Positions 1 through 44,544 of a stretch of DNA of 44,544 nt are shown here, piece by piece; positions within the stretch are counted from its first letter, which is position 1, and the number at the start of each line of letters is the position of its first letter. Below the pieces are notes generated by a model that did not search any database, was not told where the DNA came from, and saw only the letters and a list, made by a program, of their open reading frames with translations. Position numbers and translations under genes: made by a program. Origin of the DNA: Crocosphaera sp. (GTDB taxonomy: Bacteria > Cyanobacteriota > Cyanobacteriia > Cyanobacteriales > Microcystaceae); NCBI GenBank assembly GCA_030066295.1, contig JASJBX010000054.1:1-44544 (forward strand), given 5' to 3'.

Positions 1-437
1 TCTTCTACATTGGTTAATAGGTCTGTGGGGTCATCAATACGCAGGGAAGCTTTACCATATTCTCCCCTGGTTGCTTTTTCCACTTGTCCCCCCAGTTGTT
101 TAACCATCAACTGCATTCCGTAGCAAACCCCTAACACGGGGATACCTAACTGCCAAATCTCAGGATCACATTGAGGGGCGCGATCGTCATATACTGAGTT
201 GGGACCTCCTGATAAGATAATCCCTTTGGGGTTAAGTTGACGTAATTTTTCGACCGTTGTGCGATAGGATAAAACTTCAGAATAAACTTGGGTTTCTCGA
301 ATGCGACGGGCAATTAATTCTGAGTATTGAGAACCAAAGTCAAGTATAACAATCATTTGGCGATCGAGACTTTTATCAAGGTTTTTAGTGGATAAAGTCT
401 CTGGAGTATTGGAGAGGGAAGGGGTTTGAGTAGTCAC
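1..437 (-). CDS. guaA: GMP synthase, N-terminal glutamine amidotransferase part (cut by window edge)
   Basis: Converts XMP to GMP with glutamine as nitrogen donor, the last step of guanine nucleotide synthesis in the cytoplasm. Only the first ~145 codons are present. A leader of about 26 residues is followed by [20 protein letters not shown], the hallmark start of the class I amidotransferase domain. The GGPNSVYDD loop follows, then the nucleophile elbow GVCYGMQL with the catalytic Cys. The reading frame stays open to position 1, so the ATP-pyrophosphatase and dimerisation domains lie outside the window. I chose the GTG at 437-435; the internal ATG at MIVILDFG is an alternative start. The spacing to petG suggests a separate unit. 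Confidence 0.95.
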
Positions 438-520
438 GTTTTGAGGATGAAAAAAGTAGAGCTAATGCTAAGGTAATTGTTTAATAGATTATCTTAGCAC
501 TAGCATCAAATTGCTTCCAC

Positions 521-543
521 ACTGAACTTAATCTAAGTTCAGT
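521..543 (-). terminator. Stem-loop overlapping the petG stop codon
   Basis: A perfect 10-bp inverted repeat (ACTGAACTTA, 3-base loop ATC, TAAGTTCAGT) spans the last petG codons and its stop. No long T-run follows on the minus strand, so it may be a weak terminator or a 3'-end stabilising hairpin rather than a classical Rho-independent terminator. Confidence 0.5.
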
Positions 544-644
544 TGGTTACCCCGTTTATATTGTAAATAGGCAGCAACGAATAAACCAGCTAAAGTAATG
601 GGAATAAGACCTAAAACAATGCCTAAGAGTAAAGGTTCAATCAT
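528..644 (-). CDS. petG: Cytochrome b6f complex subunit PetG
   Basis: A 38-residue single-helix thylakoid membrane protein required for assembly and stability of the cytochrome b6f complex. The translation begins [20 protein letters not shown] and ends [15 protein letters not shown], which is the near-invariant PetG sequence, with one membrane helix (about residues 5-28) and a basic C-terminal tail. A good ribosome site (GAGGAG) sits about 8 bases upstream of the ATG. The gene is divergent from the CytM-like gene. The stop codon lies inside a 10-bp perfect inverted repeat. The assignment rests on near-complete sequence recognition. Confidence 0.95.
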
Positions 645-828
645 GGGGGTTCTCCTCATTGAGACGTATGTAAAACCCACCGTTAATGGCGGGATCTTTA
701 TATGGTACTGGAGAATGTTGCCTTAATTCTAGGGTAAATTGACGCTTTCCCTTATATCTTTCTATTGGGTATAACCGTTTTTTTGTCAAGGCTTTAGAAA
801 AAAATTAATATTTTACGCAAAATCTTCC

Positions 829-834
829 TATAAT
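829..834 (+). promoter_or_regulatory. Possible -10 box for the CytM-like gene
   Basis: A perfect TATAAT lies 90 bases upstream of the GTG start in the 279-bp divergent region between petG and the cytochrome gene. No convincing -35 box stands 16-18 bases upstream, so the call rests on the -10 alone. Confidence 0.3.
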
Positions 835-923
835 TGTTACATTAGTTAATAAGACTAGCTTTTTACCCTCAAAAGATTGCAAAATGTAAAGGGAGGGCCA
901 ACAAAATAACCCCTTAAATTACC

Positions 924-1298
924 GTGACTGAACAGTTAATCCAACCCAAGGATGCGATCCAAAGACTAATACTAATTTTTTTAGGCATGATTTTTCTAGC
1001 TATTGTGGTCATAGTCGGTTGGTATCTTCATGAAATATCTGATCCTTACATCAATGAAGTGTTATCCCTTCCAGGAGATGTTAGTAGGGGACAGGCTATG
1101 TTTCAAATTAATTGTGCCGGTTGTCATGGATTAAATGCAGATGGTGTTGTGGGACCGAGTTTACACCATGTCCAAAAACATAAATCGAAAATTAGTCTGA
1201 TTCAACAAGTTATCAGTGGAAAAACCCCACCTATGCCGGAATTTCAACCCAATCCCCAAGAAATGGCAGATTTGTTAAGTTATTTAGAAGGGTTATAG
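924..1298 (+). CDS. cytM: Membrane-anchored cytochrome c, CytM-like
   Basis: A small c-type cytochrome carrying one covalently bound heme. Residues ~15-37 form one hydrophobic segment that looks like an uncleaved anchor or signal. The heme-binding site is NCAGCHG (CXXCH) at about residues 64-68. The PPMPEF segment near residue 102 supplies a likely axial Met. Length (124 aa), layout and the divergent position next to petG fit CytM, a low-potential cytochrome linked to respiration/photosynthesis balance in cyanobacteria. The start is the GTG at 924, preceded by the purine-rich AGGGAGG about 25 bases upstream, which is rather far. A different cyanobacterial cytochrome c6-like protein is the main alternative. 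Confidence 0.75.
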   Translation: MTEQLIQPKDAIQRLILIFLGMIFLAIVVIVGWYLHEISDPYINEVLSLPGDVSRGQAMFQINCAGCHGLNADGVVGPSLHHVQKHKSKISLIQQVISGKTPPMPEFQPNPQEMADLLSYLEGL

Positions 1299-1395
1299 GC
1301 GTGAATCAACCTTAAAAAATGCTTGATTTACTGATGTTTCTTCAAGAAAACTGATAATTTAGTCATCAGAAGCATTCCGTTACACGGCTGATATT

Positions 1396-2160
1396 ATGCT
1401 ATCTTCCTCCGATCATGGCCTTTACAATAACATTCCTATTCCTTCTCCGAGTCATCCCAGACAATATCGGGCGATCGGTTTAATTGAGGGTCAATATCAG
1501 CGTTCTCAAGAACATCAAACACGAGGTATCCTGATTACCAAAGACAGTAACATTATTGATACTGTAGTTTTAGGTAAAGTCCTCAGTCTCTTCAAAAAAC
1601 ATATTGACTTAAATAAATCTCATTTGTGGATTGTTTATCCGCGAACTCGACTCGCTAACGATCAACTACAGTTACAGATCGCAGGAGTTTGGGAACCGGA
1701 AATTTTACATCCAGAAAAAACTCATTTATCATTACCCGAAGATAGCTTATCCTCTGGAGTTCCTATTCAGAGTGGAGACTTTTCCATTCGTGGACAAGTT
1801 GTTTATGCCTCCCATCGGAAAAAAATTGCTATTGTTAAAATTCGTCAGTCTCCTAAACATCCCTCAGAAAAACCCAAATTTTTTAAGTTGAAACTGCACG
1901 GAAAACTTCCTGACAAAGCAGTGGGTTGTTTTTGGGAGTTACAAGTAAGCTTAGTCAATAATAAACTCACCATCATAACAGGGACAAATTTAGGACAGAT
2001 AGCTAAAAAGAGGGGGAATTTCACAAAAAAACGAACTTCATCCCAATTAAAACCCAAAAAACGATCCTTAAATAGCGATCGCCCCTTTTCTCCTCCTCGC
2101 CGTTCACCTGCACCTAAACCGATTAAATCAGTGAGAAATAACTATCAAAAATCAGAGTAA
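1396..2160 (+). CDS. Unrecognised conserved-looking protein with basic C-terminal tail
   Basis: A 254-residue soluble protein that I cannot assign to a named family. Residues ~20-195 look like a compact, mostly beta-rich domain with two similar-looking blocks. From about residue 200 the chain becomes a low-complexity tail rich in Lys, Arg, Pro and Ser, which would suit nucleic-acid or acidic-partner binding. No signal peptide or membrane helix is visible. It is on the same strand as the CytM-like gene, 97 bases downstream, and is followed by a convergent small gene. Codon use resembles the neighbours, so it is probably a resident gene. Function unknown. Confidence 0.7.
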   Translation: MLSSSDHGLYNNIPIPSPSHPRQYRAIGLIEGQYQRSQEHQTRGILITKDSNIIDTVVLGKVLSLFKKHIDLNKSHLWIVYPRTRLANDQLQLQIAGVWEPEILHPEKTHLSLPEDSLSSGVPIQSGDFSIRGQVVYASHRKKIAIVKIRQSPKHPSEKPKFFKLKLHGKLPDKAVGCFWELQVSLVNNKLTIITGTNLGQIAKKRGNFTKKRTSSQLKPKKRSLNSDRPFSPPRRSPAPKPIKSVRNNYQKSE

Positions 2161-2186
2161 ATCTTCTAAAAATGAATAATTAAAGC

Positions 2187-2384
2187 TTAATCTATGACCC
2201 AAAAACCATTTTTGCGCCAATATTGTTCTTTTAGGGCTGCCTCCAGTTGATTCTTAACAATTAAACCTTTTTGCAGTAGGAGTTCCCCGAGACGACGTTT
2301 CTGAGAAGTTTGAAGTTGGATAACTCCTTCTAGTTCCTCAGAGGAAATCAACTTTTTCTGGAGCAGAATTTGACCTAGTTGCAT
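2187..2384 (-). CDS. Small protein with a PilB/GspE N-terminal (MshEN)-like domain
   Basis: A 65-residue protein consisting of two copies of a short helical motif: LGQILLQKKLIS..EL then LGELLLQKGLIV..QLEAAL.EQ. This is the pattern of the MshEN domain found at the N-terminus of type II/IV secretion ATPases, where it can bind c-di-GMP. Here it stands alone without the ATPase. It is downstream of psbB on the same strand but separated from it by a strong terminator. A palindrome (2393-2407, CAGAGCA-T-TGCTCTG) lies just upstream of its ATG. The family resemblance is seen in the sequence; nucleotide binding is a guess. Confidence 0.7.
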   Translation of the reverse strand: MQLGQILLQKKLISSEELEGVIQLQTSQKRRLGELLLQKGLIVKNQLEAALKEQYWRKNGFWVID

Positions 2385-2502
2385 AACTTTACCAGAGCAT
2401 TGCTCTGACGAACATCAAAGACTTTTAATTAAATATACTTACAGTTTATATCATACTCTATGTAAAACTTATAAAGATTTGTCCAAAACTTAATAAACCA
2501 AA

Positions 2503-2540
2503 ATAAAGAGTCAAGGTAATGATTATCCTTGACTCTTTAT
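2503..2540 (-). terminator. Rho-independent terminator of psbB
   Basis: A perfect 14-bp stem (arms 2503-2516 and 2527-2540) with a 10-base loop, followed on the minus strand by TTTTGGTTT. It lies 38 bases after the psbB stop. Confidence 0.9.
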
Positions 2541-2577
2541 AACTTTAAGTTATGGGATGTTTAGCAACAAAGCATAA

Positions 2578-4107
2578 TTAGCCTTCAGCCTTGGTACGGG
2601 TACTTTTGTCACCAACCTTAGCAAACAGACCCCATTCCACTTGTTCTTCAAGATCCGGATCAACACCAGCAAATACGTCACGGTACAGAGTACGAGAACC
2701 ATGCCAAATGTGACCAAAGAAGAACAATAAAGCAAATACAGCGTGTCCAAAGGTAAACCAACCTCTGGGACTGGTACGGAATACCCCGTCAGAACCGAGA
2801 GTTTCACGGTCAAAGACAAAAGGTTCACCGAGTTGCGCCTTACGAGCAAACTGTTTAACATCAGCAGCGTTGCTGAAAGTTTGACCGTCTAAAGCACCAC
2901 CGTAGAAAGTAGCGGTTACACCACTTTGCTCAACACTGAGTTTAGACTCAGCACGACGGAAAGGAATATCCGCACGAACAAGACCATCCGCATCGGTTAA
3001 AACAATGGGGAAAGTTTCAAAGAAGTTAGGCATCCGACGAACGGTTAAAATACGACCGTCTTTGTCTTTAAACACAGGGTGTCCTAACCATTCTTGGGCG
3101 ATACCGTCACCACTATCCATAGCACCGGTACGGAATAAACCACCTTTAGCAGGGCTATTACCTACATAATCGTAGAAAGCAAGCTTTTCAGGAATGTTTA
3201 ACCAAGCTTCAGATAAGCTCTCACCAGCAGCTAAACTGGTTTCTACACGGCGTTCGATCTCTTGTTGGAAGAAACCATTATCCCACTGATAACGGGTAGG
3301 TCCAAAGAGTTCGATGGGGGTTGTGGCGTTACCATACCACATAGTTCCAGCAACGATAAAAGCAGCGAAGAATACAGCAGCAATACTACTAGATAATACG
3401 GTTTCGATATTACCCATTCTTAGAGCTTTATAGAGGCGTTCTGGAGGTCTTACCGTTAAGTGGAATAGACCTGCAATAATACCTACAACACCAGCTGCAA
3501 TGTGGTGAGCAACAACTCCTCCAGGGTTGAAGGGGTTAAAGCCTGCCGGTCCCCACTCCGGTGCCACCGGTTGGACGTGGCCCGTTATACCGTAGGGATC
3601 GGATACCCACATTCCAGGTCCCCACAGTCCAGTGAGGTGGAATGCTCCAAAACCGAAGCAGAGGAGTCCGGATAAGAATAAGTGAATACCAAACATTTTG
3701 GGAAGATCAAGGGCAGGTTCCCCTGTACGAGCATCTACGAATAGCTCTAAGTCCCAGAATACCCAGTGCCAAACAGCAGCTAGGAATAATAAACCAGATA
3801 AAACGATGTGAGCCGCAGCAACACCTTCAAAAGACCAGAAACCAGGGTTAACACCGGTTTCTCCGGTGACACTCCAGCCACCCCAAGATCCGGTAACTCC
3901 TAAACGGGCCATGAAGGGAAGAACGAACATCCCTTGTCGCCACATGGGGTTAAGAACGGGATCACTGGGATCAAAAATGGCTAACTCATAAAGAGCCATA
4001 GAACCTGCCCAACCAGCTACTAGGGCAGTGTGCATTAAATGGACGGAAATTAAGCGTCCTGGGTCATTCAGAACAACTGTGTGGACTCGATACCAAGGTA
4101 GTCCCAT
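2578..4107 (-). CDS. psbB: Photosystem II chlorophyll-binding core antenna CP47
   Basis: CP47 binds chlorophyll a and passes excitation energy to the photosystem II reaction centre in the thylakoid. The 509-residue length and the start [20 protein letters not shown] are typical. Six membrane helices carry many His ligands, and the large lumenal loop between helices 5 and 6 (about residues 255-450) is complete. The C-terminus ends in the usual stromal tail rich in charged residues. A strong ribosome site (AGGAGG) precedes the ATG. No psbT reading frame follows before the terminator at 2503-2540, so the gene appears monocistronic here. Confidence 0.98.
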
Positions 4108-4451
4108 TGACTACGCTCCTCCTGTTTGAAAATATGTCTACGTCGACGGTTTCTTATTTTGGTTTTAAGGTTGCCTGACTTGTGTTTGGCGATCGCTGTT
4201 GAACAACTCTCACTTCCCAAAAGTCGGCTAACCTACATTATGCCAAGAAAATGAAATTTATTTAAAGAAGTGTAACTATTGTTAGTCTCAATTGCAAGTT
4301 TTTTCGTCTCCTGTAGTAAGGATTGCATAGTTTATCTGTTCTATCATTGGAGTCATGAATATGGGCAAAATGACGAAAATTGTTATAAAGATAAGGATAT
4401 TTTAGTTTTTGAGTCGGTTATGATTTAGAAAGTTAATATTTTTAGTTCAAC
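4108..4451. other. Divergent intergenic region, psbB / methyltransferase
   Basis: 344 bases without a convincing gene. It holds the psbB leader with its AGGAGG site, one HIP1 octamer near 4191, and AT-rich sequence before the methyltransferase. On the minus strand, bases 4242-4237 read CATAAT preceded by TG, a possible extended -10 for psbB. That would give a leader of about 120 bases. Confidence 0.45.
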
Positions 4452-5255
4452 ATGAAATATCAAGATAGTAGCGGTGATCATGTTATTCTATTTGGCGATA
4501 GTCTTAAACTTTTAGATCAGGAAATTGAGGATAATAGTATTCATCTTATTTTTGCTGACCCTCCTTATAATATCGGTAAAAAATACGCTAATTTTATTGA
4601 TCAATGGCCCACACAAGAAGATTATTTAGATTGGTGTTATTCTTGGTTAGAATTATGTCTAAAGAAGCTTCATCCTGAAGGTAGCATTTATCTTATGGCT
4701 AGTACACAAACTATTCCCTACTTAGATATTTATTTACGTAAATATATTCATATTTTATCACGAATCATTTGGCACTATGACAGTTCAGGCGTGCAAGCAA
4801 AGAATTATTTTGGTTCTTTATATGAACCAATCATTTATGGAGTCAAAAATTCTAAATCATATACATTTAATCGGGATGATATAAAAGTAGAAGCAAAAAC
4901 AGGTTCAAAACGAAAATTAATTGATTATCGTAAAGCAATTCCTACAGTTTATAATTCTCATAAAGTTCCTGGAAATGTTTGGTATTTTCCAAGAGTTCGT
5001 TATCGCATGGAAGAATATGAAAAACATCCAACTCAAAAACCAGAAGCACTTTTGAAACGTATTATTTTAGCGAGTACCAATGTGGGAGATACTATCCTTG
5101 ATCCTTTTTCTGGAACTTTTACAACTTCGGCTGTTGCTCAAAAATTGGGGAGGAAATCTATTGGTATTGAAATTGAAGAAGATTATATAAAAATTGGTTT
5201 AAGACGTTTAAGTATTTCTCAATATTATAACGGAGAAATCCTGCAAAAACCTTGA
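4452..5255 (+). CDS. DNA N6-adenine methyltransferase of a type II-like system
   Basis: Transfers a methyl group from S-adenosylmethionine to adenine in a specific DNA site. DPPY (residues 36-39) is catalytic motif IV. The AdoMet-binding motif I, DPFSGT, comes later at about residues 217-222, followed by KSIGIE. This motif order marks the beta class of amino-methyltransferases. HPTQKP before motif I is also typical. The frame stops at TGA 5253-5255, but the same frame continues for 16 codons to a second stop at 5304, overlapping the ATG of the broken downstream gene. The protein may therefore have lost a short C-terminal tail. Its AT-rich codon use differs from psbB. Target site unknown. Confidence 0.88.
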   Translation: MKYQDSSGDHVILFGDSLKLLDQEIEDNSIHLIFADPPYNIGKKYANFIDQWPTQEDYLDWCYSWLELCLKKLHPEGSIYLMASTQTIPYLDIYLRKYIHILSRIIWHYDSSGVQAKNYFGSLYEPIIYGVKNSKSYTFNRDDIKVEAKTGSKRKLIDYRKAIPTVYNSHKVPGNVWYFPRVRYRMEEYEKHPTQKPEALLKRIILASTNVGDTILDPFSGTFTTSAVAQKLGRKSIGIEIEEDYIKIGLRRLSISQYYNGEILQKP

Positions 5256-5298
5256 AAAACCTATCAAAAAAATCACCAACAATTAGAATTGTTTAAAG

Positions 5299-5800
5299 AT
5301 GACTAATAAGCACCAATTTACTCAAGTTATTTTTGAGATATTGAACAATTACTTTCACGAAAATGCTGAAGACATTTTTTAAAATAGTCCCTTATTACAA
5401 TATTTGAATATTAAAACAAAATCAGCAAATAAAGGGTCAAAGTCTAGACCATCTCTCGGTAATCATTATGCACTTTATGTCTTAGTTGAAGATTATATTA
5501 ACAAAGGATTTTATAATCAAAATAATTATGAAGAATATGAAGGTGCAAAAATTCCCTATTACTTTTGTCGTAAAATCAAATGAAACACCAGAAAAAATCA
5601 AAGAAAAAATTAAACAACAAGCTAAACTTAAATATAAGGTAAATGCAATTGTTAATCGTTACTTAAACTCTGTTGAGGAAATAATTAATCTTCCTATGTT
5701 AAACGAATATATTAACACGATTATTGATCAGGGTAATATATCAGATATTATCAAAGAAATTTCGGTTCAAAGTCAATTAGAATTTAATCTAAACTCATAG
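5299..5800 (+). pseudogene. Broken gene next to the methyltransferase, probable restriction endonuclease remnant
   Basis: Starting at ATG 5299, which overlaps the extended methyltransferase frame, translation reads MTNKHQFTQVIFEILNNYFH and stops at TAA 5380-5382. The same frame then continues with a sensible protein, including SLGNHYALYVLVEDYINKGF, to a TGA at 5581. At an A5 run (5547-5551) coherent coding moves to the next frame, which runs as ITFVVKSNETPEKIKEKIK to 5800. One inserted A would explain the shift. So the gene carries at least one nonsense and one frameshift change. Position and size fit the cognate endonuclease of a type II system, but I do not recognise the endonuclease family, so that part is inference. 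Confidence 0.75.
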
Positions 5801-5812
5801 TACAATTAATTA

Positions 5813-6226
5813 ATGACTTACTATAGAACCATTCATTTTTCTGATACAGATGCAGCCGGTGTTGTTTATTTTGCTACTTTATTATCCATCTGTCACGAAG
5901 CTTATGAATATAGCTTACAAGAAGCAGGAATTGATCTAAAAACCTTTTTTACAGGTTCGGATATTGCTATTCCTATTGTTCATGCTGACATTGATTTTTA
6001 TCAACCTTTATTTTGTGGCGATCGCATACAAGTTAACTTAACACCGACTCAATTAAACGAAACAGAATTTGAGATAAATTATCAAGTTTTTAATGAAAAC
6101 AACTCAAAGAAATTGATAGCTAAAGCAACCACTAAGCACATTTCAATTAACCCTAAACTGCGTCAACGTACTTCTTTATCATCTTCCATAATTAAATGGT
6201 TAGAATCAAACCAAGATAACTATTAA
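5813..6226 (+). CDS. 1,4-dihydroxy-2-naphthoyl-CoA hydrolase (hotdog thioesterase)
   Basis: Releases 1,4-dihydroxy-2-naphthoate from its CoA ester, a step in phylloquinone (vitamin K1, photosystem I cofactor) synthesis. The 137-residue length and single hotdog fold match the cyanobacterial DHNA-CoA thioesterases of the Slr0204 type. The active-site stretch FSDTDAAGVVYF near residue 9 holds the catalytic Asp, and CHEAYEYSL follows on the long helix. The ATG lies 12 bases after the broken gene, so it may be read from the same transcript, although their functions are unrelated. A generic 4-hydroxybenzoyl-CoA-type thioesterase is the alternative. Confidence 0.85.
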   Translation: MTYYRTIHFSDTDAAGVVYFATLLSICHEAYEYSLQEAGIDLKTFFTGSDIAIPIVHADIDFYQPLFCGDRIQVNLTPTQLNETEFEINYQVFNENNSKKLIAKATTKHISINPKLRQRTSLSSSIIKWLESNQDNY

Positions 6227-6283
6227 CTATGGCTAACTAGCGATCCTCAATCTGCCTATTCTTGCTATTGTTTTTAACTAGAA

Positions 6284-7132
6284 TTAATGTATTTTTAACC
6301 AATTGTTTAAATCAGCCATGTTAGTAAAATCAAGCAGTGCTTCACCGAGGTTTTCTAATTGTTCAATGGAGAGATTTTCAACACTTTGACGAACTTCTGG
6401 GGATAATTCTCCCATTCGTTTAGTTAGTTGCCGCAGGATAAGAGATTTTTCTCCTTCTTCTCTTCCTTCTTCTATTCCTTCTTGCTTAATTTCTCGGTAA
6501 ACTCGTGTTTCCTCAAAAGTAATTCCTAGCATTTCCTCTACCTCCTTTTTACTTAGCTGTTCAAATTTATAAGCGATGATCGTTGTAATTAACTCTATTA
6601 TGCCTTGGTTTAATGATTTAGGGGTTTTTTGTTGAGTTTTTTGTAACAAATACCTAGCTTCTTGGGGTGCTTGTTGCTCATCTACTGTGGTTAACAACAT
6701 GACTGCTATTTCTAGAGGTAAGTCTCGAATATTGCCTAATTCTTCTAAATAGACTCTGGTGATGCGATCGCTTTTCAATAAATCATCATAAGGAGTCGTC
6801 TCGCTTTGTTCAATGTTACGATTGGGATAAATAATCACCCCTTGCCAATCACTAAAGCGATCACGGTTACGATAGAAATATAGTAACGATTCGGCAAATA
6901 CTCTCTCATACAGTCTTTCATCTTTTTGGAACTGTACTTCACAGAAATATACTACTCCTGGATCTTTATTTTCTGGTGGTAAGAATACTCCATCGATCTC
7001 AAATCTTGGTTCTTTAACGGCCACAGAATCAAATCTGTATTCTGTCGCATTTTCTGGAGGATTTCTCAATAGTTCAAACAATAACCCTGGATAAGTTTGA
7101 AAGAGTTTGTAAAAGATTGAGTCTCGACGCAT
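6284..7132 (-). CDS. Rpn-family (DUF2887-type) PD-(D/E)XK nuclease/transposase-like protein
   Basis: A 282-residue member of a family very common in cyanobacteria and related to recombination-promoting nucleases. The N-terminal half begins MRRDSIFYKLFQTYPGLLFE and contains the likely active-site core: EIDGVFLPP (Asp) and VYFCEVQFQ (Glu and Gln), a PD-(D/E)XK-like arrangement. The middle is helical (about residues 130-230) with a Glu/Gly-rich linker. The C-terminal ~55 residues, LTKRMGELSPEVRQSVENLS onward, resemble the DUF4351 tail. These genes are often mobile and multicopy. No terminal repeats were found around it. Confidence 0.85.
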   Translation of the reverse strand: MRRDSIFYKLFQTYPGLLFELLRNPPENATEYRFDSVAVKEPRFEIDGVFLPPENKDPGVVYFCEVQFQKDERLYERVFAESLLYFYRNRDRFSDWQGVIIYPNRNIEQSETTPYDDLLKSDRITRVYLEELGNIRDLPLEIAVMLLTTVDEQQAPQEARYLLQKTQQKTPKSLNQGIIELITTIIAYKFEQLSKKEVEEMLGITFEETRVYREIKQEGIEEGREEGEKSLILRQLTKRMGELSPEVRQSVENLSIEQLENLGEALLDFTNMADLNNWLKIH

Positions 7133-7153
7133 TGTTAATGAACCATACTTTAT

Positions 7154-8311
7154 TTACTTTTGATAGTGTAAGATCTCATTAGCTACGCGATCGCAAACTC
7201 CTACTTCTCCTAACAGTGTACGCATTTCCTGATAGTCAGCGAAAGTTTTTTGACGGCGTTCGGGGTTTAATAATAACTCTAAAGATTCATCAACAATACG
7301 GTCAATTGTTGCTTCTTCTTGTAATAATTCGGGAACAATTTCTTCCATCACCACTAAGTTAGGGGGAGACATAAAAGGAATGGAAAACTTAAGAACATTC
7401 CTAGCAATCCACATGGTCAAAGGATTAACCAAACAGAGGACTAATTGAGGAATATCTAACAAAGCTAATTCTAAATTAACCGTTCCTGATTTAGCAATGG
7501 CAAAGTCAGCAGCAGCCATTACTTCAATAGCCCGTCCATCGAACAAAGTAATGGATAAATTGTATTGTTTAACCATTTCTTCGATAGTATGACGATATTC
7601 TTTTAAAGAAATAGGAAGGAGAAAATGAACATCAGGAACTTTTTCTTGTATTTTTTGTGCTGCCTGACAAATTAACGGTAAATGATACTTTAATTCTTGA
7701 TAACGAGAGGCAGGAAATAACCCTATCACTGGCTGATCTTCTTTAAGTTCCAAAGCTTGACGAGTGGCTTCTCTGGTGGGGGCTTTAGCCATTCTATCTA
7801 ATAGCGGATGACCCACCCATTTAACGTTGACTCCTTTTTTCTCAAAAAATCTCGCTTCTTCGGGGAAAATAGCCAACAAAATATCGGTAATTTCGGCAAA
7901 TTGTTCAATAGTTTTATTATTAGGGGCCCACACCCAAGACTGGGGAGCAATATAATAAATAATCGGCACATCGGGTAAATGTTTACGGGCGTATTTTCCA
8001 AAAGCGACATTGGGTCCCATATAATCCAATAAAATTAACACATCGGGGGGATTATCCCGTAAATAAGCCTTAACCCGACGCTGCATTAACCAAGTAGGAA
8101 TGATAAACGGTAAAGCTTCCACAATACCAATAGACCCAATACTGGCCGTATTTCCCAATAATTTCGCCCCGGCAGCTTCCATAAGATTTCCACCCAAGGC
8201 CAAAATTTCCAAAGGAATGTTTTGCTGTTTTGCCTGTCGATAGAGGGCTTCAACCAACATTGATCCCTGTAAGTCCCCTGAAACTTCCCCGGTACTGATA
8301 AAAATTTGCAT
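7154..8311 (-). CDS. lpxB: Lipid-A-disaccharide synthase
   Basis: Joins UDP-2,3-diacylglucosamine and lipid X to form the lipid A disaccharide at the inner membrane. The 385-residue length, the N-terminal ISTGEVSGDLQGSMLVEAL and the C-terminal sugar-nucleotide part with FAIAKSGTVNLELALL fit LpxB (GT19). It follows lpxA by 33 bases on the same strand, so the two form an operon. The ATG sits close after a GAGG-like site. Confidence 0.95.
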   Translation of the reverse strand: MQIFISTGEVSGDLQGSMLVEALYRQAKQQNIPLEILALGGNLMEAAGAKLLGNTASIGSIGIVEALPFIIPTWLMQRRVKAYLRDNPPDVLILLDYMGPNVAFGKYARKHLPDVPIIYYIAPQSWVWAPNNKTIEQFAEITDILLAIFPEEARFFEKKGVNVKWVGHPLLDRMAKAPTREATRQALELKEDQPVIGLFPASRYQELKYHLPLICQAAQKIQEKVPDVHFLLPISLKEYRHTIEEMVKQYNLSITLFDGRAIEVMAAADFAIAKSGTVNLELALLDIPQLVLCLVNPLTMWIARNVLKFSIPFMSPPNLVVMEEIVPELLQEEATIDRIVDESLELLLNPERRQKTFADYQEMRTLLGEVGVCDRVANEILHYQK

Positions 8312-8344
8312 AACTTCCTCTTTAACCCGATGACTACTTAACGC

Positions 8345-9139
8345 TTATTTTCCTGGAATGGGCCCCCGTCGCTTTTCTCCTGTGGTGGACAGTTGCAGAA
8401 AATGACGTAAATATTGGGCGTATTCATTGCTATCTAAATGTTCTAACTGTTCTAGGGCCTGTTGTAAGGTGAGATCAGACCGATATAAGAGACGAAACGC
8501 CTTTTTGAGATAACCCACATCTTCCGTCGTCAGTCCCGCCCGTTTTAACCCCACTAAATTGAGCGATCGCACTCTCGAGGGGTTGCCTTCGATCATCATA
8601 AAGGGGGGAACATCCCGATCAATGCGACTCATGCCCCCTAACATGGCATTACGGCCAATTCTCACAAATTGATGAACCCCTAACACCCCGCCAATCACTG
8701 CCCGAGACTCGATATGAACATGGCCGGCTAAAGCGACTGCATTGGCAATGATGATATGATCTTCAAGAACACAATTATGGGCTACGTGAACATAGGCCAT
8801 CAATAGATTATTATTACCAATTTCTGTCACTTCATCGGCGTGGGTGGCTTTATTGACGGTGACAAATTCCCTGATGGTGTTACCGTCTCCAATTTTGACC
8901 CGACTGGGGGCCCCTTTATATTTTAGGTCTTGGGGGGCTAAGCCAATGACTGCACTGGGGAAAATACGGTTATTTTTGCCAATTTCTGTGGGTCCTTCGA
9001 TAACCACATGGGGGCCGATGGTCGTATGTGCGCCTATTTTCACCTGATCACCAATGACGGCATAGGGGCCGACTTCCACGGTGGGATCAATTTGTGCCTT
9101 CGGATGAATGACAGCAGTAGGATGAATTAGGGTAGTCAA
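8345..9139 (-). CDS. lpxA: UDP-N-acetylglucosamine acyltransferase
   Basis: Catalyses the first step of lipid A synthesis, acylating UDP-GlcNAc from acyl-ACP in the cytoplasm. Left-handed beta-helix hexapeptide repeats run over about residues 8-190, with the catalytic-His segment VAHNC in the usual place and a helical C-terminal domain. I place the start at TTG 9139, giving LTTLIHPTAVIHPKAQ, because GGGAG lies about 8-10 bases upstream and homologues begin MTTLIHPTA. An ATG at 9169 would add ten atypical residues. Neither lpxC nor fabZ, often upstream in cyanobacteria, is present here. Confidence 0.94.
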   Translation of the reverse strand: MTTLIHPTAVIHPKAQIDPTVEVGPYAVIGDQVKIGAHTTIGPHVVIEGPTEIGKNNRIFPSAVIGLAPQDLKYKGAPSRVKIGDGNTIREFVTVNKATHADEVTEIGNNNLLMAYVHVAHNCVLEDHIIIANAVALAGHVHIESRAVIGGVLGVHQFVRIGRNAMLGGMSRIDRDVPPFMMIEGNPSRVRSLNLVGLKRAGLTTEDVGYLKKAFRLLYRSDLTLQQALEQLEHLDSNEYAQYLRHFLQLSTTGEKRRGPIPGK

Positions 9140-9300
9140 CGAGTTATCTCCCTTTGAATAGGTCAGCATGGAATTTAGTTATAGGGTACACAATAAAGCT
9201 TTTTAAGGGAACAGGGAAAGGAGAATTAGGGACAGTAATATATGATGACGTAAATTCTTGATTTTGGGTTCTGCTTCAGGGTCACCGGTTTAAATATCGG

Positions 9301-9330
9301 TTGACAAAACTAAGCTTGATCCGTGATAAC
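9301..9330 (+). promoter_or_regulatory. Possible promoter of ictB
   Basis: A perfect TTGACA at 9301-9306 is followed 17 bases later by TGATAA, a weak -10. It lies 54 bases before the ictB ATG, so the leader would be short. Confidence 0.35.
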
Positions 9331-9359
9331 TAATAACTAACCTTTTTTGGTAAGGATTG

Positions 9360-10763
9360 ATGAATTCAACTTGGGATCTTGTTACCCTCTCTTACTTTTC
9401 ACCGAAAACTTGGCTAAATGCTAGTTATGTTTATCGTTTGGTGGGTTTATTGTCTCCTTGGCGTGAGTCTAGCTTTTTATTACAATTTGGTGAAGGAATT
9501 GGGGCGTTATTAATTAGTCTTATTTTTATTTTTGGCCCGTTTATTACCACGGGTTTAATTGGGGTTTGGTTAATTGCGATTACTGGTTATTGGGGCATTT
9601 TAACCCTATCCGATCCAGAAAAACCTGGGTTTAGTCCTATTCATTTATTGGTGTTTCTTTATTGGGGCATTTCGGCGGTTGCAGTGGCGTTATCTCCTGT
9701 AAAGATGGCTGCTTTTTCAGGGTTTGTTAAGTTAACTTTGTATCTAGTATTTTTTGTATTTTGCGCCCGAATTTTGCGATCGTCTCGGTTGACTAATTGG
9801 TTAATTACGGTGGTTTTAGGCATTGGTTTAGTTGTCGGTTGTTATGGTATTCGACAACAAATTTTCGGGGTGGAACAATTGGCCACTTGGAATGATCCCA
9901 CCTCGGAATTAGCGGGTGCAACCAGGGTTTATAGTTATTTAGGGAATCCTAATTTATTATCAGCCTATTTAATACCCTCTATTGCTTTGGGTATTGCTGC
10001 TTTTTTTGTTTGGCAAGGTTTAGCGACTAAAGTGTTAGCCATTACGATTACTTTGGTTAATACGGCTTGTCTTTATTTTACGGGAAGTCGTGGCGGTTGG
10101 ATCGCAATGGTGGCGTTAGTAGCAACGTTTTTATTGCTCTTTTTTGTTTGGTTTAGGAACAATTTATCCCCATTTTGGCGGAAGTGGTTATTACCGTTAG
10201 TGTTTGCTGTTTTGGGGGGGTTAATGTTTGCTGCTATTATGTCTGTTGACTCGTTAAGAATTAGGGTAATGAGTATCTTTATGGGGAGGGGAGATAGTAG
10301 TAATAATTTTAGGATTAATGTCTGGATGGCGGTATTAGATATGATCCGCGATCGCCCGTTAATTGGGATTGGACCAGGAAATAGTGCTTTTAATAAGATT
10401 TATCCCCTTTATATGAGTCCCAAATATAGCGCGTTAAGTGCTTATTCTGTGTTGTTAGAAACAGCCGTGGAAACCGGTTTAATTGGGTTAAGTCTTTTTG
10501 TTTGGTTAATAGTTGTTACTGTGAATCAAGGGGTGCAACAAATTCAACGCTTAAGGGACAAAAATAATGCTTATGGTATGTGGTTAATGGCTGCGATCGC
10601 TGCTATGGCCGGATTAATGGCCCAAGGATTATTTGACACGGTTTGGTATCGTCCCCAAGTTAATACGTTATGGTGGTTTCTCGTTGCTTTAATTGCTAGT
10701 CAATATCAACCTAAATCACAAATTAGAGAGGTCAAAAATAAGAAACTAGAAGTCAAAATTTAG
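9360..10763 (+). CDS. ictB: IctB family membrane protein (O-antigen ligase superfamily)
   Basis: A polytopic membrane protein of about 467 residues with roughly ten to twelve hydrophobic helices and one large loop (about residues 170-190 and 300-350). It was named for an effect on inorganic carbon accumulation in Synechococcus, but the fold belongs to the Wzy/O-antigen ligase superfamily (LYFTGSRGGWIAM is the conserved segment). The actual substrate remains debated. The start is the ATG at 9360 with AAGGA just upstream; a TTG immediately before it is in frame. It is divergent from lpxA, which is of interest if it acts on a surface glycan. Confidence 0.88.
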   Translation: MNSTWDLVTLSYFSPKTWLNASYVYRLVGLLSPWRESSFLLQFGEGIGALLISLIFIFGPFITTGLIGVWLIAITGYWGILTLSDPEKPGFSPIHLLVFLYWGISAVAVALSPVKMAAFSGFVKLTLYLVFFVFCARILRSSRLTNWLITVVLGIGLVVGCYGIRQQIFGVEQLATWNDPTSELAGATRVYSYLGNPNLLSAYLIPSIALGIAAFFVWQGLATKVLAITITLVNTACLYFTGSRGGWIAMVALVATFLLLFFVWFRNNLSPFWRKWLLPLVFAVLGGLMFAAIMSVDSLRIRVMSIFMGRGDSSNNFRINVWMAVLDMIRDRPLIGIGPGNSAFNKIYPLYMSPKYSALSAYSVLLETAVETGLIGLSLFVWLIVVTVNQGVQQIQRLRDKNNAYGMWLMAAIAAMAGLMAQGLFDTVWYRPQVNTLWWFLVALIASQYQPKSQIREVKNKKLEVKI

Positions 10764-10789
10764 CTATTTTCTAGTATTTTTAGAATCAA

Positions 10790-11242
10790 ATGTCTGCAAA
10801 ATTTTGTCTATTTATACCATCCAAAATCTTACAATTAGAAAAACATTTTTCTGAAAAAATGAAGAGATGGATTAAGGAATATAGAGATAAAGAAGTTATG
10901 GAGTCTGGTTTTGATAACTATAAATTATTAAGGTTACCAGACTTTATCAATCAGTCAGATGTTAATGCCGATTTACCGCCTAATATCTATCATCGTTATC
11001 ATGTTATTGACTGGGGGGTTTATTTCCCCCCGTCTTATCTTCTCAAAGATTTTTTAACTTGGTTAGCTAATATCTATAGTTATGGAGAGGTAGCATTATT
11101 AAAATATTGGTCAGATAATTTAAAGCGTTTTCCTCCGATTAAAGTTGCTGAAATTAATCATATTTCTGATGTATCAGTGGATAATTTAACACTCGATCAA
11201 GTGTTCTTCTTTCCGTTAAAAAAATTCTATGAGACTGGTTGA
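10790..11242 (+). CDS. Unrecognised protein, first of three tightly packed genes
   Basis: A 150-residue soluble protein with no signal peptide or membrane helix. It is rich in aromatic residues (VIDWGVYFPPSYLL, WLANIYSYGEVALLKYWSDN). I do not recognise a family. It starts 26 bases after ictB, and its last 14 bases overlap the next gene, so the downstream genes are probably translationally coupled. The AT-rich codon use differs somewhat from ictB. Small overlapping unknown genes like these are often accessory, for example immunity-type proteins, but nothing in the sequence proves it. Confidence 0.65.
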   Translation: MSAKFCLFIPSKILQLEKHFSEKMKRWIKEYRDKEVMESGFDNYKLLRLPDFINQSDVNADLPPNIYHRYHVIDWGVYFPPSYLLKDFLTWLANIYSYGEVALLKYWSDNLKRFPPIKVAEINHISDVSVDNLTLDQVFFFPLKKFYETG

Positions 11243-11552
11243 GTTATTTCCTTTTGGGAAAACACAAAGACAAAAACTTCGAGAAAACTATCAAATTTTA
11301 TGGCGAGAAGCTGAAAAAATTGGTCAAGAATACGAACAAAAATCCTATATGGAGATTTTGTCATCTCCAGCGAAAACAATTATAATCAACTTATCTGAAG
11401 AGCAACAAATAAGTTGTTCTATCAATGCTTATCATGTTCAAAAAAATGGAACGGTAGAGGTTTCCATTGATGCTGATGGTTTGCCAACAATCTTAGGAAT
11501 TAAACCCTCCTATCATTTTTATAAAAAGCCTGATGGTTCTATTTATTACTAA
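11229..11552 (+). CDS. Unrecognised protein, second of three tightly packed genes
   Basis: 107 residues; overlaps the previous gene by 14 bases and ends 7 bases before the ATG of the next. The N-terminal ~45 residues are a charged helix (QKLRENYQILWREAEKIGQE). The rest looks beta-rich (KTIIINLSEEQQISCSINAY) and ends with a short YHFYKKPDGSIYY strand pair. No known motif was found. Its placement between two other orphans suggests one transcript and a shared role. Confidence 0.6.
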   Translation: MRLVELFPFGKTQRQKLRENYQILWREAEKIGQEYEQKSYMEILSSPAKTIIINLSEEQQISCSINAYHVQKNGTVEVSIDADGLPTILGIKPSYHFYKKPDGSIYY

Positions 11553-11559
11553 AATTATT

Positions 11560-11772
11560 ATGAATAGTGAAGAATTAGCCCGCTATATTGAAGAAACAGA
11601 CAAGATATCACAACCTTGGTTGTTGATACAGTTAAGACTCAAAAAACTACAAGAAAGTCGTCATAACCTCTCCTCTGACGAGTATCTAGCAAAAATGGCT
11701 GAATTACACCAAGAATTAATGAAATTAGGTGAGTGGTGGGTAGGAATTGAGGATGATGTCTTTAATCCCTAG
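11560..11772 (+). CDS. Unrecognised small helical protein, third of three tightly packed genes
   Basis: About 70 residues from the ATG at 11560 (MNSEELARYIEETDK). An in-frame ATG at 11533, inside the previous gene, is the alternative start. Predicted to be mostly alpha-helical and acidic at the end (WWVGIEDDVFNP). The size and helix pattern would suit a small adaptor or antitoxin-like partner, but no motif supports a function. The following 184 bases before the next gene are AT-rich and hold nothing I can name. Confidence 0.55.
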   Translation: MNSEELARYIEETDKISQPWLLIQLRLKKLQESRHNLSSDEYLAKMAELHQELMKLGEWWVGIEDDVFNP

Positions 11773-11956
11773 ACTCTCCTAAAACCCTGCTAATACTAGC
11801 TATTTTAGACCAATTTTATTTTTTGGGTTAACTTCTCTTCCCTTCTCTTCGAGTTTATCTTAAGATATTATAAAGATTTATAACGACTTCCTGATCTCTC
11901 TATCTTGAAGCGTAATTTTTCATCAATTTTATTCTTAACCTTCTAACAACAATCCC

Positions 11957-12415
11957 ATGAAATCTTCTTATCTGCTAACTAATCTGCTGCTGTCCACCGG
12001 TACAGCTTTAATGTTACATCAACCTGCGAATGGGAGTCTCAGCAGTAATCTTACCGTTGAAATCGCAGGTTTAAGCGAGACGAAAGGACAAGTCTGCTTA
12101 AGTCTTTTTTCTAGTGGAAGAGGATTCCCTGATAGTAAAGACGATGCAGTAAACACCCAATGCGTCAAGATTACCGATAAATTATTAGAGGTGACTTTTA
12201 ATAATTTAGAACCTCGAACCTACGCAGTGGCTGTTTTTTGGGACAATAATGAGGATGAGGAACTGAATCGCAATTTTTTGGGAATTCCGACCGAAAAATT
12301 TGGGTTTTCCAGTAATCCCGTTATTGTAAACGGTCCTCCAAAATTTGGTGAGTCTGCCGTTATGGTCGTAGGTAAAAATACTCGAATTTCTATCCAGTTA
12401 CAATCTTTACTCTAG
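11957..12415 (+). CDS. Exported DUF2141 protein
   Basis: A 152-residue secreted or periplasmic protein. Residues 1-27 form a signal peptide (hydrophobic LLTNLLLSTGTALML). The mature part matches the DUF2141 pattern: LTVEIAGLSETKGQVCLSLF, then a YAVAVFWDNNEDEELNRNFLGIPTEKFGFSSN segment with acidic residues, in a beta-sandwich-like domain. The molecular role of this family is not known. It has its own terminator at 12441-12468, so it is a single-gene unit upstream of the DUF1400/carotenoid oxygenase pair. Confidence 0.82.
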   Translation: MKSSYLLTNLLLSTGTALMLHQPANGSLSSNLTVEIAGLSETKGQVCLSLFSSGRGFPDSKDDAVNTQCVKITDKLLEVTFNNLEPRTYAVAVFWDNNEDEELNRNFLGIPTEKFGFSSNPVIVNGPPKFGESAVMVVGKNTRISIQLQSLL

Positions 12416-12440
12416 CCGATTCTAACTGATAAATCTTGAG

Positions 12441-12468
12441 AACAACCATAAATTATGGTTGTTTTTTT
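12441..12468 (+). terminator. Rho-independent terminator after the DUF2141 gene
   Basis: A perfect inverted repeat AACAACCAT / ATGGTTGTT (up to 11 bp if the loop closes) followed directly by a run of T. Confidence 0.9.
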
Positions 12469-12506
12469 ATGTCTTAAAATTTCCTTATTAAATAAGGGTC
12501 AACCCT

Positions 12507-12571
12507 AAAAGTTACTTTAGACTCAACAAGTTAATAGAACCCCTCCAGGTTAACGAAAAACAGTAACTTTT
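12507..12571 (+). promoter_or_regulatory. Long-range inverted repeat in front of the DUF1400 gene
   Basis: AAAAGTTACT (12507-12516) and AGTAACTTTT (12562-12571) are perfect 10-bp inverted repeats enclosing 45 bases. The right arm ends 10 bases before the ATG at 12582, where a ribosome site would be expected, and no other good one is visible. If transcribed, the stem could hide the translation start. Confidence 0.4.
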
Positions 12572-12581
12572 TATACAAAGC

Positions 12582-13082
12582 ATGAATCCTTTAACTCGTA
12601 TTTGTTTAGGAATTTCTTTCGTTTTGATTCCGTTGATCCCACGACCCGTTCTCAGTGCAGAAACTCTTTATTTTATTTACGGTCCGTTGAAATTTCCCTT
12701 ATCTGTAGAGTCTTTAGAAATTTATGCGAAAGAGGGAAGAATTACCAAAGAATTTGCTTTTTTTGCCAGTCAATTTGACGAAAAAACTTTAATTGAACTG
12801 AGAGAAACCTTGCAAAAACGGCATAAAATTGATGGAGTAAAGTTTGCTCGATTATTGCGAACCCCCTTAATGCAAGACTTATTAAAAAGTATGGGGGACA
12901 TCTTTAGTACCCATCCTAATCGTAACGGATTTTATGCCATTCGTGGGGCTTTAATTTCGGCTGCGATTAATCAACCCGAGGAAGGATGGACAGCTATTGA
13001 TGTGATGAAAGAGTTTCCTACAGAAGGAATTGCAATTAATACAGAACTTGCTACAAAAATGATGAAAAATAGTCAATTTTAA
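12582..13082 (+). CDS. Exported DUF1400 (hydrolase-leader domain) protein, stand-alone
   Basis: A 166-residue protein. The signal peptide ends near residue 26 (PRPVLSAETLYF). The rest, FIYGPLKFPLSVESLEIYAK followed by an all-helical segment with LLRTPLMQDLLKSMGD, is the DUF1400 domain. In cyanobacteria this usually sits N-terminal to a secreted alpha/beta hydrolase. Here no hydrolase follows; the chain ends with the domain. The next gene, a carotenoid oxygenase, starts 11 bases later, so they are probably one operon. Confidence 0.82.
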   Translation: MNPLTRICLGISFVLIPLIPRPVLSAETLYFIYGPLKFPLSVESLEIYAKEGRITKEFAFFASQFDEKTLIELRETLQKRHKIDGVKFARLLRTPLMQDLLKSMGDIFSTHPNRNGFYAIRGALISAAINQPEEGWTAIDVMKEFPTEGIAINTELATKMMKNSQF

Positions 13083-13093
13083 GGTAATTTTTT

Positions 13094-14557
13094 ATGAAAA
13101 GAAGACAGTTTTTGATACAATCATCCCTCGCGGCCATGACGGCGATCGCTTATCATCAATTACCCAGTCAATCAACGCCGATTTATAAACAGTATAAATC
13201 CTATAAAAGCTGGAAGAGTAATAATAGTTTTTTACAAGGAATTAATGCACCTGTATTTGAAGAAGTAGAAATTAATAACTTAAAAATATCGGGTCAAATT
13301 CCTGAAGAATTACAGGGAATGTATGTAAGAAATGGTCCTAATCCCATGTTTAAACCCAGTTCTTATAATTATCCCTTAGAGGGGGATGGAATGCTTCATA
13401 GTATTAATTTGAATCGAGGAAAAGTAAGTTATAAAAATCGTTGGATTCAAACCCGTGGACTCACTTATGAAATGTTTGAAGGACAGGAACTTGTCGAGTT
13501 AAAATTCAAAAATTATGCAAATACTAATATAATTGGTTATGGAGAGCAACTTTTAGCTTTATATGAAATTGGGTTACCCTATCAAATTAATAAAAATTTA
13601 GAAACCATTGGAGAGTGGAATTTTAAGGGACAATTAGAACAATCAATGACGGCCCATCCTAAAATTGATCCCAAGACAAACGAGTTACATTTTTATCGAT
13701 ATTCCTTTTTTAATTCTCCTTATTTACACTATTATATTGCCGATGAAAATGGTAAGATTATTAGGGAAACCCCCATTAATATCCCTAAACCTGTCATGTT
13801 TCATGATATGGTGCTTACAGAGAATTATGCTATCTTTTTTGATTGTCCTCTGGTGTTTAATTTAGAACAAGCGAAAGCAAATAATGAGCCTTTTATTTGG
13901 CAACCAGAAGAAGGTACAACCATTATTTTGGTTGATCGTCACGATAGTAATAAAAAGCCCATTTACCTACAAACAGAAGCTTTTTGGGTTTGGCATTTTA
14001 TGAATGGATTTGAGGAAAACGGACAAATTGTTATCGATTTTGTTCACTATCCCAAGATCAATATGGAAAGTCATTGGCAAGCTATTTTAAGCAATAAATC
14101 CAACCTAGAAAGAATTAAAATTGATGTTAAAAGTCATCAAATTGTTTCAGAGGTATTAGATGATCACTATATTGATTTTCCTACCATCAATAACAAAAAG
14201 ATAGGCCAACCTTATGGCTTTGGTTATGCTCCTTATATTGACACTGAATTATTATCTAATAAAAAAATACCCAATTATTTTCCCTCATTGATTCAATATG
14301 ATGTGGTCAATAAAACGAATAAAATCCATCAATTTAAATCAGGATGTTATGGGGGTGAAGCAACCTTTATTCCCAGTTCTCAGGGTCAATCTGAGTTAGA
14401 TGGTTATGTGGTCACTTTTGTTTATAATGAAAATACCAACACCAGCGATTTTGTAATCATTGATCCTAGAAACTTTGAATCTGAACCCATTGCTAAGGTT
14501 CATCTACCGGTTCGTGTTCCTAGTGGGTTTCATGGTAATTGGATCGCGAATGTTTAG
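13094..14557 (+). CDS. Carotenoid cleavage oxygenase (RPE65/apocarotenoid oxygenase family) with Tat-like signal
   Basis: An iron(II) non-heme dioxygenase expected to cleave a carotenoid or apocarotenoid double bond. The seven-bladed propeller's four iron-binding His are visible at about residues 188 (TAHPK), 237 (FHDMV), 301 (WHFMNG) and 480 (GFHGNW). The PEELQGMYVRNGPNPMF entry motif is typical. The N-terminus MKRRQFLIQSSLAAMTAIAY has a twin-arginine-like start and a hydrophobic stretch, suggesting export of a folded metalloenzyme, which is unusual for this family. The 487-residue length is normal. It is probably co-transcribed with the DUF1400 gene. The substrate cannot be read from the sequence. 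Confidence 0.88.
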   Translation: MKRRQFLIQSSLAAMTAIAYHQLPSQSTPIYKQYKSYKSWKSNNSFLQGINAPVFEEVEINNLKISGQIPEELQGMYVRNGPNPMFKPSSYNYPLEGDGMLHSINLNRGKVSYKNRWIQTRGLTYEMFEGQELVELKFKNYANTNIIGYGEQLLALYEIGLPYQINKNLETIGEWNFKGQLEQSMTAHPKIDPKTNELHFYRYSFFNSPYLHYYIADENGKIIRETPINIPKPVMFHDMVLTENYAIFFDCPLVFNLEQAKANNEPFIWQPEEGTTIILVDRHDSNKKPIYLQTEAFWVWHFMNGFEENGQIVIDFVHYPKINMESHWQAILSNKSNLERIKIDVKSHQIVSEVLDDHYIDFPTINNKKIGQPYGFGYAPYIDTELLSNKKIPNYFPSLIQYDVVNKTNKIHQFKSGCYGGEATFIPSSQGQSELDGYVVTFVYNENTNTSDFVIIDPRNFESEPIAKVHLPVRVPSGFHGNWIANV

Positions 14558-14565
14558 ACAACAAA

Positions 14566-14590
14566 GGGAAAAGAGTTGAACCCTTTTCCC
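14566..14590. terminator. Possible shared terminator between the carotenoid oxygenase gene and metK
   Basis: GGGAAAAG and CTTTTCCC form an 8-bp stem with a 9-base loop in the 63-base gap between two convergent genes. There is no strong T-run on either side. Confidence 0.45.
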
Positions 14591-14620
14591 CGAAACGTTG
14601 ACTAATTTTTCGACCGAATA

Positions 14621-15871
14621 TTAAACGCCAACTTTTAACAAAGCATCTTTAAGTAAAGCGGCTTTATCCGTTGCTTCCCAGGGAAGATCAAGATCGGTGC
14701 GTCCAAAATGACCATAAGCAGCCACGTCTTGATAGAAACGACCACCCCGTTGAGAAGGAAGTTGGCGCAGGTTAAGAGACTGAATAATACCAGCCGGCCG
14801 TAACTCAAACAGTTCCGTCACCGCTTCTAATAACTTGGGTTCTTCTACTTTACCCGTACCAAAGGTTTCTACTAAAATACTAACGGGACGAGCAACCCCA
14901 ATGGCATAACTGAGTTGCACCTCGCACTTATCCGCTAAACCAGCAGCTACAATATTTTTAGCCACATAGCGACAAGCATAAGCAGCCGAACGGTCAACTT
15001 TCGTGGGATCTTTCCCTGAAAATGCCCCGCCACCGTGACGAGAATAGCCACCGTAGGTATCGACAATAATTTTACGACCAGTTAACCCTGCATCCCCTTG
15101 GGGCCCACCGATGACGAATTTTCCGGTAGGATTAACAAGGAAACGGGTGTCTTGAGAGGGTTTCATCTCCATATCCCCTAAAACCGGCAAAACCACCGCG
15201 TCCCAGAGATCGGATTTAATTTTAGCTTGAACGGCATCGTTATCAGTAATTGACCCGATGGTTTCGTCGTGTTGTGTGGAGATGAGAATGGTATCGATAT
15301 CCACAGGAACACCATCTTCATAAACAATGGAGACTTGAGTTTTACCATCGGGACGTAAATAACCTAAATCGCCCGTTTTACGAACTGCCGCTAAACGACG
15401 GGAAAAACGATGGGCTAAACTTATGGGTAAGGGCATTAATTCAGGGGTTTCGTTACAAGCATAACCGAACATAATGCCTTGGTCGCCGGCCCCAATTTGG
15501 TCTAATTCATCATCGCTGAGGGCTTTACGTTGTTCGTGTGCTTGAGTAACCCCTTGGGCGATATCGGGAGACTGTTCGTCTAAAGCCACCAAAACCGAGC
15601 AGCTATTAGCGGAGAACCCATTATCAGCGTCAACGTAACCAATTTCTGCAATTTTCTTGCGGGCTAATTCTACAAAATTAACATTGGCTTTGGAGGTCAC
15701 TTCCCCAGTAATCAACACTAAACCGGTGTTGACGACCACTTCGGCTGCTACCCGACTTTGATCATCGTGGTAGAGAAGGGTATCAATAATAGTGTCAGAG
15801 ATTTGGTCACAAACTTTATCAGGATGACCTTCGGTAACAGATTCAGAAGTAAATAGATAACGGCGAGACAA
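14621..15871 (-). CDS. metK: S-adenosylmethionine synthetase
   Basis: Makes S-adenosylmethionine from ATP and methionine in the cytoplasm. The 416-residue length and the N-terminal [20 protein letters not shown] are typical. [12 protein letters not shown] (ATP site) and [19 protein letters not shown] (phosphate-binding loop) are both intact. Upstream is a 116-base gap with no recognisable SAM riboswitch. The enzyme supplies the methyl donor for the DNA methyltransferase and many other enzymes. Confidence 0.97.
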
Positions 15872-15987
15872 TTTTTTTTACCCTCTCTAAATAACGATAC
15901 AGATTAAAAGTTTTGTTAGTGTAACATCATACACCCTAAAATCCGAATTGAGCAGAAGTTTCTCTTTTTGTTGGATGATCTCAGGAT

Positions 15988-16725
15988 TTAACAGGGTTGA
16001 ATTTGATCAATTTGAGTGATAATAATATCCGCTTGCTCGAGATGAGGGGCTATCTGATTAGCCCAACAAATACCGATGCTTCCGGCTACTTTTGCTTGTT
16101 TGGCCATGAGAATATCACCTTGAGAGTCTCCTATCATTAATGTTTTATCTGGGGATGTTATGAGAGTTTGACAGGCTTTAATCAGTAGTTGGGGGTCAGG
16201 TTTACTTAATCCTTGATCCCCTCCTATCATTAATTGAATGTAATCAGAAAGATTATGTTCCTGGACAAAATGTTCAACGTCATAGGTAGGGGCAGCCGAA
16301 AGAATGCCTAATTTTAATCCGGCCTCAGATAAGGTTTTTAATACATCTAAACTGCCAGCAAATAAGGGGGAGGTGGTTCGATCTTTTTTGAGGTATTTGT
16401 CCACCTCCCGAAAAGCATTTTCGGCCATTTCTAAGGCTTCAAACCAACTTCTTCCGGTTTCTGCAATATAGGCGGCCGCGGCAATTAAGTTTTCTTGACG
16501 ACTGCCAACAGCCATTAAACCGGTGGGGTCTAATTGGTTGTTTTGTAGACCAAATGCCATTAATAAGGGGTCCCCAATACCGGGTATTTGGGCATCTAAT
16601 AAACGGGCGCGACGAATACTTAGTTCTCGTAAGAAGTTATTCGAGTCTTCTAAGGTGCCGTCTTTATCAAAAATAATGGCTTCAATGTTATTAAATTGAA
16701 GGTTACCACAGCGAATGTTTACCAC
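15988..16725 (-). CDS. HAD-family phosphatase, phosphoglycolate phosphatase-like
   Basis: A 245-residue haloacid dehalogenase hydrolase. Motif I is FDKDGTLEDS (two catalytic Asp), motif II is the Ser of LGILSAAP, motif III Lys is in GLSKPDPQLL, and motif IV is IGDSQGDILMA. A helical C1-type cap lies between (about residues 25-110). This pattern fits phosphoglycolate phosphatase or a related sugar-phosphate phosphatase; the substrate is not certain. It begins 18 bases downstream of the MscS genes on the same strand and may be co-transcribed with them. Confidence 0.85.
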   Translation of the reverse strand: MVNIRCGNLQFNNIEAIIFDKDGTLEDSNNFLRELSIRRARLLDAQIPGIGDPLLMAFGLQNNQLDPTGLMAVGSRQENLIAAAAYIAETGRSWFEALEMAENAFREVDKYLKKDRTTSPLFAGSLDVLKTLSEAGLKLGILSAAPTYDVEHFVQEHNLSDYIQLMIGGDQGLSKPDPQLLIKACQTLITSPDKTLMIGDSQGDILMAKQAKVAGSIGICWANQIAPHLEQADIIITQIDQIQPC

Positions 16726-16743
16726 AATATTGACTCCTAATGT

Positions 16744-17874
16744 TTAAATAGTAACGGGAGATTCGACATAAATGGTCGGTTCTTGTACGGTAAATTCAAT
16801 GCCGTAATTACTGAGTTTACTGGTGATAGTTTCATTGGCTAATTCTAATAAACGTTTTCTTAATTCGATGGAATTTTCATTAGAACCCAAGATAAAAAAG
16901 GTGACTCTGGCGCGAATTCCGTCCGTTCCTTCTTTGAGAAATAAGGAGATTTTTGTACTACCGGGATCGATACCGAATAAAGCATCGGTACTCTCTTTTA
17001 CCACTTGTTCAACTAGGGCTTGTTCGGAGTCTTCTAGCTTTTTGAGAAAGTCTAAATACAGTAACACCATGACTTTTTTACCACGGGTGACGTTCTCAAT
17101 TTCTAGGTTAGCCATGATAGAGTTCGGCACGATCATCAGGGTACTTTTGGCTGCGGTACGAATTTTTGTTGACCGTAACCCGATGGATTCCACACGACCA
17201 AATAGACCACTGGGTAGCCGTATATATTCCCCAGGAATAAAGGGGCGATCCAGATATAATACACAGGTTCCTAATAGCTGTTCGAGGGTTTTTTGTGCTG
17301 CAAAGGCAATGGCTAAACCCCCAACGCCTAAACTAGCTAATAATCCGACTAGGTTAACTTGTTGACTCTGGGCAAAGGCGAGGACGGCAATAAAACCAAT
17401 AATAACATTGGCAATAGTTTCAAAGACTAATAATAATTCGTCCACCTGTCTCCCTAGTTTCCTAATGAGTTCGATGCCATAAAAGCGGACAAATTGACGA
17501 AATAGCCGAGAACAAAGCCAGGCACAACTACTAATAACAGCAAGATCAATAAAGAAGTTGAGAAATCGATAAATTCCTGGATATCTAACTAAAAAATTGA
17601 GGGAAATAGACACTAAAATTAAAGTGCCTGTAATGCGAAATAAGTCTTCAATAGGGGTGATTAAACTTTCGTAAATACTGGCAACTTGTTTCGGGGAAAA
17701 TCGTTGGATAATTAGTCTAGCTAACAAGGGGGTATATCGTCCAATTAAGAAGGATAAAAGGACAAAAATTAGGAAGATTAAAAGTTGCAGGCCAAAGGTA
17801 ATAATATACGTCTGGGTTCCTTCATCAAATTGGAATAAATTTGTTAAATATTCGATAACAACTGTCATGATCAA
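16744..17874 (-). CDS. MscS-family mechanosensitive channel (second of a tandem pair)
   Basis: A 376-residue inner-membrane channel that would open under membrane tension and release solutes. About four hydrophobic segments occupy residues 20-170. The pore-lining helix follows the pattern LVGLLASLGVGGLAIAFAAQ, rich in Gly and Ala. The cytoplasmic beta domain follows, with RPFIPGEYIRLPSGLFGRVE and a VPNS segment typical of MscS. It starts 6 bases after its paralogue's stop, so the pair forms one operon. The two proteins are clearly related over the pore and beta domain but differ at the N-terminus. Confidence 0.9.
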   Translation of the reverse strand: MIMTVVIEYLTNLFQFDEGTQTYIITFGLQLLIFLIFVLLSFLIGRYTPLLARLIIQRFSPKQVASIYESLITPIEDLFRITGTLILVSISLNFLVRYPGIYRFLNFFIDLAVISSCAWLCSRLFRQFVRFYGIELIRKLGRQVDELLLVFETIANVIIGFIAVLAFAQSQQVNLVGLLASLGVGGLAIAFAAQKTLEQLLGTCVLYLDRPFIPGEYIRLPSGLFGRVESIGLRSTKIRTAAKSTLMIVPNSIMANLEIENVTRGKKVMVLLYLDFLKKLEDSEQALVEQVVKESTDALFGIDPGSTKISLFLKEGTDGIRARVTFFILGSNENSIELRKRLLELANETITSKLSNYGIEFTVQEPTIYVESPVTI

Positions 17875-17880
17875 TGATTA

Positions 17881-18981
17881 TTAAACAGTAATAGGGGAAT
17901 CAACGTTGATGGTTCTATCTTCTATCTCAAAATCAATGCCATATTCTTTTAATTGATAGGTAATTTGTTGATTGGCAATCTCCAAAAATTGACGACGTAA
18001 TTCCATGGAAACTTGTCCAGAACCTAAAATAAAGAAGTTAATTTGTGCTTGGGTGACTAGAGTATTTCCATTTTTCGTACTGACTTCTTTAAAGATAACA
18101 TCGGTACTGCGGGAATCGATGCCAAAAATATCACTGGTACTGTCTAATATTACTTGACGAATTAGGGCTTCTTCGTCTTTAGGAATTAATCTGTAAAAGG
18201 TTAAATAAATCAGAGAAACTACTTTTTTCGCTCCGGTGTAGTTCTCAATACTCATCTGGGTTAAGGAACTATTGGGTACAATCATCAGGGTTCCTTTCCC
18301 TGATGTTCTGATTTTAGTTGACCTTAATCCCACCGATTCTACCCTGCCAAACGTACCATCGGGCAAGCCAATATAATCATCGGCAATGAAGGGTTTATCT
18401 AAATAAAGAACAATTCCTCCGAGGAGTTGTTCTAAGCTTTTTTGTGCTGCAAAAGCTACCGCTAAACCCCCAATTCCTAAACTAGCTAGTAACCCTAAAA
18501 CGTTGATGTCGTGGGTTTCAGCAAAGATGAAAAGAACGATGACAATAAGGGCAGCATTGGCTAGATATTTGGCAATAATAACAAATTCACTATTGAGTTT
18601 ACTACTATTTCCGATAGCAACTTGTAATAAATAATCATCAAAAAAGGTTTGACAAATTTGTAACCCGACCCAAATTACTGTAAACACTATAACTAGACTT
18701 AACGGTATTTCTAGCAATTTTAACCAACTCGGTAGGGAAAAAATCAGTAAACTAAGGTCTGTAACTGTTAATAAACCGACTAATCCTAACCAGTTTTGAT
18801 AAGGAGGAATGGTTTTATCATAGACAACTTTGACTTCCTCAGAAAAGATTTTTGTGAGAATATTTCCTAAAATTCTCGGTAAGACAAAAACCCCAATACT
18901 AACAACTATCAACAATAAGCTGACAACCACAAAAACAACAAGGGTATCTATATCGATACTAAATGAGATACTATCGTCCAT
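17881..18981 (-). CDS. MscS-family mechanosensitive channel (first of a tandem pair)
   Basis: 366 residues with three or more N-terminal membrane helices, then VLGLLASLGIGGLAVAFAAQ as the pore helix and the beta domain DKPFIADDYIGLPDGTFGRV. Both proteins end with a VDSPITV/VESPVTI tail, showing tandem duplication. The first gene of the operon MscS-MscS-HAD. A conserved ATG with a modest purine-rich site 5 to 10 bases upstream sets the start. Confidence 0.9.
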   Translation of the reverse strand: MDDSISFSIDIDTLVVFVVVSLLLIVVSIGVFVLPRILGNILTKIFSEEVKVVYDKTIPPYQNWLGLVGLLTVTDLSLLIFSLPSWLKLLEIPLSLVIVFTVIWVGLQICQTFFDDYLLQVAIGNSSKLNSEFVIIAKYLANAALIVIVLFIFAETHDINVLGLLASLGIGGLAVAFAAQKSLEQLLGGIVLYLDKPFIADDYIGLPDGTFGRVESVGLRSTKIRTSGKGTLMIVPNSSLTQMSIENYTGAKKVVSLIYLTFYRLIPKDEEALIRQVILDSTSDIFGIDSRSTDVIFKEVSTKNGNTLVTQAQINFFILGSGQVSMELRRQFLEIANQQITYQLKEYGIDFEIEDRTINVDSPITV

Positions 18982-19179
18982 TTTCTTCTATTACTTCAAT
19001 ATCTTAACTATTTAAACAATGTACAAAATTTAAAACACTGTTATCATAGCATATCTTAACAGATTGTAAAAGGTTAAAACTTGATTGAGACTGAATAGTA
19101 GTTATGACGATATAATTAGACTAGCATTATTTATGCTGCAAGAAAATAATGCGATTATTTAACTCATGATTGATCTTAA

Positions 19180-21228
<2,049 letters not shown>

Positions 21229-21292
21229 TTACCTCCAGATTTAGCCTTGATTAAATTATCATGAATGTCGCAGCATTATCCATGGATTAACT

Positions 21293-24200
21293 ATGAATAT
21301 GATTATCAATAATTGTCACGTTAGAGAAAAAATCTATGAAAGTTTTCATTCTTTAATTTATCGTGGTGTCAAAGAAGAGGAGCAACAAACGGTTATCTTA
21401 AAAATCCTTCAGGAAAATTATCCAGATCCCGTAACTTTATCCCAGTTTAAACAAGAATATAAAATATTAAGTCAGTTAGATTCGTCTCGGATTATTAAAA
21501 CCTATGGAATTGATAAATATCAGAATACTTTAGTGATTATTTTAGAAGATTTTGGGGGGATATCTTTAGATGCGTTATTAAAAAAATGTAGCTTAGATAT
21601 GGAATCGTTTTTAACTTTTGCTATTAAAATTGTGGAAGGATTAGAAACCATTCATGATGCTAATATCATCCATAAAGATATTAATCCAACTAATATTATT
21701 GTTCATCCTATTAGCCAAGAGATAAAACTTATCGATTTTGGTATTTCTACTCAACTCGCTGTAGAAAATACTCAAGAATTTAATCCCAATTTAATTGAGG
21801 GAACCTTAGCTTATATGTCTCCCGAACAAACAGGGAGAATGAACCGAAAAATTGATTATCATACCGACTTTTATTCCCTAGGAGTAACCTTGTATGAAAT
21901 GTTAACTAAACAACTGCCATTTATTACAGAAGATCCTTTAGAATTAGTCCATTTTCATATTGCCAAACAACCTATTTATCCCCATGATATCGATGCTACT
22001 ATTCCTCCTATAATTTCAGAGATTGTTATGAAACTGTTAGCAAAAACCCCTGAACAACGATATCAAAGTGCAACCGGAATCAAAATAGATTTAGAACAAT
22101 GCTTAAATAAATTAAAAGAAAAGAATCAAATTAAAAGCTTTTCTTTAGGGAAATATGATGTTTCTGATAAGTTTCAGATTCCCCAAAAACTCTATGGAAG
22201 AGAAAGAGAAATAGAAACCTTAAAGAACACTTTTGAAACGGTGACCAAAGGGCACAATGCTATGATATTAGTGTCTGGATACGCTGGGATTGGTAAATCA
22301 GTTTTAATCCGCGAAATTTATCCATCTGTTACTCAGAAAAAAGGCTATTTCATCTCTGGAAAATTTGAACAATTTCAACGAAATATTCCTTATGCAGCCA
22401 TCATAGAATCTTGTCAGGAATTAGTCAATCAATTATTAACAGAATCCGATCAAAATATTAGTCAATGGCGCAAAAAATTACTAACAGCATTAGGGGTTAA
22501 TGGACAGGTTATTATTGATGTTATTCCCGAAGTAGAACAAATTATTGGTCTTCAACCCGATGTTGTTACTTTAGAACCCAAAGAAGCGCAAAACCGTTTT
22601 AATTTAGTGTTTCAAAACTTTTTAAAGGTGTTGACTAAACGAGAACATCCTTTAGTGATCTTCCTCGATGATTTGCAATGGTCTGATACTGCTTCATTAC
22701 AATTGATCCAGTCATTAATTACAACATTAGATGACCAATCTTTATTAATTATTGGTGCCTATAGAGATAATGAAGTTGATTTAGCCCATCCTTTAAAATC
22801 AATGTTAAATGATATTCAAAATCAAGGGGTAATTATTGAAGAAATTTTACTCAATAATTTGGCTATTTCTCATATTGAAGTCCTAATTCAAGAAACCATT
22901 AATCTAGAAGAAAAAAACTGTAATAAGTTAGCCAAGTTAGTGAAGAAAAAGACCAATGGAAATCCTTTTTTTATTAGAGAATTTTTATACTCTCTTTATC
23001 AAAATAAAATTCTTGCTTTCGATAACATAAACAGACAGTGGGACTATAATGAAGATAAAATTAAAGCTTTACAAATTACCGAAAATGTTGTTGATTTAAT
23101 GGCCAGTAATATTAAAACGACCCCAAAAGAAATACAGGAAACTTTAAAAATAGCAGCTTGTATTGGTAGTAAATTTGACTTGAACACCTTAGCTATGGTG
23201 AGTCATAATTCAAAAATTAAAACAGCCAGTAATCTTGTCAAAGCTTTAGAAAAAGGCTTTATTATTCCCCTCAATAATCAATACAAACTAATTCCTAACT
23301 ACCCAAGGGATGAAGACATACCCAACTCATTAAAAATCACCTATCAATTTTCTCATGATCGCGTACAACAAGCAGCCTATTCCCTACTATCTCGGCAAAA
23401 ACAAGAAGAAATTCATTTGACCATAGGACAATTATTATTAAATAATACAGCTAAACTAAAACAGGAAGAAAAAATATTTGATATCGTTAACCAAATTAAT
23501 ATTGCTTATCAACTAATCAAAGATCCCCAAGAATATGAAAAACTTGCTAAATTAAATTTAATTGCTGGAAAAAAAGCAAAAGCATCCGCAGCTTATGCAG
23601 TTTCTTTAAATTACTTACAATTTGCGATTAACATATTAGATAAAGATAAAATTTGGAAAACTCAATATCAATTTTCCTTAGAACTTTATTTAGAAGCAGC
23701 AGAGTCAGCTTCCTTAACGGGTAACTTTGAAGTTATGGAAGTTTTGATCATAACCATAACAGAATATAGTAACCTTCTCCTCGATAAAGTCAAAGCATAC
23801 GAAATAAAAATCAAAGCCTATACATCTCAAAATAATTTACTAGAAGCTATTAATTTGTCCTTATCAACTTTAGCTTTATTAGGCATCCTTATTCCTAAAA
23901 ATCCTACCGTTTCAGAAATCGGAAATGCTTTAGAAGAAACGAATAAATTACTGGAAAATACCGTTATTCAAAACTTAGTTAATTTACCCCTCATAACCGA
24001 TAATAAAGCCATCGCTTCTTTGAGAATTTTAATTACGATGAGTATGGCGGCATTTTTAGCTAGTCCGCGACTTTTTATTATTACTGTTACCCAACAAATT
24101 AAGTTATGTTTACAGTATGGTAACTCTCCTGAAGCTTGTGTTGCTTATGCTTTTTACGGTGAATTGTTATGTCAAATTAGTGAAAATTTTGATGCGGGTT

Positions 24201-26671
24201 ATGAATTTGGAAAACTTGCTTTATCCCTATTATCCAAACTTCAAGCGAAACGATTAGAAGCACAAACTTCTTTTATTGTTATTTTATCTATTAGACATTG
24301 GAAGGAACCCATAAAAGAACTTTTAAATCCTTTACGGTTAGGTTATGAAAAAGGACTAGAAACAGGTAACATTGAATATGCGATGTGGAATGCTCAACTT
24401 TATTGTAATTATTTATTTGCAACAGGAAAACCCTTAAATGATGTTAAAAAAGAGTTAAAAAAATATATACAAGCTGCAAAAAAAATGCAGAGTAAGAATA
24501 GTTTATATTTTTTGACAATGAATTATCAACTGGTACTTAATCTCCAGAATGAGTGTGAATTTCCTTGTCGTTTAGTGGGGGAAGCATTTAATGAAGATCA
24601 GATGCTACCATTGTACAAAAAGGGTAACTATAATCTAGCTTTATTTCATATTTATACCCATAAAACTACGATTTGTTATTTATTAGGGGAGATAGAAAAA
24701 GCCTTAGAGTATGCTCAAGAAGGAGAAAAATATATAGGAGAAATGTTAACTGCTGGCTCACCTAAATTTCTCTTTTACTATTGTTTAACCCATTTGACCA
24801 TTTATGAGCAAAAACCCCAAAAAGAACAACTAAATATTATCAATAAAATAACCAATTATCAACAAGAAATGAAAATCTTGGCAACCCATAATCCTGACCA
24901 TTATTTAGGTAAGTTTTATTTAATTGAAGCTGAATTATATCGTATATTAGGTGATGATAAAAATGCTCGAGACTATTATGATAAAGCTATTATATCCTTT
25001 GAAAAAAACAATTATATTCATGAAAAAGCTATTGCTTACGAATTAGCTGCTAAATTTTATATAAATAAGAAACATAATCATGTAGCTTACTACTACTTAC
25101 AAGATGCTCACTACTATTATAAACTTTGGGGGGCTATGGCCAAAGTCAACCAATTAGAAGAAACCTATCCTCATTTACTCGCACAAGATACTTACCTACC
25201 CAAAAAAATTAAAGCAAAAACAACCGGAAAAACCTTATCAAATGAATTAGATTTTAACAGCATTCTAAAAGCCTCTCAGGTTATTTCTGGAGAAATAATT
25301 CTGAAAAAATTATTAGAAAAGTTGATGAAAACAATCATTGAAAATGCAGGGGCAGAGAAAGGATTTTTATTATTAGAAAATAATCATCAATGGTTGATTG
25401 AAGCAGAAGGCAATATTGACAAGGAAAACTTAACAACATTACAATCAATTTCCCTTAATCATTCTCAAGAAAATAATGACGAGATTAAACTATCAATTCC
25501 CATTATTAATTATGTCGCTCATACCCAAGAAAGTATTGTTTTAAATAATGCAACTCAAGAAGGTAAATTTACACAAACAGCTTATATTACTAAAAATAAA
25601 CCTAAATCAATTCTTTGTACTCCTATTCTTAATCAAGGAAAACTTAATGGAATCATTTATTTAGAAAATAACTTAACCACCGATGCTTTTACGCCACAGA
25701 GAATAGAAATTGTCAAAATTTTATCCAGTTCTGCTGCTATTTCTATCGAAAACTCTCGCCTTTATGAACAGCTAGAAGACTATAGTAAAACCCTAGAGAA
25801 AAAAGTCCAATTAAGAACCCAGGAATTACAAGATAAAAATCAGCAATTAAACATAACTTTAGCGAAACTGAAAGCAACCCAAAATCAAATTATTGCTCAA
25901 GAAAAATTAGCTTCTCTTGGGGCCTTAACGGCTGGAATTGCTCATGAAATCAAAAATCCCCTCAACTTTGTCAATAACTTTGCAGAAATTTGTGTCGAAT
26001 TGACAGAAGAATTACAGGAAGAAATAGACACCCAAAAAGATAAATTAGACGAAGAAACAACCGATTATATTGAAGAAATTTTAGACGATATTAAACAAAA
26101 TTCCCAAAAGATTCATGAACACGGACAACGGGCTGATAAAATTGTTCATGGAATGTTAATGCATTCCAAAGGAAAACCCGGACAAAGACAATTGACCGAT
26201 CTGAATAACTTATTAGCTGAGTCGGTTAATTTAGCCTATCATGGAATGCGGGTTAAAGATCCCTCTTTTAAAATAAAAATTGACACTGACTATGATCAGA
26301 ATCTTCCAGAAATAAACATCGTTCCCCAAGATATCAGTCGAGTTTTTCTCAATGCGATTAATAATGCTTGTTATGCGGTTCATGAAAAAAGCCAGTCGGT
26401 TAAAGAGGTTTTCACCCCAACTGTAACCATCACCACAACCGCGAAAACTGAAGAAATAGAAATCATCATTAGAGACAATGGTCAAGGCATTCCTAAGACC
26501 ATTATCGATAAAGTTTTTAATCCCTTTTTTACCACTAAACCTACAGGACAAGGAACCGGATTAGGATTATCCATTAGCTACGATATCATTGTCCAAGGAC
26601 ATCAAGGACAACTACTAATAGATAGTCAAGAAAACCAGTACACTGAACTTAAAATTGTTTTACCGAAATAA
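21293..26671 (+). CDS. Giant hybrid Ser/Thr kinase - AAA ATPase - GAF - histidine kinase
   Basis: A 1792-residue signalling protein of the type known as Hstk in filamentous cyanobacteria. In order: a Ser/Thr kinase domain (about 1-270) with the ATP-binding Lys ~37, HKD catalytic loop at 127-129 and DFG at 148; an AAA ATPase with Walker A GYAGIGKS (~329-336) and Walker B LVIFLDDLQW; a long helical TPR-like middle (~700-1290); a GAF domain (~1325-1485); a coiled coil; and a histidine kinase with phospho-acceptor His ~1551 (GIAHEIKNPLNF), N box INNACYAV, G1 DNGQGIP and G2 GTGLGLS. All key residues appear intact. It has no transmembrane segment, so it is likely cytosolic. The input signal and output partner are not visible here. 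Confidence 0.95.
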   Translation: MNMIINNCHVREKIYESFHSLIYRGVKEEEQQTVILKILQENYPDPVTLSQFKQEYKILSQLDSSRIIKTYGIDKYQNTLVIILEDFGGISLDALLKKCSLDMESFLTFAIKIVEGLETIHDANIIHKDINPTNIIVHPISQEIKLIDFGISTQLAVENTQEFNPNLIEGTLAYMSPEQTGRMNRKIDYHTDFYSLGVTLYEMLTKQLPFITEDPLELVHFHIAKQPIYPHDIDATIPPIISEIVMKLLAKTPEQRYQSATGIKIDLEQCLNKLKEKNQIKSFSLGKYDVSDKFQIPQKLYGREREIETLKNTFETVTKGHNAMILVSGYAGIGKSVLIREIYPSVTQKKGYFISGKFEQFQRNIPYAAIIESCQELVNQLLTESDQNISQWRKKLLTALGVNGQVIIDVIPEVEQIIGLQPDVVTLEPKEAQNRFNLVFQNFLKVLTKREHPLVIFLDDLQWSDTASLQLIQSLITTLDDQSLLIIGAYRDNEVDLAHPLKSMLNDIQNQGVIIEEILLNNLAISHIEVLIQETINLEEKNCNKLAKLVKKKTNGNPFFIREFLYSLYQNKILAFDNINRQWDYNEDKIKALQITENVVDLMASNIKTTPKEIQETLKIAACIGSKFDLNTLAMVSHNSKIKTASNLVKALEKGFIIPLNNQYKLIPNYPRDEDIPNSLKITYQFSHDRVQQAAYSLLSRQKQEEIHLTIGQLLLNNTAKLKQEEKIFDIVNQINIAYQLIKDPQEYEKLAKLNLIAGKKAKASAAYAVSLNYLQFAINILDKDKIWKTQYQFSLELYLEAAESASLTGNFEVMEVLIITITEYSNLLLDKVKAYEIKIKAYTSQNNLLEAINLSLSTLALLGILIPKNPTVSEIGNALEETNKLLENTVIQNLVNLPLITDNKAIASLRILITMSMAAFLASPRLFIITVTQQIKLCLQYGNSPEACVAYAFYGELLCQISENFDAGYEFGKLALSLLSKLQAKRLEAQTSFIVILSIRHWKEPIKELLNPLRLGYEKGLETGNIEYAMWNAQLYCNYLFATGKPLNDVKKELKKYIQAAKKMQSKNSLYFLTMNYQLVLNLQNECEFPCRLVGEAFNEDQMLPLYKKGNYNLALFHIYTHKTTICYLLGEIEKALEYAQEGEKYIGEMLTAGSPKFLFYYCLTHLTIYEQKPQKEQLNIINKITNYQQEMKILATHNPDHYLGKFYLIEAELYRILGDDKNARDYYDKAIISFEKNNYIHEKAIAYELAAKFYINKKHNHVAYYYLQDAHYYYKLWGAMAKVNQLEETYPHLLAQDTYLPKKIKAKTTGKTLSNELDFNSILKASQVISGEIILKKLLEKLMKTIIENAGAEKGFLLLENNHQWLIEAEGNIDKENLTTLQSISLNHSQENNDEIKLSIPIINYVAHTQESIVLNNATQEGKFTQTAYITKNKPKSILCTPILNQGKLNGIIYLENNLTTDAFTPQRIEIVKILSSSAAISIENSRLYEQLEDYSKTLEKKVQLRTQELQDKNQQLNITLAKLKATQNQIIAQEKLASLGALTAGIAHEIKNPLNFVNNFAEICVELTEELQEEIDTQKDKLDEETTDYIEEILDDIKQNSQKIHEHGQRADKIVHGMLMHSKGKPGQRQLTDLNNLLAESVNLAYHGMRVKDPSFKIKIDTDYDQNLPEINIVPQDISRVFLNAINNACYAVHEKSQSVKEVFTPTVTITTTAKTEEIEIIIRDNGQGIPKTIIDKVFNPFFTTKPTGQGTGLGLSISYDIIVQGHQGQLLIDSQENQYTELKIVLPK

Positions 26672-26689
26672 TTAATCTAAAGAAGAGAA

Positions 26690-27364
26690 TTAGTTAAAAA
26701 TCAAATTAGATTTAACTTGGGTATCACAATTAACCGAAGTAATAATAATATGGCGATCGCTGTCAAAACTCAGCCATCCTTGACGCTGAAACTCTCCTAA
26801 TAAGCGAGTCACCGTTACCCGAGTAGTGCCGATCGCCCCGGCTAAATTCTGATGAGTTAAACGCACTTTAATTCTGATTCCGACTTCGGTGGTTTCTCCT
26901 AATTCTTGTTGGAGTAAATAAAGTAACTGTTGTAGACGATCTTCAACCCGTTTCAACCCAGCAATAGCTAATAATGCCTCCGTTTGACGCATTCGACGAG
27001 TTAATTGTTGAAAAGCCATTTGACTCAAGTCAGTGGAGTTGTTCACCTCTTCTAAAGAATGCCACTTTAAATAAAGATCCGATAACCCTTTCACTTGATA
27101 AGAGTCTATATAGGTTAAACAGGAACCAAAAAAAGTCCCTGGTTGGGCCCAACCTAATAAAATTTCCTCTCCTTGGGGAGATAGTTGACTTAATTGAGCA
27201 ATTCCACGATAAACTTGCCAAATCCCTTCCGTGATTAGAGGAATTGTTTCGCTTCGTTCATAAAAGTGTAGTCGCCCTTCCTCCGTATCTTCAAGGGATA
27301 GAGGGTGGTTCGGATTATGGGCTAGTAGCATCTTAATTTTGGTTTTCCCACTGTTAAACGACAA
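26690..27364 (-). CDS. Crp/Fnr-family transcription regulator
   Basis: 224 residues: an N-terminal cyclic-nucleotide-type beta-barrel (GIWQVYRGIAQLSQLSPQGEEILLGWAQPG), a long dimer helix, and a C-terminal winged HTH with LTHQNLAGAIGTTRVTVTRLL as recognition region. The cAMP-contact residues of Crp are not obvious, so the effector is unknown. It does not look like NtcA. It is convergent with the giant kinase gene and 18 bases from its stop. Its start may instead be the internal ATG giving MLLAHNPNHPLSL. Confidence 0.88.
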   Translation of the reverse strand: MSFNSGKTKIKMLLAHNPNHPLSLEDTEEGRLHFYERSETIPLITEGIWQVYRGIAQLSQLSPQGEEILLGWAQPGTFFGSCLTYIDSYQVKGLSDLYLKWHSLEEVNNSTDLSQMAFQQLTRRMRQTEALLAIAGLKRVEDRLQQLLYLLQQELGETTEVGIRIKVRLTHQNLAGAIGTTRVTVTRLLGEFQRQGWLSFDSDRHIIITSVNCDTQVKSNLIFN

Positions 27365-27540
27365 TACTTTACGAAACAGTCTAAAAGATCAAGGTAAACA
27401 TTGGGTAATCATCAGATTAAAAGATTTCAGGTGAGCAAGCCAACTTTACAAAAATCAATTTTCTGCTACAGTGGCTTACAACCCTTTAATTTTCTTAACG
27501 AAGTGAAAAAAGTTTACTCCTACACTGAAATCCTTAACCC

Positions 27541-28122
27541 ATGAAATTATTATCCAATCGATTGATTATTGCTGGTGTGAGTGTGTGTTTCTCTTTAGCT
27601 TGCCATAGTATGGTGGTTGCCTCTGGAGAGAGTGAAACCGGAACAAAGTTGCGACCCCTCCCCTCCGATCGCTATTTACCTCAAACCCCCGTTTCTCCTA
27701 GGGGTTATATCTGGCCGTCTCAAGGAAACTTGACCTCTGGGTTTGGTATGCGTTTTGAGCGATTACACACAGGGGTAGATATTGCCGCCCCCATTGGAAC
27801 CCCTATCCTTGCTGCTGCTTCGGGTGTGGTGGTCTTTGCCGGTTGGAGTAATAAAGGGTTAGGCTATCAGGTGAGTATTCGTCACCCTGATGGGAACGTC
27901 AGTGTTTATGGTCATAATCAACGGCTGTTAGTGACTTCTGGTCAAACCGTAGAACAAGGGCAACAAATTGCTGAAATGGGCAGTACCGGGTTTAGTACCG
28001 GGCCTCATTTACATTTTGAAATCCGTCCAGGCGGCCGAAAAGCGGTTAACCCCATGGCTTTTTTGCCGGGTCAAAAACCGACGTTAACCCCAGAACAAGC
28101 GGAATTGATTCGTCGGCGTTAA
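27541..28122 (+). CDS. M23-family cell-wall endopeptidase (LytM/NlpD-like)
   Basis: A 193-residue exported zinc peptidase predicted to act on peptidoglycan cross-links. A signal peptide covers about residues 1-28 (a Cys near 21 does not fit the lipobox well). The catalytic domain starts at WPSQGNLTSGFGMRF. Zinc ligands are in LHTGVDIAAP (His and Asp) and HLHFEIRP (last His), and YGHNQRL supplies the remaining His. All catalytic residues are present. It is divergent from the Crp-type regulator, with a 176-base gap between. Confidence 0.93.
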   Translation: MKLLSNRLIIAGVSVCFSLACHSMVVASGESETGTKLRPLPSDRYLPQTPVSPRGYIWPSQGNLTSGFGMRFERLHTGVDIAAPIGTPILAAASGVVVFAGWSNKGLGYQVSIRHPDGNVSVYGHNQRLLVTSGQTVEQGQQIAEMGSTGFSTGPHLHFEIRPGGRKAVNPMAFLPGQKPTLTPEQAELIRRR

Positions 28123-28970
28123 CGATGAAATGGAATAGAAACCAAAGGTAATAGGATAAGTAACATCAAATGCCAATCAATGCCATCAAACCGAAAATAA
28201 TCTGACTCGTTAAATAAGGCATTGATTCTCTCTTCTAGTCGGTTATCCATATCAAGATCATGAAAAGTTGCTTCGACAACCCCTAACGGTTTGGCTGTAG
28301 CGATGTGATTGATTTCTTGAGCAATAATAAGCAAAGATTCTGCTAAAATTAACGGGTCAACCGTGTGGGCTGCTTGTTGATCCGCTCGTATTTCTCGTAA
28401 TAATAGTAACTCTTGCCACAGTTGATTCGTTTTTGGCAACCAGAAGCTAATTCTCTTTAACCAACCTAACCAGAAAAACCAAAAGGTATCATGATAATAG
28501 GCATGGGCTTGTTCGTGGGCGATAACTGCTTTTAAATGGTCTTTATCTAGGGTGGCCAGAAGACCATGACTAATAACCAGTTCCGAGTTCCAAAAGCCAA
28601 CTTGTGCGCTATAGGGTAGGTTCGTTTCAATCATTCTGACTGGATTATTATCGATCTTTTTTTGAGGATAATGCTTTATTTGTTGAAGAGAAGACCATCC
28701 TTGATAATTAATTTCTATGGCTCTGATGATAGCAAATCCCAGGAAAGCCACCGCTAAGCAATAGCTAAAACGACTGGCCCGAAACCCTAGCATTTCCCCG
28801 TGATAACCCATGGCAATCACAGCAATAGCTGTCATCAGTAACAGTAAAGGGGGAAGCATGAAAACAATCAGCGATCGCTGCCACCGACTCATTTGATAGG
28901 GGCAAAACCTCCCGAACAAGCGAACCCCGATCGCTACCGTTAACATCGTTACAATCATCATTAAGTGCAT
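28119..28970 (-). CDS. M56 (BlaR1-like) membrane metalloprotease
   Basis: A 283-residue membrane protein. Hydrophobic segments lie near residues 3-18, 33-53, 65-82 and at the C-terminus. HEQAHAYYHD matches the HExxH zinc-protease site, with REIRADQQA likely supplying the third ligand. Members of this family cleave a BlaI-type repressor after sensing a signal. This one lacks the extracellular penicillin-binding sensor of BlaR1, so it probably senses something else. It begins 2 bases after the repressor gene, so the two are one operon. Confidence 0.9.
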   Translation of the reverse strand: MHLMMIVTMLTVAIGVRLFGRFCPYQMSRWQRSLIVFMLPPLLLLMTAIAVIAMGYHGEMLGFRASRFSYCLAVAFLGFAIIRAIEINYQGWSSLQQIKHYPQKKIDNNPVRMIETNLPYSAQVGFWNSELVISHGLLATLDKDHLKAVIAHEQAHAYYHDTFWFFWLGWLKRISFWLPKTNQLWQELLLLREIRADQQAAHTVDPLILAESLLIIAQEINHIATAKPLGVVEATFHDLDMDNRLEERINALFNESDYFRFDGIDWHLMLLILLPLVSIPFHR

Positions 28971-28972
28971 GG

Positions 28973-29392
28973 TTAAGGAGTCCCCCGTTGACGACGAATC
29001 GCGCTGAGACGAGTGGCGATCGCCTCTAATTGTTCTAAACTTGTTGTGTCTAAACTATCAGCAAACGAGGCTACCATATCAGGGTTACTAATGGCAAGAA
29101 ATTGTTGTAATTGTTCATAAGCTCGAATGGCTGTAGCCTGTTCACGAGAGATTAAAGGTTCCCAGACAAAAGCTTTATTTTGTTTACAACATTTGAGCCA
29201 ACCTTTTTGACTCAAACGGTTTAACACCGTTGTCACAGAAGCATAGGCCAGTTCGCGATCGGGGTCAGCCAAAATGCGATCGTGGATTTGTTTAACTGTC
29301 GCTTGGCCTAAATCCCAAACAATTTCCAAAATTTCCGTTTCTAGGCTTCCTAAAGACAATTTTTGGGGACGATACTCGGGTAAAGGAGACAT
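28973..29392 (-). CDS. BlaI/MecI-family transcriptional repressor
   Basis: 139 residues with an N-terminal winged helix (LETEILEIVWDLGQATVKQI then SVTTVLNRLSQKGWL, the recognition helix) and a helical dimer tail. The M56 protease gene follows by 2 bases, the classic repressor-protease pairing in which the protease inactivates the repressor. A dyad at 29421-29454 upstream is a candidate operator. Confidence 0.92.
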   Translation of the reverse strand: MSPLPEYRPQKLSLGSLETEILEIVWDLGQATVKQIHDRILADPDRELAYASVTTVLNRLSQKGWLKCCKQNKAFVWEPLISREQATAIRAYEQLQQFLAISNPDMVASFADSLDTTSLEQLEAIATRLSAIRRQRGTP

Positions 29393-29420
29393 AACTTAAT
29401 AATGAAAACAATTGAATGAA

Positions 29421-29454
29421 AATACCATCAACTAATCGCGTGGTTGGTGTTATT
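29421..29454 (-). promoter_or_regulatory. Candidate BlaI operator dyad
   Basis: AATACCATCAAC and GTTGGTGTTATT pair at 10 of 12 positions around a 10-base spacer, 29 bases upstream of the repressor ATG. Position and size suit autoregulation. No second copy was seen in the window. Confidence 0.4.
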
Positions 29455-29600
29455 TTACTCATCTAGACTGGGGATGAACGGTAACACTCGTGAAAATTTA
29501 AGACTTATCCTCTGATTGTAACCTGTTGTTGGTAGTCAACCAGTAAAAAAAATGTCAGACTGATGATAGTATTTCTATTCGTTTTCCAAAGATAAAGCCA

Positions 29601-29855
29601 ATGGTTGCACTTGCACAAGTTGAAGATATGATTAAAGCCCAACTCCCCGATGCTCAAGTTGTGGTTCGGGATCTCACCGGTGGGGGAGATCATCTTGAGG
29701 CGATCGTTGTCTCTGCTGAATTTGAAGGCAAAACCATGATTAAGCAGCATCAATTGGTATACGGCGCGGTTCAAGACGCGATGGACTCTGAAGCCATTCA
29801 CGCCCTAGCCTTAAAAACCTACACCCCCCAAGCTTGGGAAACAGCCCAGGGATAG
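29601..29855 (+). CDS. BolA-family protein
   Basis: An 84-residue protein of the BolA fold. The conserved parts are [18 protein letters not shown] and the [12 protein letters not shown] helix, with His available for iron-sulfur ligation. BolA proteins bind monothiol glutaredoxins and share a [2Fe-2S] cluster, acting in iron regulation. The grxD gene starts 405 bases downstream on the same strand, which supports that partnership even though the spacing is long. Confidence 0.92.
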
Positions 29856-29994
29856 GGGGAGCAGGGGGCAGGAGGCTCCGAGGCAGGAGTTCAGCGTTAA
29901 TATCTATCTCCCCGTCACCGCGCCCTTTCGGGCAAAGTAAAAAGGCTTTCATGCAAAAGGCAAAAATAAAATTTAGCTCGACTCGCGCGTTCCC

Positions 29995-30168
29995 ATGGCG
30001 AGGAAACATCGCCGGGGTCGCCCTTCAGTTGGGTTTGAAGCCTCTTCATCAATGAAGAAAAAACAAGAAAAGAATCGTTTTCTGAATCCTCTTACTTCAG
30101 GAAAAGGTAATGCTTTTGTTCGCAAGAGTCGGAACTTCGTTAAGGAACTTTTGACTTCTAACTTTTGA
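29995..30168 (+). CDS. Possible very basic 57-residue protein
   Basis: ATG at 29995 opens 57 codons, beginning MARKHRRGRPSVGFEASSSM, then a Lys/Arg-rich middle, ending FVKELLTSNF. About a third of residues are Lys or Arg. There is no ribosome site, and the last codons fall in a filler-repeat sequence. It may be an accidental frame or a decayed mobile-element fragment. Listed because the frame is long for a noncoding stretch. Confidence 0.25.
   Translation: MARKHRRGRPSVGFEASSSMKKKQEKNRFLNPLTSGKGNAFVRKSRNFVKELLTSNF
29997..30013 (+). ncRNA. Hairpin with GGAAACA loop (Yfr2-like motif, tentative)
   Basis: GGCGA and TCGCC form a perfect 5-bp stem exposing exactly GGAAACA as a 7-base loop. That loop is the hallmark motif of the cyanobacterial Yfr2 small-RNA family. 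No plus-strand Rho-independent terminator with a T-run follows nearby, so the match may be coincidence. Confidence 0.25.
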
Positions 30169-30260
30169 CTGGTGAACCCCCTTCCCCACACTCCCCCATC
30201 TCGATTTTCCCTTTTCTGTTGCGCCTATTATGATTAAGTAAATTCTTCACGGAGTAAAAT

Positions 30261-30584
30261 ATGACCCCAGAACTGAAAGACAGACTTGACCAACTTGTGA
30301 ACAATCACAAAATCCTAGTCTTTATGAAAGGTGCGAAATTAATGCCCCAATGTGGCTTTTCTAACAATGTGGTGCAAATTTTTAACACCCTTGGCGTTCC
30401 TTTTGAAACCGTTGATGTTTTAGCTGATCCTGATATTCGTCAAGGAATTAAAGAGTATTCTAACTGGCCAACCATTCCTCAAGTCTATATTAACGGGGAA
30501 TTTGTCGGTGGCTCGGATATTATGATCGAAATGTATCAAAATGGCGAACTACAACAAATGGTAGAAGTGGCTCTGGCTTCTTGA
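30261..30584 (+). CDS. grxD: Monothiol glutaredoxin, Grx4 type
   Basis: 107 residues with the CGFS active site ([14 protein letters not shown], around residue 31). The Lys before it (FMKGAKL), WPTIPQVY and GGSDIM residues bind glutathione. Such proteins hold or transfer a [2Fe-2S] cluster with BolA rather than act as thiol reductases. A ribosome site (GGAG) sits about 8 bases before the ATG. Confidence 0.96.
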
Positions 30585-30641
30585 GACTCCCTGGGTTAAA
30601 ACCGCAGGGATTCTAGAGGTTATTGTCGGTCAAACACAATA

Positions 30642-30659
30642 AGCCCGCTTATGCGGGCT
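30642..30659. terminator. GC-rich hairpin between convergent genes
   Basis: AGCCCGC - TTAT - GCGGGCT forms a 7-bp stem between grxD and the small minus-strand gene. No clear T-run on either side; probably a bidirectional or weak terminator. Confidence 0.55.
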
Positions 30660-30683
30660 ACATAGTCATTTCATAACTCGTAA

Positions 30684-30944
30684 TTAAGAACGATAATAAT
30701 CAGTTTCAGGTTCTAAAGCTGGTAACTCAAAATTGGAAGGATCTCGGAAAAAACGCCAGGCATCCTCTTCCAAACGATGGATTAAATAGGGTTCTAAAGC
30801 GTTAACCTGTCGTAAACAAGCAATGTAGCCATCCATGTACGACTGAATTTCATCAAAGCGACGGCCTCGGTTCCACAATTCTACCATGCCGTCCGTGAGA
30901 TTCTGGTAATAACGGATTGCCAAAGGATGTTGCAGCATAATCAA
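30684..30944 (-). CDS. Small cyanobacterial protein of unknown function (DUF6761-like)
   Basis: An 86-residue soluble helical protein (LQHPLAIRYYQNLTDGMVEL; RFDEIQSYMDGYIACLRQVN; DPSNFELPALEPETDYY). The pattern recalls a small protein found across cyanobacteria; I am not certain of the DUF number. It may begin at the second ATG, at 30938 (MLQHPLAIRYY), giving 84 residues. Function unknown. Convergent with grxD. Confidence 0.7.
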   Translation of the reverse strand: MIMLQHPLAIRYYQNLTDGMVELWNRGRRFDEIQSYMDGYIACLRQVNALEPYLIHRLEEDAWRFFRDPSNFELPALEPETDYYRS

Positions 30945-31259
30945 TGAAGGGGAATTTAAGATCCAAGAAAGGTTGGTTAAAAATAAATGCCTTGATTTTA
31001 ATGAATCACTAACAGAAAAACAAGTTAAAATATTAAATAGATCAAAAATCTAAGAAAATTCACCTGTCGGGTAACTTACATTCTATCTCTGTCCCATTGA
31101 TTTGGAAACCCTATAGGCCGGTCCGTGACGTAAGAGTTAGTGCTGTAAAATTTAATATTTTCTTAGGAAATAGGCAAAAACACCGTAGCCGATGTTACAA
31201 ATTCTTGACAATACGTTTGCTACGCTAAGGACTGTCAAACTAGAAGGACAAAAACTAAG
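30945..31259. other. Divergent intergenic region
   Basis: 315 bases without a gene. TTGACA (31205-31210) and TGTCAA (31233-31238) form a 6-bp inverted repeat 22 bases before the response-regulator start, possibly a -35 box or operator. No clear -10 follows. Confidence 0.35.
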
Positions 31260-32009
31260 GTGAGTCTCATTTATACCGCTATTGTTGAGGGGAATCCTCA
31301 TCTACGCTCATTATTAGGTTGGCATCTGCAACAAGCAGGTTACACGGCGCAACAGTGTGCTAATCTGCAACAAGCCCGCAGTGTCTTTAACCGTCGTCAG
31401 CCCACCTTAGTCATCCTTGATGCTGATCTCTCTGACGGAGATCCTCTAGAATTGTGCCGGTGGCTTCACCAACAACGGCAGTCCATGATTCTGATTTTAT
31501 CGGCCCGCGACACAGAAAAGGATATTGTTAAAGGGCTAAATGCAGGGGCGGATGATTATTTAACCAAACCCTTTGGAATGCAAGAATTTATGGCTAGGAT
31601 TGAAGCGTTAATCAGAAGAGTAAGGGTTGCTTCGGCTCCTTTATTCCTTGATTACGGCGACTTAAAAATCGACTTGGTACAACGTCGGGTTCTGTTTCAA
31701 GGAAATTTTGTGGATTTAACCCCTCAAGAATTTAGCTTATTATATGTCTTAGCCCAAGCCGAAGGAAACCCCCTCAGTCGTTCAGAATTGCTCCAAAGAG
31801 CTTGGCCCGAAGCTATTGACAATCCTCGGACCATTGACACCCATGTCCTGTCTTTACGCAAGAAAATTGAAACCGATCCTCGTCAACCGAGTTTAATTCA
31901 AACGGTTCGCAATGTGGGTTATCGCTTCAACCCCGAAGTCATACAAGAACCCTCTGCTTCTCCTACCACTTCCAGTGACGTTCCATACACTCAGATTCGT
32001 AGAGTCTAG
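31260..32009 (+). CDS. OmpR-type response regulator with unusual receiver
   Basis: 249 residues: a receiver domain (1-120) and a winged-helix DNA-binding domain (about 130-230, with DLTPQEFSLLYVLAQAEGNP and RTIDTHVLSLRKKIE). The phospho-acceptor Asp ~54 (LVILDADLSDGD), Ser ~81 and Lys ~103 (LTKPFG) are present. The acidic pair near residue 10 is reduced to a single Glu (AIVEGNPHL), so magnesium binding is doubtful. NblR, which regulates phycobilisome breakdown, is one cyanobacterial regulator with a phosphorylation-independent receiver, but I cannot assign this gene to it firmly. The start is GTG 31260 with AGAAGGA upstream. No sensor kinase is adjacent. Confidence 0.85.
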   Translation: MSLIYTAIVEGNPHLRSLLGWHLQQAGYTAQQCANLQQARSVFNRRQPTLVILDADLSDGDPLELCRWLHQQRQSMILILSARDTEKDIVKGLNAGADDYLTKPFGMQEFMARIEALIRRVRVASAPLFLDYGDLKIDLVQRRVLFQGNFVDLTPQEFSLLYVLAQAEGNPLSRSELLQRAWPEAIDNPRTIDTHVLSLRKKIETDPRQPSLIQTVRNVGYRFNPEVIQEPSASPTTSSDVPYTQIRRV

Positions 32010-32120
32010 GCTTCGAGCGGAAATTATCCTTCTTGAACTTCCTTCATAGCACTCCTTCTTTACCACTACGGCATTTTATAGTAAGGAAAACGCCCAGCCC
32101 CACTTTGTTAACCGTTCTAA

Positions 32121-33449
32121 TTATTGCGCTAACCACATTTGGGCTGTTCTCGGGTTAATGGATAGGTTAAAGCGATCGCCCTCAAGGGTCATGTGGTTGT
32201 GATTGATTACATCTTCATAAACAGTGGACTGTTGTAAGCCATGGGTGCTAAACTCCACCGAAGCATGATCACCCCCCTTATTAATGGCCACAATACCACA
32301 ATCTCCCCGTCTGAAGATTAATACCAAATCACTTTCATATAAGATGGTCATGGGTTTTCCCTGAACCTGATTGTGAAAGCGGATCATGCGCTTAATATCG
32401 TCTCGTTTAAAAGCATCACACCAGCGATCGTGATCTTCAGGATGTCTGTGGACTGACTCGTTATGATCTGAATAGATTAAAGGAAGACCTCCATCTTTGC
32501 CGACAATATAAGCATAAGCCAAATTTTCATCGGTGCGATCGAGTAATAAGTGACGAAAATCATCGTTATGAGGGAGATCATGATTGACCACAAAAGTCAC
32601 CGAGCGACTCCAAGGTAACCCATTATTCTCGTTTTCGGGACGGGCTAATTTTCTGAGGGACCCTCCCATCTCAAATGCTTTGCGGATGGTTTGAAACAAA
32701 CGGAAATCATAGGCAGATATCCAAGTTTCCTCCAGAAAGGGATCTAAAAAGATTCTCTCTTCGTGATCATTCGTAGTCAATACTTCCCCAAACAAATAAC
32801 GTCCTGCCAAGGAATCACTATCGGCAAAATTATCAATCATGCGCTTGCTAATATGTTTAATGGCATCAATACGGAAACCATCAAAGCCCATTTCTGCTAG
32901 GGCCGCTAACATGGTTCGTTGTTGCAACAACACCCAAGGAGAGTCCCTTAAATCGGGTAAATCACTGATATCTCCATAGATAACCCGGTGTCTGTCAGAC
33001 CATTCATGATCTTGAATATTTCCAGACCGATTAAAATCATGACCAGAAAATAAACCTTCATTCAAGTCGCCATACAATTTATTGGCTTCAAATAAGTCTC
33101 GATTATGTCTATAGTTAGCGAGTTCAGCTTCCCCTGGAAAGTTTAACCGATCATCCCTATGTTCATTGGCCATGTGATTGATGACAATATCAGCATAGAC
33201 TTTCAGTTTATGCTCACCGGTATGACATTGTTTGATCAATTCTTCTAGTTCCTTTTTCCCGCCGAGATGGGACAATAGCACTCGATAATCTTTCGGTTGA
33301 TAACGTTGCCACCATTCATGTGCGTTAACATTTGAGTAAAGAATAGGAGGAATTAATAGCGCACCATAACCTGCTTCCCGTATTTCTCCTAGTCGATCAA
33401 TAATCTCCTGATACTTCCAATTGAAAACATGAAGTACGACATCACTCAT
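32121..33449 (-). CDS. GH13 alpha-amylase-family enzyme
   Basis: A 442-residue glycoside hydrolase acting on alpha-1,4-glucans such as glycogen. The TIM-barrel motifs are present: ADIVINHMAN (region I), FDGFRIDAIKH with the nucleophile Asp (region II), YLFGEVL with the acid Glu (region III), and FVVNHDLPHND with the transition-state Asp (region IV). No signal peptide, so it is likely cytosolic. A short beta C-domain ends the protein. It is divergently placed from the response regulator's end. Confidence 0.92.
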   Translation of the reverse strand: MSDVVLHVFNWKYQEIIDRLGEIREAGYGALLIPPILYSNVNAHEWWQRYQPKDYRVLLSHLGGKKELEELIKQCHTGEHKLKVYADIVINHMANEHRDDRLNFPGEAELANYRHNRDLFEANKLYGDLNEGLFSGHDFNRSGNIQDHEWSDRHRVIYGDISDLPDLRDSPWVLLQQRTMLAALAEMGFDGFRIDAIKHISKRMIDNFADSDSLAGRYLFGEVLTTNDHEERIFLDPFLEETWISAYDFRLFQTIRKAFEMGGSLRKLARPENENNGLPWSRSVTFVVNHDLPHNDDFRHLLLDRTDENLAYAYIVGKDGGLPLIYSDHNESVHRHPEDHDRWCDAFKRDDIKRMIRFHNQVQGKPMTILYESDLVLIFRRGDCGIVAINKGGDHASVEFSTHGLQQSTVYEDVINHNHMTLEGDRFNLSINPRTAQMWLAQ

Positions 33450-33518
33450 AACAATTTTTCCTTGTAGCGGGGTCTTGCGTTAACTCGCAATAAAACCATT
33501 TTAACTGACAATGACCCC

Positions 33519-34418
33519 CTATTTCTGCCATTCTCTGAAATCAAATAACTGAGCAATCGCTTTTTGAGGATCAGGCTGTTTAACCAAAGATTCCCCAATT
33601 AAAACAGCATTAGCTCCCGCATTTTTAACGGTTTGCAAATGATCAGGTGTATGTATACCCGATTCACTAACGATATAAATTCCTCGCTCTTTGATCTGAT
33701 CGTAACGGGCGGTTAATAAGTCTTTTGTGGTGGTTAAACTCACTTCAAACGTTTCTAGGTTACGGTTATTAATTCCTACCAAAGAAACCCCTTCAATCCC
33801 TAAAACCCGATCCATTTCTGCTAAGGAATGAACCTCGACTAAAGGAGTCATCCCTAAAGAACGAATAATTTTGATGAAATACTGCAAATCTGAATCCTTG
33901 AGAATCGCAGCAATCAATAAGACTGCATCGGCCCCTTTAACCCTGGCTAAGTAGATTTGATAGGGATAAATAATAAATTCTTTACACAATAAGGGAATAT
34001 CCACTGCTTGACGGACTAAAGCTAGGTTATCAAAACTCCCTTGGAAAAATTTACTGTCCGTCAGTACCGATAAACAACTAGCTCCCCCTTTCACATAAGC
34101 TTGGGCAATGGCCACGGGATCAAAATCTTCTCGAATGACTCCCTTAGAGGGGGACGCTTTTTTCACTTCTGCAATCAAAGCTGGTTGGGTGTTACCCTGG
34201 ACGATGGCTTCTAAAAAATCTTTGGCCGGGGGCGCATTGCGTTCCTGTTTTCGCAAATCTAACAAGGAAAGACGTTCCCGCATTCGTTCCACTTCTTTTT
34301 CTTTGTGCCACACAATTTCCTCGAGGATATGGTTGGCCTCTCCATTGGGGTCCGGGACTTGATAACGTAAGATATCCACGTCTACTGCTGGGTTGGGGGG
34401 CCGTCTTCTGATTTCCAT
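33519..34418 (-). CDS. trpC: Indole-3-glycerol phosphate synthase
   Basis: Forms indole-3-glycerol phosphate from CdRP in tryptophan biosynthesis. The 299-residue length with the N-terminal [20 protein letters not shown] extension is typical of cyanobacteria. [15 protein letters not shown] (catalytic Lys), [25 protein letters not shown] and the C-terminal [11 protein letters not shown] phosphate loop are all intact. Stand-alone; no other trp genes are nearby. Confidence 0.97.
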
Positions 34419-34635
34419 GGGTTTTGTTAAGAAATTTTAAGAAACTACCTAAGATATTCTGCAATCTAAGATATTGTATCCATAATTCCCGTACCGTTAC
34501 CAGAGCGGTTACCGCATTTACCGTAAATCTGGTGAGGGAACTTACGGAGAGGTGTGGGTAAGATAAAAAAAAAGATTTTCTATATAATCCGATAGTATCC
34601 CTAACTGTAGATTAAAGATTAAATTAATCAATCCT

Positions 34636-34824
34636 ATGAATAGCATTAAGGAAAAAATCCAATCCATCTTGAATCAATTACCAGATGATTGTTCAATTGA
34701 AGATATCCAGTATCATTTGTATGTTCTCGAAAAAATCCGTCAAGGATTACAGGTCGCTGAACGCGAACCCATATTGCAACAAGAGGAAGTCGAGGGACTA
34801 CTAAGTAAATGGCTTATCGAGTGA
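34636..34824 (+). CDS. Antitoxin-like small protein of a type II toxin-antitoxin pair
   Basis: 62 residues, helical (MNSIKEKIQSILNQLPDDCS and IQYHLYVLEKIRQGLQVAER), with no obvious DNA-binding motif. Its last 16 bases overlap the toxin gene, as in many relBE/parDE-type pairs. Predicted to bind and neutralise the toxin. A TATAAT at 34583-34588 is a possible -10 box. Confidence 0.8.
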   Translation: MNSIKEKIQSILNQLPDDCSIEDIQYHLYVLEKIRQGLQVAEREPILQQEEVEGLLSKWLIE

Positions 34825-35102
34825 TTTGGTCTTCTAAAGCAGTAGAAGATGTTGATTCCATTGCGACCTATATCGCCCGTGATTCTCCTTCCTACGCTGC
34901 GGCAGTAGTACGCCAGATTTTGGATGCTACGAACCAGTTGGAGGATAATCCGTTAACAGGAGAGTTGATTGCTGAAGGGGACAATCTGACCTTTCGGGAT
35001 CAACCGGCTTATACTTACCGTGTGATCTATCAAGTGGATGGTGATACGGTGACAGTGGTGGCGGTAGTGCATACAAAACGGTTATTAGGTCTGAATGAAT
35101 AA
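34809..35102 (+). CDS. RelE/ParE-family toxin
   Basis: 97 residues with the RelE/ParE fold. VIWSSKAVEDVDSIATYIAR is the N-terminal helix pair, NPLTGELIAEGDNLTFRDQP the middle beta part, and YRVIYQVDGDTVTVVAVVHTKR the C-terminal sheet with basic residues that would contact RNA or gyrase. The target is unclear. Its stop TAA overlaps the ATG of the phycobilin lyase gene by one base (35102), so all three genes share a transcript. Confidence 0.88.
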   Translation: MAYRVIWSSKAVEDVDSIATYIARDSPSYAAAVVRQILDATNQLEDNPLTGELIAEGDNLTFRDQPAYTYRVIYQVDGDTVTVVAVVHTKRLLGLNE

Positions 35103-35788
35103 TGGAAGATCAAGACATTCACGGTTTAATTGAAGCAGTGCAAAAGGCCGATTCTGCGGTGGGGTTACTCACGGCGGTTCGGTCTTTGTCCTCCAGTGGG
35201 CATGAAAAGGCGATCCCAACGTTAATTGAGGCGTTGGGATACAATAATCCAGGGGCAGCCGTGGCCGCTGTGGAGGGTTTGATTAATCTGGGTGATGTTA
35301 GTGTCCCCTATCTCTTAGAACAGATTGATGGCTACAATTATGGGGCTAGGGCTTGGGCGACTCGTGCGTTGGCTGGTATTGGTCATCCTTCGGCCTTAGA
35401 CCATCTACAAGAGGCCGCCTTGAAAGATTTTTCCATGAGTGTACGCCGTTCTGCTGCGAAAGGACTGGGTTACATAGGATGGTTCAAGTTATCCAGTTCA
35501 GAGGCTTCTGAGGGACAAAAACAGGCGATTGAGACGTTATTTAAGGTACTAGATGACCCTGAATGGGTGGTGCGTTATGCTGCGGTGGTCGGACTGCAAA
35601 ATTTGGCGGTTTCTGTAGATGATGAAATTTTGGTTAATTCTATTGTTGAAAAGTTGGAAAAAAAGTTGAAAATTGAGCAAGAATTAGGGGTTTGTGCGCG
35701 GGTTCAGTTGGCTTTAAGAGAGTTCGGAGTTCGGAGTTCGGAGTTCAGGGTTTGGAGGAGTAGATTCTATTATAAGAAAATTCGATAG
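35102..35788 (+). CDS. cpcF: CpcF-like phycocyanobilin lyase subunit (HEAT-repeat protein)
   Basis: CpcE and CpcF together attach phycocyanobilin to the alpha subunit of phycocyanin. This 228-residue protein is a run of HEAT/armadillo repeats. IPTLIEALGYNNPGAAVAAV, VPYLLEQIDGYNYGARAWAT and FSMSVRRSAAKGLGYIGW match CpcF closely. A related HEAT lyase (PecF, NblB) is possible. No CpcE or phycobiliprotein gene is adjacent. The last ~23 codons are encoded by a GAGTTCG tandem repeat and what follows, so the natural end may have been altered. Confidence 0.75.
   Translation: MEDQDIHGLIEAVQKADSAVGLLTAVRSLSSSGHEKAIPTLIEALGYNNPGAAVAAVEGLINLGDVSVPYLLEQIDGYNYGARAWATRALAGIGHPSALDHLQEAALKDFSMSVRRSAAKGLGYIGWFKLSSSEASEGQKQAIETLFKVLDDPEWVVRYAAVVGLQNLAVSVDDEILVNSIVEKLEKKLKIEQELGVCARVQLALREFGVRSSEFRVWRSRFYYKKIR
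35720..35747 (+). repeat. Heptamer tandem repeat inside the cpcF-like gene end
   Basis: Four copies of GAGTTCG (the last ends in A). As the unit is 7 bases, each copy shifts the frame, so a change in copy number would rewrite or shorten the protein C-terminus. The repeat type is common as intergenic filler in cyanobacteria. Confidence 0.85.
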
Positions 35789-35932
35789 TTGTTCAATTAA
35801 TCAATAAGCTTAAGGTCGGCAATGTTAGTTAATAGACAAACCTTAGTCAGAAACTATTTTAAATATTGCCCACCCTACTACTTACTGTCTTCTATCACCT
35901 ACTTTTTTCCTGATAACCTGTAACAAAATCTA

Positions 35933-36112
35933 CTAATAATTAGTAGGTTTCGACATCGGAAATGGCTCGGTGATTCCGTCTGGATCATCAGAATACCTCT
36001 CAGTCCTATAATAAATATTACGAGATGATGGATTACCTGGTAAGTGTTCTTTACAATACTTGCTACCTTGAACACGAGGTTTTTTACACTTTTCTTCAAT
36101 ACATTCTGCCAT
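35933..36112 (-). CDS. Small Cys/His-containing protein (59 residues)
   Basis: ATG at 36112 opens MAECIEEKCKKPRVQGSKYC, continuing with KEHLPG and ending in a Tyr/Pro-rich tail. The Cys spacing C-x4-C-x10-C-x2-H could bind a single zinc, like small CxxxxC...CxxH knuckle proteins. Its stop lies inside an 8-bp palindrome (35930-35946). It is 41 bases downstream of the membrane-protein gene on the same strand and is probably co-transcribed. I know no named family; the role is unknown. Confidence 0.6.
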   Translation of the reverse strand: MAECIEEKCKKPRVQGSKYCKEHLPGNPSSRNIYYRTERYSDDPDGITEPFPMSKPTNY

Positions 36113-36153
36113 TGTTTATAAGTTTTAATTTATAACATCACATATTATTATAT

Positions 36154-36699
36154 CTATAAAAATATTGAGGAAATTGTTACAAAAGATACTATAATTAATC
36201 CAAATAATAACCATTGTTGACTACATTTTAGTTGCTGCGCTTTTAGTTCACACTTATCTCTATAACTTGTAATACTGGGTTTCCAAGTTTTAATTTGGTC
36301 TCTCATATTGATAGCATATTCTTTGAAAATTTCTTGTTCAGTTGTTAATTTTTCTTTTTCTATGAATTTTAATGTGTCATCTGCAAGCTTTAAATAACCA
36401 CTACCGATAGGAGAACTTTTAACTTCCTTCGTCAATAAAACAGAAATAGCACAAGTAACAGATAAAGCTAAGCAAAGAATACCACAAGCTAAAAATAAAT
36501 TTATTTGAGGTGGTAAAGTGTTGTTTACTTCTTTCACTAAACTACCTGATGCTGTGATAAAAATCCCAGATGCTACAATAGTTATCTGTGCTTTTGTATC
36601 TAAGTTTCGGTAACGTTCCAATAACTCTTTTTGTTCAGCTTCATATCTAGCTAATACTTCTTTTAATAACTCAATTTCTAACTTTTCTTTTTCCGACAT
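36154..36699 (-). CDS. Three-helix membrane protein, SLATT/PycTM-effector-like
   Basis: 181 residues: a charged coiled-coil N-terminus (to ~30), then RYRNLDTKAQITIVASGIFI as the start of a first membrane helix, a second (INLFLACGILCLALSVTCAI), a long soluble helical section and a C-terminal helix (QWLLFGLIIVSFVTISSIFL). An N-terminal TKAQ/SKA-type segment before two adjacent helices is the shape of SLATT and PycTM proteins, which act as pore-forming effectors in nucleotide-signalled defence. No cyclase is adjacent, so this is a structural likeness only. A good ribosome site (GAGGAG) precedes the ATG. Confidence 0.7.
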   Translation of the reverse strand: MSEKEKLEIELLKEVLARYEAEQKELLERYRNLDTKAQITIVASGIFITASGSLVKEVNNTLPPQINLFLACGILCLALSVTCAISVLLTKEVKSSPIGSGYLKLADDTLKFIEKEKLTTEQEIFKEYAINMRDQIKTWKPSITSYRDKCELKAQQLKCSQQWLLFGLIIVSFVTISSIFL

Positions 36700-36740
36700 T
36701 CTATCTTCTCCTCGATTTTATATCTCAATTATAATTTATT

Positions 36741-36749
36741 TGATATAAT
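36741..36749 (+). promoter_or_regulatory. Extended -10 element for the Uma2 gene
   Basis: TGATATAAT (TGn plus a perfect TATAAT) ends 25 bases before the ATG in the 75-base divergent region. A second TATAAT on the opposite strand (36729-36734) could serve the membrane-protein gene. Confidence 0.5.
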
Positions 36750-36774
36750 AGAACATATTAATATTTTTACAACT

Positions 36775-37350
36775 ATGGTTAATGTAATACAAATCAATCT
36801 GGACTTTCTCAATATAACAGATGAAAAATTTTATCAAATCTGTGAAAATAATCGAGATTTGAGACTAGAAAAAAATGCTCAGGGAGACTTAATTATTATG
36901 CCACCCACTGGAGGAGAAACAGGGGATAGAAATTCAGAAATTAATTTTCAATTGAGACTCTGGAATAAACAATATAATCTCGGTAAAGTTTTCGATTCAT
37001 CCACAGGGTTTAAGCTTCCTAATAATGCTTATCGTTCTCCAGATGCTGCTTGGATACCTATAGAAAAATGGAATAATTTAACTGTAGAAAAACGTCAAAA
37101 GTTCTTACCTTTATCTCCTGATTTTGTCATTGAATTACGTTCTCCTAGTGATAGTTTAAAAACCCTACGAGATAAGATGCAAGAATATATAGATAATGGG
37201 ACAGAATTAGGATGGTTAATTAATCGTCAAGATAAACAGATAGAGATTTATCGACAGAGTAAAGAGAAAGAAATATTAGATAATCCTCAAATTTTATCAG
37301 GAGAAAATATATTACCTGATTTTGTTTTAGAATTAGAACTAATTTGGTAA
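36775..37350 (+). CDS. Uma2-family (DUF820) putative restriction-like nuclease
   Basis: 191 residues of the PD-(D/E)XK superfamily, very common in cyanobacteria. The Asp of YRSPDAAWI and the Glu of FVIELRSPSD form the likely metal site, with NGTELGWLINRQDKQIEIYR as the usual C-terminal half. These genes are often multicopy, mobile and of unknown function. It is divergent from the membrane-protein/Cys-protein pair. Confidence 0.9.
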   Translation: MVNVIQINLDFLNITDEKFYQICENNRDLRLEKNAQGDLIIMPPTGGETGDRNSEINFQLRLWNKQYNLGKVFDSSTGFKLPNNAYRSPDAAWIPIEKWNNLTVEKRQKFLPLSPDFVIELRSPSDSLKTLRDKMQEYIDNGTELGWLINRQDKQIEIYRQSKEKEILDNPQILSGENILPDFVLELELIW

Positions 37351-37580
37351 ATATTAGTGAGGGTTCATAAACATCAGGTGAGTTCCGTGGTCTAGAGTTA
37401 TCTCTTTTAGAAACCTTATCCAAAAATTACGATAGATTTGTTTATTATTATTAATCGGCAACGGTGATTCTAAAATTTAGTATTTTTTTCTTTTTTTCTA
37501 TTAAAAAAAAGAGGATTTTACGTTTTTGTTTTATACTAATGTCGGGCAAAATCCCCCATCCTTCTACTCAGTCCTAACTT

Positions 37581-38936
37581 ATGTCTAAATCAATTATTCA
37601 TCTCCAAAGCGTAGAAACTCAACAAATTTTAAACATATCGCCTCCCCAAACAGGATTATCCTTACAAGGAACGGTAAAAATACCCGGAGATAAATCCATT
37701 TCTCATCGCGCTTTAATGTTAGGGGCGATCGCCGAAGGAGAAACGGTGATCGAAGGGTTATTATTAGGGGAAGATCCCCGTAGTACCGCCGAATGTTTTC
37801 GCGCGATGGGGGCGAAAATTTCCCCCTTAAACAGTCAGAAAGTCACTGTACAAGGAATTGGGTTAGGACAGCTACAAGAACCCCTAGACATTCTAAATGC
37901 GGGGAATTCTGGGACTACTATGCGTCTGATGTTAGGATTATTAGCGTCTCATCCCGATCGCCTTTTCTGTGTTACTGGGGATAGTTCCTTGCGATCGCGT
38001 CCCATGTCTCGGGTGATCAAACCATTACAGGAAATGGGGGCCCAAATATGGGGACGCAATAACAACAGTTTAGCCCCCTTAGCGGTCAAAGGCCAGTCCC
38101 TTAAACCCATTCACTACCATTCCCCCATTGCTTCGGCCCAGGTAAAATCCTGTATCTTATTAGCAGGGTTAATGACAGAAGGAAAAACCACCGTCACCGA
38201 ACCTGCTTTATCCCGTGATCACAGTGAACGAATGTTACAAGCTTTCGGCGCAACTTTGGAAATTGATTCTAAAACTAATAGTGTTACCATAAACGGCCAT
38301 CCCAAACTAACCGGTCAAACCGTAATTGTTCCAGGCGATATTAGTTCAGCCGGCTTTTGGTTAGTAGCTGCTTCTATTATTAAAGGGTCAGAATTATTAA
38401 TCGAAAATGTTGGCATTAATCCCACCCGAACCGGTATTTTAGAAGCCTTAGAAATGATGGGTGCAGATATTACTTTGGAAAATAAACGACTGGTAACTGG
38501 GGAACCGGTGGCTGATTTACGGGTTAAATCTTGTCAGTTGAAAGGCTGTACCATTGCAGGAGATATTATTCCTCGTCTCATCGATGAAGTCCCTATTTTA
38601 GCGGTAGCTGCTCTTTTTGCAGACGGAAAAACCATTATTAAAGATGCAGCAGAATTAAGGGTTAAAGAAAGCGATCGCTTGGCGGTGATGGCTTCAGAAT
38701 TAACCAAAATGGGAGCAAAGATCACGGAGTTACCCGATGGTTTAGAAATCACAGGAGGGACTCCTTTAGTTGCTGCTGAAGTTGATAGTTATACCGATCA
38801 TCGCATTGCCATGAGTTTAGCGATCGCGGCCTTAACCGCTCAAGGAAAAACCATTATTAACCGCGCAGAAGCTGCAGCTATTTCTTATCCTGAATTTGTT
38901 AATACTTTAAAACAAGTTTGTGGCGATCAAAATTGA
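37581..38936 (+). CDS. aroA: 5-enolpyruvylshikimate-3-phosphate synthase
   Basis: Adds enolpyruvate to shikimate-3-phosphate in aromatic amino-acid synthesis. 451 residues with [40 protein letters not shown], the RPMSR segment typical of class II (bacterial, less glyphosate-sensitive) enzymes, [13 protein letters not shown] and [20 protein letters not shown]. It ends only 2 bases before the first copy of the tandem repeat. Confidence 0.97.
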
Positions 38937-38937
38937 T

Positions 38938-39080
38938 AAAAAAAGGGGTTATTTACTGTTAATACAATAAATAACCCTTTACGGTTGTATGCACCCGCTT
39001 TTTGAATCCTGTATCTATTATGTTCCCTTTCTCTGGTAGCCTCAATAGTATGGATCACGAGGATAAGGTGATTCTTATCA
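38938..39080 (-). ncRNA. Candidate small-RNA gene, copy 1 of the tandem array
   Basis: Its terminator has a perfect 10-bp stem (38946-38955 with 38968-38977) followed on the minus strand by C and seven T, ending 2 bases after the aroA stop. The hairpin could also serve aroA on the plus strand, but the T-run there is only TTT. Confidence 0.6.
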
Positions 39081-39092
39081 ACCCAAAAAATG

Positions 39093-39240
39093 AAAAAAAA
39101 AGGGGCTATTTACTGTCAAAAACAATAAATAACCGCTTGCTGTTATATGCACCCGCTTTTTGAATCCTGTATCTATTATGTTCCCTTTCTCTGGTAGCCT
39201 CAATAGTATGGATCACGAGGATAAGGTGATTCTTATCAAC
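39093..39240 (-). ncRNA. Candidate small-RNA gene, copy 2 of the tandem array
   Basis: Same layout as copy 3, with terminator arms 39104-39112 and 39126-39134 and a run of nine T on the minus strand (39093-39101). The core is essentially identical to copy 1. Confidence 0.6.
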
Positions 39241-39252
39241 CCAAAAAATAAG

Positions 39253-39399
39253 AAAAAAAAGGGGCTATTTACTGTCAAAAACAATAAATAACCACTTGCT
39301 GTTGTATGCACCCGCTTTTTGAATCCTGTATCTATTATGTTCCCTTTTTCTGGTAGCTTCAAGAGTATGGATCACGAGGATAAGGTGATTCTTATCAAC
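39253..39399 (-). ncRNA. Candidate small-RNA gene, copy 3 of the tandem array
   Basis: Read on the minus strand, the unit begins near a GATAAG/CTTATC stem (39391-39396 is one arm) and ends in GGTTATTTA ... TAAATAGCC (39263-39293), followed by a run of eight T. The T:G position is a G-U wobble only in minus-strand RNA; on the plus strand it is a C-A mismatch. This is what a selected minus-strand terminator looks like. No promoter was firmly identified upstream. Confidence 0.6.
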
Positions 39400-39536
39400 G
39401 TTGTGGGTAACATTCGTTGTAAAATAAGCAGCGAAGGAACGGTTATGTAATCAAGCCGTAATGTTATTCAGCTTGTGAACTCATAATCGTACCATATTCC
39501 TCAATCACAGTAATTAATAAGCATTCGGAGAAAATT

Positions 39537-40049
39537 GTGGACTTATCACTCATTCCTGCTCAACCTAAACCTGGTTTAATCAATGTTTTAATTGAAATTC
39601 CCGCAGGGAGCAAGAATAAATACGAATATGACAAGGATATGAACGCTTTTGCTCTCGATCGCGTTTTGTTTGCCTCGGTACAATATCCTTATGACTATGG
39701 GTTTGTTCCTAATACCTTAGCGGATGATGGTGATCCTTTAGATGGAATGGTGATCATGGATCAACCCACTTTCCCTGGTTGTGTCATTACAGCCCGTCCC
39801 ATTGGTATGTTAGAAATGATCGATGGTGGCGATCGCGACGAAAAAGTATTATGCGTCCCTGAAGAAGATCCCCGCTATGCCAACGTAACATCCTTGAAGG
39901 ATATTGCACCTCACCGTTTAGAGGAAATTGCTGAGTTTTTCCGCACCTATAAAAATCTGGAGAAAAAAGTAACAGAAATTTTAGGGTGGAAAGATGTTGA
40001 TGCTGTAATGCCTTTAGTTGAAGAATGTGTCAAGGCAGGTAGTAAATAA
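39537..40049 (+). CDS. ppa: Inorganic pyrophosphatase, family I
   Basis: Hydrolyses pyrophosphate and so drives biosynthetic reactions. 170 residues with the signature [11 protein letters not shown] (metal-binding Asp), [15 protein letters not shown] and [11 protein letters not shown] at the active site, and [14 protein letters not shown] near the end. The start is GTG 39537, with CGGAG 7 bases upstream. About 137 bases separate it from the tandem repeats. Confidence 0.97.
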
Positions 40050-40173
40050 CCACTGGATGGGGATAATGGTTAATGGCCTTGTCCCCTGATCAGGGTTTCA
40101 TCATAGTTTAATTGCTCTTAAGAAGAGAAACCATTACCATCTATATATAAGTCTCTATTTTTGTTTGCTTACT

Positions 40174-40533
40174 ATGTTTGTCAAGTCTACAACTCGTCAT
40201 ATTCGCATCTATACGGCTGAAGTTCAAAATAATGAACTGGTAGAAAGTGATAATATGCTCACTTTAGATGTTGATCCCGATAACGAATTTAACTGGAATG
40301 AAGACGCTTTACAGAAGGTTTATTATAAGTTTGATGAGTTAGTAGAAGCTGCCAGTGGCGAAGAATTAAGCGATTATAACTTACGTCGTATTGGCTCAGA
40401 TTTAGAACATTTTGTCCGTAATCTTCTTCAAAAAGGTGAAATTAGTTACAATCTGAAAAGTCGTGTCCTTAACTACAGTATGGGACTGCCTAAAGTTGAA
40501 AGTCCAGATACCGAAGGAGCTTATAACCTTTAA
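40174..40533 (+). CDS. ndhM: NAD(P)H-quinone oxidoreductase subunit M
   Basis: A hydrophilic subunit of the cyanobacterial and chloroplast NDH-1 complex, used in cyclic electron flow and respiration. [38 protein letters not shown] and [15 protein letters not shown] match NdhM. I start it at ATG 40174 rather than at a TTG three codons upstream, because homologues begin MxVKSTTRH. A palindrome near 40085 (CCCTGATCAGGG) lies in the 124-base leader. Confidence 0.93.
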
Positions 40534-40585
40534 GAGCCTTGCAATAAATGTACTCTAAAAGCTAACTTCTCGCTTTTAGCTAGTG

Positions 40586-40614
40586 GTGTAATGATTCCCT
40601 AGGGATCATTACAC
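40586..40614. terminator. Strong imperfect palindrome after ndhM
   Basis: GTGTAATGATTCCC TA GGGATCATTACAC, a 13-bp stem with one bulged base, 53 bases after the ndhM stop. No T-run follows. It could be a terminator, a transcript-stabilising hairpin or a protein-binding palindrome. Confidence 0.5.
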
Positions 40615-40824
40615 GAAATAATTTAACGATTTAGCCTTGATAAATCCGTAATTATGCTTAGACAGGCCGGAAAAGAAGTCACAGTAAAAGTCACTGAAAA
40701 AGCTGCTTAATGCACTTAATATTCATTTATGAGCAACACAATCCCTGATCCGGCTAAACCCATTGGAGGGTTACTATTGTCAAAGATTTTTTACCCCCTC
40801 CAGAATAATTAAGGCCAAAAAAGA

Positions 40825-42570
40825 ATGAAAAAGATCCTCCTACTCTCTGCTAACCCCTTCAAAACCACACGGTTACGCGTTGATGAAGAAATGCACGAAA
40901 TTAGAGAAGGGTTACGACGGTCAAAACAACGAGAAAACTTTGTCATTGAAACAGCACAAGCGGTACGTTACAGAGATATTAGTCGTGCTATCTTGGATCA
41001 TGAGCCGAATATCGTCCACTTTTCAGGCCACGGTGAAGGGGAACAAGGGTTAATCTTTGAAGACGAAACCGGTCAACCCAAGTTAGTCAAAGCAGACGCA
41101 TTAGCAAGGTTATTTGAGTTATTCGCTGATGAAATCGAATGCGTTGTCTTAAATGCTTGTTATTCGGAGGTTCAAGCAAAAGCGATCGCAGAACATATTC
41201 CTTATGTGGTGGGGATGAATAAAGCGATCGCGGATCAAGCGGCCATTGAGTTTGCAGTCGGATTTTACGACGGTTTAGGCGCAGGAAAATCAGTAAAATT
41301 TGCTTATCAGTTAGGCTGTAATTCCATTGAAATTGCAGGAATACCCGAACGTTTGACACCTCAATTATTGTCTAATGTTGAAGCGATAGAGACTCAAAAT
41401 AATAATTACACAACTTCTTCGGCCTTGGATATTTGGAAAGAAAGGTTAAATGAGTTTCAAAAACAAGAGGCGATCGCAGCCGATCCGGCCGTACTATTTC
41501 AACTGAAAAAACAGATCGAAGCGTGTCAAGAAAAGATTGAGGAATTAGAACAACAGGAAGGAAAAATATCCTTCAAGAAAAAACAATCAGATCATTATAT
41601 AGAAAGATCCCCCATTGAACAGCGATGTTATCAAGAATTGCTTACAAATGGGGCATTAATTAGGGTTAAAGCTGCTGAAAAAATGGGCAAAACCTTATTA
41701 TTAGAACAGTTAGCTAGTTTTGCTCAGCAACAGAATTATAAAACGGTTTATCTGAATTTGTTCCAACCTGAAAATTCAATTCTTGATGAATCATCCCAAT
41801 TTCTTCGCTGGTTATGTAAACGGGTTTCTAGGAAGTTAAAATTACCGGATGAAGTAGACGAATTTTGGGGAGATTTATCACCAAATACGGATTGTACAGA
41901 TTATTTTGAAGATTATATCTTAGATGAATTAACGACTCCTTTGGTTTTGCAATTAGATAATATTGAACAAATTTTCACTAAAAACTCAGCTTTTGATTTT
42001 TTCTCTATGATTCGATCTTGGTGGGGAATGCGTCATAAAGAAAGTTGGAAGAATTTACGATTAATTTTAAGTTATTCCACAGAAGCGTTACCTAAATTAC
42101 CCATCCATCAATCTCCTTTTAATGTTGGTTTAGAAATTAAATTACCAGAATTTAATCAAGAACAAGTTATGAAATTAATTACGTCTCATAACTTACATTG
42201 GGAACCAGAAAATATTGATAAACTAATGATAATGGTAAGTGGACATCCTTATTTAATTAGTGAAGGGATTAACTATTTAGTCAATTATCCCGACAGTAAA
42301 CTAGATGATATTTTAGAAAAAGCGCATACAGAAGAAGGACTTTATGCAGCTTATCTTCAACATCATTGGTCAATCTTAGAACAAGATAAAGAATTGTCTG
42401 ATACATTAAGGCAGATAGTAGAATCTGAGCAAGCGATCGCTATCTCTCCTAAATATTCCTATATACTAGAGAAAATGGGGTTAATTTGTCAAGAAGGAAA
42501 TCAAGTTAAACCTCGCTGTCAAATGTATCGTCTGTATTTCCAAGAAAGATTAAAAACATTAACATGGTAA
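40825..42570 (+). CDS. CHAT protease fused to a P-loop ATPase
   Basis: 581 residues. The N-terminal ~180 residues are a CHAT domain, a caspase-like cysteine protease: HFSGHGEG (catalytic His ~69) and [10 protein letters not shown] (catalytic Cys ~112) are both present. A coiled coil follows (about 205-250). Then comes an STAND/AAA_35-like ATPase with a degenerate Walker [12 protein letters not shown] (~282-292), lacking the first Gly, and Walker [13 protein letters not shown] (~373-384). The C-terminus is helical (WHSILEQ-like, [12 protein letters not shown]). The last 7 bases overlap the start of the next gene. Such proteins cut a partner once the ATPase switches; no partner is proven here. 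Confidence 0.88.
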
Positions 42571-44510
42571 CAGAATTTTCTTGGGTTTCCTATTATCAAG
42601 TCGGTGGCTATTTAAGCACCGATTCACCCACTTATGTCACAAGAGAAGCAGATAAACAATTATATGAAGCGTTAAAAGCGGGTCATTTTTGCTATGTTTT
42701 AAACTCCCGACAAATGGGAAAGTCCAGTTTAGCTTTTCGAGTCAAAGAACAGCTTGAAAATGAAGGTTTTTTCTGTGTAGATATTGATTTATCGGGGATT
42801 GGCCAAGCTAATGAAATACAGTGGTATAGTTCCGTTGCTAATCGTTTAGTGAGAGAATTTCGCCCTTATGTAAAGATAAAGTTTAGAAAATGGCGAGAAG
42901 AACATAATTTTTTGTCTCCTGTAGAACAGTTAAATCAATTAATAGAAACTGTTTTACTTCCTGCCATTCCTCAAGATAAGAATATTGTTATTTTTCTAGA
43001 TGAAATTGATTACGTTCGTAGTTTAAATTTTAGTACCGATCAATTTTTTATTTTAATTCGTTCTTTTTATAGTCAACGCAGTAAAAATAAAGATTTTAAG
43101 CGTTTAAATTTTTGTTTAATTGGAGTCGCAACCCCTTCAGATTTAATTCGAGATAAAGAAATAACGCCTTTTAATATTGGTTTAGCGATTAGTTTAAAAG
43201 GATTTACTATAGATGAAGTAGAGCCTTTAATTCAAGGGTTAAAACATAAGGTTCATGACCCTAAAAAAGTCATAGAAGATATTTTATATTGGACAGGAGG
43301 ACAACCCTTTTTAACCCAAAGATTGTGTGATTTAGTGGTTACTTCAAAGCAAGAAAATCCGAATTTAACGGAGTTATTGCAAGAGAATATTATTGATAAT
43401 TGGGATGATGCAGAACAAGATAAGCAGGAACATTTGAGAACTATTAGAAATCGTGTATTAAGCGATGAAAGACGAGCTAGTTTATTGTTAGAATTATATC
43501 GAGATGTTTTACAAAAAGGCAAAGTAACGGTTACTAACACCAAAGAAGAAAGGGACTTGCAATTATCAGGGTTAGTAGTTAAAAAAGGTAATATTATAAA
43601 AGTTTATAATCCTATTTATCAGGAAGTTTTTAATGAAAGTTGGATAGATATAGAGTTATCAAAACTACGTCCTTATTCCGAAAATTACCGCACTTGGGTA
43701 CTTTCAGGAAAAAAAGATGAGTCTCGGTTATTACGAGGTCAAGCCTTAATTGAAGCAGAAAAATGGGCGACAGATAAGAATTTAGGGGGTGAAGATAGGG
43801 ACTTTTTAGGTGCAAGTCGTGCGAAAGAAAGAGCGATTGAAATTGAGAAAAAAGATAAAGAAGCTGCTGAGGAAAGAAATATACTTTTAGAAGAAGCTAA
43901 TAAAAATCGGCAAGATGCGAATAAAAAAGCACAAAAAAGAATTAATATCGGTAGTATGGTTTTAGGAACAACCTTGTTATATTTAGGAATAGTTTTGTTA
44001 TGTTCAGTCTTTTTATTAGTCCTTGTATTCCGAAGTGCGCAGGAACTTCAGAAAGCTAAATCAGGAGGGCAAGAAATAGAACAGTATATTGTTTCTGTTG
44101 ACCAGCTAAATACATTAGCAGAACAAATAGAATCGCAGGAAATTACTACTCTCTTAGAAGAATTACCAAAAATAGAAAATCCCAGCATGAAGGTAGCCTT
44201 AAGATTAGCAATACAAGCATTAGCTTACGTCTCTCTTGAAGAATTAGATTTAGCAAGCAGTGCGCTCAATCAAAGTGTTAGTTTAGTGCATTTATTGGAG
44301 ATAGAAATGGAAGATGAAGCTTTGCTACAAATAAAGCTATTATTAAAAACAATCAATGGTGATTTAAAGTTGATACAAGGACACCCAGATCAATCGTTAA
44401 AGTATTACCATCAAGCTTTTTCTCTCTTAAAATCTAGTCAATATAATCCATATCAATCTTCTTACAACATTTTCTCTGAAGATATGATCGTAGATGTTCA
44501 TGAGGAATAA
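42564..44510 (+). CDS. AAA-like (AAA_35) ATPase with membrane helix and helical repeat tail
   Basis: 648 residues. [20 protein letters not shown] begins the AAA-like domain, with Walker [12 protein letters not shown] (~46-56), Walker [10 protein letters not shown] (~141-149) and [15 protein letters not shown]. The segment [20 protein letters not shown] is the usual linker of cyanobacterial AAA-WD40 proteins. A charged coiled coil leads to a membrane helix (about residues 463-490). After it, instead of WD40 blades, comes an all-helical TPR-like tail. The start ATG overlaps the previous stop (ATGGTAA), and the next gene's ATG touches its stop. Confidence 0.88.
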
Positions 44511-44544
44511 ATGGAAAAAACCGATCCTAAATCTTTAGGTCAAT
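44511..44544 (+). CDS. Third gene of the CHAT/AAA operon (start only)
   Basis: ATG at 44511 directly follows the stop of the AAA-membrane protein and opens MEKTDPKSLGQ before the window ends. It is too short to identify. The zero-base spacing makes it a likely member of the same operon. Confidence 0.55.
   Translation, partial: MEKTDPKSLGQ

Follow-up and report, generated by a model that had tools for sequence, protein, structure and literature searches.

CyaR and Spot 42 are small RNAs (sRNAs) of enterobacteria that are controlled by the cyclic-AMP receptor protein (CRP). The hosts of the array described here are unicellular cyanobacteria, and Crocosphaera, the source of the DNA analysed, includes major marine nitrogen fixers. 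In Synechocystis, the SyCRP1 regulon has been assigned the consensus TGTGAN6TCACA, with a -10 box about 22 bp downstream of the site (available text of PMC2633013). The system nearest in kind, as far as it is described in the available part of PMC9045159, is NsiR1 of Nostoc sp. PCC 7120, an RNA of about 60 nt with 12 tandem copies, individual promoters and partly divergent siblings. No description of a CRP-controlled cyanobacterial sRNA was found in the open-licence literature searched.

The aroA–ppa intergenic region of a 44,544-nt stretch of Crocosphaera sp. DNA, called the window throughout, carries an array of direct repeats. It probably consists of tandem CRP-controlled, base-pairing sRNA genes, each comprising a promoter, an RNA of about 75 nt and an intrinsic terminator. 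CRP would most likely activate all copies together, the tandem copies would raise the RNA dose, and the 5' segment of the RNA would pair with mRNAs.

Anatomy of the array

Repeat comparison places three direct repeats of 159 nt, at spacings of 158 and 159 nt, at 38924-39399 of the window, with 85% and 94% identity to the middle copy for the other two. TRF reports 38929-39399 with a period of 159 and 3.0 copies, its score of 821 being the highest of 10 rows in the window. Together with the domain matches of the flanking genes (Table 1), this bears out the three repeats of about 158 bp that a first-pass annotation had placed between aroA and ppa; the NCBIfam pyrophosphatase matches of ppa fall below their cut-offs. 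The array overlaps neither gene, and one base lies between the T-run of copy 3 and the aroA stop codon. The units had been called antisense, a description that needs amending: the predicted RNAs are divergent from ppa, convergent with aroA and overlap no coding sequence. The longest open reading frame within the array measures 53 aa (minimum listed, 40 aa). On the antisense (plus) strand, each of the three window copies holds an uninterrupted frame of some 27 codons that starts with TTG. Of 34 readable rows, 22 keep this frame open, but among the 11 that come from outside the genus it is closed in 9; frames begun at the GTG of the 5' segment meet stops in many rows. The repeat unit is therefore read as non-coding, in agreement with the earlier remark that it carries no open frame.

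A terminator scan of 38800-39560 finds exactly three sites, all on the minus strand, where 0.4 would be expected from shuffles, and the T-runs of the three copies are 8, 9 and 7 long. Across 35 aligned copies the terminator helix holds 73 G-U cells versus 5 A-C cells (the equivalent of G-U on the opposite strand), a count whose p-value is no independent evidence because the copies are related. Eight of the 13 pairs have changed on both sides, 95.1% of the cells are paired, and the covariation score of 0.384 compares with at most 0.188 for slid structures and is reached by none of 500 shuffles. The first-pass annotation had noted minus-strand-only terminators with seven to nine T as well as the strand asymmetry of the G-U wobbles; both observations hold, the latter extending to relatives, and its proposal of tandem small-RNA genes on the minus strand gains support from the terminators and the comparison. 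Its RNA length of about 140-150 nt, on the other hand, gives way to a predicted 73-76 nt. Comparison locates CRP-type sites, together with a -35-like element and a -10 box, within the unit, and the transcript is therefore predicted at about 75 nt, with the first ~70 nt of the unit promoter-like. The core that had been called strongly conserved is indeed conserved, but about half of it would be promoter and not RNA.

In the RNA, a near-invariant AGGATTCAAAAAGCGG[AG]TGCAT is followed by a variable short linker and then by the intrinsic terminator. Its predicted start in relatives is AGGATTCAAAAAGCGGGTGCAT, and its 3' end is the covarying terminator. The 5' segment is near-invariant across the 35 aligned copies, which were gathered using a pattern for this very segment, and the stem and linker are variable; the segment, AGGAUUCAAAAAGCGGGUGCAU, is mostly unpaired. 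Two models were used in searches, a covariance model from the 35 copies (R1) and a promoter-plus-segment model (R2); the three window copies are training members of R1, so their R1 matches hold by construction. Anatomy, strand and terminator covariation are what the comparison of copies shows directly, and transcription and its start are predictions from them. The array is best read as three complete small-RNA genes in tandem, about 75 nt each, and its status as an sRNA family appears well supported.

Table 1. Annotated and predicted features of the aroA–ppa region of the window
Feature	Position	Strand	Description
aroA	37581..38936	+	convergent with array; TIGR01356, 429.9 bits, above cut-off; PF00275
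sRNA copy 3	38938..39010	-	predicted transcript 73 nt; R1 match 38937-39010, E 3.4e-14; stem 38946-38977
sRNA copy 2	39093..39168	-	predicted transcript 76 nt; R1 match 39094-39168, E 2.4e-15; stem 39104-39134
sRNA copy 1 (ppa-proximal)	39253..39327	-	predicted transcript 75 nt; R1 match 39253-39327, E 1.7e-15; stem 39263-39293 and T-run
Conserved 5' segment, copies 1, 2, 3	39304..39327, 39145-39168, 38987-39010	-	AGGATTCAAAAAGCGGGTGCATAC in copy 1; putative seed
-10 box, copies 1, 2, 3	39334..39339, 39175-39180, 39017-39022	-	CATAAT in copy 1
-35-like element, copies 1, 2, 3	39357-39362, 39198-39203, 39040-39045	-	TTGAAG (copy 1), TTGAGG (copies 2, 3); 17-bp spacers
Second CRP-type half-site, copies 1, 2, 3	39361..39376, 39202-39217, 39044-39059	-	CGTGATC... 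in copy 1; centre -41.5
CRP-type site copy 3	39067..39082	-	centre -64.5; 7 of 10 consensus letters
CRP-type site copy 2	39225..39240	-	centre -64.5; 7 of 10 consensus letters
CRP-type site copy 1	39384..39399	-	GTTGATAAGAATCACC; centre -64.5; 7 of 10 consensus letters
ppa	39537..40049	+	divergent from array; PF00719, 198.5 bits

Promoter layout and CRP

Promoter positions assume that +1 is the A of AGGATTC, which puts the -10 box at -12 to -7 and the -35-like element at -35 to -30. A promoter scan of 38800-39560 returns exactly three promoters, all on the minus strand and with 17-bp spacers; such a sigma-70-like scan proves nothing alone, because 2.8 are expected by chance, and its value comes from comparison. 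In 25 aligned promoters, chosen for alignment with rows lacking a clean site omitted, TGAY...TCAC, GTGA and an AT-rich -10 box stand at near-constant distances, and GTGA is invariant. A score of at least 7/10 against TGTGAN6TCACA at -63.5 to -65.5 is found in 36 of 45 rows versus 1.8% of mononucleotide shuffles, and one of at least 8/10 in 30 of 45 versus 0.25%; the rows are related, and the G067 row duplicates SU2. The family thus has the CRP-type site at a fixed upstream distance that is expected of a CRP-controlled sRNA. In the window copies it scores no more than 7/10, which 20-27% of upstream regions attain at some position after dinucleotide shuffling.

Among genomes first met through R1, outside its training, the site scores 10/10 in G013 and 9/10 in both G072 and G027, and the reduced genomes G028, G033 and G069 have none. 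These three account for part of the nine rows that miss the site at -63.5 to -65.5; the other six comprise three copies of Crocosphaera that lie away from ppa, a single copy from the six-copy array and two diverged members from genus g4, whose sites (10/10 and 9/10) stand at -70.5 and -66.5 under the same assumed start. Copies away from ppa in G003 and G005 are without the -64.5 site.

Does a CRP accompany these sites? The genome of the window (G000) encodes a CRP-like protein (C112, truncated by the contig end) with a recognition helix RETVTR and a cyclic-nucleotide domain, and this helix type occurs in only one of the seven own-genome proteins inspected among nine HTH_Crp_2 matches. The window itself encodes a CRP/NtcA-type regulator at 26693-27388 (minus strand), whose recognition helix TTRVTVTRLL is unlike the RETVTR type. 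Of the 50 family genomes, 42 have an orthologue of the CRP-like protein (at least 66% identity) and eight do not. All 21 genomes with both an R1 match and the orthologue have at least one copy scoring at least 7/10 at the position. Where the orthologue is absent, G015, G024 and G070 have no R1 match, G028, G033 and G069 retain the RNA but their site has decayed, and G003 (79% complete) keeps an RNA copy without a CRP-type site. Judged by size alone, G028, G033, G069 and G070 may be diatom endosymbionts, and G015 and G024 may be UCYN-A. The remaining genome, G016, keeps both the RNA and an 8/10 site; its best match to the orthologue is 35%, and the RETVTR-type helix is absent from all seven of its above-cut-off CRP-type proteins. 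G016 truly contradicts the CRP reading, barring an overlooked CRP gene. R1 finds nothing in 24 of the 50 family genomes, 21 of them with the orthologue (R2 finds diverged members in two of them), and CRP therefore does not imply the RNA. The co-loss of RNA or site with CRP appears partial, and the reduced RNA-bearing genomes all belong to one genus, so that the independent co-loss events are few. From the promoter layout and this partial co-loss we infer binding and activation by CRP-cAMP; control of the family by CRP seems fairly supported.

The sites might also serve the neighbouring gene. The repeats would then act mainly as DNA, as a CRP-site array regulating the divergent ppa with short transcripts as a by-product. 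Such a role would agree with ppa being the neighbour of the array in every genus genome except G003 (eight of nine), in G016, in G021 and in three reduced genomes with the RNA. Thirteen RNA-bearing family genomes, however, have no ppa in the roughly 3 kb of locus inspected, and all of these but G003 (12 of 13) keep a site of at least 7/10 at the same distance. A covarying terminator and a near-invariant 5' segment speak against it as well, and we judge regulation of ppa improbable as the main role of the repeats beside that of sRNA genes.

CRP-type promoters of the same layout precede a small gene starting MLKKVKA at L270 (G000:C72), L271 (G016:C10) and L280 (G002:C148), and a similar one is seen at L282 (G006:C17). 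The L270 product is AF2212-like (PF01954, 23.8 bits), and we take it to be a possible antitoxin. Outside the family, the weak R2 matches align mainly to promoter columns, and we attribute them to other CRP-type promoters and do not count them as members; within the family, 17 of many weak R2 matches were inspected.

Distribution and copy number

A DNA search with the repeat unit matches 20 of 59 genomes at E<=0.01, including all nine genus genomes searched. At E<=0.1, R1 matches nine of nine Crocosphaera genomes, with one to six copies each, and 26 of 50 genomes of the taxonomic family, the own genome and many training members included; it finds none in 12 genomes of genus g7 and four of g10. 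On larger scales, searched with stricter filters at which weak matches are lost, R1 matches 13 of 291 genomes of the order at E<=0.01, all of the same family, and 11 of 386 genomes of the phylum, namely ten of the same family and one weak outsider (G453, E 0.0018) that was taken as chance; no convincing member outside the family was found with R1 among these genomes. DNA matches in G014 and G040 and a second one in G010 cover linker or terminator only and were dropped, as was the R1 match G007:C169 (E 0.0055), without promoter and segment. The exact 24-nt pattern has no match in the genome contig collection, and a looser one gives 26 stretches, 10 of which are non-cyanobacterial, lack promoter and terminator by eye and were taken as chance.

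Variation in copy number elsewhere had been predicted by the first-pass annotation, and it is found among the genus genomes: there are four copies in C. watsonii WH 8501, two in Cyanothece sp. BG0011 and six in MO_202.B2. A tree of 22 units groups the copies mostly by genome, with starred support for C. watsonii, MO_202.B2 and BG0011 and weaker support for the window and SU3, and with the MO_188.B44 copies not gathered. Clustering by genome points to repeated amplification or homogenisation. The most divergent copy in C. watsonii and MO_202.B2 is the one farthest from ppa, and four of the six MO_202.B2 copies have altered letters in the 5' segment, changes that point to sibling RNAs or to decay.

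In C. watsonii WH 8501 (L068, L023) and MO_192.B18 (L024) the array-adjacent ppa matches its first 32 codons only. A reverse-transcriptase frame lies near the break in both genomes (PF13655 and PF00078 in L024), L068 contains a group II intron domain (RF00029, 51 bits), and ppa seems to be interrupted by a group II intron in both.

Further sRNA copies occur at three other places in G005, two with altered promoters (C145 and C347) and one with a changed 5' segment (C73). These copies and the tandem arrangement itself are what a repeat of the mobile or filler type, devoid of any regulatory role, might leave behind. Such an origin is nonetheless very unlikely, given that the unit occupies a single place in its own genome of 4.4 Mb (91% complete), with a next-best match at E = 0.6 and thus no MITE-like dispersal, that single copies with a conserved promoter are found across genera, and that the terminator shows compensatory changes.

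Putative function and relation to known systems

What could the RNA do? From its terminator, its near-invariant and mostly unpaired 5' end and its regulated-looking promoter we infer that the short RNA most likely pairs with mRNAs. When up to three mismatches are allowed, matches to the complement of the 5' segment exceed a reversed control in five of six genomes, self-matches included, and number 10 versus 12 in the control in G008. Surroundings were inspected for 80 matches in G000, G006, G007, G008 and G021, with G020, five TGCGATCGC matches in G006 and G007 and one G008 match left out. Eleven groups of matches share their position between two or three genomes, and this recurrence is explicable without any sRNA because many of them overlap reading frames. 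The best lead, which we do not claim as a target, lies on the presumed start codon of a gene for an ABC transporter (PF00664) in G000, G006 and G007. Among 38 start regions of the window the best pairing, at -16.1 kcal/mol, is weaker than the -17.7 median best of 60 shuffled seeds, and pairing with the aroA and ppa start regions does not stand out. The six-genome complement search found no convincing conserved mRNA target.

A hint at the working parts comes from the two diverged members added by R2, AAGGATTCATTTCACGGGTGCATG in G022 and AAGGATTCAACGTTTTCGGGTGCAG in G029. In G029 the sRNA motif lies at the ends of contigs C154 and C339 (L266, L294). At one of these ends it forms tandem repeats of 35 and 49 bp downstream of a CRP-type promoter, the bipartite motif AGGRTTCA...CGGGTGCA occurring six times and reaching the contig end. 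At the other end CGGGTGCA occurs three times and is followed by a hexapeptide-transferase frame (PF00132); the two ends have 46 nt in common, and copy number and joining are putative. The diverged members suggest GGATTCA and CGGGTGCA as the working parts. The G029 array would also suit a decoy, whose 5' motif titrates an RNA-binding protein or another RNA, the copies serving dose and not the pairing with many mRNAs; the multiplication of whole genes in Crocosphaera and the want of a good mRNA target fit the same idea. We consider a decoy rather unlikely, for the G029 array is found where contigs of a single fragmented genome end, the second contig may hold a leader, as the coding frame follows with no terminator noticed between, and a long invariant unpaired 5' segment is also expected of a pairing sRNA. 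Just as tentative is a broader proposal, in which the working part of a CRP-controlled RNA family, confined to one cyanobacterial family, is the bipartite GGAUUCA...CGGGUGCA, multiplied in two ways, as tandem whole genes (up to six) in Crocosphaera and as repeats within a single transcript in a g4 genome; the RNA might be a dose-tuned decoy or a multi-target cAMP reporter, and the CRP-less reduced genomes would keep it uncoupled from CRP.

Is the pairing sRNA a known one? The first-pass annotation did not recognise the family, nor does Rfam 15, in a covariance search of whose 4227 families no match above the gathering score appears in the window; over the loci of seven relatives the same search finds only two tRNAs and a single group II intron, with no match covering the RNA. 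Seven matches over the array at E<=10 belong to unrelated families, fall far below gathering scores and were taken as chance. Nothing describing an RNA with this segment was found in the open-licence literature, outside which most subscription papers lie. There is a small chance that the family is an already described Synechocystis sRNA, such as Ncr0700/PmgR1, and that only the tandem amplification is new. One copy is carried by four of the five genomes of g13, the genus holding the Synechocystis salina sequence, and Ncr0700, compared here by description only, is an abundant sRNA from a related genus, with its highest level in the dark and with conservation from strain 6803 to strain 6714 (available text of PMC5386190). 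The inter-strain overlap reported there is 195 nt, however, versus about 85 nt here, and that text makes no mention of CRP control. Six written forms of the segment are unmatched in the open-licence literature, which says little, as the primary papers lie outside it; a link to Ncr0700 by genome position was dropped as too loose. We regard the RNAs as a new family of known sorts of sRNA, with a possible identity with a named Synechocystis sRNA, Ncr0700/PmgR1 foremost.

If true, an sRNA that is conserved, amplified and tied to cAMP would couple post-transcriptional control to energy or light state, and the variable copy number and the CRP-less genomes would offer ready-made comparisons for dose and control. 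With CyaR and Spot 42 the family shares a CRP-type site in the promoter of a small RNA; it differs from them in being a cyanobacterial RNA of about 75 nt that is tandem-amplified, the sequences having been compared through Rfam only. The 21 bp between the -41.5 site and the -10 box resemble the ~22 bp of SyCRP1 promoters, whereas the SyCRP1 targets described in the available text of PMC2633013 are protein-coding units, and the term 'ncRNA' is absent from its main text. Closest is the likeness to NsiR1, a cyanobacterial sRNA in tandem copies with individual promoters, features that the present array matches at the level of sequence. NsiR1 lies upstream of hetF and, according to the available part of PMC9045159, has DIF1 promoters for heterocysts, whereas the array of Crocosphaera is flanked by aroA and ppa and its promoters carry CRP-type sites.
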